Assembly (NCBI GenBank): GCA_947630505.1
Contig: CANRHV010000007.1
Span: 1 to 64,000, forward strand
Origin: an uncultured Monoglobus sp.
GTDB taxonomy: Bacteria > Bacillota > Clostridia > Monoglobales > Monoglobaceae
Reading direction: 5' to 3'
DNA: 64,000 nt
Of the stretch, positions 1-64,000 are shown piece after piece (position 1 is the stretch's first letter; every line of letters begins with the position of its first letter). Below the pieces are notes generated by a model. The model was not told the origin of the DNA. It saw only the letters and a program-made list of their open reading frames with translations, and made no database searches. The position numbers and the translations under genes are program-made.

Positions 1-1276
1 TATCCGTATTCAAGCAGGTCGGATATTATCGGCTTTGCCTCTGAGATCGGGATCGCGAAGCCCATGCCCTCAACGCCCGTGGTCGAGACCTTGACCGTGT
101 TTATGCCGATGACCTCGCCTCTGGAGTTGACAAGCGCTCCGCCCGAGTTGCCCGAGTTGATGGCCGCGTCGGTCTGGATAAGATTCATTGTTCTGCCGTC
201 AACGGTTATTGATCTGTTGACCGCGCTGACTATGCCCTGGGTAACGCTTCCGAAGAACTCGAGTCCCATCGGGTTTCCTATCGCTATAGCCGTCTCGCCC
301 ACCTCTACCGCAGACGAGTCGCCCAGCGTCGCCACGGTGAGCTCCTCGTTAGGCGTGATCTTTATGACCGCCAGGTCTGTCTGCTCGTCGGCGCCGATGA
401 CCTGAGCCTCGTACTCGGAACCGGTGTTAAGCTGAACCACAACTTTAACCGCACTTTCAACAACATGGTTATTGGTTATGATATATCCGTCGTCGCTGAT
501 TATTATGCCCGAGCCCTGGCCCTCGGAAACGCTGCGGCCCCCGAACAGACTCATCTGGCCCTCGATCGTGCTCTTTATTCCCACAACTGCGGGGCCGACC
601 TCTTTGGCTATCTCGGTGGTCTCCTTGGAGCCCTCGGTCGCCGCGGTGTTGGTAATGCCCGCCGTGTTTGAATCGGAGCCGCCGCTCGCGTTCTCGGTAT
701 TCTCAAGCTTGAGCTGCTGAGAAAGTCCGCCCTTGTCGGAAACGCTTCCCATCTTGTGTCCGAGCGCGAACGCTCCGCCCAGCACCGCCAGGTTGAGCAC
801 CGCCGCCGCCAGCAGCGCCGCCGTGTATCTCATGGTCTTGTTCTTCACGCCGCTCTTGCGCTTTTTGGCCTTTTTGTTTATATGCTCGCTGTAGGGCACG
901 TTTCCCATTCCCGAGCTTTGCGCGTAGTTATAACCCGCGTTATACGCCGCGTTGCTGTAAGACGCGCTTTGATACGTCGTCTGCTCCTGCTCTTCGGCGC
1001 GGGGGATCTCCGCTGTCTCGGTCTCCGTGTCATTTGCGAACGAAAACGTCTCCTTCGCGTTGGCGCCCAGATCCGAGCCGCTCAATCTGTACGACGCGTC
1101 CGCCTCGGGCTCCTCCGCCTTTGCCTCAATGACCGGTTCTTCGGTTTTCGCCTCAATAACCGGCTCTTCGGCCTTTGCCTCAATAACCGGCTCCTCGGCC
1201 GCTTCCGCCTCGAACGGCTCCGTGTTTTCGTTTTCGTGATCCTCGGGGTCATAATTCATTTTTAATTCATCCATAA
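1..1276 (-). CDS. HtrA/DegP-type membrane serine protease (3' end outside window)
   Basis: Reading the minus strand from ATG at 1276 gives an open frame that runs off the window edge at position 1. The order is an acidic N-terminus with repeats of the type EEPVIEAK, a basic stretch, one membrane segment (TAALLAAAVLNLAVLGG) and a trypsin-like domain. The catalytic triad is visible: His in TNNHVV, Asp in QTDLAVI and Ser in NSGNSGG. Such envelope proteases degrade or regulate misfolded exported proteins; a C-terminal PDZ domain would be expected but lies outside. AGGAGG at 1286-1291, 9 nt upstream, supports the start. Plus-strand frames over this region are shadows of this gene. The family call is sure; the exact paralog is not. 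Confidence 0.93.
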
Positions 1277-1417
1277 TAATGTACCTCCTGCGTAAGTCTT
1301 TATGTTAAAGCCTGTCGGCTTTCCTTATCACAGGTCTTATTATAAACCGAATATATTAAAAAATTATGACGAAACTGTAAAAGAATTAGTCTTTTTTAAT
1401 AAAATATGTTAACTTTT

Positions 1418-2218
1418 TTAAGACGCGTTTTTGAGCTGCAGTCTGAGCTTGTCGGCTATCATTGCGATGAACTCCGAGTTTGTCGGTTTGCCCTTTATCT
1501 GCGACACGGTGTAGCCGAAAACGTTGTTCAAGGTGTCCATGTCGCCTCTGTCCCACGCAAGCTCTATGGCGTGGCGTATGGCGCGCTCCACTCTGCTCGA
1601 GGTGGTGCCGAAGTTTTCGGCGATGGTCGGATACAGCTCTTTGGTTACGGAATTCATAATATCAAGATCGTATATCGCCATCATGATCGCGCGTCTTATG
1701 TATTGATAGCCCTTTATGTGCGCGGGTATGCCGATCTCGTGTATAACGTTCGTCACCATTGACTCAACCTTGCTGTAGTCGAACTTTTTTGCGCTCACCC
1801 CGCGATTTTTCGCGATATCTACTCCGGTGGTGATGGGCGACGCCATCATGGTTATCCTGTCGATGACCGCGTCGTAGTTCACGGGCTTGAGCATGCAGTA
1901 ATCCACTCCCGAAAGACTGGCAAACGACGCGAACGTGTCGCTCAAAACCGAGCTTATTATCAAAATATGCGGCCGCTTTTTAAGCTGCATCCGATTCAGC
2001 CTCTCCAACACTCCCACGCCGTCTATTGTGGGCAAAAGCATATCCATTACCAGCACGTCGGGGCCGCTGTTTTTGACCATCGACGAGACCTCCAGCCCGT
2101 CGTACACGCAGCCGACCACCTCGATTTTTGTGGTCTGCCGCATATAATCGCACAGACCGTTCGCACCGTCCTTGTCGTAATCCGCGACCGCGACCTTGAT
2201 TTTTTGATTGTTCTCCAT
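1418..2218 (-). CDS. spo0A: Stage 0 sporulation response regulator Spo0A
   Basis: 266 residues, the usual Spo0A length. The N-terminal receiver has the acidic pocket near D13 and the phospho-acceptor Asp at about 59 in VLVMDMLLP. The C-terminal DNA-binding domain carries the Spo0A signature [19 protein letters not shown] followed by the recognition-helix region [14 protein letters not shown]. Phosphorylated Spo0A is the master switch for entry into sporulation and binds 0A boxes. The gene follows spoIVB, the conserved order in spore-forming Firmicutes, but has its own promoter and a 0A box, so autoregulation is likely. The start is MENNQK with a modest upstream GAGG-type site. Confidence 0.98.
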
Positions 2219-2337
2219 TTTAATTCCTCTTTTCTTAACAATTTTTTGACTGCACCGCGATTACGGATTTTGTCGCAAAAGCTCTTAACGCTTTTGTAAC
2301 GTTATAGCCATAATTTGGTAACATTCAATTTAACCAG

Positions 2338-2377
2338 ATTATACAACCTGTGCAAAAAATTGTCAATACTTTCGACA
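2338..2377 (-). promoter_or_regulatory. spo0A promoter with adjacent 0A box
   Basis: On the minus strand TTGACA (2366-2361) is followed after exactly 17 nt by TATAAT (2343-2338), a full consensus housekeeping promoter. Immediately upstream, 2377-2371 reads TGTCGAA, an exact Spo0A-binding box. The predicted transcript starts near 2331, giving a leader of roughly 110 nt to the spo0A ATG at 2218. The box just upstream of the -35 suggests control by Spo0A~P itself. Confidence 0.8.
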
Positions 2378-2395
2378 TTATTTTATCCTATTTTT

Positions 2396-2434
2396 ACCAA
2401 AAAAATTTTAAAAAGGGTGAAAATCTCACCCTTT
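2396..2434 (-). terminator. Rho-independent terminator after spoIVB
   Basis: A 9-bp stem, AAAGGGTGA (2412-2420) with TCACCCTTT (2426-2434) and a 5-nt loop, is followed on the minus strand by a T-rich tail (2411-2396). It lies 37 nt beyond the spoIVB stop and separates spoIVB from the spo0A promoter. Confidence 0.85.
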
Positions 2435-2470
2435 GCGAGTTATCTTCCGAAACTTTCCCAAAAAATTTGA

Positions 2471-3478
2471 TTATTCGGGTATGCTCTCGATAAATATCCC
2501 GTAGCCCACTTCGGGCTCCTTGACAAGCACATGCGTGACCGAGCCGATCAGCTTTCCGTCCTGTATTATCGGACTTCCGCTCATGCCCCGAACTATGCCG
2601 CCGGTCTTTTTGATCAGCTCGTCGTCGGTTACCTTAAAAATAATGTCCTTGTCCTCGCCGCTGTCGTAATTTATTTCGGTGATCTCGATCGAGAACCCGT
2701 CAATGCGGCTCCCTTCTATATTTGAGTATATGCGCGCCTCTCCCTTGTGTATCTCCTCTCTCGAGCCGACGGGCACCGCCTCGCTCACCGAGACCAGATT
2801 TTCGGGGTCGGTGACAGTGCCGGTTATCCCGTATCGGCTGCTGCGTTCGATCTCTCCGATCTTGCGGCGGTTTTCGGAATACACGCCGATCAGCTCTCCG
2901 GGCGCCCCGTTTTCGCCTCTGCGCACTCCTGCGATATCCGCCTTGTACACGTCGCCCACGTGGCCGCCGTCCTCGTTCTCGGCCGACTCGCTTATGCTGT
3001 GTCCCACCGCCGCGAACTTTTTGGTTTTCGGGTCATAGTAGGTCACGGTGCCGACTCCCGAAGCGGCGTCGATTATCCACACGCCGATCTTCAGCCTGCC
3101 GTCGGCCGCCCTCACGGGAACAACGCCGACCTCGCGGCTGCCATTTCCGTTTTCGACCGTCAAATGCGCCTCCTCGCCGTCGCTCAGACGGTTCAGCTTT
3201 TTTGTGAACTCATCGACCGTGCCGACCGCCGCTCCGTTCACAGCGGTTATCGTGTCGCCCGGCTCTATTCCGGCGTCGCGGGCGGGCGAGACTGTGTTAC
3301 CGTCCGCCGTCTCGACGTCTCCGGGCTTGTCTACATAGGCGCCTCCCATATTGAGCGAAACGCCCACGCTCTGGCCGCCGGGCACCACGTACCGCTCGCT
3401 CTCCTCGGCGGCAGCGGGCGTCAGCAGCAGCGACAGGATCCCCGCCGCCGCAGCTATTCTTTTGGAAATCAAATTCAT
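2471..3478 (-). CDS. spoIVB: SpoIVB peptidase (S55 family)
   Basis: 335 residues with an N-terminal signal sequence (ISKRIAAAAGILSLLLTPAA), a PDZ domain at about 40-110 (GIEPGDTITAVNG) and a C-terminal S55 peptidase domain. The catalytic His is in AAVGHSISE and the catalytic Ser in VRGMSGSPI. In Bacillus SpoIVB is made in the forespore and crosses to the intermembrane space to trigger pro-sigmaK processing. The protein is shorter than the roughly 425-residue Bacillus protein, mostly in the N-terminal linker. AAGGAGG lies just upstream of ATG 3478. The position directly upstream of spo0A is the conserved spore-former arrangement. Confidence 0.95.
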   Translation of the reverse strand: MNLISKRIAAAAGILSLLLTPAAAEESERYVVPGGQSVGVSLNMGGAYVDKPGDVETADGNTVSPARDAGIEPGDTITAVNGAAVGTVDEFTKKLNRLSDGEEAHLTVENGNGSREVGVVPVRAADGRLKIGVWIIDAASGVGTVTYYDPKTKKFAAVGHSISESAENEDGGHVGDVYKADIAGVRRGENGAPGELIGVYSENRRKIGEIERSSRYGITGTVTDPENLVSVSEAVPVGSREEIHKGEARIYSNIEGSRIDGFSIEITEINYDSGEDKDIIFKVTDDELIKKTGGIVRGMSGSPIIQDGKLIGSVTHVLVKEPEVGYGIFIESIPE

Positions 3479-3561
3479 TTCCGCGCCTCCTTGTTATGAT
3501 CTTTTCTCGCTTTCGATTATAGTATGACCCGGCGGCGCGAAAGGTAGTATAGCAATAAATG

Positions 3562-3591
3562 AAAAAGCGGGGCGGCAATACCTGCCGCCCC
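3562..3591 (-). terminator. Terminator after the small N/Q-rich gene
   Basis: GGGGCGGCA (3569-3577) pairs with TGCCGCCCC (3583-3591), a 9-bp GC-rich stem with a 5-nt loop, followed on the minus strand by GC and a T5 run (3566-3562). It lies 12 nt beyond the stop of the small minus-strand ORF and supports that ORF being a real transcription unit. Confidence 0.85.
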
Positions 3592-3603
3592 TGATTTTCT
3601 CAC

Positions 3604-3714
3604 TCAGTCGTCGCTCTGCTCCGACTCGCTCTTCTGCTTCTTTGAGCTCTGATTCTGGTTGTTGTTCTGGTTCTGATTGTTGCTCTGGTTACGGTTATTG
3701 TTTTTGCTTGACAT
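3604..3714 (-). CDS. Very small Asn/Gln-rich protein (36 aa)
   Basis: Minus-strand ATG at 3714 is preceded by AGGAGG with good spacing and the frame stops at 3604, giving 36 residues. After MSSK it is nearly all Asn, Gln, Ser and Arg, then ends in a Lys/Glu/Ser/Asp tail. It has its own terminator (3562-3591) and an AT-rich upstream region. There is no membrane segment or signal peptide. Low-complexity N/Q-rich micro-proteins beside sporulation genes could be spore-associated, but no function can be read from the sequence. It lies 125 bp upstream of spoIVB and is separated from it by the terminator. Confidence 0.7.
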   Translation of the reverse strand: MSSKNNNRNQSNNQNQNNNQNQSSKKQKSESEQSDD

Positions 3715-3929
3715 AAATTAACCTCCTAAAATTAAGTTAAATTTTATTTTGCAACAGTAGTTTTCTCAAAAACAAATTAATTATACATTTTTTTCTGAAC
3801 TTTTAAAATTTGCCGAGAATATAACTGTATTAACGGAATATATTATAAGTATACCGACATAAAAATATTCGATTCGAAAATGCTCCGAATCGAATATGAC
3901 GGAAAAATTTAAAAGGACAGGTGAAATTT

Positions 3930-4304
3930 ATGTATAACAGACGCGCGGGCGGCGCTCCCGTCCGCGATTTTGAAGATATCGAGATAACCCTTCCGCCTCC
4001 GGTCCCCGGCGAGGACCAAAGTCTGTACGCGCCGATACTGAGCGGAACCGAAAAAATTTTCAGCGTGCCCGACGACGCCGAAAGCGGCTCAAATGTGCTG
4101 AGCCGATATTTAAAAGAGTTCCGCGGCCAAAACGTATGCCTCGCGCTCTGGGACAGATACGGCGGAAAATGCGAAAAATGCGGGATACTCAAAGAGGTCG
4201 GCAGCGATTATCTCGCTATAAAAGAGCCCCGCACCAAACGCCTGATAATAACCGAAACGGACAAAGTAAAATATATCAGCGTGTTCTGCGCCCAACGAAC
4301 GTAG
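3930..4304 (+). CDS. Uncharacterised small protein with CxxC pair
   Basis: ATG 3930 with AGGTGA about 6 nt upstream gives 124 residues; a GTG three codons earlier overlaps that ribosome site and is less likely. The first third is Pro-rich and acidic (ITLPPPVPGEDQS). The C-terminal half (about 60-124) looks like a compact beta-rich domain with a CEKC pair, ending VKYISVFCAQ. There is no signal or membrane segment. It is followed by a hairpin and a palindromic repeat element. I do not recognise the family; the place between spoIVB and dpaAB fits a sporulation or coat role, which is inference only. Confidence 0.6.
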   Translation: MYNRRAGGAPVRDFEDIEITLPPPVPGEDQSLYAPILSGTEKIFSVPDDAESGSNVLSRYLKEFRGQNVCLALWDRYGGKCEKCGILKEVGSDYLAIKEPRTKRLIITETDKVKYISVFCAQRT

Positions 4305-4342
4305 TGAACGTAGCGATTAGTGATTAGCGAATAGTGATTAGA

Positions 4343-4364
4343 ACGGGCGGCAAATTGCCGCCCG
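4343..4364 (+). terminator. GC-rich hairpin after the 124-aa gene
   Basis: CGGGCGGC and GCCGCCCG form an 8-bp stem around AAATT, followed by a weak T stretch (ACTTTGG). It lies 40 nt past the stop codon. The poor U-tract makes it a weaker terminator or part of the neighbouring repeat element. Confidence 0.45.
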
Positions 4365-4369
4365 ACTTT

Positions 4370-4502
4370 GGCTCGCCCCTTGGGGAGAGCTGGCGCCGAA
4401 GGCGACTGAGAGGGGTTCCTAGCCCCTAGGCCCTAATCTCTAGTACATACGTTAACCCCTCTCCGCCCGCAAGCGGGCACCTCTCCCCAAGGGGCGAGGC
4501 AG
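4370..4502. repeat. Interspersed palindromic repeat, copy A
   Basis: Two arms in opposite orientation: 4370-4417 (CTCGCCCCTTGGGGAGAG, then a small hairpin CGCCGAAGGCG, then CTGAGAGGGG) and 4454-4500 (ACCCCTCTCCGC ... CTCCCCAAGGGGCGAG). The arms can fold into one long imperfect hairpin. The CTAGCCCCTAGGCCCTAATC stretch lies between them. Related copies occur at 30626-30800, 45408-45482, 50386-50470 and 63690-63805, always between genes. Confidence 0.8.
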
Positions 4503-4586
4503 ACCAACGAGGGAGTCATCCTCCCCATTGTGCAAAACACACAAAAAAATATAATATCCTTTGCACAATATCAACAAAGTTTTCTA

Positions 4587-4713
4587 TTGAAATATTTTTA
4601 AAAATGTTGTAAGATATATGCATACCACAACTAAACAATCTTTTTTTCATTTCCTTCTGCCCGGCAACGGGCGGAACACTCCCGACCGAGATAGCAATAT
4701 CTCGGTCATTTTT
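4587..4713 (+). promoter_or_regulatory. Promoter plus short leader ending in a terminator, upstream of dpaA
   Basis: TTGAAA (4587-4592), a 17-nt spacer and TAAGAT (4610-4615) make a plausible vegetative promoter. The transcript would contain a GCCCG/CGGGC hairpin and then a 10-bp stem GACCGAGATA/TATCTCGGTC with a GCAA loop (4684-4707) followed by T5. It could be a small RNA or an attenuator before dpaA. No known riboswitch class was recognised. Confidence 0.45.
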
Positions 4714-4720
4714 ATTCCGC

Positions 4721-4747
4721 ACCAAATGCCCGCCCCGGCATAGAATA
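4721..4747 (+). promoter_or_regulatory. SigmaK-like promoter for dpaAB
   Basis: AC (4721-4722), 16 nt, then CATAGAATA (4739-4747) fits the mother-cell sigmaK pattern AC-N16/17-CATAnnnTA. It sits 17 nt before the dpaA ATG. In Bacillus the dipicolinate synthase genes are sigmaK-dependent, which agrees with this reading. Confidence 0.55.
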
Positions 4748-4763
4748 TACCGAGGTGTTGAAT

Positions 4764-5657
4764 ATGAGCAAACATTATGTATTCGCGTTTATAGGCGGCG
4801 ACCGCAGACAGGTCTATGTCATAAACGGATTGGCGCGGTGCGGCCACAAGATCAGAGCCGCGGGTCTGAGCGGCGCGGAGCTTTCGGAGATCGGCGGCGT
4901 GACGCTGTGCTCAAGCCCCGCCTCCGCTCTTGAAGGCGCCGATTTTATCGTGCTTCCTGTTCCGTACGCATCCGTTTTGAATTCCGACAACATAAACACC
5001 CCATTATATGACAAGGAGATCAGACTGAGCGAGCTTTTCTCAAACAGAGATGCGCTCGACGGAAAGCTGATACTGGCGGGCAAAGTCGACGAGCGGCTTA
5101 GCACTCTCGCGGGACTTTCGGGCGCGCGGACCGTGGACTATATGGAGCGCGAGGAACTGGCGGTGCTCAACGCGGTGCCAACCACCGAGGGTGCGGTCAA
5201 GATCGCGATCGAGGAGCTGCCGATAACGCTCCGCGGCTCGCGGTGCCTGGTGACGGGATTCGGCAGAGTCGGCAAGATACTGTGCGCCGCCCTCAAGGGT
5301 CTGGGCGCCAACGTCACCGCCGCCGCCAGAAAAAAGCGCGATCTCGCGTACATCAAAGCCTTCGGCTATGAGGGCGCGGACATAACGCGGCCCCTGCCGT
5401 TCCCCGAAAAATTCGACGCGGTCTTCAACACGGTGCCGAAGCTCATCATAGACGAGGCCGTTCTGCGCTCCCTGAAGCCCGACTGCCTGATAATAGACCT
5501 TGCCTCAAAGCCCGGCGGAGTCGATTTTGAGGCGGCGCGGCGCACCGGCCGCACCGTGATCTGGGCCCTCTCCCTCCCGGGGAAAACGGCGCCGCTCACG
5601 GCGGGGGAAATTATTTGCGACACGATCAAAAACATCATAGACGAGCAAGCGAGGTGA
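4764..5657 (+). CDS. dpaA: Dipicolinate synthase subunit A
   Basis: 297 residues from ATG 4764, with GAGGTG 6 nt upstream; a GTG three codons earlier is part of that ribosome site. The N-terminal part (FAFIGGDRRQVYVI) and the C-terminal Rossmann fold with VTGFGRVGKILCAAL (about 153-168) are typical of DpaA/SpoVFA. With DpaB it converts the lysine-pathway intermediate dihydrodipicolinate to dipicolinic acid in the mother cell; the product is loaded with calcium into the spore core. It is followed closely by dpaB, so the pair is one operon. Confidence 0.95.
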   Translation: MSKHYVFAFIGGDRRQVYVINGLARCGHKIRAAGLSGAELSEIGGVTLCSSPASALEGADFIVLPVPYASVLNSDNINTPLYDKEIRLSELFSNRDALDGKLILAGKVDERLSTLAGLSGARTVDYMEREELAVLNAVPTTEGAVKIAIEELPITLRGSRCLVTGFGRVGKILCAALKGLGANVTAAARKKRDLAYIKAFGYEGADITRPLPFPEKFDAVFNTVPKLIIDEAVLRSLKPDCLIIDLASKPGGVDFEAARRTGRTVIWALSLPGKTAPLTAGEIICDTIKNIIDEQAR

Positions 5658-5662
5658 AACTC

Positions 5663-6253
5663 TTGACAGAAAACAGTACATTGAGCGGCCTCAGGATCGG
5701 GTTCGGCATCACGGGCTCGTTCTGCACGATCTCAAAGGTCCTGCCGGTTATCGAGGACCTTGCGGACCGAGGCGCCAACATAATTCCGATACTTTCAAAA
5801 ACCGCCGCCGAGACCGACACCCGGTTCGGCAAAGCCGCCGACCTGAAGCGAATGCTGGAGGGGATAACCGGCAAAAAGCCCCTGACCGAGATAACCGAGG
5901 TGGAGCCGATAGGCCCGAAAGGCCTTATCGACATCATGGCGGTGGCGCCCTGCACGGGCAACTCGATCGCCAAAATAGCGGGCGGCATATCCGACACGCC
6001 GGTGACGCTGGCGGTCAAGTCGCATCTTAGAAACAACCGCCCGGTCGTCATCGCTGTCTCGACCAACGACGGACTGAGCGGAAACATCAAAAACATCGGC
6101 GCGCTGCTGACGCGGAAAAACATCTACATCGTGCCCTTCGGCCAGGACGACAGCATGAGCAAGGAAAACTCCCTGGTCTCCGACTTCGTCCTGACGCCCC
6201 CGACCATAATCTCGGCCCTGAAAGGGACCCAGCTCCAGCCGCTTTTGATATAA
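5663..6253 (+). CDS. dpaB: Dipicolinate synthase subunit B (flavoprotein)
   Basis: About 196 residues from TTG 5663, with GAGGTG 6 nt upstream; extending further upstream would overlap dpaA in another frame without a ribosome site. The N-terminus LSGLRIGFGITGSFCT and MAVAPCTGNSIAKIAGG are hallmarks of the flavoprotein family that includes DpaB/SpoVFB. It partners with DpaA in dipicolinate synthesis during sporulation. A strong terminator overlaps its stop codon and closes the operon. Confidence 0.95.
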   Translation: MTENSTLSGLRIGFGITGSFCTISKVLPVIEDLADRGANIIPILSKTAAETDTRFGKAADLKRMLEGITGKKPLTEITEVEPIGPKGLIDIMAVAPCTGNSIAKIAGGISDTPVTLAVKSHLRNNRPVVIAVSTNDGLSGNIKNIGALLTRKNIYIVPFGQDDSMSKENSLVSDFVLTPPTIISALKGTQLQPLLI

Positions 6254-6297
6254 AAAACCATGGCAGCCGAATCTATTTCGGCCGCCATGGTTTTTTG
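6252..6297 (+). terminator. Strong terminator after dpaB
   Basis: AAAACCATGGC and GCCATGGTTTT form the outer stem with an inner GCCGAA/TTCGGC stem around TCTA, followed by T6. The A and T runs on both sides make it usable in both directions. Confidence 0.9.
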
Positions 6298-6367
6298 TAG
6301 TTTACAATCATATAAAACTCTAAATAAATTATTTTGACTAAACGCAACGACTTTTGATTTTTACAAT

Positions 6368-6844
6368 TTGATTGAGAAAATCGTCAGCTATCCCGATAAA
6401 CTAAGACTTGACGTAAATTTGCTGCAGGTGGTATTTGCGAAACTTTTTATGCCGAGCACAGTAAAATCCGATAATATTTGTTGGGAAACTCTTGATAATA
6501 AAATCGAAATTTTATTATACTTTAAAGATTATTTTGATATATTATATAATTATCTGAAAATCGTTTTCAGAGACGGATATTATTCATTCGCGGAAGATTT
6601 ATATAATACAAGAATAGTGTATATTTTTGTTTATTTAAAAAAACAAAAAGAGATAAATAATTTATATAATATCCTGATAGAACATTGTGAATCATACACT
6701 CCGATATTTTATGATTTTTGGGGGAACGGGTTTCATTTTTCCCCGGAACAGCCATGGTCTTTTTTTACTCAAGGCTGGGATATGCCCGAAGACGAATTAT
6801 ATAATACAAAACTGTTTGACGAAAACGGAGAAATAATCAAATAG
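6368..6844 (+). CDS. AT-rich hypothetical protein, start uncertain
   Basis: An open frame of about 158 codons, rich in Tyr, Asn, Ile and Phe, ending in TAG at 6844. No ATG or ribosome site is visible at the 5' end; the frame is open back to 6338, so either TTG 6368 is used or the gene has lost its 5' end. No signal peptide or membrane segment; it ends with an acidic region. Base composition is much more AT-rich than dpaAB. It is followed 11 nt later by a short leucine-rich-repeat fragment. I do not recognise the family; likely horizontally acquired and possibly decayed. Confidence 0.4.
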   Translation: MIEKIVSYPDKLRLDVNLLQVVFAKLFMPSTVKSDNICWETLDNKIEILLYFKDYFDILYNYLKIVFRDGYYSFAEDLYNTRIVYIFVYLKKQKEINNLYNILIEHCESYTPIFYDFWGNGFHFSPEQPWSFFTQGWDMPEDELYNTKLFDENGEIIK

Positions 6845-6855
6845 GATATGTTTAT

Positions 6856-7155
6856 ATGATACAAACTCAAAATATTCAAAAATATTTGAAAGAAATAGAG
6901 ATAGATAAAGAAAACCCGTATTATTGTTCTGTTGACGGTAACCTGTTTGATAAAGAGAAAAAAACAATATTACAATATGCCGTCGGAAAACAGGACACAG
7001 AATTTGCTATACCCGACAGCGTAACAAAAATCGGCAATTCCGCATTTCAAGGTTGCAACAACTTGACAAGTGTGAGAATACCAAGCAGCGTAACCTATAT
7101 CGGTGATTTTGCTTTTGTGAACTGTAAAAATTTGAAACGCATCGAAAATGTTTGA
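6856..7155 (+). CDS. Short BspA-type leucine-rich-repeat (LRR_5) protein, probably a fragment
   Basis: 99 residues starting MIQTQNIQ. From about residue 50 it carries two LRR_5 repeats (IPDSVTKIGNSAFQGCNNL and IPSSVTYIGDFAFVNCKNL), the repeat type of BspA-like surface proteins. It stops after only two repeats where such proteins usually continue, and has no signal peptide, so it is probably a remnant. The same repeat type is found intact in the protein at 27449-30613. The stretch to 7337 has no convincing gene; it holds only a weak terminator. Confidence 0.55.
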   Translation: MIQTQNIQKYLKEIEIDKENPYYCSVDGNLFDKEKKTILQYAVGKQDTEFAIPDSVTKIGNSAFQGCNNLTSVRIPSSVTYIGDFAFVNCKNLKRIENV

Positions 7156-7272
7156 TGAGAACCACAAACTAACAATGGCGAAGCTTAGACGCGATTACTG
7201 TGAATATTCCGATGTCGATGCGCAAGATCAGCAATATAATGAACCATAACGTTGAAATGACCGACGATCTTT

Positions 7273-7298
7273 ACCGCGCTTGAGCTTGGCGGTTTTTT
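7273..7298 (+). terminator. Weak terminator before the solute-binding protein gene
   Basis: ACCGC (7273-7277) pairs with GCGGT (7289-7293), followed by T5 and an AT-rich tail. The stem is short, so this is tentative. Confidence 0.4.
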
Positions 7299-7338
7299 AA
7301 TTTACGGCAAAATATTTTTGCGGCAAAATAAAAACATA

Positions 7339-7367
7339 TGGACAAAATCATGGTAATACAGTATAAT
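7339..7367 (+). promoter_or_regulatory. Promoter of the solute-binding protein gene
   Basis: TGGACA (7339-7344), 17-nt spacer, TATAAT (7362-7367). The predicted start near 7374 gives a leader of about 27 nt to ATG 7401. Confidence 0.7.
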
Positions 7368-7400
7368 AAAACCATGACACAGACTATATGGGAGACGTTC

Positions 7401-8684
7401 ATGATGAAAAAATTTTGTTACGCTTTGCTCGCGCTCTGTCTTGCGGCGGCTCTTTTGCTCACGGGCTGCGCCGACACGGCCGAAAACGCCGACGGCTCGG
7501 TGACCATAACCGTTATGGGCAGGAAAAACGACCTGGCAAAGAGTTATATGACGAGCATTTTCGACCAATACGAGAAAGCAACGGGGAACAGGATAAAGCC
7601 CCTGCCCATCGAGGACGCGGAATTTGAGGCGCAGGCCGCGGGAAGCTTCGCAAACGGGGAGGTTCCGGATATATTCCTGCATTTTCACAATTCTGATCTC
7701 GACCGTTTTGACGTTAAGAATAACTTTCTTTATCTCAACGACGAGGGCTGGGTGGACGAGCTGACCGACAGCTCGCGGGAATACTGCCTGGACGAGGACG
7801 GGAACCTTATGGGGCTTCCGTTCTGGGAAAGCTCGATATCGGGCTGCTACTACAACAAGACCATACTCGACAGTCTCGGCCTGAGACCCGCCGCGACCCA
7901 GAGCGAGTTCGACGTGCTGTGCCAGGCGATAAAGATCGCGGGCTATACTCCGATCTGCTGGGCAGCCGACGGCAGCGCGTGGCCCGTGCAGTTCGCCCTC
8001 GACCCGATATTCGCGGACGATCCCGAGCTGCTTAAAAAGATCAACAAAAACGAGATGACCTTCTCGGACATACCCGAGGTTGCCGACATGGCGCGATGGA
8101 TAGGCGGCGCCGCTCAAAACGGCTGGTTCGGCCCGAACTATCTCAATCAGAGCATTGACGACATCGGCTCCGTCATGAGCTCGGGTCAGGCGGTCATGAC
8201 GTTTATCTGGGACACGTGGTTCTATACCGACCTGCCCGAGGACGGCAAATACAATATCGACGACTTCGCGCTTATGCCCGCGTTTTTGAACACAACGCCA
8301 AACGGCACCTACGAGGGCGGGAACCTCAACATGATGATGGTAAACAAAAACGGCAAGCACGTGGACGACTGCCTTGATTTTCTTGATTTCTGCGCCGATA
8401 AGGAAAACTACAACAAGGCCTTTGACGGCATATCCACCGCCGACTGCTTTAAGAATCAGACCACGAATATAGAGTCTCCGATGGTGACAGACGCCGCCGA
8501 ATCGGTCGCCGCGAACCTGCGCGCCTCGACCGCCGCCTCCAAAATTCTGGGCTACGGCGACGAGGACGTGACCCTCGCGTTGGACGCGCTTTTCAGAAAC
8601 GAGACCGACGCGGAGGGCTGCGTGAAACTCATGGACGGCTACAGAACATCCGCCGCCTCCGATGAGGGCAAAGACGGCTTCTGA
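7401..8684 (+). CDS. ABC transporter extracellular solute-binding lipoprotein (sugar type)
   Basis: 427 residues from ATG 7401, with GGGAG 6 nt upstream. A lipoprotein signal peptide ends in the lipobox LLLTGC, followed by a family 1 extracellular solute-binding fold: ITVMGRKND near the N-terminus, PDIFLHF, LMGLPFWESSISGCYYNK and a Trp-rich ligand region (WAADGSAWPVQF). Proteins of this type catch sugars or oligosaccharides for an ABC importer. No permease or ATPase gene is adjacent, so it is an orphan here and must share a transporter elsewhere or act as a sensor. Its stop is only 12 nt from the convergent tracrRNA terminator. Confidence 0.85.
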   Translation: MMKKFCYALLALCLAAALLLTGCADTAENADGSVTITVMGRKNDLAKSYMTSIFDQYEKATGNRIKPLPIEDAEFEAQAAGSFANGEVPDIFLHFHNSDLDRFDVKNNFLYLNDEGWVDELTDSSREYCLDEDGNLMGLPFWESSISGCYYNKTILDSLGLRPAATQSEFDVLCQAIKIAGYTPICWAADGSAWPVQFALDPIFADDPELLKKINKNEMTFSDIPEVADMARWIGGAAQNGWFGPNYLNQSIDDIGSVMSSGQAVMTFIWDTWFYTDLPEDGKYNIDDFALMPAFLNTTPNGTYEGGNLNMMMVNKNGKHVDDCLDFLDFCADKENYNKAFDGISTADCFKNQTTNIESPMVTDAAESVAANLRASTAASKILGYGDEDVTLALDALFRNETDAEGCVKLMDGYRTSAASDEGKDGF

Positions 8685-8693
8685 GCCCGACAA

Positions 8694-8808
8694 AACAAAA
8701 AGACCCTTTCGGGTCCCATGCAACACACATCGTGTTATCGGCAAAGCCGACGCTTTCGAAAAATCTTTATTTGAACTCATTGTGTAAATTAAAGATAGTT
8801 AAATCTTT
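8694..8808 (-). ncRNA. tracrRNA of the type II-A CRISPR system
   Basis: On the minus strand, 8804-8769 is the anti-repeat of the array repeat. Repeat bases 1-6 pair with 8774-8769, repeat GA (7-8) faces GAGU as a bulge, and repeat bases 9-20 pair perfectly with 8790-8779. A further 10 bp pair near the distal end. This stem-bulge-stem copies the Cas9 crRNA:tracrRNA architecture of Streptococcus pyogenes. Downstream come a UCGGC/GCCGA hairpin, an AACAC/GUGUU hairpin and the terminator stem GACCC-GAAA-GGGTC with T5 (8715-8697). A consensus promoter starts it near 8808, giving about 115 nt. Role: base-pairs pre-crRNA for RNase III processing and scaffolds Cas9. Confidence 0.93.
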
Positions 8809-8814
8809 GAATAT

Positions 8815-8843
8815 ATAATACCATAAAAATTAAGGAGTGTCAA
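8815..8843 (-). promoter_or_regulatory. tracrRNA promoter, overlapping the cas9 start; -10 shared with cas9
   Basis: On the minus strand TTGACA (8843-8838), exactly 17 nt, then TATTAT (8820-8815). The -35 lies one base upstream of the cas9 ATG and overlaps the spacer between ribosome site and start. On the plus strand the same bases read TATAAT (8814-8819), a perfect -10 for cas9 but without a good -35. The two predicted start sites (about 8808 and 8826) lie about 18 bp apart. Confidence 0.85.
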
Positions 8844-8844
8844 T

Positions 8845-11800
8845 ATGAAAAATGAAAAATATTTTATAGGAGTCGACGCGGGCACAAATTCGATCGGGAT
8901 CGCGGCCGCGAACACGGATTACGAACTCCTCAGGATCAAGGGAAAAACCGCGGCAAGCGTGCTTGCTTTTGAAGAAGCGGCCACGTGCGCCAAAAGACGC
9001 GGATTCCGCACGGCGCGCAGACGCCTTGCCAAGCGCCGGCAAAGGCTCGATCTGCTCTCCGAGCTGTTCGCCCCCGAAATATCGAAAATCGATCCGAAAT
9101 TTTTTGTTCGGATCAAGGAGAGCCGGCTGTTCACCGAGGATAAGTCGACGGAAACCAAAAACGTGTATTTTAACGATAAAAATTATACCGACGCCGATTT
9201 TTACAAAGAATATCCGACGATCCATCATCTCATTTACGGCTTGATGACCTCGGACAAGCCGCGCGACGCAAGAATGCTGTACATAGCGTGCGCGTGGTTC
9301 ATGGCGCACAGGGGTCATTTTCTGAGCGAGATCAACAAAGAAAACGCGAAGGGCATACCCTTTGAGCCGTTATACAATGATTTTATATATTCTTTCGAGA
9401 GCGCGCCGTGGGAATGCAGCGTTTCGGATTTTGAGGATATACTCAAGAAAAAAATAGGGATCACAGCAAAAGAAAAGGAATTTTACGGACTCCTTTTCGG
9501 AGGCAAAAAGCCCAAAAAATCGGACAGCGAATCGTTCCCGTACGACATTGCTCTTATCATAAAACTGCTTTGCGGCGGCAAAGTCAAACCGTCGGCCCTG
9601 CTTTGCAACGACGATTATTCCGAGTTGTCCGCGTTCTCCCTCGGCACGAGCGACGAGGAATTTGACAATTTGCTCGCGGAGCTCGGAGACGACGCCGAGC
9701 TGATCGAAAAGCTGAAGGCGCTGTATGACTGGTCTCTGCTCAAAAATATTTTACGCGGCGAGGACAATATATCTCTCGCGAAAATCAAAATTTATGAGCG
9801 CCACAAAGAGGACCTGCGCGGGCTTAAAGACTTTGTCAAAAAATATTGCCCGAACAAATATAACCGTATTTTCCGCGACGTTGAAGAATCGCTGCATAAC
9901 TACTGTGCCTATTCGGCTCATTTTGACCGCCTTGACAAAAAGCAAAAACAAGGGGCTCATAAAACAAACTATGAGAATTTCGCGAAGTTTTTAAAAAAAG
10001 AGCTGAGCGATGTATCTAAAGACGCGAAAGACACAGAATTTTACAAAGATATGCTTGAGCGGCTCGCGCTTAACGATTTTCTGCCGAAACAGGTAAGCGG
10101 CGAAAACCGCGTGATCCCGTATCAGCTTTATTGGTATGAGCTTAAACAGATACTCGACAAAGCCGCGAGCCGAATGCCGTTCCTTTGCGAAAAGGACAAG
10201 GACGGCGTCAGCGTTTCCGAAAAGATCCTTTCTATACTTGAATTCAGGGTCCCGTACTACGTGGGTCCACTTTCCGAAAAATCGGCGTTCGCGTGGTTTG
10301 AGCGAAAGGCGGAGGGCAAAATATATCCGTGGAATTTCGAAAAGCTGGTCGATCTTGACAAAAGCGAGGAAAATTTCATAAACAGAATGACAAACGCCTG
10401 CACGTATCTGCCGGGTGAGGATGTTCTGCCCAAAAACTCTCTGCTGTACAAAAAATATGAAGTCTTAAACGAAATAAATCCAATACGCGTAAACGGCGCG
10501 CCTCTCACGCCCGAGCAAAAGCAGCTTGTTTTTTCCGTGTTTCTCGAAAACGCGAGGCCGACTCTGAGCAAGCTTAAAAACATAATGATCTCAAACGGCA
10601 TTATGGAAAAAACCGACGTTATAAGCGGTATAGACATTTCTGTAAAATCGAACATGAAGCCGTATATAGACTTCAAAAGACTGCTTGACAGCAAAAAACT
10701 GAACGAGGACCAAGTCGAAAAAATAATACTTCATCGAACATATACCGAGGATAGGAGCAGATTCGCAAAATGGCTGAACGAAAACTTCCCGTCGCTCGGC
10801 GAGAAGGACAGACGCTATATATCCTCGCTCAAATACAATGATTTCGGAAGGCTGTCGGCCAAGTTCCTGCGCGGGATCAACGGCATGTACAAAGAGACGG
10901 GCGAAGTCGGCACAATTATTGACTTTTTGTGGAACACCAACGACAATCTGATGATGCTCCTTTCGAACAGGTACACATTTATCGACGAGATCGAAAAGCT
11001 CCGCGCGGAATACTACGAAAACAACCCGCGCAGCCTTGACGACACGCTTGACGACATGTATATTTCAAACGCGGTAAAGCGCCCGATCTACCGCACCCTG
11101 GACATGGTCGGCGAATATGTGCGCGCAATCGGATATCCGCCTCAAAAAATATTTGTCGAAATGCCGAGAGGCGGAAAGCCCGAGCAAAAAGGAAAACGCA
11201 CCAAGAGCCGCAGGGAACAGATACTGGAGCTTTATAAAAAAATTAAAACCGAGGACGTCCGCGAGCTGACAAACCTGATCGAAAGCTACGGCGACACCGC
11301 CGACAACAGACTGCAGAGCGACAAGCTGTTTCTTTATTTCACGCAGCTTGGACGGTGCATGTACTCCGGAGAGCGAATAGATATAGACAAGCTCAAGTCC
11401 AAAAGCTATGACATCGACCACATATATCCCCAGTGTCGCGTAAAAGACGACAGTCTGCTCAATAACAAAGTTTTGGTTTTGTCACAGCGCAACAGCGACA
11501 AGGGTGACAAATATCCGATATCTCCCGATTGGCAGAGCAAAATGCGCGGCTTTTGGGAGCGCCTGCACTCAAACGGACTGATAACGGACGAAAAATTCAA
11601 ACGCCTCACCCGCACGGCGCCCTTTTCGGAAAGTGAAAAAACCGATTTTATCAACAGGCAGCTTGTCGAGACAAGCCAGGCGGCAAAGGCTTTAACCGCG
11701 GTATTAAAACAAAAATATCCCGAAAGCGAGATCGTGTACGTAAAGGCGGGCTTGGTCTCAAGCTTCCGCCAAGAGTACGATATAGTAAAAAGCCGCGGCA

Positions 11801-12906
11801 TAAACGATCTGCACCACGCGAAAGACGCTTATCTCAATATCGTGGTGGGAAACGTTTATAACGAGAGTTTCACAAAAAAGTTTTATTTAAAAAATGACCG
11901 CTACTCGCTCAAAACAAAAACTCTGTTCGGCATGGTCCTGTCAAACAAAGACAGCGTATATTGGAACGGCGAAAGTGACATCGCAAAAGTCAAAAAGATC
12001 GCTGCCAAAAACAATATTATGTATTCGAAATTTGTATTATGCCGAAAGGGCGGTCTGTTTGACCAACAGCCCATCAAGGCCAAAAGCGGCCTGGTCGAGC
12101 TGAAAAAAGGTCTTGACACAGCCAAGTACGGCGGATATAGAGAAACGACCGCGTCATTCTTTTCTCTCGTGAAATACACAAGCGGCAAAACGACCGATAT
12201 AATCATAATGCCGGTTGAACTTATGGTAGCGGACAAGTTTATCTCAGACGCGGAATTTGCCCAACGTTACGCGCTTGAAACCATCGAGAAAATCAGAAAC
12301 AAAAAACCGGACACCGCCGAATTTTTGCTCGGCAAAAGAATATTAAAGATCAACACCGTATTCTCACTTGACGGATTAAGAGCAGCACTTACGGGAAAAG
12401 CTAGCGGCGGCAAACAGGTGGGCATATCGCCGCAAATGCCTCTTATCGTTTCAAGCGAGGATGAAAAATATATCAAGCGGCTTGAAAGATTTATTGAAAA
12501 AACCGCCAAAAACGAGAATATAAAGCTAAACAGCGAATACGACGAAATAACCGCTGAGAAAAATGAGGCGCTGTACGACTTGTTCGCAAGCAAGCTCGGC
12601 AAAAAGCCGTTTTCACTCATGCCGAATTCTCAATCTTCTCTGCTTCTGAGCGGAAAAGACAAATTCCGCAAACTTGCTCTCAAAGACCAGGTCACGGCGC
12701 TCGTGAACATACTGTATTTGTTTAAGACCGGAAGATCGGGAACGGTCGATCTGACATTAATAGGCGGCAGCAAAAACAGCGGCATTCTGCGTATGAGCTC
12801 ATGTCTTTCAAACTGGAAAAAGACATATTCCGACGTCAGGATAATAGACGTGTCTCCCGCGGGGCTCTACGAAAAACGTTCCCAAAACCTGCTTGATCTG
12901 CTATGA
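8845..12906 (+). CDS. cas9: Cas9 endonuclease (type II-A)
   Basis: 1353 residues, close to S. pyogenes Cas9. RuvC-I starts at FIGVDAGTNSIG with catalytic D11; the Arg-rich bridge helix follows (RRGFRTARRRLAKRRQR). RuvC-II IFVEMPRGG has E772. The HNH motif DIDHIYPQ has H859. RuvC-III DLHHAKDAYLN has H991 and D994. The C-terminus ends near GLYEKR, as in PAM-interacting domains, but the RxR pair that reads NGG in S. pyogenes is not obvious, so another PAM is expected. All nuclease residues are present, so the effector looks active. AAGGAG precedes ATG 8845. The stop overlaps the cas1 start by 4 nt. Confidence 0.98.
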   Translation: MKNEKYFIGVDAGTNSIGIAAANTDYELLRIKGKTAASVLAFEEAATCAKRRGFRTARRRLAKRRQRLDLLSELFAPEISKIDPKFFVRIKESRLFTEDKSTETKNVYFNDKNYTDADFYKEYPTIHHLIYGLMTSDKPRDARMLYIACAWFMAHRGHFLSEINKENAKGIPFEPLYNDFIYSFESAPWECSVSDFEDILKKKIGITAKEKEFYGLLFGGKKPKKSDSESFPYDIALIIKLLCGGKVKPSALLCNDDYSELSAFSLGTSDEEFDNLLAELGDDAELIEKLKALYDWSLLKNILRGEDNISLAKIKIYERHKEDLRGLKDFVKKYCPNKYNRIFRDVEESLHNYCAYSAHFDRLDKKQKQGAHKTNYENFAKFLKKELSDVSKDAKDTEFYKDMLERLALNDFLPKQVSGENRVIPYQLYWYELKQILDKAASRMPFLCEKDKDGVSVSEKILSILEFRVPYYVGPLSEKSAFAWFERKAEGKIYPWNFEKLVDLDKSEENFINRMTNACTYLPGEDVLPKNSLLYKKYEVLNEINPIRVNGAPLTPEQKQLVFSVFLENARPTLSKLKNIMISNGIMEKTDVISGIDISVKSNMKPYIDFKRLLDSKKLNEDQVEKIILHRTYTEDRSRFAKWLNENFPSLGEKDRRYISSLKYNDFGRLSAKFLRGINGMYKETGEVGTIIDFLWNTNDNLMMLLSNRYTFIDEIEKLRAEYYENNPRSLDDTLDDMYISNAVKRPIYRTLDMVGEYVRAIGYPPQKIFVEMPRGGKPEQKGKRTKSRREQILELYKKIKTEDVRELTNLIESYGDTADNRLQSDKLFLYFTQLGRCMYSGERIDIDKLKSKSYDIDHIYPQCRVKDDSLLNNKVLVLSQRNSDKGDKYPISPDWQSKMRGFWERLHSNGLITDEKFKRLTRTAPFSESEKTDFINRQLVETSQAAKALTAVLKQKYPESEIVYVKAGLVSSFRQEYDIVKSRGINDLHHAKDAYLNIVVGNVYNESFTKKFYLKNDRYSLKTKTLFGMVLSNKDSVYWNGESDIAKVKKIAAKNNIMYSKFVLCRKGGLFDQQPIKAKSGLVELKKGLDTAKYGGYRETTASFFSLVKYTSGKTTDIIIMPVELMVADKFISDAEFAQRYALETIEKIRNKKPDTAEFLLGKRILKINTVFSLDGLRAALTGKASGGKQVGISPQMPLIVSSEDEKYIKRLERFIEKTAKNENIKLNSEYDEITAEKNEALYDLFASKLGKKPFSLMPNSQSSLLLSGKDKFRKLALKDQVTALVNILYLFKTGRSGTVDLTLIGGSKNSGILRMSSCLSNWKKTYSDVRIIDVSPAGLYEKRSQNLLDLL

Positions 12907-13094
12907 GCCGGAGAACTATAGTTATATCAAACCGCTGTAAGCTTGACTTAAAAATGGGATATATGGTTGTGAGAGGCGAGGAAACAAAACGCGTATTTCT
13001 TGACGAGATCGCGGTCCTGATCATCGAAAACAACGCTGTCGCCCTCACAGCCTGTCTTTTGGAAAAGCTTTGCGAAAAGAAAATAAGGTTATGA
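12903..13094 (+). pseudogene. cas1: Truncated cas1 (N-terminal 63 codons only)
   Basis: ATG 12903 overlaps the cas9 stop (ATGA). The 63 residues match the N-terminal beta-sheet domain of type II Cas1 ([49 protein letters not shown]). Intact Cas1 is about 290-300 residues and would continue here with an IFCDEKR-like segment; all of the alpha-helical catalytic domain is missing. The stop TGA overlaps the cas2 ATG as ATGA, the usual coupling, so the 3' junction is preserved: this looks like one in-frame internal deletion of roughly 690 bp, or a collapsed assembly. As written it cannot integrate spacers. Confidence 0.9.
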
Positions 13095-13411
13095 GTTGCA
13101 GATTTATGAGAATTATGGTATTTTTTGATTTGCCGACAGAGACAGCGCTTGATAGACGAAACTACCGTTCATTTCGCAAATATCTTATAAAAAACGGATT
13201 CTTTATGCTGCAAGAGTCGGTATATTGTCGAATGGTGCTTAACAAGAGCGTGGAAAGCTCTGTATTAAGCGACCTCAGAAAAAACAAGCCGCCCGCCGGA
13301 TGTGTGGCTATATTAAGCGTTACCGAAAAACAGTTTTCAAAAATGGAATACTTGGTCGGCAGTTCAGGCAACGATGTTCTTGACAGCGATGAAAGGTTGG
13401 TGATACTTTGA
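13091..13411 (+). CDS. cas2: Cas2 (type II-A adaptation)
   Basis: 106 residues from ATG 13091 (overlapping the cas1 stop); an earlier GTG-like start inside cas1 is unlikely. The ferredoxin-like fold starts [13 protein letters not shown], with the conserved Asp, then [23 protein letters not shown] and ends DSDERLVIL, all typical of type II-A Cas2. It normally bridges two Cas1 dimers in the spacer-integration complex. Full length and open, which contrasts with the deleted cas1. Its stop overlaps the csn2 TTG start by 4 nt (TTGA). Confidence 0.95.
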
Positions 13412-14073
13412 AGTTCGTATGCCCTTATTTTGACGACGTGATATCATTTAGCGAAGGTTTTGTGTATTCAATAGTGGCGGAAAATCAGAAAATTATGCGG
13501 GAACTTGTCGAGGATATAGCAAGCCAGGCAGCCGGAAACAACGGCGAGTGCGTTCTGTCGATATCAAACAAGCCTTGCCCCATTAACAAAAACGCCGAAC
13601 TGCTGACGTATTTTGCGCCGTTTGACATAAACCAAAAAACCTTAATATCGACGATAATATCAAAGCTTGAGACACAAGCCGTTGGAGAGGATCATTTTTC
13701 CGAGACATCGGCTTTGCTTTGCAAAATCGAAAACTATGTTGACGACATTGCGTTTGATCTGGATTGTGAAATTAAGTTTACAAAACTGACCGTTTCTTCA
13801 CTATTGAAAGCATGCGGCATTTCAATAAAAGACGACTATAACAATTCTTTGGAAAAACTAATTGATTATATGGACATGGTTTGCAGATTTGAAAAAGAAA
13901 AATTATTTGTAACGGTAAATATGAGAAGCTTTTTTACCGATAGAGAAATGAATGATTTTGCCGAAACAGCCGTATCACACAAATTTAAAATACTCATGCT
14001 TGAATCCGTTGAGCGAACAAAACTGCCGTACGAAAAAAGATTATTAATTGATGATGATATGTGCATAATTTGA
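13408..14073 (+). CDS. csn2: Csn2, type II-A spacer acquisition protein
   Basis: 221 residues, the length of short Csn2 proteins such as that of S. pyogenes. The start is TTG 13408, coupled to the cas2 stop (TTGA). Visible features are [13 protein letters not shown] at the N-terminus and [20 protein letters not shown] with KFKILMLES towards the C-terminus, as in Csn2. Csn2 forms ring-shaped tetramers that hold DNA ends during adaptation; its presence defines subtype II-A. The array promoter begins at the base right after its stop codon. Confidence 0.9.
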
Positions 14074-14102
14074 TTGACACTTTATTAATATAGGCGTATA
14101 AT
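14074..14102 (+). promoter_or_regulatory. CRISPR array promoter
   Basis: TTGACA (14074-14079), exactly 17 nt, TATAAT (14097-14102): a perfect consensus promoter starting at the base after the csn2 stop. Transcription would start near 14109, about 76 nt before the first repeat. Confidence 0.9.
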
Positions 14103-14184
14103 ATACTTATCGGTTGTTTAACTGTCCTCTCCTACCTCTGCGGCTCTCATTAAGCTGTTTTTTAAACGGTGGTTTAAATTTGAG
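14103..14184 (+). promoter_or_regulatory. CRISPR leader with ATTTGAG anchor at the repeat junction
   Basis: An 82-nt leader between promoter and first repeat. Its last seven bases (14178-14184) are ATTTGAG, the same leader-end motif reported for S. thermophilus-type II-A leaders that guides Cas1-Cas2 to the first repeat. Polarised integration would be expected here if Cas1 were whole. Confidence 0.75.
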
Positions 14185-15326
14185 GTTTGAGAATTGTGTA
14201 AATTTATAGGATAGTTAAACCCGATACCTGCCAAAATGTAAACCACCCCCGTTTGAGAATTGTGTAAATTTATAGGATAGTTAAACGAACTTTTGCGGGA
14301 AAATCGCGGCGGTAGAGTTTGAGAATTGTGTAAATTTATAGGATAGTTAAACTGGGTTGTTTTTGTGGAGGACTCTCCCCCAGTTTGAGAATTGTGTAAA
14401 TTTATAGGATAGTTAAACTCAACCGTTTAACCACATCTTGTTTATTGAGTTTGAGAATTGTGTAAATTTATAGGATAGTTAAACCGTAATTACAGGTCAA
14501 AACGCTGTCATATAGTTTGAGAATTGTGTAAATTTATAGGATAGTTAAACCAGACCCGATACCAAGAGGCGGTGAAAACAGTTTGAGAATTGTGTAAATT
14601 TATAGGATAGTTAAACAAAAAGGAAAGTGAAAAAGTATTAAATTGTGTTTGAGAATTGTGTAAATTTATAGGATAGTTAAACTTATCGCGGTGATGAACG
14701 AGCCGTACTTGAGTTTGAGAATTGTGTAAATTTATAGGATAGTTAAACCGTCAAGGGGTTTTGTGAGTTCGTAGAGTTGTTTGAGAATTGTGTAAATTTA
14801 TAGGATAGTTAAACAAAAATTAACGGAAGGACAAAAACGGGCATGTTTGAGAATTGTGTAAATTTATAGGATAGTTAAACTGAAGGTATGCCCCGTATCT
14901 ACGCGATGAGTTTGAGAATTGTGTAAATTTATAGGATAGTTAAACAGCGGTGCCCGACAAGTACCACAGCCTTGAGTTTGAGAATTGTGTAAATTTATAG
15001 GATAGTTAAACGCGTCAACACAGTTTGAGGTCGTGCTATAAGTTTGAGAATTGTGTAAATTTATAGGATAGTTAAACCTAACTATGTATTTTGCTATTAC
15101 ATCGACAGTTTGAGAATTGTGTAAATTAATAGGATAGTTAAACGGCGGTACGGCGTGAGATATAGCGATATAAGTTTGAGAATTGTGTAAATTTATAGGA
15201 TAGTTAAACAAGCCGTACGTGATGTTCGCGGTCAATTAAGTTTGAGAATTGTGTAAATTTATAGGATAGTTAAACCTCTCAATCAGTGGGGCATGGTTAT
15301 ATAGGTTTGAAAATTGTGTAAATTTA
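14185..15326 (+). CRISPR. Type II-A CRISPR array: 17 full repeats, one degenerate end repeat, 17 spacers
   Basis: The 36-bp repeat starts GTTTGAGAATTGTGTAAATT and ends TATAGGATAGTTAAAC. Full repeats start at 14185, 14251, 14317, 14383, 14449, 14515, 14581, 14647, 14713, 14779, 14845, 14910, 14976, 15042, 15108, 15174 and 15240. Spacers are 30 nt except two of 29 nt (14881-14909 and 15276-15304). All full repeats are identical apart from a T-to-A change at 15128. The last unit (15305-15326) keeps only about 22 bases with one change, marking the old, leader-distal end. Orientation is set by the leader, the tracrRNA pairing and the decayed end. Confidence 0.99.
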
Positions 15327-15352
15327 ACCATTAATAATCGTTATTTGTATGG

Positions 15353-15374
15353 GCGGACGGCTGAGGCCGTTCGC
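15353..15374 (+). terminator. Possible terminator after the array
   Basis: GCGGACGGC (15353-15361) pairs with GCCGTTCGC (15366-15374) around TGAG, a 9-bp stem, but the following TCTGTT is a poor U-tract. The adjoining bases to 15412 resemble the flank of repeat copy A (GTTCACT ... AATCACTACGTTC). Confidence 0.4.
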
Positions 15375-15411
15375 TCTGTTCACTGTTCGCAAATTGTTAA
15401 TCACTACGTTC

Positions 15412-15440
15412 TTGCATATTTTTCCAAAACATAGTATAAT
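15412..15440 (+). promoter_or_regulatory. Promoter of the adenylation-enzyme operon
   Basis: TTGCAT (15412-15417), 17-nt spacer, TATAAT (15435-15440). The start near 15447 leaves a short leader with AAAGGAG before ATG 15473. Confidence 0.7.
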
Positions 15441-15472
15441 AAATATTAACGATTATTCAAAGGAGCTTTCGA

Positions 15473-16948
15473 ATGAATAATAATGTGATCTACGAGCTTT
15501 TTTATGAAAAGGTGGGGCAGGCGCCCGACGCGCTTGCGGTGTTCGACGAGAGCCGCAGTCTGACGCGGGCGGAGCTTGACCGCATGATAAACGCGATCGC
15601 CGCGAGGATCCCTAAGTCGGCGCGCAGGGTCGGCATCATAATGGACCATACCGTTGAAATGATAGCCGCGATCTTTGCCGCGCTTAAAGTCGGGAAGGCG
15701 TATGTTCCCGCCGAGCCGTTTTTTCCGAAGGGGCGGATACGCTTTATGATGAAGGACGCCGAGGCGGACGTTATCATCACAAACAGCCGTCACGCCGCCA
15801 AGTGCGACAGCCGCGAGACGATAATAGTCGACCCCGGCATGAAAGCGGAAAACGCGGATATAATATCCTCGGCAAAGCCCGACGATCTGGCCTACATACT
15901 CTACACCTCGGGCTCTACCGGAGAGCCGAAGGGCGTGGCGGTGCGCAACCGGAACGTCTGCCACTACGTCAGAGCCTTTCAAAACGAGTTTAAAACAAAC
16001 GAGAGCGACACCATGCTACAATACTCGGTCTGCTCGTTTGACATATTCGCGGAGGAGGTTTTCACCACTCTGCTGTCGGGCGCCGCGCTGGCGATCCCGT
16101 CGGCTGAAACCAAGAAAAACATCAGCGCCCTGATGAGATTCGTCGAGCGAAACAACGTCACTCAAATCAGCGGCTTTCCTTATCTGCTGCTTGAGATGAA
16201 CCACCTGCCGAAAATACCGAAATGCCTTCGGCTGCTGATAAGCGGCGGCGACGTGTTGCGCGAGAGCTATGTCACCAACCTGATCAGCAAAGCGGAAATA
16301 TACAACACCTACGGCCCGTCGGAGACGACGGTGTGCGCCTCATACTGCCGAGTAAGTGAGAGCAACGCGCTGCCCGACGGAACATATCCGATAGGAAAAC
16401 CCGTCCTCGGAACGCGGATCGAGATACTGGACGAAAATATGCGCCCCGTAACTCCGGGCAAGACGGGCGAGATCTGTATTCTGGGCGGCGGCGTTTCGGC
16501 GGGATATGTCGGCGGCCGCGAAAAGGAAAACGAGACCTTTGTGACCCGCGCGGACGGCTCGGTGCTGTACCGCAGCGGCGATATGGGATATTTTCTGCCC
16601 GACGGCAACATCGCGTTTCTGCACCGCAAGGACTCGCAGATCATGATTTTGGGCAAGCGTGTTGAGATCGGCGAGGTCGAGAATGTGCTGTGCCAGTGCC
16701 CCGAGATCGAAAAGGCCGTCGTCAGACCGTATACCGACGAGCAGAACCTGCACTACATGACGGCGTACATCGTGCTGAAACAACCGAAGGCGCATTTGTC
16801 AACGCTGAAAAAGGAGATGGCAAGGTTCCTGCCGAACTACATGATCCCCGAGTTTTTCGTGCGCATGACCGACCTTCCGCTGAACGCCAACGGCAAGATC
16901 GACACCGACGCTCTGCCGATCATTATGAAAGAAGGATACGTATGCTGA
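15473..16948 (+). CDS. Free-standing amino-acid adenylation (AMP-forming) enzyme
   Basis: 491 residues with the ordered core motifs of NRPS adenylation domains: A3 YTSGSTGEPKGVA, A4 region CSFDIFAEEV, A5 NTYGPSETTVCA, A7 YRSGDMG, A8-like KDSQIMILGKRVEIGEVE and A10 LNANGKID with the catalytic Lys. There is no condensation, carrier or thioesterase domain, so it is a stand-alone activator of an amino acid or related carboxylate, similar in size to DltA. The Asp in the A4 region suggests an alpha-amino acid substrate. The stop overlaps the start of the GNAT gene. The carrier or acceptor is not visible in this window. Confidence 0.88.
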   Translation: MNNNVIYELFYEKVGQAPDALAVFDESRSLTRAELDRMINAIAARIPKSARRVGIIMDHTVEMIAAIFAALKVGKAYVPAEPFFPKGRIRFMMKDAEADVIITNSRHAAKCDSRETIIVDPGMKAENADIISSAKPDDLAYILYTSGSTGEPKGVAVRNRNVCHYVRAFQNEFKTNESDTMLQYSVCSFDIFAEEVFTTLLSGAALAIPSAETKKNISALMRFVERNNVTQISGFPYLLLEMNHLPKIPKCLRLLISGGDVLRESYVTNLISKAEIYNTYGPSETTVCASYCRVSESNALPDGTYPIGKPVLGTRIEILDENMRPVTPGKTGEICILGGGVSAGYVGGREKENETFVTRADGSVLYRSGDMGYFLPDGNIAFLHRKDSQIMILGKRVEIGEVENVLCQCPEIEKAVVRPYTDEQNLHYMTAYIVLKQPKAHLSTLKKEMARFLPNYMIPEFFVRMTDLPLNANGKIDTDALPIIMKEGYVC

Positions 16949-17421
16949 AGATCAGGCAAGCCGATATAAGCGAGATCGACGCGCTTATGAAGTGGCGCGT
17001 CGAGGTTCTGCGCCATGTTTTCGATATTCCGCAGGGCGAGGATATTAGCGGCTTATACGAGGCGAACCTCAAATATTACCAAAAGGCGGTGCCGAGCGGA
17101 GAGCACATCGCCGTGTTCGCGGAAATATCGGGCGCTGCCGTCGGCTGCGGCGGGCTCTGTCTGTACCGCGAGATGCCCTCGCCCGACAACCCGAGCGGCC
17201 GCTGCGCCTATCTGATGAATATATACACCAAAGAAAAATACCGCGGCCGCGGCGTCGGGAAGGCCGTGGCGGAATACCTTATAAGCTGCGCGAAAGCGCG
17301 AAACATCACAAAAATCTATCTCGAGGCCACGGCCGAAGGGCGGCCGATGTACGAAAGCCTCGGTTTTCGGGATATGAAAGACTATATGATACTCAAAGAT
17401 AAAAAGGAGGAACAGCTGTGA
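16942..17421 (+). CDS. GNAT-family N-acetyltransferase (operon with adenylation enzyme)
   Basis: 159 residues from ATG 16942, inside the last codons of the adenylation gene, with GAAGGA upstream. The acetyl-CoA-binding motif A is YRGRGVGKAVAEYL (about residues 95-110), and the C-terminus MYESLGFRDMKDYMIL is typical of GNAT enzymes. The 7-nt overlap and the GTGA coupling to the next gene show one translationally coupled unit, so the three proteins probably act on one metabolite. The substrate cannot be read. Confidence 0.85.
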   Translation: MLKIRQADISEIDALMKWRVEVLRHVFDIPQGEDISGLYEANLKYYQKAVPSGEHIAVFAEISGAAVGCGGLCLYREMPSPDNPSGRCAYLMNIYTKEKYRGRGVGKAVAEYLISCAKARNITKIYLEATAEGRPMYESLGFRDMKDYMILKDKKEEQL

Positions 17422-18095
17422 GCGAGCCTATCAAACAAACTATCGACAACAAGCAGATCTGCATCTATAAATGCGGCGCCGAAAACGCCCCGACGGTCTA
17501 CGCGAATATGTACATGGAGGCAGGAGGCGCCATACTCGACAAATGCGAAAAGCTCGGCTGCGCGCCGTTTGATCTGGTCTCGATATCGGAGCTCAGGTGG
17601 GACGAGGAGCTGTCGCCGTGGCCCCACGGGCCCGTCGTTTCCAAGGACGACCATTTCACGGGCGAGGCCGGCGAGTACGCGAAGCGCCTGACCGAGCTGA
17701 TAATCCCGCGGGTCGAGAAAATGATCGGAAAACCGAGCCGCCGCGTGATCGCGGGATATTCGATGGGCGGCCTTTTCGCGCTGTACGCGCCGTATGTTAC
17801 GGACGCGTTTTCGGCGGCGGTGTCCGCCTCGGGCTCGCTCTGGTACCCGAAATTCGCGAAGTTCGCCAAAACGCACGGCTTTGCCAAAAAGCCCGACGCG
17901 GTCTATCTCTCCCTCGGCGACACCGAAAGCCGAACAAAAAACAAATATCTGAGCCAAACCGAGCGCCACACCGAGGAACTATGCTCCTTCTATAAACAAA
18001 ACGGCATAAAAACCGTATTCGAGCTAAACCCCGGCAACCACTACCAAAACGCCGACCTGCGCCTAGCCAAAGGCCTCGCGTGGATATTGAAATAA
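17418..18095 (+). CDS. Esterase D-like alpha/beta hydrolase
   Basis: 225 residues from GTG 17418, which overlaps the GNAT stop (GTGA) and has AAGGAGG upstream. The nucleophile elbow is GYSMGG (about residue 117), a possible acid is in LGDTES and the His in NPGNHYQNADLR, the plan of esterase-D/siderophore-esterase-like hydrolases. There is no signal peptide, so it is cytoplasmic. Sitting third in the adenylation-GNAT operon it may release or trim an ester or thioester product; this is inference. Confidence 0.8.
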   Translation: MSEPIKQTIDNKQICIYKCGAENAPTVYANMYMEAGGAILDKCEKLGCAPFDLVSISELRWDEELSPWPHGPVVSKDDHFTGEAGEYAKRLTELIIPRVEKMIGKPSRRVIAGYSMGGLFALYAPYVTDAFSAAVSASGSLWYPKFAKFAKTHGFAKKPDAVYLSLGDTESRTKNKYLSQTERHTEELCSFYKQNGIKTVFELNPGNHYQNADLRLAKGLAWILK

Positions 18096-18121
18096 TTGTC
18101 GCGCTTTATTAAAGGAGAAAA

Positions 18122-18580
18122 ATGCTTATGAACATACGCGTTATCAGGGTCAAGGAGGAATTTGAGCGGGCGGGGGCTTATTATGTGCGGATACAGGCGA
18201 TGGCGAGGAAGTACGGGATCACGCTGCGCGAGGAATTTGACGAGATCGACGGCCCCGACTGCAATTATATACTTTTGCTCGACGGCGAGTTCCCCGCGGC
18301 CACGTGCAGATGGTTTAAAACCTCCGCCAAAACCGCGGAGATCGGCAGGGTCGTGGTGCTGCCCGAGTACCGCGGAAAGGGGCTTGGACGGTTGGCGATC
18401 TCCGAGGCGGAAAAGCATATCGCCGAGTCGGGCTTTGAGAAGATCGAGATCTCAAGCCGAGAGGAGGCCGTCGGCTTTTACGAAAAGCTCGGGTATTCCT
18501 ACAACAAAAGCAAAACGGCGCACAGCGGCACCTTTAAATGCGTGTATATGGAAAAACTCTTGGCAAACAGCGAAAACTAA
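18122..18580 (+). CDS. GNAT-family acetyltransferase
   Basis: 152 residues from ATG 18122 with AAAGGAG upstream. Motif A reads VVVLPEYRGKGLGRLAI and the C-terminal part EEAVGFYEKLGYSYN is a standard GNAT ending, of the ElaA/YjdF-like general type. It lies 26 nt after the esterase gene and could be a fourth member of that operon, although the spacing is looser. The substrate is unknown. Confidence 0.8.
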   Translation: MLMNIRVIRVKEEFERAGAYYVRIQAMARKYGITLREEFDEIDGPDCNYILLLDGEFPAATCRWFKTSAKTAEIGRVVVLPEYRGKGLGRLAISEAEKHIAESGFEKIEISSREEAVGFYEKLGYSYNKSKTAHSGTFKCVYMEKLLANSEN

Positions 18581-18607
18581 TAAATCTGAAAATACGAGGT
18601 GAAATAT

Positions 18608-19147
18608 ATGAACTTAACAAAGACAAGCAAGTTTATAAGCCTTGTTCTGCGCCACCACCCCGAGGCGGCGGAGATCGAGCTTGACGAACACGGCTGGGCA
18701 AATGTAGACGAGCTCTTGGCCGGCATTTCGGGAAAGCGCCATATAAACCTAACTATGGATATCCTCGAGGAGATCGTGAGGACAGACAGCAAGGGCCGCT
18801 ATTCGTTCAATGACGACAAAACGCTGATACGCGCGAATCAGGGGCACTCGATAAACGTTGACGTTGAGCTTAAAGAAACAGCGCCGCCCGAGTTTTTGTG
18901 GCACGGAACGGGCGAAAAATTCGTGAGTTCGATCGACAAAAACGGATTGCTGCCGAAAGGCAGACTGTATGTTCATCTGTCGGGCGATACCAAAACCGCC
19001 GAATCGGTTGGCAGGCGCCACGGCAGGCCCGTCATATACAAGGTCCTGAGCGGAAAAATGGCAAGCGACGGATATAAATTCTATCTGTCCGAAAACAAAG
19101 TCTGGCTGACAAAAGCCGTGCCTGCCAAATATCTTGAAAAGCTGTAA
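18608..19147 (+). CDS. kptA: RNA 2'-phosphotransferase (Tpt1/KptA)
   Basis: 179 residues from ATG 18608, with GAGGTG 6 nt upstream; a GTG three codons earlier belongs to that site. Conserved blocks are TSKFISLVLRHHPE, ANQGHSI, LWHGTG and VHLSGD with RHGRPVIYKV, the NAD-binding and catalytic residues of Tpt1. The yeast enzyme removes the 2'-phosphate left by tRNA splicing, using NAD+. Bacteria lack that splicing pathway, so the natural substrate here is unknown. A terminator follows directly. Confidence 0.93.
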   Translation: MNLTKTSKFISLVLRHHPEAAEIELDEHGWANVDELLAGISGKRHINLTMDILEEIVRTDSKGRYSFNDDKTLIRANQGHSINVDVELKETAPPEFLWHGTGEKFVSSIDKNGLLPKGRLYVHLSGDTKTAESVGRRHGRPVIYKVLSGKMASDGYKFYLSENKVWLTKAVPAKYLEKL

Positions 19148-19150
19148 GAT

Positions 19151-19177
19151 AAAGGACGGCGATGATTGCCGTCCTTT
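19151..19177 (+). terminator. Terminator after kptA
   Basis: AAAGGACGGC and GCCGTCCTTT form a 10-bp stem around GATGATT, with A and T runs inside the stem ends. It lies just after the kptA stop. Confidence 0.85.
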
Positions 19178-19342
19178 AAGCCATATTTATGAAATTTTTA
19201 TGATTTTCACTAATATTAATGCGGCCAAATACAGTTCCACCACTTATAACCTTTTGTCACTTTCTTCTTCATAAACCGTTTTCATCTCGACATTATGTAA
19301 TCCTTTGTTGATCCCAATTACTAACATTAATTTGATTTATTT

Positions 19343-19369
19343 TGAAACCGTTTGTGTATTTTTTTCGTA
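19343..19369 (+). promoter_or_regulatory. ECF-sigma-type promoter
   Basis: TGAAAC (19343-19348), 17 nt, CGTA (19366-19369) resembles the TGAAAC-N16-CGTA signature of Bacillus sigmaW-type ECF promoters. It drives the broken sigma-factor gene at 19412, the expected autoregulated layout. Confidence 0.5.
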
Positions 19370-19411
19370 TATAATAGTATACAAAAAAGCGCTATTTTGA
19401 AGGAGATAGAA

Positions 19412-19593
19412 ATGACCGAAGATGAAAAATTAATTTATAATATAAAGCGAAAGCGGCGTGACGCATTGGAGAAAGTAATTAAGCTTTAATTAAATATCCG
19501 CCACCATTTGTAGCCTATATAGTAAAATACCTCTCTTGCGAGAAACGGGACCTTGGTTTTAAGGTTCACATACATTGTGGTTCTCGTCGGTGA
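19412..19593 (+). pseudogene. Remnant of an ECF sigma factor gene (frameshifted, 3' part lost)
   Basis: AAGGAGATAGAA precedes ATG 19412. The first 25 codons (MTEDEKLIYNIKRKRRDALE) look like the start of a sigma-70 family region 2, then a TAA follows. Reading on in a shifted frame gives IKYPPPFVAYIVKYL, the expected continuation of region 2.1. The reading then ends at 19593, just before the convergent MATE gene; regions 2.2-4 are absent. So this is a frameshifted and truncated ECF sigma gene with a surviving promoter and ribosome site. The stretch 19178-19342 holds nothing recognisable. Confidence 0.6.
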
Positions 19594-19604
19594 AGCGAAA
19601 GCCT

Positions 19605-20996
19605 CTATACCGGCGTCTTTAGCCGGCAGCATCGCGCGGCAGATTTTTCGAGGCCTTTTATCAGGCGGTAAAGCACGATTACCGCGGCTATCGCAAGAAC
19701 GAATTCAGCAAGCGGCTGGGCGTAGGCCAGGCCGTAGAGCGGGAACAGCGCGTTCAGCGCGAAAAGCGCGGGTATCTCAAGCACGATCTTGCGCAGTATC
19801 GCGAACAACAGCGCGCGGCCGCCCAGACCGCAGGACTGGAACACGCCGACACCCAAAAAATCCATACACAAAAACGGCATCGAAAGGCACAGCCCGCGCA
19901 AAAACTCGGCGCTGTAGGCCACAACGTCCGGATTCTTGATAAACAGCTCCGAGATGCCGCCCGCGGCGATATAGTAGATAAGCGCCACGGCCGCCATAAA
20001 CGACACTATGATCCTTCCGGCGAACAGTATCGACTTTTTCATGCGTCCCGTGTCGCCCGAGGCGTAGTTATAACCAACGAGCGGCATGATTCCCTGAGAG
20101 AATCCCAGCGCTATCTGCATCGGCACCATGTTGACCTTTTGGGCTATGCCCATCGCGGCCACCGCGTCGGAGCCGAAGCCCGACGTGAAGTTGTTCAGCA
20201 CCGTCATTCCTGTCACGTTCAGCAGGTTCTGTATCGAGGCCGGGATCCCCACCGCGCAGATGCCCTTTATTATCTTTTTATCGAATTTGAGCTTTTTCGG
20301 GCTTATACAGACGTAGGTCTTTTTGCGCGTCACAAACAGCAGAACGAAAAAATATCCGCAGGCGACGCAGTTTGAAATAAACGTGGCGCAGCCCGCTCCC
20401 GCGGCGCCCATGCCGAGGCCGCTCGGCAAAATGAAAATAGGGTCGAGTATTATATTAAGCAGGCAGCCGCTCATGGTGCCTATGCTCGCGTGGAGCGACG
20501 AGCCCTCGCTCCGCACGAGATACGCAAGCACAACGTTTAGGATCGACGGCACCGCGCCGAGCGACACCGTCCACTTCATATAAGCGGCGGTCGACGCGGC
20601 CGTTCCGCTGTCGGCGCCGAGAAGGCCCAGCAGCGGAGTTTTGAAAGCGGCGCAGCACAGCGAAAACAGCGCGGCGGAAAACAGTGCGCAGAAAAAGCCC
20701 AGCGCCGAGCTGCGGTAGACCGTCTCAAAATCTTTTTTGCCGAGCGCGCGGCTCATCATGCTTGACGCGCCCACGCCGAACAGGTTGTTGACCGCGTTAA
20801 ACGCAAGCAGCACCGGAGCCGCCAGCGTAACGGCCGCGTTTTCGATAGGGTCGTTCAGCATACCCACAAAATACGTGTCGGCCAGGTTATAAAGCACCAT
20901 AACAAGAGAGCTGATAACGGTCGGCACCGCCAGCTTCATCACCGCTCTCGGTATGGGCGTCTGTTCAAACAGTTCGGTTTTTTCGATATTCTCCAT
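19605..20996 (-). CDS. MATE-family multidrug/Na+ antiporter
   Basis: 463 residues with about 12 hydrophobic helices and the two-fold repeat of MATE transporters. The N-terminal VPTVISSLVMVLYNLADTYF and the loop SSMMSRALGKKDFE are family hallmarks; the second half has ALGFSQGIMPLVGYNYASG. Such proteins export cationic drugs or metabolites with an ion gradient. It is convergent with the sigma remnant and has no co-directional partner. A second MATE lies at 53865-55265. The substrate cannot be predicted. Confidence 0.92.
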   Translation of the reverse strand: MENIEKTELFEQTPIPRAVMKLAVPTVISSLVMVLYNLADTYFVGMLNDPIENAAVTLAAPVLLAFNAVNNLFGVGASSMMSRALGKKDFETVYRSSALGFFCALFSAALFSLCCAAFKTPLLGLLGADSGTAASTAAYMKWTVSLGAVPSILNVVLAYLVRSEGSSLHASIGTMSGCLLNIILDPIFILPSGLGMGAAGAGCATFISNCVACGYFFVLLFVTRKKTYVCISPKKLKFDKKIIKGICAVGIPASIQNLLNVTGMTVLNNFTSGFGSDAVAAMGIAQKVNMVPMQIALGFSQGIMPLVGYNYASGDTGRMKKSILFAGRIIVSFMAAVALIYYIAAGGISELFIKNPDVVAYSAEFLRGLCLSMPFLCMDFLGVGVFQSCGLGGRALLFAILRKIVLEIPALFALNALFPLYGLAYAQPLAEFVLAIAAVIVLYRLIKGLEKSAARCCRLKTPV

Positions 20997-21109
20997 CTAT
21001 GTATGTCTCTCTTTTCGCTAAAATCTCACATAGAGCTATTATAATACAATACTCAAAATAATTCAACATCTAAATCGCCTTCGATATATTTCAAGCCGAA
21101 TAAATTTAT

Positions 21110-21138
21110 TTGACAACAACCTATTATTATGATATTAT
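21110..21138 (+). promoter_or_regulatory. Promoter of the structured small RNA
   Basis: TTGACA (21110-21115), 17 nt, TATTAT (21133-21138), predicting a start near 21145, exactly where the closing stem of the RNA begins. Confidence 0.85.
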
Positions 21139-21144
21139 ATATTT

Positions 21145-21318
21145 GCAACGCAAGTTAATATAATTGGTTAGATGCTTTGGAATGGGATCGGCGTTTTTGT
21201 CATATGATAAAAATGCGTTCTCCATGAATTTGATTCTGTTCCAAATTCGATTTAACTTGTGTTGCAGCAGTCGGAGAATGTGTTTTTACGTGTTGTCCGA
21301 TTGGGCAGCACGTTTTTT
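21145..21318 (+). ncRNA. Structured RNA of about 174 nt, 6S-RNA-like rod
   Basis: Bases 21145-21158 pair with 21252-21265 over 14 bp. An asymmetric internal loop follows (21159-21175 against 21246-21251), then a 15-bp stem with wobbles (21176-21190 with 21231-21245), a 14-nt bulge, and an 8-bp apical stem GCGUUUUU/AAAAAUGC. This closing stem, central bubble and apical arm plan is that of 6S RNA, which sequesters RNA polymerase. Downstream, 21288-21298 pairs with 21303-21313 (GATT loop) and is followed by T6, a strong terminator. An alternative pairing AGUCGGA/UCCGAUU would open that terminator. No protein is needed to explain the region. Either 6S or an undescribed RNA. Confidence 0.65.
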
Positions 21319-21477
21319 GTTTAAGATAAATTTCCCCGCGATGGTTCCGCGAGGCGAGGCGGCCGATATCCGCCCATACGGCACGATAATACCTGCGTTT
21401 TCAAAAAGCGGTTTTATAAAAACATGTCCCCATATTGAAAAATTATGACTAATAATTATATGGGGGTGTTGTCAAAC

Positions 21478-22197
21478 ATGAATATATCGATTTTTATATG
21501 TGACAGAACACTGCTGAGCGTTGTGAAAGACCTGACAAAAACATGTATAGAAAATAAATGCGGTATTAATCTGGCCTCATCGACTTGCTGCATGAATTTA
21601 ATTCTGGAAAAAGCGTCAAAGAGTTCAAAAAACGATTTATACATAGTTTCATCGCGCGATATTGTCAGCGATTCAAATAAATTATTTATCGAGAAAATAA
21701 GTAAAATAGGCGAAAGCAATAATTTGATCATACTTCGCCGCGGCAATGACAGCATAAGTAAAATTGATTCTCTCAATATAAGCTCACGCCGCGTCATTGA
21801 CGCGTCGGGCGATAATTGGCAAAAAGAGTATTTCGACTCATTATCCGATGTCATCAATGAGTATTTGGACAAAGCAGCCGACAGCTTTGTTTTGCATACC
21901 AACAAAACATTTATTTCGATCCCGTATGATGAGATAAATTATATTGACACCGAAAAGCAGAACCATGCACGGACAATATATTACGGCAATAAAAGCGCAA
22001 GCATAAATCTGTCACTCTCCGTAATCGAGCAAAATCTGGACAAGCGTTTCCTGCGCTGCCACAGGTCAATAATTGTCAATACCGATAAAATTTCCGAAAT
22101 AAACGGCGAAGAGCTGTATATTAAATTAAAGGATAATAAGGTTTTGCCAATAAACAGAAATTTTATTAAACTTTTGAAAACCGATAAATCTGGATAA
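21478..22197 (+). CDS. LytTR-family DNA-binding regulator
   Basis: 239 residues from ATG 21478, with GGGGGTG about 9 nt upstream; an ATG at 21445 lacks a ribosome site. The N-terminal 120 residues resemble a receiver (MNISIFICDRTLLSVVKDL) but a clear phospho-acceptor Asp is not seen. The C-terminal 90 residues are a LytTR domain (ISIPYDEINYIDTEKQNHAR, FLRCHRSIIVNTDKISEI, LPINRNF). LytTR regulators bind direct repeats spaced about two helical turns. No histidine kinase is adjacent. The gene is AT-rich compared with the core genome. Confidence 0.85.
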   Translation: MNISIFICDRTLLSVVKDLTKTCIENKCGINLASSTCCMNLILEKASKSSKNDLYIVSSRDIVSDSNKLFIEKISKIGESNNLIILRRGNDSISKIDSLNISSRRVIDASGDNWQKEYFDSLSDVINEYLDKAADSFVLHTNKTFISIPYDEINYIDTEKQNHARTIYYGNKSASINLSLSVIEQNLDKRFLRCHRSIIVNTDKISEINGEELYIKLKDNKVLPINRNFIKLLKTDKSG

Positions 22198-22458
22198 TGA
22201 ATCTTATTTATATATAAAAGGGCTCAAACGGCAATGTGGCCTTTTATATTTTGTGAAAGTTGTGAGTTCTATATTACCAATATTATAAGCCACATACAAA
22301 GCAAAACGGGGAATTATAAAATTAAATTGTAAAATTATGACATATTATTGTGAAATATACATAATATTTTTTAAATAATAATATTTGATAAATGATAGAT
22401 ATGAGATTCAAAAAATATACAGTATTTTTGTAATAGAATATTTTATATATAATATAAA

Positions 22459-22491
22459 AAACGAGTGATGAGAGGTTTTCATCACTCGTTT
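22459..22491. terminator. Terminator between LytTR gene and exported protein (bidirectional)
   Basis: AACGAGTGATGA (22460-22471) pairs with TCATCACTCGTT (22479-22490) around AGAGGTT, flanked by A and T runs. It serves the convergent minus-strand gene ending at 22549 and could stop plus-strand transcription too. The 22198-22458 stretch is very AT-rich with no gene seen. Confidence 0.8.
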
Positions 22492-22548
22492 ACGAAACAT
22501 TTTAGGAGATCATATCCTATAACGCAACATATGTACAGCATTATAATA

Positions 22549-22986
22549 TTAATAGTATTTTGAATTTGAATATTTTTCTACATAATCAAGCAGATTTCCA
22601 TAGCTGTCGTATGCGTAATGCGTGCTTTTTACACAATACAGATAGCCGCTATCAACCCATCTGTATTGAGTTAATAAAACGGTATTATTTCCGCTTTTAT
22701 ATCCATCCTCTATTGTTACCCAATCACCATTAATATATTGTTTTAATTCAATATAAACAGCTACAGTATAACCTACGGCGTTTGTTTTGCCCCTATAGGT
22801 AACATATCCATTTGTATCGATATCAATACCGTTAGTTAAACTAGTGATTGCGTTGTAATTTGGAGTGGCATCAGGAATCTTTGAATATGCTAATAAATTG
22901 TTTTCTGCATAAACAGAAAAACTTGAATAAATTGGCAATAACATTATTGTAATCACTAATAAAGATGATAAAACTTTTTTGAACAT
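22549..22986 (-). CDS. Small exported protein, DUF6147-like
   Basis: 145 residues from ATG 22986 with GGAGG upstream; an upstream in-frame extension has no ribosome site. A signal peptide (LSSLLVITIMLLPIYSSFSV) is followed by a beta-rich domain with GIDIDTNGYVTYRGKT and a tail rich in Tyr and Ser. This resembles small secreted Clostridial proteins of the DUF6147 type, by memory only. It is the last gene behind the ECF sigma and anti-sigma genes (78 nt gap), so it is a plausible target of that sigma factor. Function unknown. Confidence 0.65.
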   Translation of the reverse strand: MFKKVLSSLLVITIMLLPIYSSFSVYAENNLLAYSKIPDATPNYNAITSLTNGIDIDTNGYVTYRGKTNAVGYTVAVYIELKQYINGDWVTIEDGYKSGNNTVLLTQYRWVDSGYLYCVKSTHYAYDSYGNLLDYVEKYSNSKYY

Positions 22987-23064
22987 ATTTAACCTCCTTC
23001 GAATGACTAATATATGCTGTACATAAATATAAGTCATTTGAATTGGCCAAGTGGACAAATTTAA

Positions 23065-23787
23065 TTAATTTTTGCTAAATCCATTAGCAATGTTAATTAA
23101 TTCACTTGTTTCAATAGAGCCGGCAATTGTATAAAAGTATTTATCATCATTATATATTATTATGCTTTCGTTTTTGATATTATCTATATTTAAAAAAGCA
23201 TCATAACCTTTAATTAAAATCTTTTCTACATCAGCATCTTCTGAATTTACACTTATTGAATCACTATTATTAGACACATCAAGACTAAATGATTTATTTT
23301 CATTATTCTCAAATAATAAAAAATAAATTTCTCCATCATCATCTTTATCAATTTGTTTAAGCACAAAGCCCTCGGGTATATATTGTAAGGTTATATTTTC
23401 GATAGCTAAACTGCTGTCTCCGTTGCTCTCAACCAAACTAACATCGGTACTTATTTCATCACGGTGTATAAATTTGTTATAAAACTTCATTCGCCACGCG
23501 TCCACACTAAGTATCGAGACCACGGATACGACTAAAACTGCCGCGACAAAGATTGCTGCGATACGCCCGTATTTTGTATATGTTTTTTTGTGTTGTTTCC
23601 GACGTTCTGCAGCGAATAACTTACTCATTCTCTTTTCAAAGTCAGCAGAAGGAGAGACATCAGGCATGCCGTTCAGACGTTCGTCAAGCAGACGGCTTTC
23701 AGCTTCAATTATTTTATCGTCCGATTTTTTGATTACAGTATCTATTATTTCGTCTATCATGTCATAGTTTTGATTATTATTGTTCAT
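23065..23787 (-). CDS. Anti-sigma factor-like membrane protein (DUF4367 type)
   Basis: 240 residues. The N-terminal 70 residues are cytoplasmic and charged, one membrane helix follows (about 73-95, GRIAAIFVAAVLVVSVVSIL), and the outer part carries LQYIPEGFVLKQ and a C-terminal SIETSELINIANG, the DUF4367 pattern. The start overlaps the sigma-factor stop by 4 nt, the usual sigma/anti-sigma pairing, so it probably holds the sigma factor at the membrane until an external signal arrives. Confidence 0.82.
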   Translation of the reverse strand: MNNNNQNYDMIDEIIDTVIKKSDDKIIEAESRLLDERLNGMPDVSPSADFEKRMSKLFAAERRKQHKKTYTKYGRIAAIFVAAVLVVSVVSILSVDAWRMKFYNKFIHRDEISTDVSLVESNGDSSLAIENITLQYIPEGFVLKQIDKDDDGEIYFLLFENNENKSFSLDVSNNSDSISVNSEDADVEKILIKGYDAFLNIDNIKNESIIIYNDDKYFYTIAGSIETSELINIANGFSKN

Positions 23788-24323
23788 AATATTGCCTCCT
23801 CATGAAGCTTGGTTCTGATAATTTTTCTGGCACGGAACAATCTCTTCTTCACTGCCTCATCGCTTATACCGAAATATCTTGCGATTTCGCCATTGTGTAA
23901 TTTGTATAGCATCTTCATTAATAATGTATCTTTATATATTTCGGGTAAGGCGTTAATTGCCGCATATATTCTGTCATCTATTTCTTTGTTGATCACGATC
24001 TCGGCAGGATCTTGTGCGTCTGCTATGCTTATTTCAAGTCTTTCTTCAGTTTCGGCATCATAATTCAGTTTTGTTTTTTGGCGGTAAATCCGCTTAGCTT
24101 TATTGCGGCAGATCACATGCAAATAGTTTTTTATATGCATCTCGTCTTTCTCTTTCAGCTTGTCCGGATCCGATAAAATCACGAGAAAAGTTTCCTGAAC
24201 AGCGTTTTCTGCAAGTTGGTGATCGCATAAAATATTATATGCGCTTTTGTATAAGCTGTTTCCGTAAAGATTAAACAAGCGCTCAAAATCAGGCTCTTCT
24301 TTAGGCTTAAACTTAAAAAACAT
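23784..24323 (-). CDS. ECF-type RNA polymerase sigma factor
   Basis: 179 residues. Region 2 is LFNLYGNSLYKSAYNILCDHQLAENAVQETFL (core binding and -10 recognition) written here in part: NILCDHQLAENAVQETFL. Region 4 is LPEIYKDTLLMKMLYKLHNG with the helix-turn-helix EIARYFGISDEAVKKRLFRA. It recruits RNA polymerase to a small regulon, probably including its own operon. It is translationally coupled to the anti-sigma gene. A broken relative lies at 19412. Confidence 0.9.
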   Translation of the reverse strand: MFFKFKPKEEPDFERLFNLYGNSLYKSAYNILCDHQLAENAVQETFLVILSDPDKLKEKDEMHIKNYLHVICRNKAKRIYRQKTKLNYDAETEERLEISIADAQDPAEIVINKEIDDRIYAAINALPEIYKDTLLMKMLYKLHNGEIARYFGISDEAVKKRLFRARKIIRTKLHEEAIL

Positions 24324-24352
24324 AACGTGTTATCTCCCGAATAAATTAAGTA

Positions 24353-24397
24353 TGTAGAAACCTATGTGTAAATGCTAAACCACGACAAGATTCTACA
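24353..24397. promoter_or_regulatory. Inverted repeat upstream of the ECF sigma operon
   Basis: TGTAGAA (24353-24359) and TTCTACA (24391-24397) are perfect inverted copies 31 bp apart, 30-74 bp upstream of the sigma ATG. An operator or a chance pair in AT-rich DNA; no clear ECF promoter was identified inside. Confidence 0.3.
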
Positions 24398-24515
24398 TTT
24401 TTAATATATCATTTAAATAAAACATAGTCAAGCAAAAAATGGCTTTGCACGCAAAAACAGATATTTTCGTATAATTTTCTATTATTTGGACTAAAAATTT
24501 GCTCACGAACTGTAA

Positions 24516-24544
24516 TTGACATTAAATAGTAACTCTAATATAAT
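24516..24544 (+). promoter_or_regulatory. Promoter of the kelch/RCC1 gene, with long leader
   Basis: TTGACA (24516-24521), 17 nt, TATAAT (24539-24544). The start near 24551 gives a leader of about 255 nt before ATG 24807. The leader contains CTACATTGTTGTAG-like inverted repeats around 24632-24660 but no recognised riboswitch. Confidence 0.7.
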
Positions 24545-24806
24545 TATAATTAATAACTTATAAAAAATGGGAGTTGATTCCAATGTACAATAATAAATGA
24601 TCTTATAATAACAATATGGAACTACATTGTTGTAGAATTACATAATTGTATATTGTAGATACATATGAATTTTTTCGAAAAGGCTATTGATAATATAATC
24701 AGCACTGTGCCACTATAAAAATATAAATCAGATCTATTTTTAATTATAACGAAAAAGTAGTTATTGTCAAAAATGATATATTTAACATAAAGATGGAGGT
24801 ATTATT

Positions 24807-25214
24807 ATGAAAAAAACTATTTCAATTCTAACTGTATTTGCAATACTTATGTGCCCAATAAATATCAGTTTTGTATACGCTGCTTCGGCTGATGTTGAGT
24901 ATAATGTAATTCAGATAAATACTGGCGAGTATGTTGCTTACAATATTGTAACAAGAGATTTGGAAGTTTATGTAACAGATGGTTATGATCCGATAGCTGG
25001 TGCAGAAGTAACAATTACCGGCTTGACAGCGACAACAAATGAAAATGGTATTGCCGTTATAGAAGATGTACCCACTTGCGACGAAGGCTCTGTATTAACA
25101 GTAAATTCCGATATATACGGCATGCGTAACAACGATATTTTGTTATTAAGTTCTCAAAAGGTTGAAAATGAAAACCAACAGATTGAAACTACAAAATTTA
25201 CGGTATCGTATTAG
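24807..25214 (+). CDS. 5' part of an exported kelch/RCC1 protein, ended by an in-frame TAG
   Basis: 135 residues from ATG 24807 with GGAGG upstream. A signal peptide (ISILTVFAILMCPINISFVY) is followed by a carboxypeptidase-regulatory-like beta-sandwich (LEVYVTDGYDPIAGAEVTI, TTNENGIAVIEDVP). It ends at TAG 25212-25214. The frame continues without a break after that TAG into the 716-codon ORF beginning at 25257 (42 nt later, same frame), so both are one gene of 865 sense codons with a nonsense codon at 136. As written it yields a small secreted protein with an incomplete architecture. Confidence 0.75.
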   Translation: MKKTISILTVFAILMCPINISFVYAASADVEYNVIQINTGEYVAYNIVTRDLEVYVTDGYDPIAGAEVTITGLTATTNENGIAVIEDVPTCDEGSVLTVNSDIYGMRNNDILLLSSQKVENENQQIETTKFTVSY

Positions 25215-25256
25215 CAGCCCGATCCCAATCAGGAAAACAAAATTGCTAACGCTCCT

Positions 25257-27407
25257 ATGCCGATAGCTGTTGGCGGGGTTGGTACTTGGAGCTTTGAACA
25301 AAACGTACCGTCAGATGCTGAAATAGTTGAATACTATCGCGGTTACATATATGTTATAGGGGTCGGCGAAACTAAGGCCTATAATTTACTTGATAGGACA
25401 TGGGCAACATTATCAGGTGGAGTGGTAAATTATAGTTATGATTTTAAAACCCCTGCTGTGTTTTGTAACGGAAAAACATATCGGTATTTGGCAACATATA
25501 GTATTTTCGGAGACGATCCGACTTATAAATCAGACGGATATTTATACGAATGCGATGTAACTACAGGTGCAGTAACAAGAGTTTATTATGCGGCTTATAA
25601 CGGCATACATTATGCTTCTATAGCGGCTCTTAATGGAAAAGTATTTTTGGCTGGTGGCGAATGGCTTGAATGGGATACCGGAATGTATAGCAATTATGAT
25701 TTTATAGATGCGTACGATCCAGATGATCCAGATAATGGACTTAGAAACGTTGGGCTCGCTTCTTCATGGAATATATATGATACTGCCATATATGGTGATG
25801 ATATATACTATTTTGGTGCTTCATACAGCAGTAATTATATAGAAGATCATACTATTGGAAAATTTAATTCAATAACTTATGAATGTGATGAAATAAATTC
25901 TACTGGGATTCAGTATGTAGGTTATACAGGAGAAACAGCTTGTGCCATTAACGAAAATGAAATATATATTGTCGGTGGCGAAGGCAACATGAATGGGGTA
26001 AGATATTTTGACTTTGATTCGGGGGATTGGTATACATGTTCAAGTTTAACATATGGTAGAAAGAACGCAGCGGTTGAGTATTATAATGGCTATCTGTATG
26101 TATTGGGCGGCTATGATGAAAACGACAATTATCTAAATAACATGGAAGTGTACAACATTTCCACAAAGACATGGACTAGTAAAAGTATCGGAAATTCAAA
26201 TTTAAAAATAACTGACGGTCATACTTGCTTATACAACGGAAAGCTCTATGCTATGGGCAATGGAAATTTCGGAGTTTACGGTTTGAAACTAAATGCTAAA
26301 AAATATTATGATCCACAGCATATTTCGTTTGAATTGGAGGTAGATGGTTTTGATTCCTACAGAGAACAAACATTAGCGCATTGTGGTAATGAAATATACG
26401 CATGGGGTGAGGGATATTATGCCGACGGAACAGATTCAATGTTTACGGTAACCTCTCCTTACCTTATAGATCATGGTGGACAAATAAAGTTTGTAAAACA
26501 GGTGTGCCGCGGCAAAAATCACAACCTTATACTTGATGGTAATGGTAATGTTTGGGGATGGGGTAGTAATACAAATTATCCTATGGGCAACTTAGATGGA
26601 AAAGTAAAAACAGTTACAAAACTTAGTGTTATATCAAATGTTAGACAGGTTGCTGCAGGCGCTGAATTTTCAATTTTTCTGAAAAATGACGGAACTCTTT
26701 GGGGTGTTGGTAAGAATGATGTAGGTCAATTAGGTCAAGGTTTAACCTCAGATTACTGCTCCACACCAGTTAGAATTGCACCTACATTATATTTTGATTA
26801 TGTTGATGCAAGCGAAGAATATGTTGTTGCTATTACTACAGGTGGACAAATATACACTTGGGGTGGCAATATGAAAGGACAGCTTGGAAATGGCGGAAGT
26901 GGCAGTGTAAAAACAGGAATATATGCAGGAGTTGAATATGATAACAACCCGAAAGCCATTGATATTACTTTGCCGAGTGATGAAACATTTGAAAAAGTAG
27001 CAGCAGGAATTAACTTCTGTCTTGCATTAACAAGTGAAGGTAATGTATATGCTTGGGGTGATAACGGCAGCGCTCAGTTGGGACAGGGAAACAAGGCTAA
27101 TAACTATAAGCCCTATAAGATTTCGAAATTAAGTGATATTACAGATATAGCAGCCGGACGCAATAGTGCTCTCGCTACCAAGAACAATGGTGAGACAGTA
27201 TATGGATGGGGAGAAGGCAGAGACGGCCAGCTCGGATTTTATACTTCCGGCTCAATCTTGAGTCCTACTGAGATAACTGCATTAGATGGCTATGATATAA
27301 CGCAAATATCATGTGGTGATGATTTCACTATTGTATCAAGAGATAATGGATATAGTTTATATTCATTTGGTAACAACGGTAATGGTGCTTTGGGTATTTT
27401 AAATTAA
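25257..27407 (+). CDS. 3' part of the kelch/RCC1 repeat protein
   Basis: 716 codons in the same frame as the upstream 135-residue ORF; sense codons begin right after the TAG at 25215. The first half has kelch-type blades (YNGYLYVLGGYDENDNYL, MEVYNISTKTWTSKS, INENEIYIVGGEGNMNGVRY). From about 26500 the RCC1 type takes over (GNVWGWGSNTNYPMGN, GTLWGVGKNDVGQLGQG, GQIYTWGGNMKGQLGNG, NVYAWGDNGSAQLGQG), predicting two beta-propellers. Alone it lacks a signal peptide and has no good ribosome site at ATG 25257, so it is functional only if the TAG is read through, reverted or an error. Confidence 0.75.
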   Translation: MPIAVGGVGTWSFEQNVPSDAEIVEYYRGYIYVIGVGETKAYNLLDRTWATLSGGVVNYSYDFKTPAVFCNGKTYRYLATYSIFGDDPTYKSDGYLYECDVTTGAVTRVYYAAYNGIHYASIAALNGKVFLAGGEWLEWDTGMYSNYDFIDAYDPDDPDNGLRNVGLASSWNIYDTAIYGDDIYYFGASYSSNYIEDHTIGKFNSITYECDEINSTGIQYVGYTGETACAINENEIYIVGGEGNMNGVRYFDFDSGDWYTCSSLTYGRKNAAVEYYNGYLYVLGGYDENDNYLNNMEVYNISTKTWTSKSIGNSNLKITDGHTCLYNGKLYAMGNGNFGVYGLKLNAKKYYDPQHISFELEVDGFDSYREQTLAHCGNEIYAWGEGYYADGTDSMFTVTSPYLIDHGGQIKFVKQVCRGKNHNLILDGNGNVWGWGSNTNYPMGNLDGKVKTVTKLSVISNVRQVAAGAEFSIFLKNDGTLWGVGKNDVGQLGQGLTSDYCSTPVRIAPTLYFDYVDASEEYVVAITTGGQIYTWGGNMKGQLGNGGSGSVKTGIYAGVEYDNNPKAIDITLPSDETFEKVAAGINFCLALTSEGNVYAWGDNGSAQLGQGNKANNYKPYKISKLSDITDIAAGRNSALATKNNGETVYGWGEGRDGQLGFYTSGSILSPTEITALDGYDITQISCGDDFTIVSRDNGYSLYSFGNNGNGALGILN

Positions 27408-27448
27408 AATAATAGAAATTAACTATAAATATTTTGGAGGAAATTTTC

Positions 27449-30400
27449 ATGAACAAGGTAACTATAATAATTGCATTAGCGGTACTGTTATTGTGTATGT
27501 TATTTAGCAATTTTACGGTTTCCGCCGAGACCTCGAGTGATTTCACATACACAATCAACACGGATAACGCGAGTGTAACGATCACCGGGTACAGCGGCGG
27601 CGATGCTAACGTCGTTATACCGACGGAAATTGACGGTATGACCGTAACGGAAATAGCGAATAATACATTTTCCAAAATTGATATGGAAAGCGTTAGTGTT
27701 CCGCGAACCGTAACATCTATCGGAGACACGGCTTTTATGGGACCTTGTATCATCTGCGGATATTCGGATTCATATGCGCGGGAATTTGCCGATATGTTCG
27801 CCTATTCCTTTGTTGATCTGGATTCCGAGCTGTATGCGGACGGATATATCTGCAAGATAAACGAAGACGGAACGCTGACTATCAGAAGCTGCCATTCAAA
27901 ACTAAACACAGCCGATTTTAAAGTACCTTCTAAAATTGACGGAAAAACGGTTACGGGCATCGGCAATGCCGCAATCAGTTTATCCCAAATTGAAAGGCTG
28001 ACAATTCCCGAAACTGTTACCACAATAGGTGAGGGCATTGCCAGATCTTGCACACGATTGACGGAAATAGTTGTCGCGGACGCAAATGAGAACTACCGTT
28101 CGGCAGACGGGATTCTGTTTAACAAGGATATGAAAGAACTCATAGAGTATCCGGGCGGAAAATCGGGGGATTCATATGATGTTCCCGAAAGCGTAACGGT
28201 AATTTCGCCATACGCGTTTATGTCAAACAGTTATCTGAGGACCATCAATATGCCTGACAGCGTTGCGCAAATCGGGCAGAACGCTTTTGTCGGCTGCGGC
28301 AATTTAACAAAAATAGAATTATCCGCCGGCTTAACCGAGATACCCGCCATGTTATTCTATAGCTGCAGATCGCTTACGGACATTGTAATTAAAAACGGCG
28401 CGCAAAGTATCGGCGCCAACGCGTTCAGAAATTCCGGGCTTAAAACAATAGTTATACCCGAAAGTGTGACTTCGATCGCGGAAACGGCGTTTAACGGCAT
28501 CAGAGAACTTACCGTATACGGCGCGTCGGATTCATACGCGGAGACATTCGCAAATGAAAAGGGTTATACATTTGCCGACATATCGACGCGGCCCACTCCC
28601 GAACCCACAGCGACGCCGGAACCTGCTCCGTCGTCCACGCCCGAGCCTGCGGCCACACCGGAAATTACTCCGACCCCCGAACCTACGCTCACGCCGGCTC
28701 CTCCGACAGTTCCACCTGTTCCGACGGCAACATCCAATCCTATGGAATTCAGAATATCCAATTTCGCGGGCGACAGTTGCTATGTCCGTATAGGCAGCGG
28801 ATATCCAAACGGAGTATTGAAGTTTACAGCAATAACAGCAAAATATTCGGGCGATGTATTGAATGACATTATGATCAAAGACTCAGAAATAAATATCAGC
28901 GGTTCGGGAACCAAGACGGCTACTGTAAATTTTGACAGAACTATGGAGCTTGATAATAACAATGAGTCCATAAAAATCATGATTTGGGATGACCTTGAAA
29001 ACTGCAAACCGCTTTGTGAATCATATGTGACAGCGTTGGTTGAAGCATTCCCCGGCGCGGAAGGCGGCGGCAAATACTCTGTCGGAGCAAGAGGCGGCAG
29101 CAATATAGAAGTATATCATGTAACAAATCTCAACGACAGCGGTTCGGGCTCTTTGAGAGACGCGGTATCAAAACCCGGCAGAATTGTTGTGTTTGATGTC
29201 GGCGGAACTATTAATCTCGAAAGCTCGATCAGAAATATAACGGGCGTTACAATACTCGGCCAGACAGCGCCCGGCGACGGCATAACGGTCACAGGCGCGA
29301 ATCTTGAGCTTGGCGGCAACGATATTGTGCGATATCTCAGAATAAGGCCAACGTTTGTTAATAAAATCGAAACGGACGCTTTGGGCGGCTATGCGTCATC
29401 AACAATAATAGACCATTGCTCGGTGAGCTATAGCATTGATGAAGCGTTGTCGATATATAATTGCTCGGATACGACCGTGCAAAACTGCATTGATTCCGAA
29501 AGCCTGAAAAACGGCGGCCACTCCAAGGGCGCACACGGCTACGGAGGCATCTGGGGCGGCTCGAACGCGAGCTTCCACCATAATCTTTTGGCAAGCCATG
29601 ACAACCGAAATCCGAGGATCGCGGCAGGTCCATTTGAGGGAGACTTTGATTATGATATGAGCAAGCAGACAAGCCTGACAGACCTTAGAAACAACATAAT
29701 CTACAACTGGGGCGGCAACTCGGCCTACGGCGGACAGGGCGCGATGGCGGCGAACATAATTAACAGTTACTATAAGCCGGGCCCGTCAACCAAAAGCCAC
29801 CGATCGAGAATATTTGAGACGACATCCACCGGAAACGGCATAACCTCAAAATGGGCGACTGACCTGTATGTTGACGGAAATTATATAGAAGGCAGTCAGT
29901 CGGTTACAGCCGACAATTCAAAGGGCGTCGATCACGACAGCGCGGTGGCGAAATACTACGTCTGGACAAAGGACAATATAACCGACGAGGCGAAGGCCGT
30001 GCATTTTAAATACGAAAATGACTATCCAGTGACGACTCAGACATCCGAAGAAACGTATGACACATTGCTCAACCATGTGGGAGCGTCGCTCCCGAGGCGC
30101 GACGAGACCGACGCGAGAATAATCAGCGAGGTAAGAAACGGACAGGGCCGAATAATCGACAACGAGGCCGAGGTCGGAGGCGTAATGCAGTATGAGGCGG
30201 TGTACCGCCAGTTTGAGATCCCGCAGGATTGGAAGGACGCGAACAGTATGGGAAACGCCTACGAGGGCGACATAGTTCCGAGCGGCAGATGGATTGGCTA
30301 CACTTGGATAGAGGCCTACGTCAACGAGTGGACAGAGCAGCAAGAAAATCCGACCAATCCTGATGTGACGATACAGACAAGCGTTAATGGCCATAACATA

Positions 30401-30613
30401 GCGTTTTCGGCCGAAGCTTCTCCCGTTGGAGACAGCCCGATAACAAAGATAGTGATATATGACGGCGACAAAATAATATCCGAGCATAAAACAGACAAGG
30501 TGAATATCAACATAGATACCGCCGCCGTCGGAACTCACTACATCTCGGCGTTAGCCTATAACCAAAAGGGCGAAAGCACAAGAAGCACGAGCGCGGTGGT
30601 TGAGGTGAAGTAA
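27449..30613 (+). CDS. Secreted BspA-type LRR plus pectate-lyase-like protein
   Basis: 1054 residues from ATG 27449 with GGAGG upstream. Order: signal peptide (1-27), LRR_5/BspA repeats (about 50-380: IPTEIDGMTVTEIANNTF, MPDSVAQIGQNAFVGC), a Pro/Thr linker (PEPTATPEPAPSSTPEP), a beta-sandwich, then a PL1-like right-handed beta-helix (about 530-860) with FPGAEGGGKYSVGARGG, VTILGQTAPGDGITVTG, IIDHCSVSYSIDEALS and GGHSKGAHGYGG, and a C-terminal Ig-like domain. It probably cleaves pectin outside the cell, the LRR part serving adhesion. The catalytic domain is a paralog of that at 32476-37059. It follows the kelch/RCC1 gene by 41 nt. Confidence 0.88.
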   Translation: MNKVTIIIALAVLLLCMLFSNFTVSAETSSDFTYTINTDNASVTITGYSGGDANVVIPTEIDGMTVTEIANNTFSKIDMESVSVPRTVTSIGDTAFMGPCIICGYSDSYAREFADMFAYSFVDLDSELYADGYICKINEDGTLTIRSCHSKLNTADFKVPSKIDGKTVTGIGNAAISLSQIERLTIPETVTTIGEGIARSCTRLTEIVVADANENYRSADGILFNKDMKELIEYPGGKSGDSYDVPESVTVISPYAFMSNSYLRTINMPDSVAQIGQNAFVGCGNLTKIELSAGLTEIPAMLFYSCRSLTDIVIKNGAQSIGANAFRNSGLKTIVIPESVTSIAETAFNGIRELTVYGASDSYAETFANEKGYTFADISTRPTPEPTATPEPAPSSTPEPAATPEITPTPEPTLTPAPPTVPPVPTATSNPMEFRISNFAGDSCYVRIGSGYPNGVLKFTAITAKYSGDVLNDIMIKDSEINISGSGTKTATVNFDRTMELDNNNESIKIMIWDDLENCKPLCESYVTALVEAFPGAEGGGKYSVGARGGSNIEVYHVTNLNDSGSGSLRDAVSKPGRIVVFDVGGTINLESSIRNITGVTILGQTAPGDGITVTGANLELGGNDIVRYLRIRPTFVNKIETDALGGYASSTIIDHCSVSYSIDEALSIYNCSDTTVQNCIDSESLKNGGHSKGAHGYGGIWGGSNASFHHNLLASHDNRNPRIAAGPFEGDFDYDMSKQTSLTDLRNNIIYNWGGNSAYGGQGAMAANIINSYYKPGPSTKSHRSRIFETTSTGNGITSKWATDLYVDGNYIEGSQSVTADNSKGVDHDSAVAKYYVWTKDNITDEAKAVHFKYENDYPVTTQTSEETYDTLLNHVGASLPRRDETDARIISEVRNGQGRIIDNEAEVGGVMQYEAVYRQFEIPQDWKDANSMGNAYEGDIVPSGRWIGYTWIEAYVNEWTEQQENPTNPDVTIQTSVNGHNIAFSAEASPVGDSPITKIVIYDGDKIISEHKTDKVNINIDTAAVGTHYISALAYNQKGESTRSTSAVVEVK

Positions 30614-30625
30614 ATAAGAATGCCC

Positions 30626-30800
30626 CTACCACCGCAAGCGGTTCCCCTCCCCCACTGTCGCAGGGGGCAAGAATAAGGCTCCCCTTCCGAAGGAGGGGAG
30701 CTGTCAGCGAAGCTGACTAAGGGGGGGTGGCCTAGTACCTAGTTACTATTCCCCGGTTCCTACGTTGGCACCTCCTCCTGGGAGGAGGCAAAGCGGGCGT
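30626..30800. repeat. Interspersed palindromic repeat, copy B
   Basis: Contains CCCCTCCCCCACTGTCGCAG, GGCTCCCCTTCCGAAGGAG, GGGAGCTGTCAGCGAAGCTG, then CTAGTACCTAGTTACTATTC, CCTACGTTGGCACCTCCTCC and GGGAGGAGG. The hairpins and the CCTACGTTG stretch are shared with the other copies. It fills the space between the convergent lyase and AlkD-like genes. Confidence 0.75.
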
Positions 30801-30811
30801 ATTATCCGCCA

Positions 30812-31537
30812 TTACGAAAATAATTTTTTGTCCTCGGCGGAGACACGGCGGGAGTCGCGTATTTTTTGCGCCGCCATTTTGCGCACCCTTTCGCCGAGCG
30901 CGAACTCGTTTTCGAGGAAGTCTTTGGTCAGATCGCGGTGCTTGACAAAGGCCACGGAAATGAGCCACGCCTGCGCCATGTTCACATAATATTCGTCGGT
31001 CTTTACGCCGTTTATGCTCTTTAAGGCGTAGGCGGCGTTTTGCTCGTCGCTCAGATAAAAATCGAGCAGGATTATTATTCCGACCCTTTGCTCCCATTTG
31101 TTTCCGCTGTTTAAAAATCCGAATATCTCTATTTTATATTCCTCGATATAATTTTTGATCTCTTTAAACGAGCTCACCGCCGTGTCGCAGCTGTCCCAAC
31201 TCCTGACGCGCGCCGCGAAATTCCGCACTCTCTGGCAAAGCTCGCCGAAGGGCAGTTTGAGCGCGCCCGTCACCAGTCCCATGACTATTATTTCCTCGCG
31301 GCTCATCTCGCCGCTATGCTCGTATGTAACATAATCGAGAAAGCCGCGGCCGCCTCCCTTGGCGATCTCCTTGGCGGCGCGGCGCAGCTCGGGCAGGCGC
31401 ACACCCAAAGACCCGCACTCGGCGCCCGGATTAAGTCCGTCGGTAAATTTTTTATATCCTCCGTCGCCCAATGATTTCAAATATTCCAAATATTTGTTAT
31501 ATCCGTCTTTGTTCCAATTTACATTTTTCAGCTCCAT
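30812..31537 (-). CDS. AlkD-like DNA alkylation repair protein
   Basis: 241 residues made of HEAT-like helical repeats, starting after AGGAGCGGGAAAT. The blocks GVRLPELRRAAKEIAKG, WDSCDTAVSSFKEI and KWEQRVGIIILLDFYL match the AlkD-type DNA glycosylase family, which excises bulky or cationic N3/N7-alkylated bases. The WDxCD-like segment holds the catalytic Asp region. It lies 13 nt downstream of the SLOG-domain gene, so the two are probably co-transcribed. Function as a glycosylase is likely by family, not proven. Confidence 0.87.
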   Translation of the reverse strand: MELKNVNWNKDGYNKYLEYLKSLGDGGYKKFTDGLNPGAECGSLGVRLPELRRAAKEIAKGGGRGFLDYVTYEHSGEMSREEIIVMGLVTGALKLPFGELCQRVRNFAARVRSWDSCDTAVSSFKEIKNYIEEYKIEIFGFLNSGNKWEQRVGIIILLDFYLSDEQNAAYALKSINGVKTDEYYVNMAQAWLISVAFVKHRDLTKDFLENEFALGERVRKMAAQKIRDSRRVSAEDKKLFS

Positions 31538-31550
31538 ATTTCCCGCTCCT

Positions 31551-32036
31551 TTAAATATCCATTATATTGATGATCCTGCGGCCCTCGTCCATCGCGTAAC
31601 ACACGGTGTAAGCGGTGCCGCCCTTCGGCTGATTTATATAAGCGACCACAGCCGCGCTGCTATCCACCATAAAGCGGTTTCGCTTGTGCATACAGCCCGG
31701 ATTGTACTCCTCCGAGACATAAACCACCTCGTCGGCCTCGTCAAGAATTTGATGATACAGCTCTTTTTGCTCGTCGCTCCAGAGCTTATCCTGCTCGCGG
31801 CAGGGAACCGCCACGGTCAGGCTGATCTCGGGCGCGTTCTCCCGCGCCTTCAGGACCGCCAGCGCCGCCTCGGTGTCAAAGCCCAATGCGCCGCCCGTTA
31901 TGAACCGCCTGTAACCCTCGTCAAAAAGCGCGGAAATAACGCGGCTCAGATTGCGCCGAACCGCGGTCATATCCCCGCTTTGAATTATTCTGTGGCCGGT
32001 AAAGCAGCATGTCTCGTTTATGTTATTGCCGTTCAA
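31551..32036 (-). CDS. SLOG-domain protein, YpsA/DUF1273-like
   Basis: About 161 residues from TTG 32036, the likeliest start (LNGNNINETCCFTGHR); an ATG 33 nt upstream has no ribosome site. The Rossmann-like SLOG fold shows CCFTGHR near the N-terminus, FITGGALGFDTEAAL and KGGTAYTVCYAMDEG. SLOG proteins bind nucleotide-derived ligands; some act with anti-phage or stress effectors. Here the co-directional neighbours are an AlkD-like protein and a small membrane protein (32090-32380), so a small stress or defence unit is conceivable but speculative. Confidence 0.8.
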   Translation of the reverse strand: MNGNNINETCCFTGHRIIQSGDMTAVRRNLSRVISALFDEGYRRFITGGALGFDTEAALAVLKARENAPEISLTVAVPCREQDKLWSDEQKELYHQILDEADEVVYVSEEYNPGCMHKRNRFMVDSSAAVVAYINQPKGGTAYTVCYAMDEGRRIINIMDI

Positions 32037-32089
32037 AAAAATCACCGCAGAAATTATATCACAAATCACTGCCGATTACAAGGGTTTTG

Positions 32090-32380
32090 TTAAAACGGCG
32101 CCGACGCCTTGATAAACACCGCCGAGAAAACAACGACCGCGGCGGCCGACAGCAGCCACATAAGCCCTTTTGTCAGCATGTTTTTGTGCCTCGCCTTTCT
32201 ACGGTAGGTGCCCGGATAGAGAAAGCTGTTGATTATTTTGTGCGCCTCGATCACCAGCGCGCTGTCGGGCTCGCGCGGCTCGGCATCGTTTTTGTCGCGC
32301 AGTATAAAGATCGCCTGCTCGATCTTGTCGGAGCGTATATCGTTGATGATAACCACCCGCCGTTTGTCTTTTAATACCAT
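32090..32380 (-). CDS. Small membrane protein of unknown function
   Basis: 96 residues from ATG 32380 with GAGGTGAAG upstream. The N-terminal 65 residues are charged and cytoplasmic (VVIINDIRSDKIEQAIFILR), then a basic patch (YRRKARHK) and one C-terminal membrane helix (GLMWLLSAAAVVVFSAVFI). By the positive-inside rule the N-terminus is inside. It lies 54 nt upstream of the SLOG gene. I do not recognise the family. Confidence 0.6.
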   Translation of the reverse strand: MVLKDKRRVVIINDIRSDKIEQAIFILRDKNDAEPREPDSALVIEAHKIINSFLYPGTYRRKARHKNMLTKGLMWLLSAAAVVVFSAVFIKASAPF

Positions 32381-32443
32381 ATCACTTCACCTCGCGTAAC
32401 GGATTTAACGGTATTATTGTCAATCCGCGAGGCAAATATACCC

Positions 32444-32466
32444 AAAAACCGCCCAAAGGCGGTTTT
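32444..32466 (-). terminator. Terminator after the large pectate lyase gene
   Basis: AAAACCGCC (32445-32453) pairs with GGCGGTTTT (32458-32466) around CAAA; the minus strand continues in T's. It lies 10 nt past the stop and is also usable in the other direction. Confidence 0.8.
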
Positions 32467-32475
32467 CGCGTAATA

Positions 32476-35400
32476 TTATTTTTTGATTTCATACGGCTCG
32501 CTCAGCGGACTTATGGCGCCGAGCGTGTTCCAGATAAAGAATTTCGCGCTCTCGTCTCCGCTTACCGTAAATCCGTCGAGCTTATATGTTCCCGCTCCGG
32601 ATATGTTAAGTATCTTAAAATCGATCAAAACTCCCGCCGCATCATACTTCGCGGCTACGAGCAATGCGTCTTCTGAGCCTCCCGAAACCGTGACATTCGT
32701 GCCGTCCGACTCGCTCTCCGCCGACACTATTTCGTATCCCTCATCGGGGTGCGGCGTATCCGACGGCTCGGGCGGATTTGTCGGAACGGGCGTGCCGCTC
32801 GGTTCGGGCGTATCCGTGGGTTTCGGCGTGCCGCTCGGCTCGGGCATGTTCGTGGGTTTCAGCGTGCCGCTCGGCTCGGGCGTGTCCGTAGGATTCGGAG
32901 TGCCGCTCGGCTCGGGCATGTTCGTAGGATTCGGAGTGCCGCTCGGCTCGGGCATGTTCGTAGGATTCGGAGTACCGCTCGGTTCGGGCATGTTCGTAGG
33001 ATTCGGCGTGTCCGTAGGATTCGGAGTGCCGCTCGGTTCGGGCGTGTCCGTAGGATTCGGCGTATCCGTAGGATTCGGAGTGCCACTCGGCTCCGGCGTG
33101 TCCGTAGGATTCGGCGTTTTGATCGGCTCGGGCGTTACAACGACCGGAGGCTCGGCGCCGCCGTATCTGACAAGCGCCGCGGCGCAGATATTCCTGCTCT
33201 TGCCGTCGCTGTGGGCGGTTATGCCGACGGTGTGATTTCCCGGCTGTATCTCATCCTCGAAATAATACTCCGTAACGGTCAGCGCCGTGTGGTTGTTATT
33301 GCCCGGATCGTCGCTCCTGAGCGCCATTTTTGCGGGCTTTATCGCCTTGGGCTCCGCGTTTTCAACAGCGTCCATATCGGCGGTATAATATCTGTCGTTA
33401 TACTCGTTGCCGAGAACCAGCAGCTTATAGCATCCGCTCGCGGGGATATACACATTCCAATCTATCCTTTTGTTGGGGCTCTGCATATTGATAAAATTCG
33501 AGGTGAATCTTTCTTCGAGTGGATTTCCGAAAATCTCGCGGTATTCGCTTGTCTCGGCTCCCGTCCAGGAATATTTTTCCGAGTTGGGCGTCATTCCGCC
33601 GCTCGCGATTTCTCTCGCCTCGACGACCAACGGCTTTTGCACATACGGCTCGGGCGTGATCTCGGGCGTGGGAGTCGGCGTCGGCGCGGGGGTCGGCGTC
33701 GCAGTGCTCTCGAACTCTCCAAGCACCGAAACGTCGGCACCGGGCATTTTGAAGCTGTACTCGTTTTCGGACTCTTTGCCGAGCGCGATCCCCGGAATAC
33801 TGAGACTGACGCTCTTTGTCTTAAATCCGCTGTTAGGAACGGCAAGAATGTTCACCTTGTCCTCCGCGGTTATTTCCGCTCCGGTGCCTATGGTTATATC
33901 GGTGAAGCCGAAATATCCGTTCTTAAACGCGATATAATACTCGTGTCCCTCCTCGCAGTCGAACGAGAACGGAGTTATCGCGCCGTAGGACTCCGCCTCG
34001 TCCTCGATCACATACTTATCGTCGGTTATATCAAAAACGAAAAAGTTTCTGTATATGCTCGACCTGCTGTACACGTTTATATTTACCGTCGCGCTGATCG
34101 TCGGCGAAAACAGCGCCACTCCGCCGCTGATACGCTCCGTAGGCTTGGTGTTCGAATTGAGAAAAAATCCGTCAAGCGCGTCTATGATCTTCAAAGTCGA
34201 GCCCTCAACCTCCGTATTATTGACCTCCCACCTGCCGCGGAAGGTGATCGTGCCGAGATCTCGCTCTGAGCCCAGACGATATGTGTCGCCGCCTATCAAC
34301 AGAAAATCCCTGTCGGTTATCGAGTCACCGTTAAATGTCTCGCTGAGCGCCTCATACACTCCTCCGGCCGCCGAAATGCGCAATATTCCCCCGCCGCCGG
34401 GAACCGAGGCTTTAACCTTGAATTTCGGCTTGGGCTTTGGCTCCGATGTCGCGGAGCCCTCGGGCAGAAACGACGCGGTTATCACAACATCGCAGTCGGG
34501 CATTATAAACATGCAGCTCGTATCATCGCGGGTGACGTAAATATCCCGTCCGTCCGCCGCGGTCACCGTGACGCTGTCGGTGAAATATCCGGGATCGGGC
34601 GCGGCTGAGAACCGGACCATTGTTCCCGCCATCGCGTTATTCTGTGAAATGTCGATACTTCCGTTTTGTATTTCTCCGACGTTTACGGCGTGGATCGGGT
34701 CGGGCGTGGCGGTGGGCGCCGGCGTCGGCTCCGTGCTCTCGATATTAAGGTTTGAGAACAGCGACTCCGACATATACTCTTTAATCGGCGAAGTGGCCGG
34801 CTGACCGCTGTCGGCCGCCAATCCGACATATACCGTGTCTGACAGACCGCTCAATGTCACGCTCTGCGGCTGTCTCATATTGTCCGTCCAATTGCGTCCG
34901 CCGTCTGATACCGAGACCGTTATCTTATCATCTTCCCTTTGTATCCTCATATATTTGGGCAGCGGATATTTGTCGGTGCTGTAGCTGCTGTTGTTCATAA
35001 TGCCGCTGAGCCAAGTGACGGTCGACAAGGCGTTCTCCGAGTTTCGGCTCATAACTCTGACGTTTTCACCATACTTTAGCCAGCCGTCGGCGGCCATTAC
35101 CATTCTGGCGCCGGGCTCCAAACTCTCGCGCAGCATAAGGCCCGACGACGAGCCGTTGTCGACGCTCGGCATTTTTTCGAGCTTGACGGTCATGTCAAAA
35201 TCTCCGCTGATCTCTTTATACATAAAGTCGCAGCTGTCTTGAGCGACGCCATTGATTTCCGAGCCGTTGCTCGCGCCCAGCCGGCCGCTTCCGAGCAGGC
35301 CTATGTTTGTTCCGCTCGTCCAAGAGCTGCCCGCCGCGCCGTATGGCGGCGCGCCTATTTGCGTATGGGTGAAGCCCTCGGGAGTATCGGCGCTCTTGAC

Positions 35401-37059
35401 GTAAACTATCGACGTGGGACTTTGAGTCGACTCGCCGTTTTTGTTGTACGCCCTCGCCGACAGATAATGCGTGCCGGGGCTGAGGTCCATGTTCAAGTTA
35501 GCGCTGTTTCCCACGCATATATTACAGCTCCTATCGCCATCGTAGATCTCTATGTAATCTATCTCGGGATCGCCGGCTTTCGCGGGCGTTGCCGAAACAT
35601 TGTATTCAAAAGGCTCGCCCGACACGGCGGTCGTCCAGTTGTCCGCCGCTCCGTCGATCGTGTTGATCTCAAGGCCCGAAACCGTGACGGTAGGATTTGA
35701 GGGCGGGTTCTCGGACATCGTTTCGGTCATGTCGTTGACATACGCCTCGATCCATGTGTAACCGTCATGCTTTCCGCCGTTTGAAACTATGTCGGTCTCG
35801 CGGGCGGTTCCCATGCCGTTTGTGGTCTTCCAGTTTTGAGGAATAGAGAACACGCGGCGCTCCAGCTTAAACTCGGGAACTCCTCCGACCTCCTCGGCCG
35901 AATTGATTATGCGGCCGGTGCCGTTTTTGACGTCGTTTACGATCCTCGCGTCCACCGCGTCACGCCTCGGCAGCGACGCGCCCACGGTCTTGAGCACCGT
36001 CTCGTATGCTTCCTCGGCGGTCTGAGTGTTTATCTCGTATTCACCCATGCTATCGGGCTCGTCGGCCATATTGCCGTATTGAGGATTTTTGACGCCATTT
36101 ATATTATCGGCTGTGACATCCGGATAACCCTCCACATAGTTGCCCTTGAAGCAAAAATTGGTCAAATTTAAATAATCCTGCGCGTACGAGCCCGACACCT
36201 CGAAAATTCTGTCGCGTATGCCGTGCGCGGTCCCGGGGCCGTATTTATAATAATTGTTTATCCAGTTTATAGAAAACGGGCCCTGCGAGTCGTTGGGGTC
36301 TGAGTAGTACGGCTCTCCGCCGTAGGCCGAGTTGGTTTTTCCCCAGTCGTAGATCACGTTGTTTCTGACATCGGTGCGCTTCAGGCATCTGTCAAGACGC
36401 GGGGTCCTGCTGTCGTGATGAGCGAACAGATTGTGATGAAGGGAGCAGTTTTCACCGCCGAATATTCCGCCGTAGCCGTGAGCGCCCTTCGCGTGGCTGG
36501 ACATTCTGAGACTCTCGGACGAAATCGTGTTCTGCACCGTCACGTTTGAGCCCTTGTACAGCGTCAGCAATTCGTCGATGCCCCAGCTTACCGAGCAGTG
36601 GTCCACGATAACGTCGCAGCCCGAACCGCCCAGACCGTCGTGCTCGCGGTCGGTGTTTTTGCTTGTGGGGCGGATTCTGAGATATCGGATTATATTGTCG
36701 TTTCCGACCATCACGTCATATCCGGTGATAACGACGCCGTCACCGGGCGCTGTCTGACCGAGTATTGTCAGGCCGCTGCTCATTCTTATCTGACTGTAAA
36801 GCTCGATAACTCCGCTGACGTCGAACACGATTATTCTGCCGGAACGCGACACCGCGTCGCGGAACGAGCCCTCTCCCGAATCGTTGAGATTAGTCACATG
36901 ATAAACCGAAAGACTGTTTTGCGCTCTGGCGCCGACCGCGTATTTGCCGCCGCCCTCCGCGCCGGGAAATGCGAGCAGGTCGCCCTCGGCCGAAGCGCCG
37001 CCGCACAAAACCGCGCATAGAGTAAAAATACACATAAAAAATAAGCTTATTCTTTTCAT
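32476..37059 (-). CDS. Very large multidomain secreted pectate-lyase-like protein (1527 aa)
   Basis: Signal peptide (SLFFMCIFTLCAVLCGGASA) then a PL1-like beta-helix (about 28-420: FPGAEGGGKYAVGARAQ, DHCSVSWGIDELLTLY, SSHAKGAHGYGGIFGG), an Ig-like domain, a concanavalin-like DUF1349 domain (about 600-770, GLMLRESLEPGARMVM), GEIQNGSIDIS and MPDCDVVITASF repeats typical of surface proteins, a CBM-like beta-sandwich (about 1150-1310, IDWNVYIPASGCYKLLVLGN), a long Pro/Thr/Ser tandem-repeat linker and a C-terminal beta domain. No LPXTG sorting signal is seen. It likely cleaves and holds plant pectin outside the cell. Catalytic part is paralogous to 27449-30613. It has its own promoter and regulatory repeats. 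Confidence 0.88.
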   Translation of the reverse strand: MKRISLFFMCIFTLCAVLCGGASAEGDLLAFPGAEGGGKYAVGARAQNSLSVYHVTNLNDSGEGSFRDAVSRSGRIIVFDVSGVIELYSQIRMSSGLTILGQTAPGDGVVITGYDVMVGNDNIIRYLRIRPTSKNTDREHDGLGGSGCDVIVDHCSVSWGIDELLTLYKGSNVTVQNTISSESLRMSSHAKGAHGYGGIFGGENCSLHHNLFAHHDSRTPRLDRCLKRTDVRNNVIYDWGKTNSAYGGEPYYSDPNDSQGPFSINWINNYYKYGPGTAHGIRDRIFEVSGSYAQDYLNLTNFCFKGNYVEGYPDVTADNINGVKNPQYGNMADEPDSMGEYEINTQTAEEAYETVLKTVGASLPRRDAVDARIVNDVKNGTGRIINSAEEVGGVPEFKLERRVFSIPQNWKTTNGMGTARETDIVSNGGKHDGYTWIEAYVNDMTETMSENPPSNPTVTVSGLEINTIDGAADNWTTAVSGEPFEYNVSATPAKAGDPEIDYIEIYDGDRSCNICVGNSANLNMDLSPGTHYLSARAYNKNGESTQSPTSIVYVKSADTPEGFTHTQIGAPPYGAAGSSWTSGTNIGLLGSGRLGASNGSEINGVAQDSCDFMYKEISGDFDMTVKLEKMPSVDNGSSSGLMLRESLEPGARMVMAADGWLKYGENVRVMSRNSENALSTVTWLSGIMNNSSYSTDKYPLPKYMRIQREDDKITVSVSDGGRNWTDNMRQPQSVTLSGLSDTVYVGLAADSGQPATSPIKEYMSESLFSNLNIESTEPTPAPTATPDPIHAVNVGEIQNGSIDISQNNAMAGTMVRFSAAPDPGYFTDSVTVTAADGRDIYVTRDDTSCMFIMPDCDVVITASFLPEGSATSEPKPKPKFKVKASVPGGGGILRISAAGGVYEALSETFNGDSITDRDFLLIGGDTYRLGSERDLGTITFRGRWEVNNTEVEGSTLKIIDALDGFFLNSNTKPTERISGGVALFSPTISATVNINVYSRSSIYRNFFVFDITDDKYVIEDEAESYGAITPFSFDCEEGHEYYIAFKNGYFGFTDITIGTGAEITAEDKVNILAVPNSGFKTKSVSLSIPGIALGKESENEYSFKMPGADVSVLGEFESTATPTPAPTPTPTPEITPEPYVQKPLVVEAREIASGGMTPNSEKYSWTGAETSEYREIFGNPLEERFTSNFINMQSPNKRIDWNVYIPASGCYKLLVLGNEYNDRYYTADMDAVENAEPKAIKPAKMALRSDDPGNNNHTALTVTEYYFEDEIQPGNHTVGITAHSDGKSRNICAAALVRYGGAEPPVVVTPEPIKTPNPTDTPEPSGTPNPTDTPNPTDTPEPSGTPNPTDTPNPTNMPEPSGTPNPTNMPEPSGTPNPTNMPEPSGTPNPTDTPEPSGTLKPTNMPEPSGTPKPTDTPEPSGTPVPTNPPEPSDTPHPDEGYEIVSAESESDGTNVTVSGGSEDALLVAAKYDAAGVLIDFKILNISGAGTYKLDGFTVSGDESAKFFIWNTLGAISPLSEPYEIKK
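32740..33125. repeat. In-frame minisatellite coding a Pro/Thr-rich linker
   Basis: Units of 18 and 36 bp repeat about a dozen times; on the minus strand they code PNPTDTPEPSGT-type units with TDT/TNM and TPEP/MPEP variants. Because the units are multiples of three, copy-number changes keep the frame and would change linker length. Confidence 0.9.
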
Positions 37060-37110
37060 AGATCCACCTCATAAGAAAAATTTTTATTACGCATGTAATA
37101 AGCACATTTT

Positions 37111-37139
37111 ATTATAACATGCTTATCAAATTTTTGCAA
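37111..37139 (-). promoter_or_regulatory. Promoter of the large pectate lyase gene
   Basis: On the minus strand TTGCAA (37139-37134), 17 nt, TATAAT (37116-37111). The start near 37104 gives a leader of about 45 nt. Confidence 0.75.
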
Positions 37140-37154
37140 TAGCTTATTAAACAA

Positions 37155-37215
37155 TAATATGACATAAATAACCATAATTTTGACATATATAACAATTATT
37201 TTGATATAAATAAGC
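37155..37215. promoter_or_regulatory. Three direct repeats at 21-bp spacing between pectate lyase and gltX
   Basis: TGACATAAATAAC at 37160, TGACATATATAAC at 37181 and TGATATAAATAAG at 37202: exact 21-bp steps, two helical turns. The -35 of the pectate lyase promoter begins at 37139, again 21 bp away, so all lie on one face of the helix. This looks like an activator array for the lyase. Confidence 0.6.
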
Positions 37216-37251
37216 TTGTGTTACATAATTATAAAATTAAACTTCCCGCCC

Positions 37252-37280
37252 TTGACTTATTTCGCAAATAATAGTAAAAT
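37252..37280 (+). promoter_or_regulatory. Promoter of the gltX operon
   Basis: TTGACT (37252-37257), 17 nt, TAAAAT (37275-37280), start near 37287, then AAGGAG before ATG 37316. Confidence 0.7.
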
Positions 37281-37315
37281 ATATAAGATATATTATTTTA
37301 AGGAGACATAATGCG

Positions 37316-38953
37316 ATGAATAAAAATACAGAGCTCGCGGAGCTGCTTTTCGGTCACATAACCGAGAGCCCCGAATATTATGAAAATAAGTACCCTAAAA
37401 GGAACCTGCCCGAGGGGGCGGTCGTATCAAGAATAGGCCCCAGCCCCACGGGATTTGTGCATCTGGGGAATCTTTACAACGCGATAATAGGCGAGCGCCT
37501 GGCACACCGAAGCGGCGGCACCTTCTTCCTCCGCGTTGAGGACACCGACGCCAAACGCGAGGTCGAGGGCGCGGTCGAGCTGGTTATCTCGGCTATGGAC
37601 TTTTTCGGGATAAAATTCGACGAGGGCGCGACCGCGGACGGTGACAGCGGAAGCTACGGCCCCTACCGTCAGCGGCTGCGCAAGGAGATCTACCAGTGTT
37701 TCGCAAAGAAATTGGTTGAGATGGGCATGGCATACCCATGCTTCTGCACAGAACAGGAGCTCAAGGAAATGCGCGAGGAGCAGATCTCCAAAAAGCTGAA
37801 CTTCGGCTACTACGGCGAATGGGCAAAATGCCGCGGCCTTTCGCTTGACGAGATAAAGACAAGAATCGAAAACGGCGAGCCCTATGTGCTGCGCTTTCGC
37901 TCAAACGGTGACGAGAAGAACCACATAGAGGTGTTTGACGGCATACGCGGCACTCTGAAGCTTTCGGAAAACTATCAGGATTTTGTGCTGCTCAAATCCG
38001 ACGGCATACCCACCTACCACTTCGCGCACGTTATCGACGACCACCTTATGCGCACGACCCACGTCGTCCGCGGCGAGGAATGGCTGGCGACGCTGCCGAT
38101 ACACGTTCAGCTGTTTGACACGCTGGGCTTTGAGCGCCCGATATACTGCCACACCGCCGTGCTGATGAAGATGGACGGCGGCACCAAGCGCAAGCTCTCA
38201 AAGCGCAAGGACCCCGAACTGGGTCTTGAGTACTACCGCGCCGAGGGCTACGCGCCCCGCGCCGTCTGGGAATATCTGCTGACCGTGCTGAATTCCAATT
38301 TTGAGGAATGGCGGGCCGAGAATCCCGACGCGCCGATCGACGACTTTGAGTTCACGCTTGAAAAAATGAGCAGCTCGGGCGCGCTGTTTGACATAATGAA
38401 ATTTGAGGACGTGAGCCGCGAGGTCCTGCTGAGGACAAAGGCGGCCGACATATATGACGAGTTCGCCGAGTGGCTAAAAGAGTACGACCCCGAGTTTTAT
38501 GATATCTTCACCCGAGACAGGGAATACTCGGAAAAGATAATAGACGTTGGCAGAAACGGCGCCAGACCGCGAAAAGACCTGACGAGCTGGAAGCAGGCGA
38601 GAGAGTTCCTGTCGTTCTACTTCCCCGAGACGTTTAAGCTTGAGGACGAGTATCCCGAGCGCGTGTCCGACGAGGACAGAAAAGAGATATTCCGCCGCTA
38701 CCTCGAGACATTCGACATAAACGACGACAATCAGCAATGGTTCCAGAAGATACGCGACATCACGGCCGATATGGGCTACGCGGTGAAGCCCAAGGACTTC
38801 AAAAAGAATCCCGACATGTACAAGGGCAGCGTCAGCGACGTCAGCTCGGTCATCCGCGTGGCGCTGACCGGACGGACAAACTCCCCCGACCTGTGGGAGA
38901 TCTGTCATATAATCGGCGAGGATGAAATGCGGAGAAGAATAGAGAACGCGTAA
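37316..38953 (+). CDS. gltX: Glutamyl-tRNA synthetase
   Basis: 545 residues, class I. The HIGH-type motif lies in SRIGPSPTGFVHLGNLYNA (about 41-58) and the KMSKS-type motif in KRKLSKRKDPE (about 292-301). The C-terminal anticodon-binding region follows. It charges tRNA-Glu, and in species without GlnRS may also feed the Gln transamidation route. It is the first gene of a tight five-gene unit (gaps of 18-28 nt, one overlap): gltX, metG-like, dgt-like, lrp, aminotransferase. Start chosen by AAGGAG about 13 nt upstream. Confidence 0.96.
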   Translation: MNKNTELAELLFGHITESPEYYENKYPKRNLPEGAVVSRIGPSPTGFVHLGNLYNAIIGERLAHRSGGTFFLRVEDTDAKREVEGAVELVISAMDFFGIKFDEGATADGDSGSYGPYRQRLRKEIYQCFAKKLVEMGMAYPCFCTEQELKEMREEQISKKLNFGYYGEWAKCRGLSLDEIKTRIENGEPYVLRFRSNGDEKNHIEVFDGIRGTLKLSENYQDFVLLKSDGIPTYHFAHVIDDHLMRTTHVVRGEEWLATLPIHVQLFDTLGFERPIYCHTAVLMKMDGGTKRKLSKRKDPELGLEYYRAEGYAPRAVWEYLLTVLNSNFEEWRAENPDAPIDDFEFTLEKMSSSGALFDIMKFEDVSREVLLRTKAADIYDEFAEWLKEYDPEFYDIFTRDREYSEKIIDVGRNGARPRKDLTSWKQAREFLSFYFPETFKLEDEYPERVSDEDRKEIFRRYLETFDINDDNQQWFQKIRDITADMGYAVKPKDFKKNPDMYKGSVSDVSSVIRVALTGRTNSPDLWEICHIIGEDEMRRRIENA

Positions 38954-38978
38954 ACCTGCTGATACAAAGGAGGAAATT

Positions 38979-41018
38979 ATGGGCAAGAAGGACAAGAAAA
39001 ATCAAAACAACGAGCGGTTCAGACCCAAGAAAGTTAATATATTCGACCTACCGCGCCCCGAATTCCCCAAGCGGGCGGTCATAACGGGCGGTATGCCCTA
39101 CGGCAACAAACAGCTGCACTTCGGCCATGTGGGCGGAGTGTTCGTGCAGGCTGACTGCCTGGCAAGGTTCCTGAGAGACAGGATCGGAAAGGACAACGTC
39201 ATATTCGTGTCGGGCACCGACTGCTACGGCTCGCCCATCGTTGAGAGCTACCGCAAGCTCCGCGAGGACGGGGAGTTTGACGGCACCATCGAGGACTTTG
39301 TGCGCATGAACCACGAGAGCCAGAAAGATACTCTTGAAAAATACGGGATAAGCCTGAGCCTGTTCGGAGCCTCGGGTCTTGACGAGGCGAAGGATATCCA
39401 CGCCGAGGTCAGCCGCGAGCTGATGGAGACCTGGTACAAAAACGGGCACCTTGAAAAAATGGCGACGTCGCAGTTCTATGACGCCAAGGCGGGTCAGTTC
39501 TTAAACGGCAGGCAGGTCGTGGGCAAATGTCCCGTGGACAAGTGCCAGAGCGACAAGGCATACGCCGACGAGTGTTCTCTCGGGCACCAGTATATGCCCG
39601 CCGACCTTATTGACCCCAAAAGCACGATAACCGGGGAGACCCCCGAAATGCGCGACGTTACCAACTGGTACATCGACCTGACCAAGTTTTCGGATCTGCT
39701 CAAAGATTTTGCCGAGGGGCTCAAATCCAAAGAAAACTCCCGCGCCCTGGTTTATAACACCATCAGCGAGTTTATGCTGCCCCCGATGATATACGTCAAG
39801 AACGATTTTCTTGAGGGATACGAGGCGATAAAAGATAAAATGCCCGAGCATAAGCTCATAGTTGACGAGAAAAAATCCTCATTCACCCTTGAGTTTAAAA
39901 ATCTGAATGACCGCGACAGCGCGAAGGACCTGCTGAACGAGAACGGGATCAGGTTCCGCGCAGGCAAAACGCTTGTGCCCTTCCGCCTGACCGGAAACAT
40001 TGAGTGGGGAGTTCCCGCGCCGGTGCTCGAAGGCGAGGACGGGCTGACTATCTGGGTTTGGCCCGAGTCGCTTTGGGCGCCCATATCCTTCACCAAAACC
40101 TATTTAAAGCAGCAGGGCAAGCCCGACGATGAATGGGAAAAATACTGGCTGAGCCGCGACGCGGAAGTATATCAATTTATCGGCCAGGACAATATATATT
40201 TCTACGGCATAGCCGAGCCGGCAATGTTCATGGCGCTACAGGGAAAGGACAACATCACCGCCGAGCCGAAGGACGGACAGATGGCGATGCCCACACTGGT
40301 GGCGAACAACCACATTTTGTTCCTCAACAAAAAGGCCAGCAGCAGCGGCGACGTGAAGCCGCCCATGGCTGCCGATCTGCTCAAGCATTACACCGCCGAG
40401 CAGCTGCGCGCTCACTTTTTGGGACTGGGCCTCAGCCTAAAGAGCGTGAGCTTCAGGCCGAAGCCGCTGAACCCCGACGCGAATGAGAAGGATCCCGATC
40501 CGGTGGAGCGCGAGGGCAAAATGCTGTCGGGCGTGTTCAACCGCGTGGCCCGCTCCTGCTTCTACACGATACAAAAATACGGCGAATCGAAGCTGCCAAT
40601 GGGACGCGTTTCGGACGAGGTGCTGCGTTACGCAAAAGAGACGATACTCAAATACGAGAGGTTCATGTATAAGTTCGAGTTCCACTCGATCATGAGCCTG
40701 ATGGACACATATATCAGAGACGCCAACAAATACTGGGCGAAAAACATCAGGGAGACCGAGAGCGACGAGACCGCCAGGAACCAAGTCATCACAGACACGC
40801 TGCACATGGTGAAAACCGCCATGACGCTGATGCACCCGATAGCGCCCGAGGGAACAGAGCTTTTGAGGGAATATCTGGCTCTGCCCGAGGAGATCTGGAA
40901 CTGGGAGCATATCTTTGAGACGCTGACCGAGTTCTGCGGAGCAATGGGCGAGACCGAGCATTCGATCAAGTTCTTAGAGCCTCGGTTCGACTTTTTCCCG
41001 ATGAAACAAAAACAATAA
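38979..41018 (+). CDS. Methionyl-tRNA synthetase-like class I tRNA ligase
   Basis: 679 residues from ATG 38979 with AAAGGAGG upstream. The first motif is PYGNKQLHFGHVGGVFVQAD (HFGH for HIGH), a zinc knot follows (KCPVDKCQSDKAYADECSLG), then WGVPAP, QDNIYFYG and the KMSKS-like KKASSSGD. There is a basic N-terminal extension and an inserted domain at about 280-345 (KLIVDEKKSSFTLEFKNL). The C-terminal helical anticodon domain is present. It is MetRS-like but diverged in both signature motifs, so it may be the main MetRS of this lineage or a second, specialised ligase. Confidence 0.85.
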   Translation: MGKKDKKNQNNERFRPKKVNIFDLPRPEFPKRAVITGGMPYGNKQLHFGHVGGVFVQADCLARFLRDRIGKDNVIFVSGTDCYGSPIVESYRKLREDGEFDGTIEDFVRMNHESQKDTLEKYGISLSLFGASGLDEAKDIHAEVSRELMETWYKNGHLEKMATSQFYDAKAGQFLNGRQVVGKCPVDKCQSDKAYADECSLGHQYMPADLIDPKSTITGETPEMRDVTNWYIDLTKFSDLLKDFAEGLKSKENSRALVYNTISEFMLPPMIYVKNDFLEGYEAIKDKMPEHKLIVDEKKSSFTLEFKNLNDRDSAKDLLNENGIRFRAGKTLVPFRLTGNIEWGVPAPVLEGEDGLTIWVWPESLWAPISFTKTYLKQQGKPDDEWEKYWLSRDAEVYQFIGQDNIYFYGIAEPAMFMALQGKDNITAEPKDGQMAMPTLVANNHILFLNKKASSSGDVKPPMAADLLKHYTAEQLRAHFLGLGLSLKSVSFRPKPLNPDANEKDPDPVEREGKMLSGVFNRVARSCFYTIQKYGESKLPMGRVSDEVLRYAKETILKYERFMYKFEFHSIMSLMDTYIRDANKYWAKNIRETESDETARNQVITDTLHMVKTAMTLMHPIAPEGTELLREYLALPEEIWNWEHIFETLTEFCGAMGETEHSIKFLEPRFDFFPMKQKQ

Positions 41019-41036
41019 ACTAACGGAGGATAATTC

Positions 41037-42446
41037 ATGAACTGGAACAAGCTTCTGTCCGACGAGCGCGCGGGAGGACGCCGCAAAAAGCAGTCCGACG
41101 ATCTGCGCACCGAATTTCAGAGGGACTACCACCGAATAATCGGCAGCGCCTCGTTCCGCAGACTGCAGGACAAGACGCAGGTGTTCCCGCTTGACAAAAG
41201 CGACTTTGTGCGCACGAGGCTGACGCATTCGCTTGAGGTGTCGTCGTTCGCCAAGTCGCTAGGGCAGTCCTGCTTCACGAGAATAATAAAAGACAATATC
41301 GACCCCGAGGTCGACGAGAGCGTGAAAGACGCGACGTGCAGCATACTCGAATGCGCCGGGCTGCTCCACGATATCGGCAACCCGCCCTTCGGGCATTTCG
41401 GCGAGACCGCGATCCGCGACTGGTTCTCGGAAAACCTTGACAGACTTGACCCAAACGGCATACTGTCCCCTCAGATGCGGGGCGACCTTTTGAATTTCGA
41501 GGGCAACGCCCAGGCGCTACGGCTGCTTACCAAGCTCCATTACTTAGTAGACGAGAACGGCATGCGCCTGACCTACGCGCTACTTAACACGATAATTAAA
41601 TATCCTGTGCCGTCCGTCGGTATCGACAAAAACAGCGGAAACATAAAAAACAAAAAGATGGGTTATTATTACGCCGAGAGCGATCTGTTTGAGGATATAA
41701 CAAGCTCCACGGGCGCCGGAAACATGCGTTATCCGCTGACCTATCTTCTGGAGGCGGCCGACGATATAGCCTACAAGACCGCAGATATCGAGGACGCGGT
41801 CAAAAAAGGCCTGATCTCATTTGAAGATTTAATTGGCGACCTCAAAAGCGAGCGGTACTCGGGCGCCTGCCGAAACGACGAGGAAAAGGCGGAATACGAG
41901 GCCCTTGTCGAAAAGCTCGCCGAGCTGAGAAAGCGCTCCGAGACAAGGGGCGTGTCGGGTCCCGATGTCAACGCGGTCCAGAACTGGATCATCCACGTTC
42001 AGACCTATCTGCTGCGCCGCGCCACACGAAGCTTTTGCGACAACTACGCCGCGATAATGAGCGGGAGCTTCGCTTCCGATCTGCTGTCTGCCTCAAAAGC
42101 GCGTCCAATATCCGAGGCGCTGAGCGACATAGCCTACAAGCGGGCGTTCTTGTCAAAGCAGATACTGCGCACCGAGATCGCCGCGGGGACCATGCTCGAC
42201 TTTCTGCTTGACAAACTGGCTTACGCGGCCGTGGATTTTGACACCGACAAAAAGCTTTCGTCGATCGACAAAAAGCTGATGAGCATAATTTCGGATAATT
42301 ACATACAGAACTACAGATTTTATTCAAAGGACAAAGACGAGGGCGAAAAGCTGTATCTCAGGCTGCTGCTTGTGACCGACTCGATCTGCGGCATGACCGA
42401 CAGCTACGCCAAAACGCTGTATCAAGAGCTGAGCGGTATCAGCTGA
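41037..42446 (+). CDS. dgt: dNTP triphosphohydrolase (dGTPase-like HD protein)
   Basis: 469 residues. The HD-domain metal ligands are seen in RTRLTHSLEVSSFAK, GLLHDIGNPPFGHFGE and later EAADDIAYKTADIEDAV, the order expected for dGTPase/SAMHD-type enzymes. They hydrolyse dNTPs to nucleosides and triphosphate, keeping dNTP pools in balance; some relatives protect against phage. It sits inside the gltX operon (18 nt after the tRNA ligase gene), which suggests housekeeping expression. Confidence 0.92.
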   Translation: MNWNKLLSDERAGGRRKKQSDDLRTEFQRDYHRIIGSASFRRLQDKTQVFPLDKSDFVRTRLTHSLEVSSFAKSLGQSCFTRIIKDNIDPEVDESVKDATCSILECAGLLHDIGNPPFGHFGETAIRDWFSENLDRLDPNGILSPQMRGDLLNFEGNAQALRLLTKLHYLVDENGMRLTYALLNTIIKYPVPSVGIDKNSGNIKNKKMGYYYAESDLFEDITSSTGAGNMRYPLTYLLEAADDIAYKTADIEDAVKKGLISFEDLIGDLKSERYSGACRNDEEKAEYEALVEKLAELRKRSETRGVSGPDVNAVQNWIIHVQTYLLRRATRSFCDNYAAIMSGSFASDLLSASKARPISEALSDIAYKRAFLSKQILRTEIAAGTMLDFLLDKLAYAAVDFDTDKKLSSIDKKLMSIISDNYIQNYRFYSKDKDEGEKLYLRLLLVTDSICGMTDSYAKTLYQELSGIS

Positions 42447-42474
42447 AAAACCGCGATGAAAGGAGTTTTATTTT

Positions 42475-42972
42475 ATGTCTGACACGTTAAAAAGCAAAAT
42501 TCTTGACATTCTGCACAGCGACTGCAGAACAACAAACGAGGAGATCGCCAAGATGACGGGAGCCGAGCCCGAACGCGTGGCCGAGCTTATCAAACAGATG
42601 GAGGATGACGGCGTTATCATGGGCTACGGCGCTAAGGTCAACTGGGACAAAGCCTCGGGCGCTGACTCGGTGACCGCGTATATCGAGCTTCGGGTGACGC
42701 CGATGGAGAGCCTGGGCTTTGACAGAATAGCCGAGCGCATATATCAATATCCCGAGGTCAAGTCGGTCAACCTGATGAGCGGAAGCTATGACTTCGGAAT
42801 CACGATCGAGGGCGCCAATATCCGAGAGATCTCGTCGTTCATATCCGAGCATCTCGCCACCATGAACTCGGTTGTGGGCACCGCGACCCACTTTGTTTTA
42901 AAACGCTACAAATTCGACGGGGTCGTGTGCAAGCTCCCCGATGACGACGACAGGGAGGTAATTTCACTATGA
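42475..42972 (+). CDS. Lrp/AsnC-family transcriptional regulator
   Basis: 165 residues with an N-terminal winged helix (ILDILHSDCRTTNEEIAKMT, then RVAELIKQMEDDGVIMGY) and a C-terminal RAM ligand-binding domain (VTAYIELRVTP, VKSVNLMSGSYDFGITIEG). Lrp-type proteins form octamers and respond to amino acids. Its stop overlaps the start of the aminotransferase gene by 4 nt, a common pair in Clostridia, so it probably senses the amino acid handled by that enzyme. AAGGAG precedes the start. Confidence 0.92.
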   Translation: MSDTLKSKILDILHSDCRTTNEEIAKMTGAEPERVAELIKQMEDDGVIMGYGAKVNWDKASGADSVTAYIELRVTPMESLGFDRIAERIYQYPEVKSVNLMSGSYDFGITIEGANIREISSFISEHLATMNSVVGTATHFVLKRYKFDGVVCKLPDDDDREVISL

Positions 42973-44156
42973 GCTCAAAGTTTGATCCCCGAGCCATGGT
43001 GAACCGCACGGTGTCGGAAATGCCGCCCTCGGGAATAAGGCGCTTTTTCGATATCGCGGCCGAGATGAAGGACTGCATCTCTCTGGGCGTGGGCGAGCCC
43101 GATTTTGTGACGCCCTGGCACATCAGGGACAAGGGCATATACTCCCTCGAAAAAGGGCACACCCACTACACCTCAAACTCGGGACTTAAAGAGCTGAGGA
43201 TCGAGATCAGCAAATATATGGAGCGCCGCTTCGGTTTGGAATACGACCCGCTGACCCAGTCGGTCGTGACCGTTGGCGGCAGCGAGGCGATAGACCTTTT
43301 TCTGCGCGCCACGCTTGAGCGCGGCGACGAGGTTTTGGTCTGCGAGCCGAGCTTCGTGTGCTACAAGCCGCTTGTGCAGCTGGCGGGCGGAGTTCCGATC
43401 GCAATCGAGACCAAGGCGGAAAATGATTTCCGTTTGACCGCCGACGAGCTTAAAGCCGCGATAACGCCCAAAACCCGCGTTCTGGTGCTGCCCTATCCCA
43501 ACAATCCGACGGGCGCGATCATGACCCGCGCCGACCTTGAGGAAATAGCCGACGTGCTGCGCGGCACAAACATCATGGTGCTGTCCGACGAGATATACGC
43601 CGAGCTTACATACGGCGATGAGAGGCACGTGTCTATCGCGGAGCTTGACGATATGTACGACCGCACCGTTATTGTCAGCGGCTTTTCAAAGAGCTACGCC
43701 ATGACCGGCTGGAGACTGGGTTACGCGCTTGGGCACCCCGCGCTGATAAAGGCTATGACAAAGGTACACCAGTACGCGATAATGTCGGCGCCCACGACGG
43801 CGCAGTACGCGGCGATCGAGGCGCTGAGAAACGGCGACCGCGACATCAAGATCATGCGCGACGACTACAACTACCGCAGGCAGGTCATAGTGGACGGCTT
43901 TAACGCCATAGGCCTCGAGTGCTTCGAGCCCAAGGGCGCGTTCTACTGCTTCCCCTGCATCAAAAGCTCGGGTATGGACTCCAACACGTTCTGCGAGACC
44001 CTGCTCCACAGCAAAAAGCTGGCGGTCGTTCCCGGCAACGCCTTCGGCGAGAGCGGCGAGGGCTTTATACGCTGCTCCTACGCCTATTCGATAAAAAACA
44101 TCAACGAGGCCTTAAACCGCGTCGAGGCATTTATGCGCGAAATAAGAAAAAAATAA
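42969..44156 (+). CDS. PLP-dependent class I/II aminotransferase
   Basis: 395 residues, ATG overlapping the lrp stop (ATGA). Fold type I with LPYPNNPTGAIM (Asn contact to PLP), SDEIYAELTY and the Schiff-base Lys at about 241 in VSGFSKSYAMTGWRLGY; Arg near the C-terminus (EGFIRCSYAYS) binds the substrate carboxylate. It belongs to the aspartate/aromatic aminotransferase-like group. The exact amino donor is not readable. Translational coupling to the Lrp-type regulator suggests feedback by its substrate. Confidence 0.93.
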   Translation: MSSKFDPRAMVNRTVSEMPPSGIRRFFDIAAEMKDCISLGVGEPDFVTPWHIRDKGIYSLEKGHTHYTSNSGLKELRIEISKYMERRFGLEYDPLTQSVVTVGGSEAIDLFLRATLERGDEVLVCEPSFVCYKPLVQLAGGVPIAIETKAENDFRLTADELKAAITPKTRVLVLPYPNNPTGAIMTRADLEEIADVLRGTNIMVLSDEIYAELTYGDERHVSIAELDDMYDRTVIVSGFSKSYAMTGWRLGYALGHPALIKAMTKVHQYAIMSAPTTAQYAAIEALRNGDRDIKIMRDDYNYRRQVIVDGFNAIGLECFEPKGAFYCFPCIKSSGMDSNTFCETLLHSKKLAVVPGNAFGESGEGFIRCSYAYSIKNINEALNRVEAFMREIRKK

Positions 44157-44199
44157 ATATTACAAACAGTTTAAACTTGTGTTAACCGCTGTAATTTTC

Positions 44200-44343
44200 T
44201 TGTATTGTAATATTTTATGTGTTATAATTTATATGATAAGATTATTGATATCGCTTCTGATACCGGCGACTTATCCGGCCTTCGCGATAAAAGTCAGAAA
44301 AGAAAAATAACAGCCAAAGAAGCCCGGCCCGTCCGGGCTTTTT
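44200..44343 (+). promoter_or_regulatory. hydE promoter with a leader that ends in a terminator hairpin
   Basis: TTGTAT (44200-44205), 17 nt, TATAAT (44223-44228) predict a start near 44235. The leader ends with AGCCCGG (44321-44327) pairing CCGGGCT (44333-44339) followed by T4, only about 22 nt before the hydE start. This could be an attenuator or simply the end of a short RNA; it could also terminate read-through from the upstream operon. Confidence 0.55.
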
Positions 44344-44365
44344 GATTAATTAACGGGGTGAGCAT

Positions 44366-45403
44366 ATGAGCATAGTAAGCCGATTGGCGGCCGATAAAGA
44401 CTTGAGCGACACGGAGTTTAAAGCTCTGCTTGAAACAAATGAATATGACAGCGAGCTGCGCGAAGCAGCGGACAAAATTCGCAGAAAATGGTACGGCGCG
44501 GACGTTTATATCCGCGGCCTTATTGAGTTTACCAATTATTGCAAAAACGACTGCTTCTACTGCGGAATACGCCGCTCCAACAAAAACGCGGAGCGGTACC
44601 GCCTGAGCCCCGGCGAAATACTCTCGCGCTGCGCCGAGGGATACGGGCTCGGCTTTCGCACCTTTGTGCTGCAGGGCGGCGAGGACCCGTACTATACCGA
44701 TGAGCGCGTGTGCCGCATCGTTTCGGAAATACGGCAAAAATATCCGGACTGCGCCATAACATTGTCGATCGGGGAAAAGCCGAGAGAAAGCTATAAGGCG
44801 TACTTCGACGCGGGCGCCGACCGTTATCTGCTGCGCCATGAGACGGCGGACGGCGCGCACTACTCCCGCCTGCATCCGAGCGAAATGAGCCTTAAAAACC
44901 GCAAAAGATGCCTGTTTGACCTAAAAGACATCGGCTATCAAGTGGGCTCGGGCTTTATGGTCGGCTCGCCGTACCAGACTACGGACAACCTGATCTCGGA
45001 CCTGAGATTTCTAAAAGAGCTGGGGCCGCACATGATCGGGATCGGCCCGTATATCACCCACAAGGACACGCCGTTTAAGGACAAAAAAAGCGGCAGCCTT
45101 GAGCTGACGCTTCGCCTTATTTCTATTCTGCGGCTCATGTTCCCCACGGCTCTTATCCCCGCCACCACAGCGCTCGGCACCATACATCCGCTGGGGCGCG
45201 AGATGGGGCTCAAAGCGGGCGCCAACGTGGTTATGCCCAACCTTTCGCCCGTGTCGGTTAGGAAAAAATACGAGCTTTACGAAAACAAGATATGCACCGG
45301 CGAGGAAGCCGCCGAATGCCGCGGCTGTCTTGAGCAAAGAGTAATGTCCGCCGGCTACAGAATAGTAGTCGACCGCGGGGACAACGTAGAGACTAGGAAA
45401 TAA
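44366..45403 (+). CDS. hydE: [FeFe]-hydrogenase maturase HydE (radical SAM)
   Basis: 345 residues with the radical-SAM cluster motif CKNDCFYCG (CxxxCxxC, about residues 58-66) and family blocks RRSNKNAERYRLS, FVLQGGEDPYY, SGFMVGSPYQTTDNL and GPYITHKDTP. The BATS-like C-terminal region ends with Cys residues. HydE makes the dithiolate ligand of the hydrogenase H-cluster with HydF and HydG; neither partner is in this window. It implies hydrogen metabolism and an anaerobic cell. Start ATG 44366 with GGGGTGAG upstream. Confidence 0.93.
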   Translation: MSIVSRLAADKDLSDTEFKALLETNEYDSELREAADKIRRKWYGADVYIRGLIEFTNYCKNDCFYCGIRRSNKNAERYRLSPGEILSRCAEGYGLGFRTFVLQGGEDPYYTDERVCRIVSEIRQKYPDCAITLSIGEKPRESYKAYFDAGADRYLLRHETADGAHYSRLHPSEMSLKNRKRCLFDLKDIGYQVGSGFMVGSPYQTTDNLISDLRFLKELGPHMIGIGPYITHKDTPFKDKKSGSLELTLRLISILRLMFPTALIPATTALGTIHPLGREMGLKAGANVVMPNLSPVSVRKKYELYENKICTGEEAAECRGCLEQRVMSAGYRIVVDRGDNVETRK

Positions 45404-45407
45404 GACC

Positions 45408-45482
45408 CACCTTCCCCTCAAGGGGAAGGCAAAACAGGCTTCCCCTTGAGGGGAAGCTGTCAAGCGAAGCTTGACTGATGAG
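45408..45482. repeat. Interspersed palindromic repeat, copy C
   Basis: CACCTTCCCCTCAAGGGGAAG and GGCTTCCCCTTGAGGGGAAG (each written in part) are inverted palindromic arms, followed by CTGTCAAGCGAAGCTTGACTG, a hairpin. Same layout as the other copies, with different arm bases. It lies between convergent hydE and FNT genes and may end both transcripts. Confidence 0.75.
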
Positions 45483-45490
45483 GTGTATTT

Positions 45491-46120
45491 TTACGAAACT
45501 TTTTCGACTAAAGGGATCAACATGCAGCCGAGGGCATTGCCAAGGATCGCCAACACAAAATACAGCGGCGCCTTGGACAAATTCGCGCAGCGGCTTATGA
45601 AAAAGTATCCCATGTCGGCTATGCTGTGGTTGAAGCCGCACAGAATAAATACCATCACCGGCAGGCAAACTATAAACAGCGCGCCGGTGAAATTTTTCGC
45701 CTCGCGCAGACGGCGGCTGCCGTCGACCGCGACAAACATAAGCATGCCGCAGAACACCGCGAGCACGAAAACACTTATGAACCCGTCGCTCATTTTTCCG
45801 CTCATCAACTCGGCCGCCTTTGGTATCAGAGCCGCTCCGGGCCTTGTCGCCCCAAGCAGCGTGCCGCCGATCGCCGAGCCGATAAAGTTGCCAAGCAGCA
45901 CCAACGCGACCTCGCCTATATACGAGGGCGGATTTGTCGCCATATATCCCGCCTTGCCCGTGTACAGCCCGAAACCGAAAGTTATTATCGTGAACAGGCC
46001 GAGGCTGAACAAAAACGCGCCGACGACACCGTTTTCGACCGAAAGCTTCACGGCGCAGCTTATCGAAAGCGTGAAGCCCGCCATTATTCCACCAACAACA
46101 ATTCCGAAAAATTTTTTCAT
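45491..46120 (-). CDS. Formate/nitrite transporter (FNT) family channel
   Basis: 209 residues from ATG 46120 with GGGAGGGAG upstream; the longer frame to 46150 would overlap sbcC. Six hydrophobic helices and the FNT signature GFNHSIADMGYFF, with the pore His in the NHS motif. FNT channels move formate, nitrite, hydrosulfide or lactate. With HydE in the neighbourhood, formate export in mixed-acid fermentation is plausible. It is the last gene behind sbcC (20 nt gap), probably one operon. Confidence 0.9.
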   Translation of the reverse strand: MKKFFGIVVGGIMAGFTLSISCAVKLSVENGVVGAFLFSLGLFTIITFGFGLYTGKAGYMATNPPSYIGEVALVLLGNFIGSAIGGTLLGATRPGAALIPKAAELMSGKMSDGFISVFVLAVFCGMLMFVAVDGSRRLREAKNFTGALFIVCLPVMVFILCGFNHSIADMGYFFISRCANLSKAPLYFVLAILGNALGCMLIPLVEKVS

Positions 46121-46140
46121 TTTAGCTCCCTCCCGTAAAT

Positions 46141-48897
46141 TTAATCGCATACTATTTTCACGCGGCTGCCGCCGCTTTTTTGTTTGGTTACTATAATTTG
46201 CTTGTCTATCCTCTGCTTGAGCTCCCCAACATGCGAGATAATACCCACAAGGCGGTTACCCTCGACAAGTCCGCTGAGCGCGTTTACGGCTCGGCGCAGA
46301 GAGTCCTCATCAAGCGAGCCGAAGCCCTCATCTACAAACATTGTGCCCAGGGCTATGCCTCCGGCCGATGCCTGAACCTCGTCCGAAAGTCCGAGCGCCA
46401 GCGCCAGCGACGCCATGAAAGACTCGCCGCCCGACAGGGTTTTCACGCTGCGCTCGGTGCCGCTCCAGTGGTCGACCACGCTGAGCTCAAGTCCGCTTTG
46501 GCTGCGGTTGTTGTCCGCCTCCGCCTGCCGCCTGAGCTCATATCTGCCGTCGGTCATGACCAGCAAACGTGTGTTGGCGCAGGCGATGATCTTGTCAAAA
46601 TACGCGGCCTGGACATAGGTCTCGAGCATGACTTTTTCGCGTCCTCTCAGAGTTCCGCCCGCCGTGTCGGCCATTTCGCGCACCGCGGTATATCTTTTTT
46701 CAGCGTCCGCGAGCCTCTTCGCCGAATCCGCGATCCCGTCTCTCGCCTCTCTGTTTGTCTTTATCGCAAGCGCGAGATCGGCGGAAATATCCCTCAGTCT
46801 CGCCGACTCGCGGTCAAGCTCCGCCTTTTCGGCCGCGAGTTTTTCGAGGTCGATCACGGGCGCGTCACTGAGCCTCTCCGTCAGCGACTTGACGCTGCCG
46901 CGCAATGACGAAACTTCAGCGGATTTTTCGTCAAAACTTTTTTCCGCCGTCTTTATCGCCGCCTCGATATTTCCGATCTCTGCTCTTATTTTTAAGAGAC
47001 TCTTTTCCGCGTCAGCGCGGCTGCTGTATTTGAGCTTTTCTCTCAATTTTTTGAGAGCGCCGCTCTTTTCCTCTATCTCGGCGCCGAGAGCCGCAATTTT
47101 CTTTTCGGAACCCGCAAGGGACGCCTCGGCTTCACGCAGTCCCTTCTCGGTTTCGGGGATCAGCATTTCAAGCTCCGCCGCTCGCGCCGCGCGTGATTTT
47201 TCGGTTTTAAGCTCCGTTCTCAGGCGCTTGAGCTCTTGCTCCGCCTCGTCTGAAGCGTCGGGCAGGCGTTCCGTGATCTCGTCCAAGTCGGCGGCGTTCA
47301 TCAGCTCCGCTCCGCGATTTTTACATTCTCCCGCAAGGCACGCCTCGTGCCTCCGCATTTCAATATACGCCTCATTTGCCTGATGCTCAATGCGCTCGGC
47401 TCTCTCAATGCGGTCCGCGATCTCGTCAAGCTCCGCTTCGGTCGGCGCGGTCTCGGATTTGGACGCCGGGTGGGGATGCGACCTTGAGCCGCACACCGGA
47501 CATTCCTCTCCGTCTTTCAAACCTTCGGCTATGATCCCGGCCTGCTCTTTTAAATACTCCGTGTTCATCATGCTCGAAATATCCTTGAGCACCTCAGTCT
47601 CAACGGCTGCTTTTTTGCGTTTTTCCCACGCTTCGTTCAGCCTGTTTCTGTGTTTTTTTAATTCATCCATTCTTTGCGCGAGCTCTGTCAAACGCTTTTC
47701 GCGCGTCTCTATCTTATCAATTTCAGCCGTCAGCTTTTCGCGCCGCTCTCCCGCGCCCAAAAGTTTTTCTCTCTCAAGCTTAAGTCCGCCCAAAGCTTCT
47801 GTTATCTCATTTATTTTATTTTTAAGCGCGTCGACGTTTTTATTTTCATTCGCCGTTTCGCTTTCCCTTGTTTTCAGTATCTTCGATATTTTGTCGGACT
47901 CGTCGTAATCCGGCAGGGCGCTTTCAAGCACTGCCGCCTCCGACTCGAGCTTGGTCCGCTCGGGCTGTTTGGCGCGCTCGGCGTCCAAATTGTTTTTCAG
48001 CAGCGCGAGCTCGGGCTCGGCCTCTTTGAGCTTCGTTTCCGCGTCATCAAGCGCCTTCCGCGCCGCCTTGGTCTCCTCCGCCTTTCCGATTCGGCGGTTC
48101 ATATCCTCAAGTCGTTTCGCGAGCTGTTCGATCTCGGCCCCAAGGTTTTCGCTTTTCGCCTCATCGGATTCTAATATCTCGGTAAGCGCTTCGAGGGCCG
48201 CGTCGGCTCTGATATATTCCGCGCCGAAAATCTCGCCGTATTTCTCATCGTCATAAACTGCCGAATCGGCATAGCGCCCGATCTCACCGCTCAGCTTTTC
48301 ACATTCTGCGAAGGCGGCCGACGCCGCGTCTTTAAGCTCGTTCTGCAAATCGCTGAAACGCTCGGTTTTGAATATATCGCGAAATATTTTCTGACGCTCC
48401 GAAGTGGGCGCCAGCAGCAGCTTCAAAAAGTCGCCCTGTGCTATCATCGCGATTTTTGAAAACTGTTCTTGGTCAAGCCCGATTATATTCCGTATCGCGT
48501 CTGAAACATCTTTGTTTTTTGTAATTATCCTGTCGTCGGGCAGGCGCAGCTCGACTTCCGCGCGCTGTGTCGCGGTGCCTCCGCCGCGTTTTGCCTGACG
48601 CGTATATTCGGGATTCCTTTTAACGGTATACACTTTTCCGCCGTACTCAAACACAAGCCTCACATAGGTCGGAGTGTCGGGCTCGGCGTATTTTGAGCGC
48701 ATCATGGACGGGTCACGGTTCTCGCCGCTGGCCGCGCCGTACAGCGCGTAGGTTATCGCGTCAAATATCGTGGTCTTGCCCGCGCCCGTGTCGCCTGTTA
48801 TCAGATAAAGGCCGCGCTCGCCCAGTGCTTCCATGTCTATCTCGTTTTTTTCGGCGTAGGGTCCGAACGCCGAAACTGTCAGTTTAAGGGGTCTCAT
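46141..48897 (-). CDS. sbcC: Exonuclease SbcC (SMC-like ATPase)
   Basis: 918 residues. The N-terminal Walker A is ITGDTGAGKTTIFDAI; two long coiled coils rich in Glu, Ala and Lys flank the zinc hook CPVCGSRSHPH (about 455-465). The C-terminal signature is TLSGGESFMASLALALGLSD followed by Walker B MFVDEGFGSLDEDS. With SbcD it forms the bacterial Mre11-Rad50-type nuclease that opens hairpins and palindromes and processes DNA breaks. The start overlaps the sbcD stop by 4 nt. The genome has several long palindromic repeats, natural substrates for it. Confidence 0.96.
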   Translation of the reverse strand: MRPLKLTVSAFGPYAEKNEIDMEALGERGLYLITGDTGAGKTTIFDAITYALYGAASGENRDPSMMRSKYAEPDTPTYVRLVFEYGGKVYTVKRNPEYTRQAKRGGGTATQRAEVELRLPDDRIITKNKDVSDAIRNIIGLDQEQFSKIAMIAQGDFLKLLLAPTSERQKIFRDIFKTERFSDLQNELKDAASAAFAECEKLSGEIGRYADSAVYDDEKYGEIFGAEYIRADAALEALTEILESDEAKSENLGAEIEQLAKRLEDMNRRIGKAEETKAARKALDDAETKLKEAEPELALLKNNLDAERAKQPERTKLESEAAVLESALPDYDESDKISKILKTRESETANENKNVDALKNKINEITEALGGLKLEREKLLGAGERREKLTAEIDKIETREKRLTELAQRMDELKKHRNRLNEAWEKRKKAAVETEVLKDISSMMNTEYLKEQAGIIAEGLKDGEECPVCGSRSHPHPASKSETAPTEAELDEIADRIERAERIEHQANEAYIEMRRHEACLAGECKNRGAELMNAADLDEITERLPDASDEAEQELKRLRTELKTEKSRAARAAELEMLIPETEKGLREAEASLAGSEKKIAALGAEIEEKSGALKKLREKLKYSSRADAEKSLLKIRAEIGNIEAAIKTAEKSFDEKSAEVSSLRGSVKSLTERLSDAPVIDLEKLAAEKAELDRESARLRDISADLALAIKTNREARDGIADSAKRLADAEKRYTAVREMADTAGGTLRGREKVMLETYVQAAYFDKIIACANTRLLVMTDGRYELRRQAEADNNRSQSGLELSVVDHWSGTERSVKTLSGGESFMASLALALGLSDEVQASAGGIALGTMFVDEGFGSLDEDSLRRAVNALSGLVEGNRLVGIISHVGELKQRIDKQIIVTKQKSGGSRVKIVCD

Positions 48898-50030
48898 CGC
48901 TCACCCTCCCATATCTTTTCGATCATGTCGCCGAGGATCTCCTTCTGCTCGTCGGTCATTTCCTTATTGTTCTGCTTTTTGAACAGCTCGGCAAACAGCT
49001 CGGCGGGCGCCCGCAGCTCGGTTTCCGCCGCTTTAAGTTCTGCCGCTCCCGCGCGCGATCGGGAATTGTCGTATTCCAACCGCATTATATTTGGGTACAC
49101 CGTCCGCAGTCTCGACACCGCGTTAGGTATGTCCCGCTCGTCGGTGAGCGTGATCCTGAGGTAATCATCCTTTCGAGTGCCCTCATAAAAAGCCTTTGAC
49201 ATCAGCTCGTCGTATTTGCCTTTTATGCTGCGCATATCGTGTATCGGAACGATCGGTACCGTGCTGATCCGCGCGTCGCCCTTTTCTCTAAGCTCAACTA
49301 TCGTCACGGACTTTTTGTGGTTCTCCTCGGAGAACGAGTATTTAAGGGGCGTTCCGCAGTATCGGATCGTCTCTCTGCCTATATGCTGCGGGCCGTGGAT
49401 ATGACCGAGGGCCACATAGTCAAACGGCTCGAACACCGACGCGTCCACATTATCGCTGCCGCCCACCGATATCTCCTCGGAATCGCAGGTCCCGGCGCCG
49501 GTGACGAACTGGTGAGTTATCAGCACGCTGCGGCGGTCGGGTCTCACTCTCATTGCCTCCACCGCGCGGCGAACCGCGTCGGTATACGAGCTTATGTCCG
49601 CGTCCTCAAAAACTGCGCGCACATGCGACGGCTTTATAAAAGGCAGCATGAAAAAGTCGACCTCGCCGTATTCGTCGCTCAAGGTCTGCGGTTCGGTTTT
49701 TCCGTCATACACGGGCGACATATGCACGCCGCCGCGTTCCATTATCCTGCCGCCGAAGGCTATGCGCTCCGCCGAATCATGGTTCCCGCTGATAACAAAA
49801 ACGTGCCCGCAGATATCCGAAAGACCGCAGATCAGCCTGTCGAAAAGGCGCACCGCCTCGGCCGAGGGCTGCGCTTTGTCGTACACGTCGCCGGCTATTA
49901 TCACCGCGTCGGGCCGCTCGTCGCGGGTTATTTTTGTAATTTGCTCTATCACGTTTTCCTGCTCGGGTATCATCGAGAACTCGTTTACCCGCTTACCCAG
50001 ATGCAGGTCGGACAGATGGATTATTTTCAT
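48894..50030 (-). CDS. sbcD: Exonuclease SbcD (Mre11-like phosphoesterase)
   Basis: 378 residues from ATG 50030 (MKIIHLSDLHLGKRV), with CGGAG upstream; a TTG 21 nt earlier is less likely. The metallophosphoesterase motifs are seen in order: DLHLG, GDVYDKAQPS, GNHDSAER, a His-containing VLITHQFVTG and ALGHIHGPQ. It is the nuclease subunit of SbcCD. It is 13 nt downstream of yhbY and coupled to sbcC, forming a yhbY-sbcD-sbcC-FNT unit. Confidence 0.96.
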   Translation of the reverse strand: MKIIHLSDLHLGKRVNEFSMIPEQENVIEQITKITRDERPDAVIIAGDVYDKAQPSAEAVRLFDRLICGLSDICGHVFVISGNHDSAERIAFGGRIMERGGVHMSPVYDGKTEPQTLSDEYGEVDFFMLPFIKPSHVRAVFEDADISSYTDAVRRAVEAMRVRPDRRSVLITHQFVTGAGTCDSEEISVGGSDNVDASVFEPFDYVALGHIHGPQHIGRETIRYCGTPLKYSFSEENHKKSVTIVELREKGDARISTVPIVPIHDMRSIKGKYDELMSKAFYEGTRKDDYLRITLTDERDIPNAVSRLRTVYPNIMRLEYDNSRSRAGAAELKAAETELRAPAELFAELFKKQNNKEMTDEQKEILGDMIEKIWEGER

Positions 50031-50043
50031 ATTATCAACTCCG

Positions 50044-50334
50044 TTATTCAAGCACTATCTGCTTGTGGTCTTTTGATTCTTTATACAGCACAAATTTGTT
50101 GCCTATGACCTGCACCACGTCCGAGCCGGTGGCTTCAGTAAGCTCGCCCGCCGCCTCGCGCGCGGTCATAAACGCGCTGTCGAGAACGTGGAATTTTATC
50201 AGCTCTCTCGCCTCAAGAGCGTCGAGCGTTTGCTTTATCACGTTTTCGTTTATGCCGTCTTTTCCTATTTGGTACAGGGCGGGAACACGGTTGGCAAGTC
50301 CGCGCAGATACGCCCGTTGTTTTGTTGTTATCAT
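50044..50334 (-). CDS. yhbY: YhbY-type CRM-domain RNA-binding protein
   Basis: 96 residues, essentially one CRM domain: MITTKQRAYLRGLANRV at the N-terminus, IGKDGINENVIKQTLDALEA and the GxxG-like VQVIGNKFVLYKES near the end. YhbY-like proteins bind ribosomal precursors and help 50S subunit assembly. AGGAG lies upstream of ATG 50334. First gene of the sbcDC operon, an unexpected but tight pairing (13 nt). Confidence 0.93.
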   Translation of the reverse strand: MITTKQRAYLRGLANRVPALYQIGKDGINENVIKQTLDALEARELIKFHVLDSAFMTAREAAGELTEATGSDVVQVIGNKFVLYKESKDHKQIVLE

Positions 50335-50385
50335 TATATTTCTCCTTGCTCGCCTTGCGGCGCTTTTTCAAAATTTTTCACATCC

Positions 50386-50470
50386 CCACCTCCGTCAGGC
50401 TTCGCCTGACACCTCCTCCCGGGAGGAGGCAATCGGGCGGCCGGGGTCGTCCGCCCCTACGACCGTAATT
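50386..50470. repeat. Interspersed palindromic repeat, copy D
   Basis: CACCTCCGTCAGGCTTCGCC, TGACACCTCCTCCCGGGAGG, AGGCAATCGGGCGGCCGGG, then CGCTAGTCTCTACGTTG. It shares the small hairpin, the A/C-rich palindrome and the CTACGTTG ending with the other copies, and fills the gap between two minus-strand genes. Confidence 0.75.
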
Positions 50471-50472
50471 CG

Positions 50473-51270
50473 CTAGTCTCTACGTTGTGTCATATTTATC
50501 AATATTTTCGTCATGACCTCGTACACCTCTTTTGCAAGCGGGGCGGTTGATAGGCACTCAAGGTGCCGCTTGACCGTGCCGAAATCACCGCGCGCCACGG
50601 GGCCCGTCAGCGCAGCTTTGGGACCTTTTTCGGTTATGTTCCGCGCGTTGTTTATTATAAGCGGCGACAGCGCGGCGAGAGCCTCGCTGTCCGAAAAGCC
50701 GCAGTCTCCCAAAAGCCCGCAGGCGATATCAGAAAGCCCCACCGCGAAATTGCTGGCGAACACCGCCGCCGCGTGGTAAAGCGCTTTGCCCTCGGACCTG
50801 ATGATCTTATACTTATTTCCGCAGAGGTCGAGCAGAGCCGCCGCCTTTTCGCAGTCTCCCTCAAGCGTAAAAAACGCGTCCGAAAAATCGCAGCTCCTAT
50901 CGCTCACCGCCAGCAGCATGTGGGCGCTCGCGGTCTCCGCTCCGCGCTTTTTCAGCGCCCGCAGGACCTCGCTCGAAAGCGCGCCCGATGTGTGGCAGAA
51001 TGTCTTGCCCTCAAGGCTCAGCTTAAGCGCGGCGATATTTTCCGCGACTTCCTCTATCGCCCCGTCGGCGACCGTGAGAAAAATCATGTCGCAGTCCGCG
51101 ATAAGAGCGCCAATGTTCTCATAGGCTTGACTGCCCGTGTATTCGGCCGCTTCCTCCGCGTGCGCTCTCGTCCGCGAGCTGTAGCCCGCGAGATCCGCGC
51201 CGCGAGATTTAATATAACTACCGAAAGCGGTGCCGACTTTGCCGGCACCGATAAATCCTGTCTTATTCAT
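50473..51270 (-). CDS. Rossmann-fold protein with DUF2520 domain
   Basis: 265 residues from ATG 51270 (MNKTGFIGAGKVGTAFGSY), with AGGAG about 11 nt upstream; the frame is open further upstream but would extend into the GH43 gene. The N-terminal NAD(P) motif is GAGKVG; the C-terminal helical part has ALYHAAAVFASNFAVGLSD and GPVARGDFGTVKRHLE, as in the DUF2520 family related to pyrroline-5-carboxylate reductase and ketopantoate reductase. The reaction is unknown. It overlaps the end of the GH43 gene by 8 nt. Confidence 0.85.
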   Translation of the reverse strand: MNKTGFIGAGKVGTAFGSYIKSRGADLAGYSSRTRAHAEEAAEYTGSQAYENIGALIADCDMIFLTVADGAIEEVAENIAALKLSLEGKTFCHTSGALSSEVLRALKKRGAETASAHMLLAVSDRSCDFSDAFFTLEGDCEKAAALLDLCGNKYKIIRSEGKALYHAAAVFASNFAVGLSDIACGLLGDCGFSDSEALAALSPLIINNARNITEKGPKAALTGPVARGDFGTVKRHLECLSTAPLAKEVYEVMTKILINMTQRRD

Positions 51271-53194
51271 CTCTGAAATGTCTCCTGATGCAGCGGAACT
51301 CATCAAAAGCGGCGTATATGGGCTCGTCCTTTCCGCTGTAGGCGTACATGCCTACCATAGCGCCCGTGAAGCGCTTGCCCTTTTTGATCGCCTGAGCGCA
51401 GAGGTAGTAAATGTTGTCCGCCGTGTATACTTTTCTGTAATTCGTTCCGTCTATGCTGTATGAGAACACGCGGCGCAGGCCGTCGGTCTCGATCTTTAAA
51501 TATATGGTATCGGTGAGGCCGGGCAGACCCACATAGTGGGTGAACCGCTCCACATCGTCTATTTTCTCGAACAGCTTGAGCGCGTAGCCCCTCTCGCCGT
51601 TTCTGTAAATTCCGAAGGTAAAGTAGGTCAGCTCGTCGTAATACCCTGTCAGGCCGTAGTTCTGCTCGTAGTCAAGGTCGGGCAGGACGTCCATCTTGCA
51701 GATCACGTCAAAGTTAAAGTCGGGCTGGCGGCGCACAATAAAGTTGACCGCTTTTCTGGAGCTGAGGGGCTCCCTTGAGCCCTTTATGTACAGTCTGCTG
51801 TTCTCAAGCCTGAATCCGTCCTGCTCAGGGATACCCGAGAACATCCAGAACGGCTTTATTTTTCCGTCGTCAAAGCTGTCGTAGCTGGCTCCGGGCTCGT
51901 TGGGCGCGGGCTTCAGCTTGGGCTTTTTCTGGAGGGTGCTGGGGCCGTTCAAATTATTCACGATCGGCCAGCCGTCGGGCGTCCATGTGATAGGGTCGAG
52001 GCAGGTCTCGCGGCCGAGCATTGCGTATTTTCCGTCAAGGCTCCTGTTGCAAAGATACACCACGTACCAGTCGCCGTCAGGGGTCTGCACGGGCTTGGCG
52101 TGGCCAGCGCAGGTTATCGGCGCGGTGTAGTCGCGCTGCGTCAGTATCGGGTTATATGGGCAGGGCTCATACACGCCCATCAGCGTCTTGCTTCGCGACA
52201 CGGTCACGCAGTGCTGCTCCCCTGTGCCGCCCTCGGCCTGGAACAGATAGTAATATCCATCCTTGTGTATCAAATGCGGGCCCTCGGGAGCGCGCTTGTT
52301 GTCGCCGTAGTAGAGGAGTTTGGCCTCGGAGATCTTCTCGGTGGCGTCCTCGTTGAGCTCAAATATTCTGGCGCCGCGGTTCAGCAGCATGTAGCGTCTA
52401 CCGTCCACATCGGTGAACAGCGACGGATCAATACCGTCCTCGTCGATAAACACGGGCTCGGAATACGGGCCCTCGGGCTTTTCGGACGAAACAATTATCT
52501 GTCTGCGCTTCACTTTTTCGCTGTCGTTGTAGCGCAGAGTGGCCGTTATGTAAAACTTTCCGTTGTGGTATGATATATCTGGCGCCCAGTAGCCTCTGCC
52601 GCCCTCGAGACCGTCAAGGTGCGCCCATTCGGGGTTGGTTATGGCGTGTCCTATGCTCTGCCAATGCACCAGATCGGTCGAGTGAGAAATGGGTATGCAG
52701 GGAAAGAACACGAACGACGAGTTCACCATGTAGTAGTCCTCGCCAACGCGCACTATCGAGGGGTCGGCGTAAAATCCGCGGCGCACGGGATTTTGGTACA
52801 TGTCCTCAAACTTGCAGCCGACAACCTGTTCAAAATATTTTTCTATATCGGCAAAGTCGTGCTCCCTTGCCAGCTCAAAGGGCGTTATCAGATGTCTGTC
52901 GCCCCGGCAGGGGTCGAGCCCCACGCGCTCCACAAAGTATTTGACTATCTCAAGATCACCGGTCATGACCGCCTCGTGCAGCGCGCTGCGGTGCCTGAAA
53001 TCGCACTCGTTGAAGCTGGCGAAGGTGTATTCGACCAAAAACTTCACCCACTTCATATCGCCGGTCCTTATCATGTGGTACGCCGCGGATATCCCGTTTT
53101 CATCGCACTCGTCCACAAGTCTGGCGCTGTGGGAAAGCATCTCCTTGACACTGTCCATATCCCGCCTTTTTATCAGGTCAATAAATTCACTCAT
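51263..53194 (-). CDS. Ankyrin-repeat protein fused to a family 43 glycoside hydrolase
   Basis: 643 residues. The N-terminal 130 residues hold about four ankyrin-type repeats (DENGISAAYHMIRTGDMKWV, RSALHEAVMTGDLEIVKYFV, ITPFELAREHDFADI). From about 135 a GH43 five-bladed propeller follows with the three acidic residues in GFYADPSIV, EDGIDPSLF and RAPEGPHLI, then a C-terminal beta-sandwich typical of GH43 xylosidases. GH43 enzymes release xylose or arabinose from oligosaccharides. There is no signal peptide, so it is cytoplasmic. Ankyrin repeats joined to a GH43 are unusual. ATG 53194 preceded by GAGGTGCGATT. Confidence 0.9.
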   Translation of the reverse strand: MSEFIDLIKRRDMDSVKEMLSHSARLVDECDENGISAAYHMIRTGDMKWVKFLVEYTFASFNECDFRHRSALHEAVMTGDLEIVKYFVERVGLDPCRGDRHLITPFELAREHDFADIEKYFEQVVGCKFEDMYQNPVRRGFYADPSIVRVGEDYYMVNSSFVFFPCIPISHSTDLVHWQSIGHAITNPEWAHLDGLEGGRGYWAPDISYHNGKFYITATLRYNDSEKVKRRQIIVSSEKPEGPYSEPVFIDEDGIDPSLFTDVDGRRYMLLNRGARIFELNEDATEKISEAKLLYYGDNKRAPEGPHLIHKDGYYYLFQAEGGTGEQHCVTVSRSKTLMGVYEPCPYNPILTQRDYTAPITCAGHAKPVQTPDGDWYVVYLCNRSLDGKYAMLGRETCLDPITWTPDGWPIVNNLNGPSTLQKKPKLKPAPNEPGASYDSFDDGKIKPFWMFSGIPEQDGFRLENSRLYIKGSREPLSSRKAVNFIVRRQPDFNFDVICKMDVLPDLDYEQNYGLTGYYDELTYFTFGIYRNGERGYALKLFEKIDDVERFTHYVGLPGLTDTIYLKIETDGLRRVFSYSIDGTNYRKVYTADNIYYLCAQAIKKGKRFTGAMVGMYAYSGKDEPIYAAFDEFRCIRRHFRDE

Positions 53195-53391
53195 AATCGC
53201 ACCTCAATGCTATAGTTTCTGAATATACATAAGATATTGTAACAGGCATTAGCACGAAATGCAATAGCTAAATTGTATATAATTTCACAAAATGAGCGTC
53301 GGATTTTTAACAAAAAATATTTTTGTTTGATTTTTGGGATGCATAAAATAGTAACCGATTGCGCTATTTATATATGATTTATATAAACATC

Positions 53392-53420
53392 TTGACAAAA
53401 GCGCGATAATGATATATAAT
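53392..53420 (+). promoter_or_regulatory. Promoter of the antisense RNA (type I TA candidate)
   Basis: TTGACA (53392-53397), 17 nt, TATAAT (53415-53420), start near 53427. The stretch 53195-53391 is AT-rich with no gene seen. Confidence 0.85.
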
Positions 53421-53426
53421 AATTAT

Positions 53427-53528
53427 AGAAAGAGAAACGGCAGAGCGTAAAAACGGTCAGCCGCTTCGGGAAGTATATAAAACAACTGCCTTTAGCTGCT
53501 AAACTTTAAAGGCGGTTGTATTTTTTAT
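53427..53528 (+). ncRNA. Short antisense RNA, putative type I antitoxin
   Basis: About 100 nt from a consensus promoter to a 13-bp terminator stem, ACAACTGCCTTTA (53482-53494) with TAAAGGCGGTTGT (53507-53519), followed by a T6 run (53521-53526). Its 3' end is antisense to the last codons and terminator of the 27-aa peptide gene on the other strand. Its 5' part (53439-53467) repeats, in inverted orientation, a stretch of the toxin leader (53665-53700). Confidence 0.65.
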
Positions 53529-53608
53529 TGCACTGATGGTGCAAATACTGTAAGTATCACAGCAATTACCATTAGAGCAAAAGCTATTTTGAAAAAAACA
53601 TTTTTCAT
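53525..53608 (-). CDS. 27-residue hydrophobic peptide, putative type I toxin
   Basis: ATG 53608 to TAA 53525, 27 residues beginning MKNVFFKIAFALMVIAVIL and ending in PSVQ: one membrane helix with two Lys at the N-terminal end. AAGGAGTG (53623-53616) is a strong ribosome site 7 nt upstream. That site is complementary over 8 bases to CACTCCTT (53665-53658), and an inner 7-bp stem brings the two together, so the ribosome site is masked in the full-length mRNA. The leader is about 168 nt from a good promoter. Small size, single helix, masked ribosome site and convergent antisense RNA are the marks of type I toxins. No homolog was recalled. Confidence 0.65.
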   Translation of the reverse strand: MKNVFFKIAFALMVIAVILTVFAPSVQ

Positions 53609-53615
53609 ACGCTAT

Positions 53616-53665
53616 CACTCCTTTCTTTACGTCTTAAACACGATGTTAAGTGTTTAGAAGGAGTG
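53616..53665 (-). promoter_or_regulatory. Ribosome-site-masking hairpin in the toxin leader
   Basis: CACTCCTT at 53665-53658 pairs AAGGAGTG at 53623-53616 (8 bp); inside, TAAACAC (minus 53656-53650) pairs GTGTTTA (53641-53635) with an 8-nt loop. The upstream arm is an anti-Shine-Dalgarno element. Confidence 0.7.
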
Positions 53666-53783
53666 AAGCGACCAACCGTCTCTACGTCTTTAGTTCTGCC
53701 TTTTATGATTGCGCGTTTTATTCGCGCAAAGGTGTTTCTCCGCGCGGAACAGATCCGAACTTGCAGTTTTTGCTGCCACATAT

Positions 53784-53812
53784 ATTATAACATACTGTGA
53801 CAATTTTTTCAA
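53784..53812 (-). promoter_or_regulatory. Promoter of the toxin mRNA
   Basis: On the minus strand TTGAAA (53812-53807), 17 nt, TATAAT (53789-53784), start near 53777. The leader then holds GC-rich hairpins (GCGCG near 53710-53745). Confidence 0.7.
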
Positions 53813-53864
53813 GTAACAATCGGTTACAGCGCAAAGTTCCCATTTTTTGTAAAATAATTTAACC

Positions 53865-55265
53865 CTACATAATATTGTTTTCAAGCCATTTTTCGCGCAT
53901 GAGGCGGATGAGGAATAAAATTCCTCTGACGCATAGCTCGACGCACATGGCGATCCACGCGCCTCTGAGACCGAGCCGCGGCACAAGGGCAAGCGCCAGC
54001 GTGATCCTGACGCCCCACATGGTGAGCAGGTTCAAAAGACTTGGCACCAGCGTGTCGCCCGCGCCACGGAGCGCGCCCGAACAGACTATCGACGCGGCGT
54101 ACATCGGCTCGGCGAACGCCTCTATGCGCAGGATATCAATTCCCAACGCGCGGACCTGCTCGGACGGTGTGAGCATCGCGAACATAAACGGCGCGGCCGC
54201 GTACATCAGCACCGCCGCGGCCGACATGATCGCGACGCCCAGAACCACCGCGGTCACAGCGAAACGCTTGGCTATATCCTTGCGGTCGGCTCCTATGCTC
54301 TGGCCGACCAACGTGGTCGCCGCGGTTCCTATACCGTAGCCCGGCATGTAGCACAGGCTCTCGGCCGTGATCGCCAGAGAGTTGGCTGCGACCGCCGCTG
54401 TGCCGAGCGGCGCCACGATCAAGGTGGTGACCACCTGCGCGCCGCACATCACCGTGTGCTCAAACGCCGCGGGGATCGAAATGCGCAGCGCCGCTTTTAC
54501 GCACTTGAGCCTGATCTTCCACGAGCCCTTGAGCCTGAGCGACAATATCTCGGAACGGAAGGCCGCCGAATAAAACATCAGAGCCGCGGCGCACAGCTCG
54601 GCGCAGGCCGTGCCCAAAGCCGCTCCCGCGACGCCGTGGCCGAAACCGAACAGATGAACGGACGCGCCGAAAACAGAAATCTCGCGGGTCGGGAAAATAA
54701 ATATAAAATTGAATACCACATCAAGCGCGCACATCAAGATATTGAGCAGACCCGGCGTTTTCAGATCGCCTCCGCACTGAAGCGAGCTTGAGCACAACAT
54801 TCTGATCTGCATTATCGGCAGCGCGCAGGCGTATATGAAAAAGTAGCGCGTAGAGTTTTGGGTCACGCCCTCGGCTCCGCCCAGCCAAACGGGCAGCGGG
54901 CGGCTTATCGACAAAGCGGCCGCCGAGATCAGAGCGCCGAATATAAGCGCCGAGATAAGGCCCTGGCGAAAAACATTTCTCGCGCCCTCATTGTCCCGCG
55001 CGCCCGCGAGCTGGGCGATTTGGACAGAAAAGCCTGTGGCGAGCGAAACGCACAGCCCGCCGATCAGCCACATGGTAGTGCTTATCAGACCTATCGAGGC
55101 GGTGGCGCTCTCACCGAGGCTTCCGACCATCGCCGCGTCTATATACTGCATGATTATCGAGCTTATCTGCGCCATGATCGCGGGAATGCTCAGCCTTATG
55201 ACGGTAAGCGTCATTTCTTTGACCCGCGGCGTTCCGCTTTCGCTTATGTTAATTATTTGTTTCAA
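53865..55265 (-). CDS. MATE-family efflux transporter (second copy)
   Basis: 466 residues with about 12 membrane helices. Family blocks are RLSIPAIMAQISSIIMQYID at the N-terminus, GFSVQIAQLAGARDNEGARN and VGQSIGADRKDIAKRFAVTA in the second half. The start is TTG 55265 with GGGAG about 10 nt upstream; no better start is nearby. It exports drugs or metabolites using an ion gradient; substrate unknown. It is only distantly related to the MATE at 19605-20996 and stands alone. Confidence 0.92.
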   Translation of the reverse strand: MKQIINISESGTPRVKEMTLTVIRLSIPAIMAQISSIIMQYIDAAMVGSLGESATASIGLISTTMWLIGGLCVSLATGFSVQIAQLAGARDNEGARNVFRQGLISALIFGALISAAALSISRPLPVWLGGAEGVTQNSTRYFFIYACALPIMQIRMLCSSSLQCGGDLKTPGLLNILMCALDVVFNFIFIFPTREISVFGASVHLFGFGHGVAGAALGTACAELCAAALMFYSAAFRSEILSLRLKGSWKIRLKCVKAALRISIPAAFEHTVMCGAQVVTTLIVAPLGTAAVAANSLAITAESLCYMPGYGIGTAATTLVGQSIGADRKDIAKRFAVTAVVLGVAIMSAAAVLMYAAAPFMFAMLTPSEQVRALGIDILRIEAFAEPMYAASIVCSGALRGAGDTLVPSLLNLLTMWGVRITLALALVPRLGLRGAWIAMCVELCVRGILFLIRLMREKWLENNIM

Positions 55266-55314
55266 TTTCTCTTATCTCCCGCCGCAAGCGATAAACATAT
55301 CGCCTTGATTATTA

Positions 55315-55357
55315 AAAGCCGCTCCGGAAAACGTTCCGAAGCGGCGGTTTTTTGGTT
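55315..55357. terminator. Terminator between MATE and the NodB deacetylase
   Basis: GCCGCTCCGGAA and TTCCGAAGCGGC form an 11-bp stem with one mismatch around AACG, with T6 on the plus side and CTTTTAAT on the minus side. It ends the deacetylase transcript (minus). Confidence 0.8.
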
Positions 55358-55389
55358 TGGTTTTAGTTTTAATTTATTTAGTTGTTATT

Positions 55390-56493
55390 TTAATTTTCGG
55401 AATTTTCCGAGCTGCCCGAGCCGCCTGACGCGCTCACACCGGTGATCGACTTGACGGTTGAGGGCCACAAATCGGTATAAACCTTGCCGGGCTCCAGACC
55501 GCCGACCTTCGCCTCGCCCATCTCGGTCACGGTTACAAGCTGGTACCCCCCCCCGATCAGATCCGGGATCAGGCGCTCAACCGCGTCGATCGTCGAATCG
55601 TAAATATCATGGAACAGGATAATGTCTCCGTCCTGAACGGTTGACATTACATTATTGTACACCGCGTCGGCGTTCTTTGACTTCCAGTCAAGAGTATCGA
55701 CCGACCAGAGGATTATCGGCTGTCCGTACTCCTTGGCGACGCTCTTTACCGAGTCGTTATAAGAGCCGTAGGGCGGGCGCACGGTAGACGGACCCTCGCC
55801 GATGATGTCCTTTAAATTATTTGTGCTCTTTTCGAACTGGCTCTTGAGCGAGTCGCTCGAAAGGGTCGTAAGCTGCGTGTGGTCGTAGGTATGGCTCGCC
55901 GTGTCGCAACCCAGAGACTGCATGCGCTTTATGGTGTCGGCCGCGCCCTTCATGTGGTCGCCCAGCATAAAGAATGTTGCGCGGGCGTTGTTTTCCTCCA
56001 GCGCGTCAAGCAAACGCTTCGTGGTCTCGGCCCCGGGGCCGTCATCAAATGTCAGCGCTATCATCGGAGCGTCGGGGTCAATTTTGCCGTTGCCGCGCTT
56101 CCAGCCGCTATCCACATAGGACTGCACCTCGCTCTTGAGCACATCCTTGACCTCCTCGGTCTCGGGATTAAACACCTTTGCGAATATCGACGAGTAGTTG
56201 GATGTGTAGCCGTTCTTTTCGTATTCGTTAACGTCGGCGTTATACACGATAATGCTGCTGCCGTCCTCTTTCCACATAGTGGTGAGAACATCGTTGAAAT
56301 TATCGTACCAGCCGACAGTCTTTTGTTCCTCGGCCTCGCTCGGCGTGAACTGCTCGCTGCGGCCGTCCTCGGTGTACATTGTCACCATTTCCTCGCCGCT
56401 TGTGTCGCTGACATCCACGGGAACGATCCCCTTCATGCCCAAGCAAACTATCAGCACCACAGCAAGCAAGGCACAAGCAACTATTTTTTTCAT
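55390..56493 (-). CDS. Polysaccharide deacetylase (NodB domain), exported
   Basis: 367 residues from ATG 56493 with GGAGGG upstream; a longer frame lacks a ribosome site. An N-terminal signal/anchor (KKIVACALLAVVLIVCLGMK) is followed by a linker and a NodB domain (about 150-330): TFDDGPG (metal-binding DD), ASHTYDHTQL (two His), RPPYGSY, WSVDTLDW and ILFHDIY. It removes acetyl groups from peptidoglycan or another envelope polysaccharide at the cell surface. The C-terminus is Ser/Gly rich. Lone gene, terminated at 55315-55357. Confidence 0.92.
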   Translation of the reverse strand: MKKIVACALLAVVLIVCLGMKGIVPVDVSDTSGEEMVTMYTEDGRSEQFTPSEAEEQKTVGWYDNFNDVLTTMWKEDGSSIIVYNADVNEYEKNGYTSNYSSIFAKVFNPETEEVKDVLKSEVQSYVDSGWKRGNGKIDPDAPMIALTFDDGPGAETTKRLLDALEENNARATFFMLGDHMKGAADTIKRMQSLGCDTASHTYDHTQLTTLSSDSLKSQFEKSTNNLKDIIGEGPSTVRPPYGSYNDSVKSVAKEYGQPIILWSVDTLDWKSKNADAVYNNVMSTVQDGDIILFHDIYDSTIDAVERLIPDLIGGGYQLVTVTEMGEAKVGGLEPGKVYTDLWPSTVKSITGVSASGGSGSSENSEN

Positions 56494-56630
56494 TTGTAAA
56501 CCCTCCGAATTTATCGATATAATAAGTACAAATATCAATAATAATTATAACTACTATTATTATATCATAACGGCTCACCGTGTCAACACAAAAATATTAC
56601 AAATTTCTAACATTTTCTCGCCGCGCGGTC

Positions 56631-57023
56631 TCACCCCGCGAGAATATAAAGCAAAGCGAAAATAAGCGCCTTGTCGGCGTCATCGTTGTCGGCGACAAGC
56701 AGGATAAGGGCCAAAAGCAGCAGATCCTCGGCCGTCACAAGGCCGAGTATCTTTTTTGTGCGGCGATTATACAGCTCGCTCGGCAAAATATCCAGCAGCG
56801 AGTCGAAAAAACCGCTCTCCCGAGGCTGCTCCGTATGCGGCGGCGCGGCGGGTCTCTCGGGCTCGCGCTTTGCGCGGTCATCGTTCCGCATATACGCGCC
56901 TCCCGTCCGCGGCGGGTTTCCTCCTCCGCTCTGAGCTCCCCGCGGAGCGTCTCGAAGGTTTGGCTGCGGCGCGGGATTTCCTCCGCCGCGCGGCGGACTG
57001 TTTGAATTATAGCGTCTGTACAT
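56631..57023 (-). CDS. Pro/Arg-rich small protein with hydrophobic C-terminus
   Basis: 130 residues. The first 65 are rich in Arg, Pro, Gly and Asn (MYRRYNSNSPPRGGGNPAPQ); the C-terminal 60 hold a conserved-looking domain (SGFFDSLLDILPSELYNRRT, TAEDLLLLALILLVADNDD) that could be membrane-near. AGGAGG lies upstream of ATG 57023. It is the last of three co-directional small genes (gaps 9 and 25 nt). Function unknown; small spore-associated proteins of this build occur in Clostridia, by inference only. Confidence 0.65.
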   Translation of the reverse strand: MYRRYNSNSPPRGGGNPAPQPNLRDAPRGAQSGGGNPPRTGGAYMRNDDRAKREPERPAAPPHTEQPRESGFFDSLLDILPSELYNRRTKKILGLVTAEDLLLLALILLVADNDDADKALIFALLYILAG

Positions 57024-57032
57024 GGCGGCCTC

Positions 57033-57398
57033 CTAAAATCCGAAATCGAACCCGTTTTCCCGCAGAACCGAAAAAGCCTTGATCATTCCCATTATCTTAA
57101 CCGCGGTGTCGGTTTTCGCGCGGCGGGACTCGCGGAGGTACGGCTTCAGCGCGTACAGCAGCTCGGCCTCACGGCCCGTGTCGCGCCGCTTCACGTTCTC
57201 AAGAATTTTTCCCATTTTTACCATCATTTCAAAATCCGCCGCGTCCTCTTCCATCGCCGTCCGCTCGGGCGGTTTTTCTCCTCCGTCCGAGCCCGAGAGC
57301 GCGCTTATTATTCCGCTTATCTGCTCGCGGCCCTCGCCGCTGCTCATCATCTCTTTAAGCTTTTCAACCGCGCCGCTCAAGTCAAGCTCGCCGCCCAT
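57033..57398 (-). CDS. Small acidic protein of unknown function
   Basis: 121 residues with two helical parts: SGAVEKLKEMMSSGEGREQI near the N-terminus and DFEMMVKMGKILENVKRRDT with LLYALKPYLRESRRAKTD towards the C-terminus. No signal or membrane segment. A GGGCGGTGATTCG site precedes ATG 57398. Middle gene of the three-gene unit 57681-56631; the N-terminal helix resembles that of the 87-aa neighbour in spacing of hydrophobic residues, so both may interact. Family not recognised. Confidence 0.65.
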   Translation of the reverse strand: MGGELDLSGAVEKLKEMMSSGEGREQISGIISALSGSDGGEKPPERTAMEEDAADFEMMVKMGKILENVKRRDTGREAELLYALKPYLRESRRAKTDTAVKIMGMIKAFSVLRENGFDFGF

Positions 57399-57423
57399 CG
57401 AATCACCGCCCTTATGTAATCAG

Positions 57424-57681
57424 TTATTTTTTAAGAAAAGCGTTTAGATTTTTCATCAGCTCCGGATTTGAGCTCAGAGCCTTTTTGACGCCGCTGTTTT
57501 CGCTCACCGCCTTGTTTACGTCCGCCGCGCTGAGCTTGCTCAGATTTTTGCCGAGATCGGGGCTCTCGAGCGCCTTTTTGAGCGCGCACATATCCTCTTT
57601 GGACAGCGTGCCGCCGAGAGCGCCTAGCATTGAGTTAAGCTTGTTTTTGTCGAGATTTTTTGTCATGTCGTTTATATTCAT
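57424..57681 (-). CDS. Small helical protein of unknown function
   Basis: 85 residues from ATG 57681 (MNINDMTKNLDKNKLNSML), with AAAGGCGG 7 nt upstream; the ATG two codons earlier is too close to that site. Predicted all-helical, with LGGTLSKEDMCALKKALESP and SNPELMKNLNAFLKK. First gene of a three-gene unit. No signal peptide or catalytic motif. Family not recognised. Confidence 0.6.
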   Translation of the reverse strand: MNINDMTKNLDKNKLNSMLGALGGTLSKEDMCALKKALESPDLGKNLSKLSAADVNKAVSENSGVKKALSSNPELMKNLNAFLKK

Positions 57682-57743
57682 AACCATTCCGCCTTTCGGA
57701 TCAAATTATACTACAGTACATTCTATGTATTTTTATAAAAATA

Positions 57744-57772
57744 GTGACAAAAAAATATTTATGTGATATAAT
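57744..57772 (+). promoter_or_regulatory. Promoter of the phosphoesterase-coaX-malic enzyme unit
   Basis: GTGACA (57744-57749), 17 nt, TATAAT (57767-57772), start near 57779, about 43 nt before ATG 57822. Confidence 0.7.
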
Positions 57773-57821
57773 GGGTGAGTCGGATAATTTTTCCGGTTAT
57801 GACTATAGGAGGTTTGACTTT

Positions 57822-58295
57822 ATGAAAGCGGTAGTTCTCAGCGATTCCCACGGCAGCTTCGGCGAGCTTAAAAAAGCGGTCGACGCCGAGATAAAAAACG
57901 GCGGAGTTTCGATGATAATGTTCGCGGGGGACGTGCAGCGCGACGCGGACGCTCTCAGACGGGAGTACCCCAAAATACCCGTGGCGGTCGTTCTCGGCAA
58001 CAACGATTGGTCGGTTCGGGACGTGCCCTTTGACGTGACGTTTACGTTCGCGGGCAAGCGGGTGTTCATGACCCACGGCCACAAGTACCATGTGAAATAC
58101 GGGCTGAATACCCTGCTGCTCAAGGCAAGGGAACAAGGCGCCGACATCTGCGTTTTCGGACACACTCACCGCCCGTATCTTGAGGAGGTCTCGGGAGTGC
58201 TGATGTTGAACCCGGGCAGCGCGTGGATGAGCTACGCGGTGCTGGAGGTGGACGAAAACGGTCGCGCCAAGGCCGAGATAAAGAAAACTCTTTGA
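57822..58295 (+). CDS. YfcE/MJ0936-type metallophosphoesterase
   Basis: 157 residues from ATG 57822 with AGGAGG upstream. Metal-binding motifs run in order: DSHGS, FAGDVQRD, LGNNDWS, MTHGHKYH and FGHTHRP. These small phosphodiesterases cut artificial phosphodiesters in vitro; the cell substrate is mostly unknown. It lies 33 nt before coaX and is likely co-transcribed with it. Upstream in-frame codons are not used because they lack a ribosome site. Confidence 0.9.
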   Translation: MKAVVLSDSHGSFGELKKAVDAEIKNGGVSMIMFAGDVQRDADALRREYPKIPVAVVLGNNDWSVRDVPFDVTFTFAGKRVFMTHGHKYHVKYGLNTLLLKAREQGADICVFGHTHRPYLEEVSGVLMLNPGSAWMSYAVLEVDENGRAKAEIKKTL

Positions 58296-58328
58296 TATAA
58301 CATATTTTATAATAACGAGGTAAATATT

Positions 58329-59099
58329 ATGCTGCTTGCTATTGACGTAGGAAACACAAACATTGTGGCGGCGCTCTATAACGGGGATGATTATATCCGC
58401 AGCTGGAGGATCGCCACCGATATCAACAAGGCCAGCGACGAGTACGGAATACTGCTGTGTCAGCTTTTGAGGAGCGAAAACACAAAGCCAGATCAAATAG
58501 ACGATGTTATGATCGCCTCGGTCGTGCCGACGGTCATGCACTCGCTGACAAACGCGGTCAAGCGATATTTGGGCTGCAAGCCCATGATAGTGGGCCCCGG
58601 GATCAAAACCGGAATGAATATAAAAATGGACAACCCGAGGGAGCTCGGCGCCGACAGGATAGTGAACGCGGTGGCGGCGATAAACAAATACAAACCGCCG
58701 CTTATAATCGTGGACTTCGGCACCGCCACCACATTCTGCTCGATCGACAGAAGCGGCTGCTATGTGGGCGGAGTTATCACCGCGGGCATGAAGATCTCGA
58801 TGGACGCGCTTTTTGAGCGCACGGCCAAGCTGCCCAAGGTGGAGATCGTAAAACCGCCCTCGCCGATCGGCAAAAACACGGTGAACTCGATACAGAGCGG
58901 CGCGCTCTACGGCCACGCGGGCATGACCGACAGCATTGTGCGCAGGATCAAAAAAGAAATAGGCGAAGACGCCTCTGTGATCGCCACGGGCGGACTGGCA
59001 AAAATGATCTCTCGGGAATCCGAAGAGATAGATATCGTAGACAGCATGCTGACCGTTGACGGACTTAAAATACTGTATGACAAAAACAAAGAAAAATAA
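58329..59099 (+). CDS. coaX: Type III pantothenate kinase
   Basis: 256 residues of the ASKHA fold: phosphate loop LAIDVGNTNIVAAL, MIASVVPTV, DNPRELGADRIVNAVAA and IVDFGTATTFCSID. CoaX phosphorylates pantothenate, the first step to coenzyme A, and unlike CoaA is not inhibited by CoA; it needs a monovalent cation. GAGG about 9 nt upstream of ATG 58329. It is followed by the malic enzyme gene after 14 nt. Confidence 0.96.
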   Translation: MLLAIDVGNTNIVAALYNGDDYIRSWRIATDINKASDEYGILLCQLLRSENTKPDQIDDVMIASVVPTVMHSLTNAVKRYLGCKPMIVGPGIKTGMNIKMDNPRELGADRIVNAVAAINKYKPPLIIVDFGTATTFCSIDRSGCYVGGVITAGMKISMDALFERTAKLPKVEIVKPPSPIGKNTVNSIQSGALYGHAGMTDSIVRRIKKEIGEDASVIATGGLAKMISRESEEIDIVDSMLTVDGLKILYDKNKEK

Positions 59100-59113
59100 A
59101 AAGGAGAAATAAA

Positions 59114-60268
59114 ATGGACTATAACAAAGAAGCGCTCAAACTCCATAAGGAGCTTAAAGGAAAAATAGAGGTCGCGTCGCGCGCGGCCACAACAAATAAG
59201 GACGAGCTTTCTGTCGCCTACACTCCCGGCGTGGCCGAGCCCTGCCGCGAGATTGCTAAGGACAAGAGCCTGGTTTATGACTACACCCGAAAGGGCAATC
59301 TGGTGGCTGTGGTGACCGACGGCAGCGCGGTTCTGGGTCTCGGGAACATAGGCCCCGAAGCGGGAATGCCCGTTATGGAGGGCAAATGCGTGCTGTTTAA
59401 AAACTTCGCGGATATTGACGCGTTTCCTATCTGCCTTGACACGCAGGACACGGACGAGATCGTTGAAACGGTCAAAAACATAGCTCCCGGCTTTGGCGGC
59501 ATCAATCTTGAGGATATCGCGGCGCCCCGCTGCTTTGAGGTGGAACGCAGGCTCAAGGAAGCGCTGGACATTCCCGTTTTCCACGACGACCAGCACGGAA
59601 CCGCGATAGTGGTGTCGGCGGGAATCATCAACGCACTCCGCGTTGTGGACAAAAAAATCGAGGACGTGAATATCGTGATAAACGGCGCAGGCAGCGCAGG
59701 TATCGCGATTTGCAAAATGCTGATGAACATGGGCGCCGAAAACATTATTCTGGTCGACAAGATCGGCGCGATACGCGAAGGAATGAAGGGGCTTAATCCC
59801 GAGCAGGAAAAAATGTCGAAAATAACCAACAGAGGCAAAAAGTCGTGCAGCCTGGCCGACGTGATGAAAGGCGCCGACGTGTTTATCGGAGTCTCGGCGC
59901 CAAACATAGTCAGCAAGGACATGGTTCGCTCGATGGCTGACGACGCGATAGTTTTCGCCATGGCGAACCCCACACCCGAGATCATGCCCGACCTTGCCAA
60001 AGAGGCGGGGGCCAGGATCGTTGGCACCGGACGCTCCGATTTTCCAAACCAGATAAACAACGTTATCGCGTTTCCGGGAATATTCCGCGGCGCGCTGGAC
60101 GCGAGAGCAAAGGCCATAACCGAAAAGATGAAAACCGCCGCCTGCCGCGCCATCGCGGGACTTATCTCGGACGACGAGCTGAGCGAGGAATATATTATCC
60201 CCAAAGCCTTTGACCCGAGGATCGCGAAAGCCGTGGCGAAGGCCGTGGCGGAAGCGGCAGAAGAATAA
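59114..60268 (+). CDS. Malic enzyme, NAD(P)-dependent
   Basis: 384 residues. The N-terminal malic domain shows SVAYTPGVAEPCREIA, a Lys/Asp active-site region (NLVAVVTDGSAVLGLGNIG, VPVFHDDQHGTAIV as IPVFHDDQHGTAIV) and the C-terminal NAD-binding domain has INGAGSAGIAICKML and AMANPTPEIMPD. It converts malate to pyruvate and CO2 with NAD(P)H. The size is that of the short bacterial malic enzymes. AAGGAG precedes ATG 59114; a terminator follows at 60299. Confidence 0.95.
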   Translation: MDYNKEALKLHKELKGKIEVASRAATTNKDELSVAYTPGVAEPCREIAKDKSLVYDYTRKGNLVAVVTDGSAVLGLGNIGPEAGMPVMEGKCVLFKNFADIDAFPICLDTQDTDEIVETVKNIAPGFGGINLEDIAAPRCFEVERRLKEALDIPVFHDDQHGTAIVVSAGIINALRVVDKKIEDVNIVINGAGSAGIAICKMLMNMGAENIILVDKIGAIREGMKGLNPEQEKMSKITNRGKKSCSLADVMKGADVFIGVSAPNIVSKDMVRSMADDAIVFAMANPTPEIMPDLAKEAGARIVGTGRSDFPNQINNVIAFPGIFRGALDARAKAITEKMKTAACRAIAGLISDDELSEEYIIPKAFDPRIAKAVAKAVAEAAEE

Positions 60269-60298
60269 CTCGGCACGAGTAAAAATACCTTAAAAATG

Positions 60299-60341
60299 CA
60301 AAGAAAAGGCGGAAGCGTATGGCTTCCGCTCTGTTTCTTTT
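60299..60341. terminator. Bidirectional terminator between malic enzyme and HTH gene
   Basis: GCGGAAGC (60310-60317) pairs GCTTCCGC around GTATG; plus-strand T-rich tail TCTGTTTCTTTT and a minus-strand CCTTTTCTTT tail serve the convergent genes. Confidence 0.75.
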
Positions 60342-60428
60342 GGTGAGTTGTTGTTTTCGGTTTTCAAGTCAGAAAGCGTCACAGTTAAACGCTTTCGCAA
60401 TACACGATTACAAAAGTGCGCTCCAAAA

Positions 60429-60767
60429 CTATTTCGCCGCGCTTTTAACGGCGTCAGCCTTACAGCGTTCATACTCAACGTCAAGAACCGTCTGAACAGT
60501 ATGCTCTGCAAGTTTGTCAAGAGAGTTATACTTTTGCACAAGTGTGACAACGCTGTCATCAATAACAAGCGGGATTTCATAGTCGAACACTTTGATATTA
60601 AGAGCTTTACACATCTTCATAACAGTGTTAAAACCTGTGCCCGAAATGCCGTTTTTGAGAGCGCTTACCACAGTTGTCTGAGCTATACCCACGCTGAACG
60701 CGAACTGACGCACACTGCGGTACTGCTTCTTGATCTCCTGCTTTATAAGCATTGTCAAGTCGTCCAT
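60429..60767 (-). CDS. XRE-like helix-turn-helix DNA-binding protein
   Basis: 112 residues from ATG 60767 with AGGAGG upstream. The helix-turn-helix is SVRQFAFSVGIAQTTVVSAL (about 18-37), then a second helix block NTVMKMCKALNIKVFDYEI and a charged C-terminal helix. It is probably a small regulator. It lies 15 nt downstream of the L,D-transpeptidase gene, so the two may be co-transcribed. Target unknown. Confidence 0.8.
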   Translation of the reverse strand: MDDLTMLIKQEIKKQYRSVRQFAFSVGIAQTTVVSALKNGISGTGFNTVMKMCKALNIKVFDYEIPLVIDDSVVTLVQKYNSLDKLAEHTVQTVLDVEYERCKADAVKSAAK

Positions 60768-60782
60768 TCTAATACCTCCTTC

Positions 60783-62231
60783 TTATGATTCTGTAATATA
60801 TACTCGTGTTCCAAAGGGCATGTTTGCGGACAGCCAGTTTATGTACTTAGCCTGGCACCGCACGCAGCCCAATGATAATTTAACACCTACGTTATTGTTA
60901 TACGGCGTTCCGTCGTATCTCAGCAGCGTCGAATGAAGCGCGTAGTTTCCGTAGAAAACCATTACGGGACCCACATAGTAATTCGCGTAGGCCCATCTGT
61001 CCTGCGCCTGAAAATACTCGAATGTGCCCGTGATCGTCTCGCTGCCCTCGGCGCCGATTCCGACCGTGAAATCCTTGACCCATTTCCAATTTCCTCTTGA
61101 GCCCTCGAAAACAGTGCATCTGAATTTTTGCTTATTTACCCAGATCATGTAGTTTGTTGAACTTCCCACACCGCTCTCGTTCGCTCTTTTCTCAAGAGCC
61201 GCGATCGACTCAAGAGCCATGGGCGACTTTGTGAGATGAATGTCTATATACTCGCCCGCGTCGAAATACTCCAAAGTGCTTCCGAAGCTCTCAACAAAGG
61301 GACGAAGCTCGATATAAGTCAAACTGTTGATGTTTGAGACCGGAACGCTCAGCGCCTTGTCCTCACCAAAGACCGTTATGTAACTGAAACCTATGTTCAC
61401 CAACATCTCTTTATCGCCGGTTTTCACTTTAACGCTGTCATACTGAGGAAAGTACGTGCAGTCGGTGATGCCGATCGCCTCAGCCACCTCGGAAAGCGGC
61501 GCTATGATCGACGAGCCCTCAAAGATCGCCGGTGACGTGAGCGGCACATATTTTCCGTCAACATAAATGTTTATCGGGCCCTGCGTTCTTATGTGGGCCG
61601 TCATGTCGGCGTGATTTGATATCGAGCCGTCATCGTTCACATATGTGTAAAGCGGCAGCTTCTCGGAAAGCGGCAGCGGGTAATTATCCGAATAATAATC
61701 GATCGAGTCTATGCCCGACACATCCAGATAATACATCGTGCCGATAGGCGCCGCGGGAACATCGTAAGTAAGACTGAAGCCGTCAAGACTGTTTATATAT
61801 TCCGTGTGCGAGCCCAGAAGCTCTCCGTCCGCGGAGTACAGATTAAACACCGCGTAGTCGTATCTGGGCCAACCGTCAAGCACCGCAGTGAAATTAACCG
61901 TGTAGCTTGTTATCAAATTCGCGGTCGGGATCTCCTGTGTCGGCGGCTCCGAAACAACGGCTGTGTCCGCCTCGGTAATCTCGGGTTCTCCCGATGCGAG
62001 AGGTATTTCCACTGCGTCATATTCACCGTCCGCGAGGGGTATTTCCTCCGCCTTTTCCTCGGGTGGAATGATCTCGGGCGAATTTTGTGTTTCCTCGGTC
62101 GGCAAAACCACGGGGGCCAGCGATTCGAAAGGCATAGACTCCGTGTCGGTCTCATCGGCGTATGAAATCATATCGAACGGGGCCAGAGCCAAAATTGCCG
62201 CTGCCAAACAAATCAATAATCTTTTTTTCAT
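60783..62231 (-). CDS. L,D-transpeptidase (YkuD) with stalk domain, secreted
   Basis: 482 residues. A signal peptide (RLLICLAAAILALAPFDMISY) is followed by a Glu/Pro-rich linker, a beta-domain, a copper amine oxidase N-terminal-like stalk domain (about 220-320, INIYVDGKYVPLTSPAIF, SYITVFGEDKALSVPVS) and a C-terminal YkuD domain with the catalytic His in NYALHSTLLRYDG and Cys in KLSLGCVRCQ. It forms 3-3 or 1-3 peptidoglycan cross-links or attaches proteins outside the cell. ATG 62231 is preceded by a GAGGATAATAT site. Confidence 0.93.
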   Translation of the reverse strand: MKKRLLICLAAAILALAPFDMISYADETDTESMPFESLAPVVLPTEETQNSPEIIPPEEKAEEIPLADGEYDAVEIPLASGEPEITEADTAVVSEPPTQEIPTANLITSYTVNFTAVLDGWPRYDYAVFNLYSADGELLGSHTEYINSLDGFSLTYDVPAAPIGTMYYLDVSGIDSIDYYSDNYPLPLSEKLPLYTYVNDDGSISNHADMTAHIRTQGPINIYVDGKYVPLTSPAIFEGSSIIAPLSEVAEAIGITDCTYFPQYDSVKVKTGDKEMLVNIGFSYITVFGEDKALSVPVSNINSLTYIELRPFVESFGSTLEYFDAGEYIDIHLTKSPMALESIAALEKRANESGVGSSTNYMIWVNKQKFRCTVFEGSRGNWKWVKDFTVGIGAEGSETITGTFEYFQAQDRWAYANYYVGPVMVFYGNYALHSTLLRYDGTPYNNNVGVKLSLGCVRCQAKYINWLSANMPFGTRVYITES

Positions 62232-62349
62232 ATATTATCCTCATATTTTCATTACTAATTCCTAACATAATTATTGTATAACAATTTTCTGCAATTGTCA
62301 ACAACAATTTAACAAATAGTTGACTGATTTTGTTATTTTATTAACAAAA

Positions 62350-63309
62350 TCACGCACAAGTATACGCAGTCCATTCATTTGACCGTTTTTCCTTGATAAT
62401 TTCCAGACCGACGGCCTCAAGAGCGGCTTTTACCTCCTGCGCTCTCTCGTTGATAATTCCCGAACATATGAATATTCCGTCCGGTTTCATAAAGCCTCTG
62501 ACAAAGGGCGCGAGAGCAATTATAACATCTGCGACAATGTTGGCGGCAACCAGATCATATTTGCCGAAGCGATCCCGCACCTTTTTATTCGCGATTATAT
62601 CTCCGCTGCTAACGCTGTACAAACCGCGGTCCAAATTATTTAGGGCCAGATTGTCGTAAGCCACATCCACCGCGGCGGGGTCAATATCCACCGCGTCGCA
62701 GTGCGAGGCGCCGAGCAGCAGCGCTATTATAGACAAAATGCCGCTGCCGCAGCCCAGATCGAGCATGGTGTCTCCGGGCTTCAGATTTTCCTCTATCGCC
62801 TCGATGCAGAATCTGGTGCTGTCGTGGGTGCCCGTGCCGAATGTCATACCGGGATTTACGCGGAAAACCACCCTGTCGGTCTCTTTTTCGAGCGGAAGCC
62901 ACTCGGGCTGTATCAGGACCCTGGCCCCAATCTCAATGGGTTTAAAATACTGTTTCCAGTTCTCGGACCAGTCTTCGTCTTTGACCTGCGCGGTGACTAT
63001 TTTAAGCGCGCCGAATTTTTGCTCTTTATCGGCGGCTCTCATGGCCGCCATTGTTTTTTCGATTTCGGATAGGGTCAAAAGACCGTCGTTATCATCCGCT
63101 ACATAGGCGGTGATCTTCGTGTCGGCGGTCTTGAGCCTCTCGAGCTCCTCATCCACATAGTCCCAGTATTTTCGGTTGTTTTCGAGAAATTCGATAAAGT
63201 CGTCCTTGTCGGAGATCTCGACCCCGTCGATGCCCAGATCGGTCAGAGCCGAGCAGACCGGGTCGATCCCCTCGGACGTTGTTATTATGTTGATTTTTAT
63301 CCAGTTCAT
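62350..63309 (-). CDS. prmA: Ribosomal protein L11 methyltransferase
   Basis: 319 residues from ATG 63309 (MNWIKINIITTSEG), with GGGATAAA upstream; the longer frame runs into the HIT gene without a ribosome site. The N-terminal substrate-binding domain is followed by a SAM-binding fold: FGTGTHDSTRFCIEAIEE, MLDLGCGSGILSI, AVDIDPAAVDVAYDNL and DLVAANIVADVI. It methylates ribosomal protein L11. Start lies 1 nt beyond the HIT stop, so the two are coupled. Confidence 0.95.
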   Translation of the reverse strand: MNWIKINIITTSEGIDPVCSALTDLGIDGVEISDKDDFIEFLENNRKYWDYVDEELERLKTADTKITAYVADDNDGLLTLSEIEKTMAAMRAADKEQKFGALKIVTAQVKDEDWSENWKQYFKPIEIGARVLIQPEWLPLEKETDRVVFRVNPGMTFGTGTHDSTRFCIEAIEENLKPGDTMLDLGCGSGILSIIALLLGASHCDAVDIDPAAVDVAYDNLALNNLDRGLYSVSSGDIIANKKVRDRFGKYDLVAANIVADVIIALAPFVRGFMKPDGIFICSGIINERAQEVKAALEAVGLEIIKEKRSNEWTAYTCA

Positions 63310-63310
63310 T

Positions 63311-63655
63311 TTATCCCGGCGGCCACTGCAGGTTTCGGCCGGCCAGCATATGGAAATGCAGGTGGCCGACGGTCTGGCCCCCGTCCTCTCCACAGTTGTT
63401 GACTATTCTGTAGCCTTTTTCGGCAAATCCGCGCTCCGCGGCAATTTTGGCCGCGACCTCGAATATTTTGCCTATCACAGCCGAGTTTTCGGCGGTGATC
63501 TCGTTGGTCGAGCTTATGTGATTTTTGGGCACGATCACGATATGCTCGGGCGCCTGGGGCGCGATGTCCAAAAACGCGTAAACGCTTTCGTCCTCATACA
63601 CCTTTGTGGACGGGACCTCGCCCGCGACTATCTTGCAAAATAAGCAATCCGACAT
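63311..63655 (-). CDS. HIT-family (histidine triad) nucleotide-binding protein
   Basis: 114 residues, beginning SDCLFCKIVAGEVPSTKVYED. It has the zinc CxxC at the N-terminus (CLFCKI) and the histidine triad QTVGHLHFHMLAG near the C-terminus, as in HinT. It hydrolyses nucleoside phosphoramidates such as AMP-lysine. AAAGGAGG precedes ATG 63655. It lies between alaS (upstream, separated by a repeat) and prmA. Confidence 0.95.
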   Translation of the reverse strand: MSDCLFCKIVAGEVPSTKVYEDESVYAFLDIAPQAPEHIVIVPKNHISSTNEITAENSAVIGKIFEVAAKIAAERGFAEKGYRIVNNCGEDGGQTVGHLHFHMLAGRNLQWPPG

Positions 63656-63689
63656 ATATTTACCTCCTTTTATTGCCTCTCCCCTTGTC

Positions 63690-63805
63690 TATATGTTGAC
63701 CACTCTCAGTCACCTTCGGTGACAGCTCTCCCCAAGGGGCGAGCCTAAGTCCTATTTCCTATTTCCTAGTCCCTACGTTGACAGCTCTCCCCAATGGACG
63801 AGCCT
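63690..63805. repeat. Interspersed palindromic repeat, copy E
   Basis: CTCTCAGTCACCTTCGGTGA, CAGCTCTCCCCAAGGGGCGA, then CCTAAGTCCTATTTCCTATT, TCCTAGTCCCTACGTTG and a second CAGCTCTCCCCAATGGACGA. It is the clearest copy: hairpin GTCACCTTCGGTGAC and palindrome TCTCCCC-AAGGGGC-like arms. It lies between alaS and the HIT gene. Confidence 0.8.
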
Positions 63806-63806
63806 T

Positions 63807-64000
63807 TTATTTATCTTTCTTTATGTGTTTTTCAAGTATGCTTCTGACGTTTTTCAGGGCTTCCTCGACCTTTTCGGGCAGGCGGCCTCCGGCCTGAGCG
63901 CTGTCGGGCCTTCCTCCTCCGCCTCCGCCGAGCTCCTTGGCGACCTCGGAAATTACTTTTCCGGCATGGGCGCCCTTTTCGATAGCCTCTTTTGAGGTCA
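63807..64000 (-). CDS. alaS: Alanyl-tRNA synthetase, C-terminal end only
   Basis: On the minus strand an open frame enters from the right window edge and stops with TAA at 63809-63807. The 64 residues contain the C-terminal DHHA1-type end of Ala[41 protein letters not shown] and a Lys-rich tail. The Gly-rich GGGGGGRPD loop is diagnostic. It charges tRNA-Ala; the start lies outside the window. Confidence 0.93.

Follow-up and report, generated by a model that had tools for sequence, protein, structure and literature searches.

Competing helices suggest transcription attenuation by a family of leader RNAs in uncultured gut Clostridia

The 64,000-nucleotide stretch of DNA analyzed here (the window), from an uncultured Monoglobus species, contains a compact RNA element between a consensus promoter and a strong terminator. 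Its size and rod-like plan raise the question of whether it is a 6S RNA, a cis-regulator of the LytTR gene behind it, or an RNA of a new kind, as an earlier note made from the sequence had variously proposed. The RNA from 21145 to 21319 (175 nt) has a predicted folding energy of −64.4 kcal/mol, compared with a mean of −39.5 kcal/mol for 200 dinucleotide shuffles (z −6.3), none of which folds as low. The described architecture, comprising the closing stem, asymmetric bubble, long stem, 3′ bulge, and apical hairpin, is recovered in full in the computed fold, and the promoter and terminator are both found. Transcription of the window copy is expected to start near position 21145. The features are as follows:

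21110–21138, + strand: promoter TTGACA-N17-TATTAT with an extended TGn, 11 of 12 consensus matches
21143–21158, + strand: 5′ strand of P1, the closing stem (predicted fold; covariation in the family)
21176–21189 (approximate), + strand: 5′ strand of P2, the long stem (predicted fold; covariation of the family P2)
21190–21201, + strand: strand E, 5′ arm of the apical hairpin (predicted fold; E:D included in the pair counts)
21206–21223, + strand: strand D, the apical hairpin's 3′ arm and its extension into the 3′ bulge, with E or A as its partner
21232–21245 (approximate), + strand: 3′ strand of P2 (predicted fold)
21252–21267, + strand: 3′ strand of P1 (predicted fold; covariation)
21273–21287, + strand: strand A, GGAGAAUGUGUUUUU, able to form 15 bp with D or, jointly with 21268–21272, to pair with strand B
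21268–21303, + strand: candidate antiterminator hairpin A:B, CAGUCGGA with UCCGAUUG plus inner pairs (sequence and permutation tests)
21288–21313, + strand: intrinsic terminator hairpin B:C, 11 pairs and a loop of 4, followed by the U tract at 21313–21318

The AGUCGGA/UCCGAUU pairing that the earlier note had set against the terminator is present (21269–21275 with 21296–21302) and lies inside the longer antiterminator hairpin. A second competing pairing of 15 bp joins UAAAAAUGCGUUCUCC in the rod to GGAGAAUGUGUUUUU behind the closing stem.

Elsewhere in the window, the + strand encodes a KptA/Tpt1 RNA 2′-phosphotransferase (18599–19147; PTS_2-RNA, E 2.5e-44), an enzyme that is uncommon in bacteria and for which we know of no substrate there, as well as a large RCC1/Kelch repeat protein (25257–27407). 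On the − strand, a sigma-70-family (ECF-like) factor adjoins a DUF4367 protein, possibly an anti-sigma factor (23065–24323).

A DNA search in relatives revealed sister-species versions of the element with identities of 93, 80, and 69%, together with shorter matches elsewhere, one of which is a second site in the window's own genome. A pattern derived from the 3′ part of the element gave more than 117 matches among about 85,000 prokaryote genomes, nearly all of them in metagenome-assembled genomes of uncultured gut Clostridia; a match in Frigidibacter, in which the rest of the element is missing, was discarded as chance. A covariance model (R1) built from an alignment of 83 members gives the window copy a score of 97 bits (E 1e-16). 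At E ≤ 2.2e-5, it detects 29 copies in the window's 2.7 Mb genome. In nine of 11 genus relatives, R1 finds 9–35 copies per genome, and a complete genome of the same genus carries a single weak copy (38 bits) preceding a secreted protein. Within the class, 90 of 391 sampled genomes are matched, and the copy counts there are floors, since seven candidates were scored per genome; the phylum sample of 299 genomes yielded the window's own genome and no other. Tandem pairs of elements about 45–120 nt apart also occur (L192, L162, L199, L203, L171, L110, L120). The whole window matches no Rfam 15 family at the gathering score, riboswitch, T-box, and leader classes included, which agrees with the alternative raised earlier that the RNA is new, and a top-scoring family member searched against Rfam at a relaxed threshold gave nothing above chance. 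Literature searches covering open papers without their supplements found no description of this RNA. Judged from sequence comparison, the element is a member of a large family of leader RNAs absent from Rfam 15.

The family shares a well-defined anatomy. A sigma-A-type promoter (at least 9 of 12 matches) precedes 150 of 169 members, a score that shuffled flanks attain in 11%, and its −10 box ends exactly 3 nt upstream of the element in 138 of those 150. The conserved structure consists of P1 (12 bp counted), P2, the apical helix E:D, and a 3′ bulge into which strand D extends. After P1′ come a step of 6 nt and then strands A (GGAGnnAUGCRUUUUU), B, and C. P2 is variable in sequence and has arms of fairly constant length (26 ± 3 nt for the 5′ arm); in a long subclass, this 5′ arm bears an additional side branch. 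When P1, P2, E:D, and B:C were examined together, 93.5% of the cells were paired, compared with 30–60% in slid controls, and 243 double-change cells were counted versus 77.5 after shuffling, a control that, like the permutations below, leaves the relatedness of the members in. Part of the observed sequence conservation is accounted for by the seed pattern, which is also part of the reason why GCAGCAAUCGGAG is invariant in alignment A2; paralogs found by the model vary at these positions.

Strand D has two possible partners. The helix E:D closes the apical hairpin, and the helix D:A, 13–15 bp in length, pairs the apical 3′ strand and the bulge with the segment behind P1. D:A is paired in 93.9% of cells (slid controls, at most 67%) and contains 55 double-change cells versus 11.8 shuffled, and its column pair 63:129 ranks with those that covary most strongly in the alignment. 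The members' own D:A duplexes have a mean energy of −16.5 kcal/mol, compared with −13.5 kcal/mol with permuted partners (0 of 5000 permutations). The paralogs of one genome give −14.6 versus −10.7 kcal/mol (0 of 5000), with pairings such as AAGUC/GACUU, AUCAAG/CUUUGAU, and GAAGCG/CGCUUC, and the same result is obtained with the loci found by R1 and not by the seed pattern (0 of 5000). A conserved short open reading frame was set aside: the D:A pairing can account for the start-like NUG in strand A, and some members have ACG in its place.

The antiterminator A:B is paired in 89.9% of cells, far above its slid versions, and covaries little in the pattern-selected alignment (21 versus 17.1 cells). 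Its support is clearer among the model-found loci, where none of 5000 permutations is as good; paralogous examples include UUGGAG/CUCCAA, GCAUAGCG/CGCUAUGC, and GAGAUCA/UGAUCUC. The mean energies of the competing helices are −17.4 kcal/mol for B:C, −15.1 kcal/mol for A:B, and −15.0 kcal/mol for the apical helix, beside the value given above for D:A. E:D, D:A, A:B, and B:C thus form a chain of mutually exclusive helices of similar energy. The pattern of covariation supports the closing stem, the rod, the terminator, and D:A, and more weakly A:B. Such a chain is most likely that of an attenuator in which D:A blocks the antiterminator.

We consider it probable, at roughly 80%, that the element is a cis-acting transcription attenuator in which the choice between D:A and E:D would set read-through or termination. 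Sequence comparison among the members shows the promoter, P1, P2, E:D, D:A, B:C, and the position before genes, and less strongly A:B. We infer the following direction for the switch. RNA polymerase would start at the attached promoter and produce the rod with P1, P2, and E:D, and then strands A, B, and C. As long as D is held by E, A would remain free and A:B would form, thereby preventing the terminator and allowing transcription of the gene behind. Once released, D would form 13–15 bp with A, so that B:C could form and transcription would end. Since D:A crosses P1, a fold-back is required, and we infer that D may reach A without melting P2 if the P2 arm folds back along P1 to its base. The fairly constant arm lengths are compatible with this geometry and do not prove it. 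For a transcript that ends with A, the calculated cost of releasing D and A with P1 and P2 intact is 7.5 kcal/mol, and the formation of D:A yields 13.0 kcal/mol. The balance is favorable in 83 of 83 members when no penalty for the pseudoknot is included.

A shared physiological signal would decide between E:D and D:A. The most likely input is a ligand or RNA-binding protein that acts on the rod, which we favor slightly over a purely kinetic device. In such a device, which we regard as an unlikely but serious variant of the attenuator explanation and not as another kind of element, the slow fold-back of D onto A would compete with elongation without any ligand, and read-through would reflect polymerase speed, the supply of nucleotides, or temperature. 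The closeness of the helix energies, the lack of a common metabolic theme among the regulated genes, and the scarcity of unpaired bases resembling a binding pocket all speak for it, whereas the conserved junction, in which AUA faces purines, and the limited variation in arm length suggest a specific fold. Returning to the attenuator with a dedicated input, we put forward tentatively, as a proposition not far short of even, that the family represents a new riboswitch-like class in which the tip of the rod folds back to its base through D:A. In many families of uncultured gut Clostridia, it would respond to a global signal and control a regulon that, within one genome, comprises up to about 30 genes for surface, AbrB-zinc, and unknown proteins.

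The position of the copies relative to genes bears on whether they act in cis. The intrinsic terminator lies between promoter and gene, as expected of an attenuator, and the competing antiterminator is conserved, more weakly so in the pattern-selected alignment. The gene usually starts 15–60 nt past the terminator. Of 100 downstream genes selected for a Shine-Dalgarno-like site and a start within 70 nt, 75 have their start codon 15–30 nt past the U tract. BspA-type LRR repeats occur in 31 of 116 downstream proteins and AbrB/MazE-like domains in 5–6, the remainder comprising a variety of lipoproteins, further secreted proteins, and unknown proteins of small size. AbrB-zinc genes follow the element at a distance of 20–48 nt at all 11 places compared, in seven species. 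Distant relatives of the AbrB-zinc protein are present nearly everywhere in the order, so co-occurrence is uninformative about a role as a trans-acting regulator. Small proteins recur behind the element as well (L195, L197, L202, L204; L206, L105; L065, L100, L180, L183, L186; L187), and four of them scanned against Pfam gave no match. Most copies have a gene close behind, but some, including that in the window, do not. This last observation, together with the self-contained promoter and terminator, would suit stand-alone, trans-acting small RNAs that end at the terminator, with the genes behind being incidental. The Shine-Dalgarno-like sites and the start-codon spacing, the competition of an antiterminator with the terminator, and the conserved AbrB-zinc neighbors make that explanation improbable.

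For the window copy, the earlier note had suggested cis-regulation of the LytTR gene, which starts 158 nt behind the terminator. The only close LytTR ortholog (82% identity, L208) shares the 5′ flank and has no element, and in the sister genome the 93% identical element precedes an LRR gene, 39 nt downstream. The link is not kept between sister genomes, and regulation of LytTR was rejected as a conserved function. The LytTR 5′ flank corresponds to window positions 21372–21479 and is found without LytTR upstream of the element at L003:1305–1399. The locus has been rearranged between sister genomes, so the window copy most likely once preceded an LRR gene, and comparison of the flanks suggests that it probably lost this target.

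Rearranged flanks between species, tandem copies, and up to 35 copies per genome could also reflect a mobile, MITE-like DNA hairpin that supplies genes at new sites with a promoter and whose structure has a role in transposition or recombination. We hold this to be very improbable: the covariation of D:A, A:B, and B:C is meaningful in RNA only, the start-codon spacing is fixed, and no viral contig scanned carries the seed pattern, a result that also speaks against carriage by phages. Spread by recombination could nevertheless be compatible with a role as an attenuator.

The identification as 6S RNA did not survive the covariance search that the earlier note had proposed, in which no match to RF00013 appeared at any threshold; when the region around the element was compared with Rfam at E values up to 10, two chance matches were obtained, neither of them 6S. 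The canonical 6S RNA of the genome is located at another locus (contig C2:6976–7169, L001) with 82.1 bits, where R1 in turn gives no match. Although 6S RNA shares the rod shape, the length of about 175 nt, and the possession of a promoter, the large central bubble between two stems is absent from the conserved structure, which has an asymmetric junction instead and a 3′ bulge that pairs with strand A. Despite its fitting length and shape, a multicopy leader with 29 copies, most of them preceding genes, is hardly credible as a 6S RNA or a 6S paralog predicted to bind RNA polymerase. One family member also weakly matches the trpB motif (RF04312), a cis-regulatory candidate with an antiterminator near P1 (PMC11109978). 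At 18.9 bits and E 3, far below the gathering score of 59, and with other genes behind it, this match was judged to be due to chance.

Like the terminator/antiterminator riboswitches and attenuators of Firmicutes, the family has a structured leader between promoter and gene, an antiterminator and a terminator that exclude each other, and several copies per genome. It differs from them in fitting no known class, in the additional D:A exchange across the closing stem, in the promoter that every copy carries at a fixed spacing, and in targets that are surface or unknown proteins with no metabolic theme. The c-di-GMP (GEMM) riboswitches occur in many copies per genome with diverse surface-related genes. 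By analogy of copy number and targets, they may be functional analogues of the present family, which however has no sequence or structure match in Rfam.

With about 29 copies in the window's genome and relatives in roughly a quarter of the genomes sampled from the class, the family suggests that these little-studied gut bacteria have a global regulon missed by present annotation. Such a regulon would bear on the control of large LRR surface protein families. D:A, A:B, and B:C provide directly testable pairings of a putative strand-exchange switch, and the family offers an orphan RNA whose signal can be searched for.
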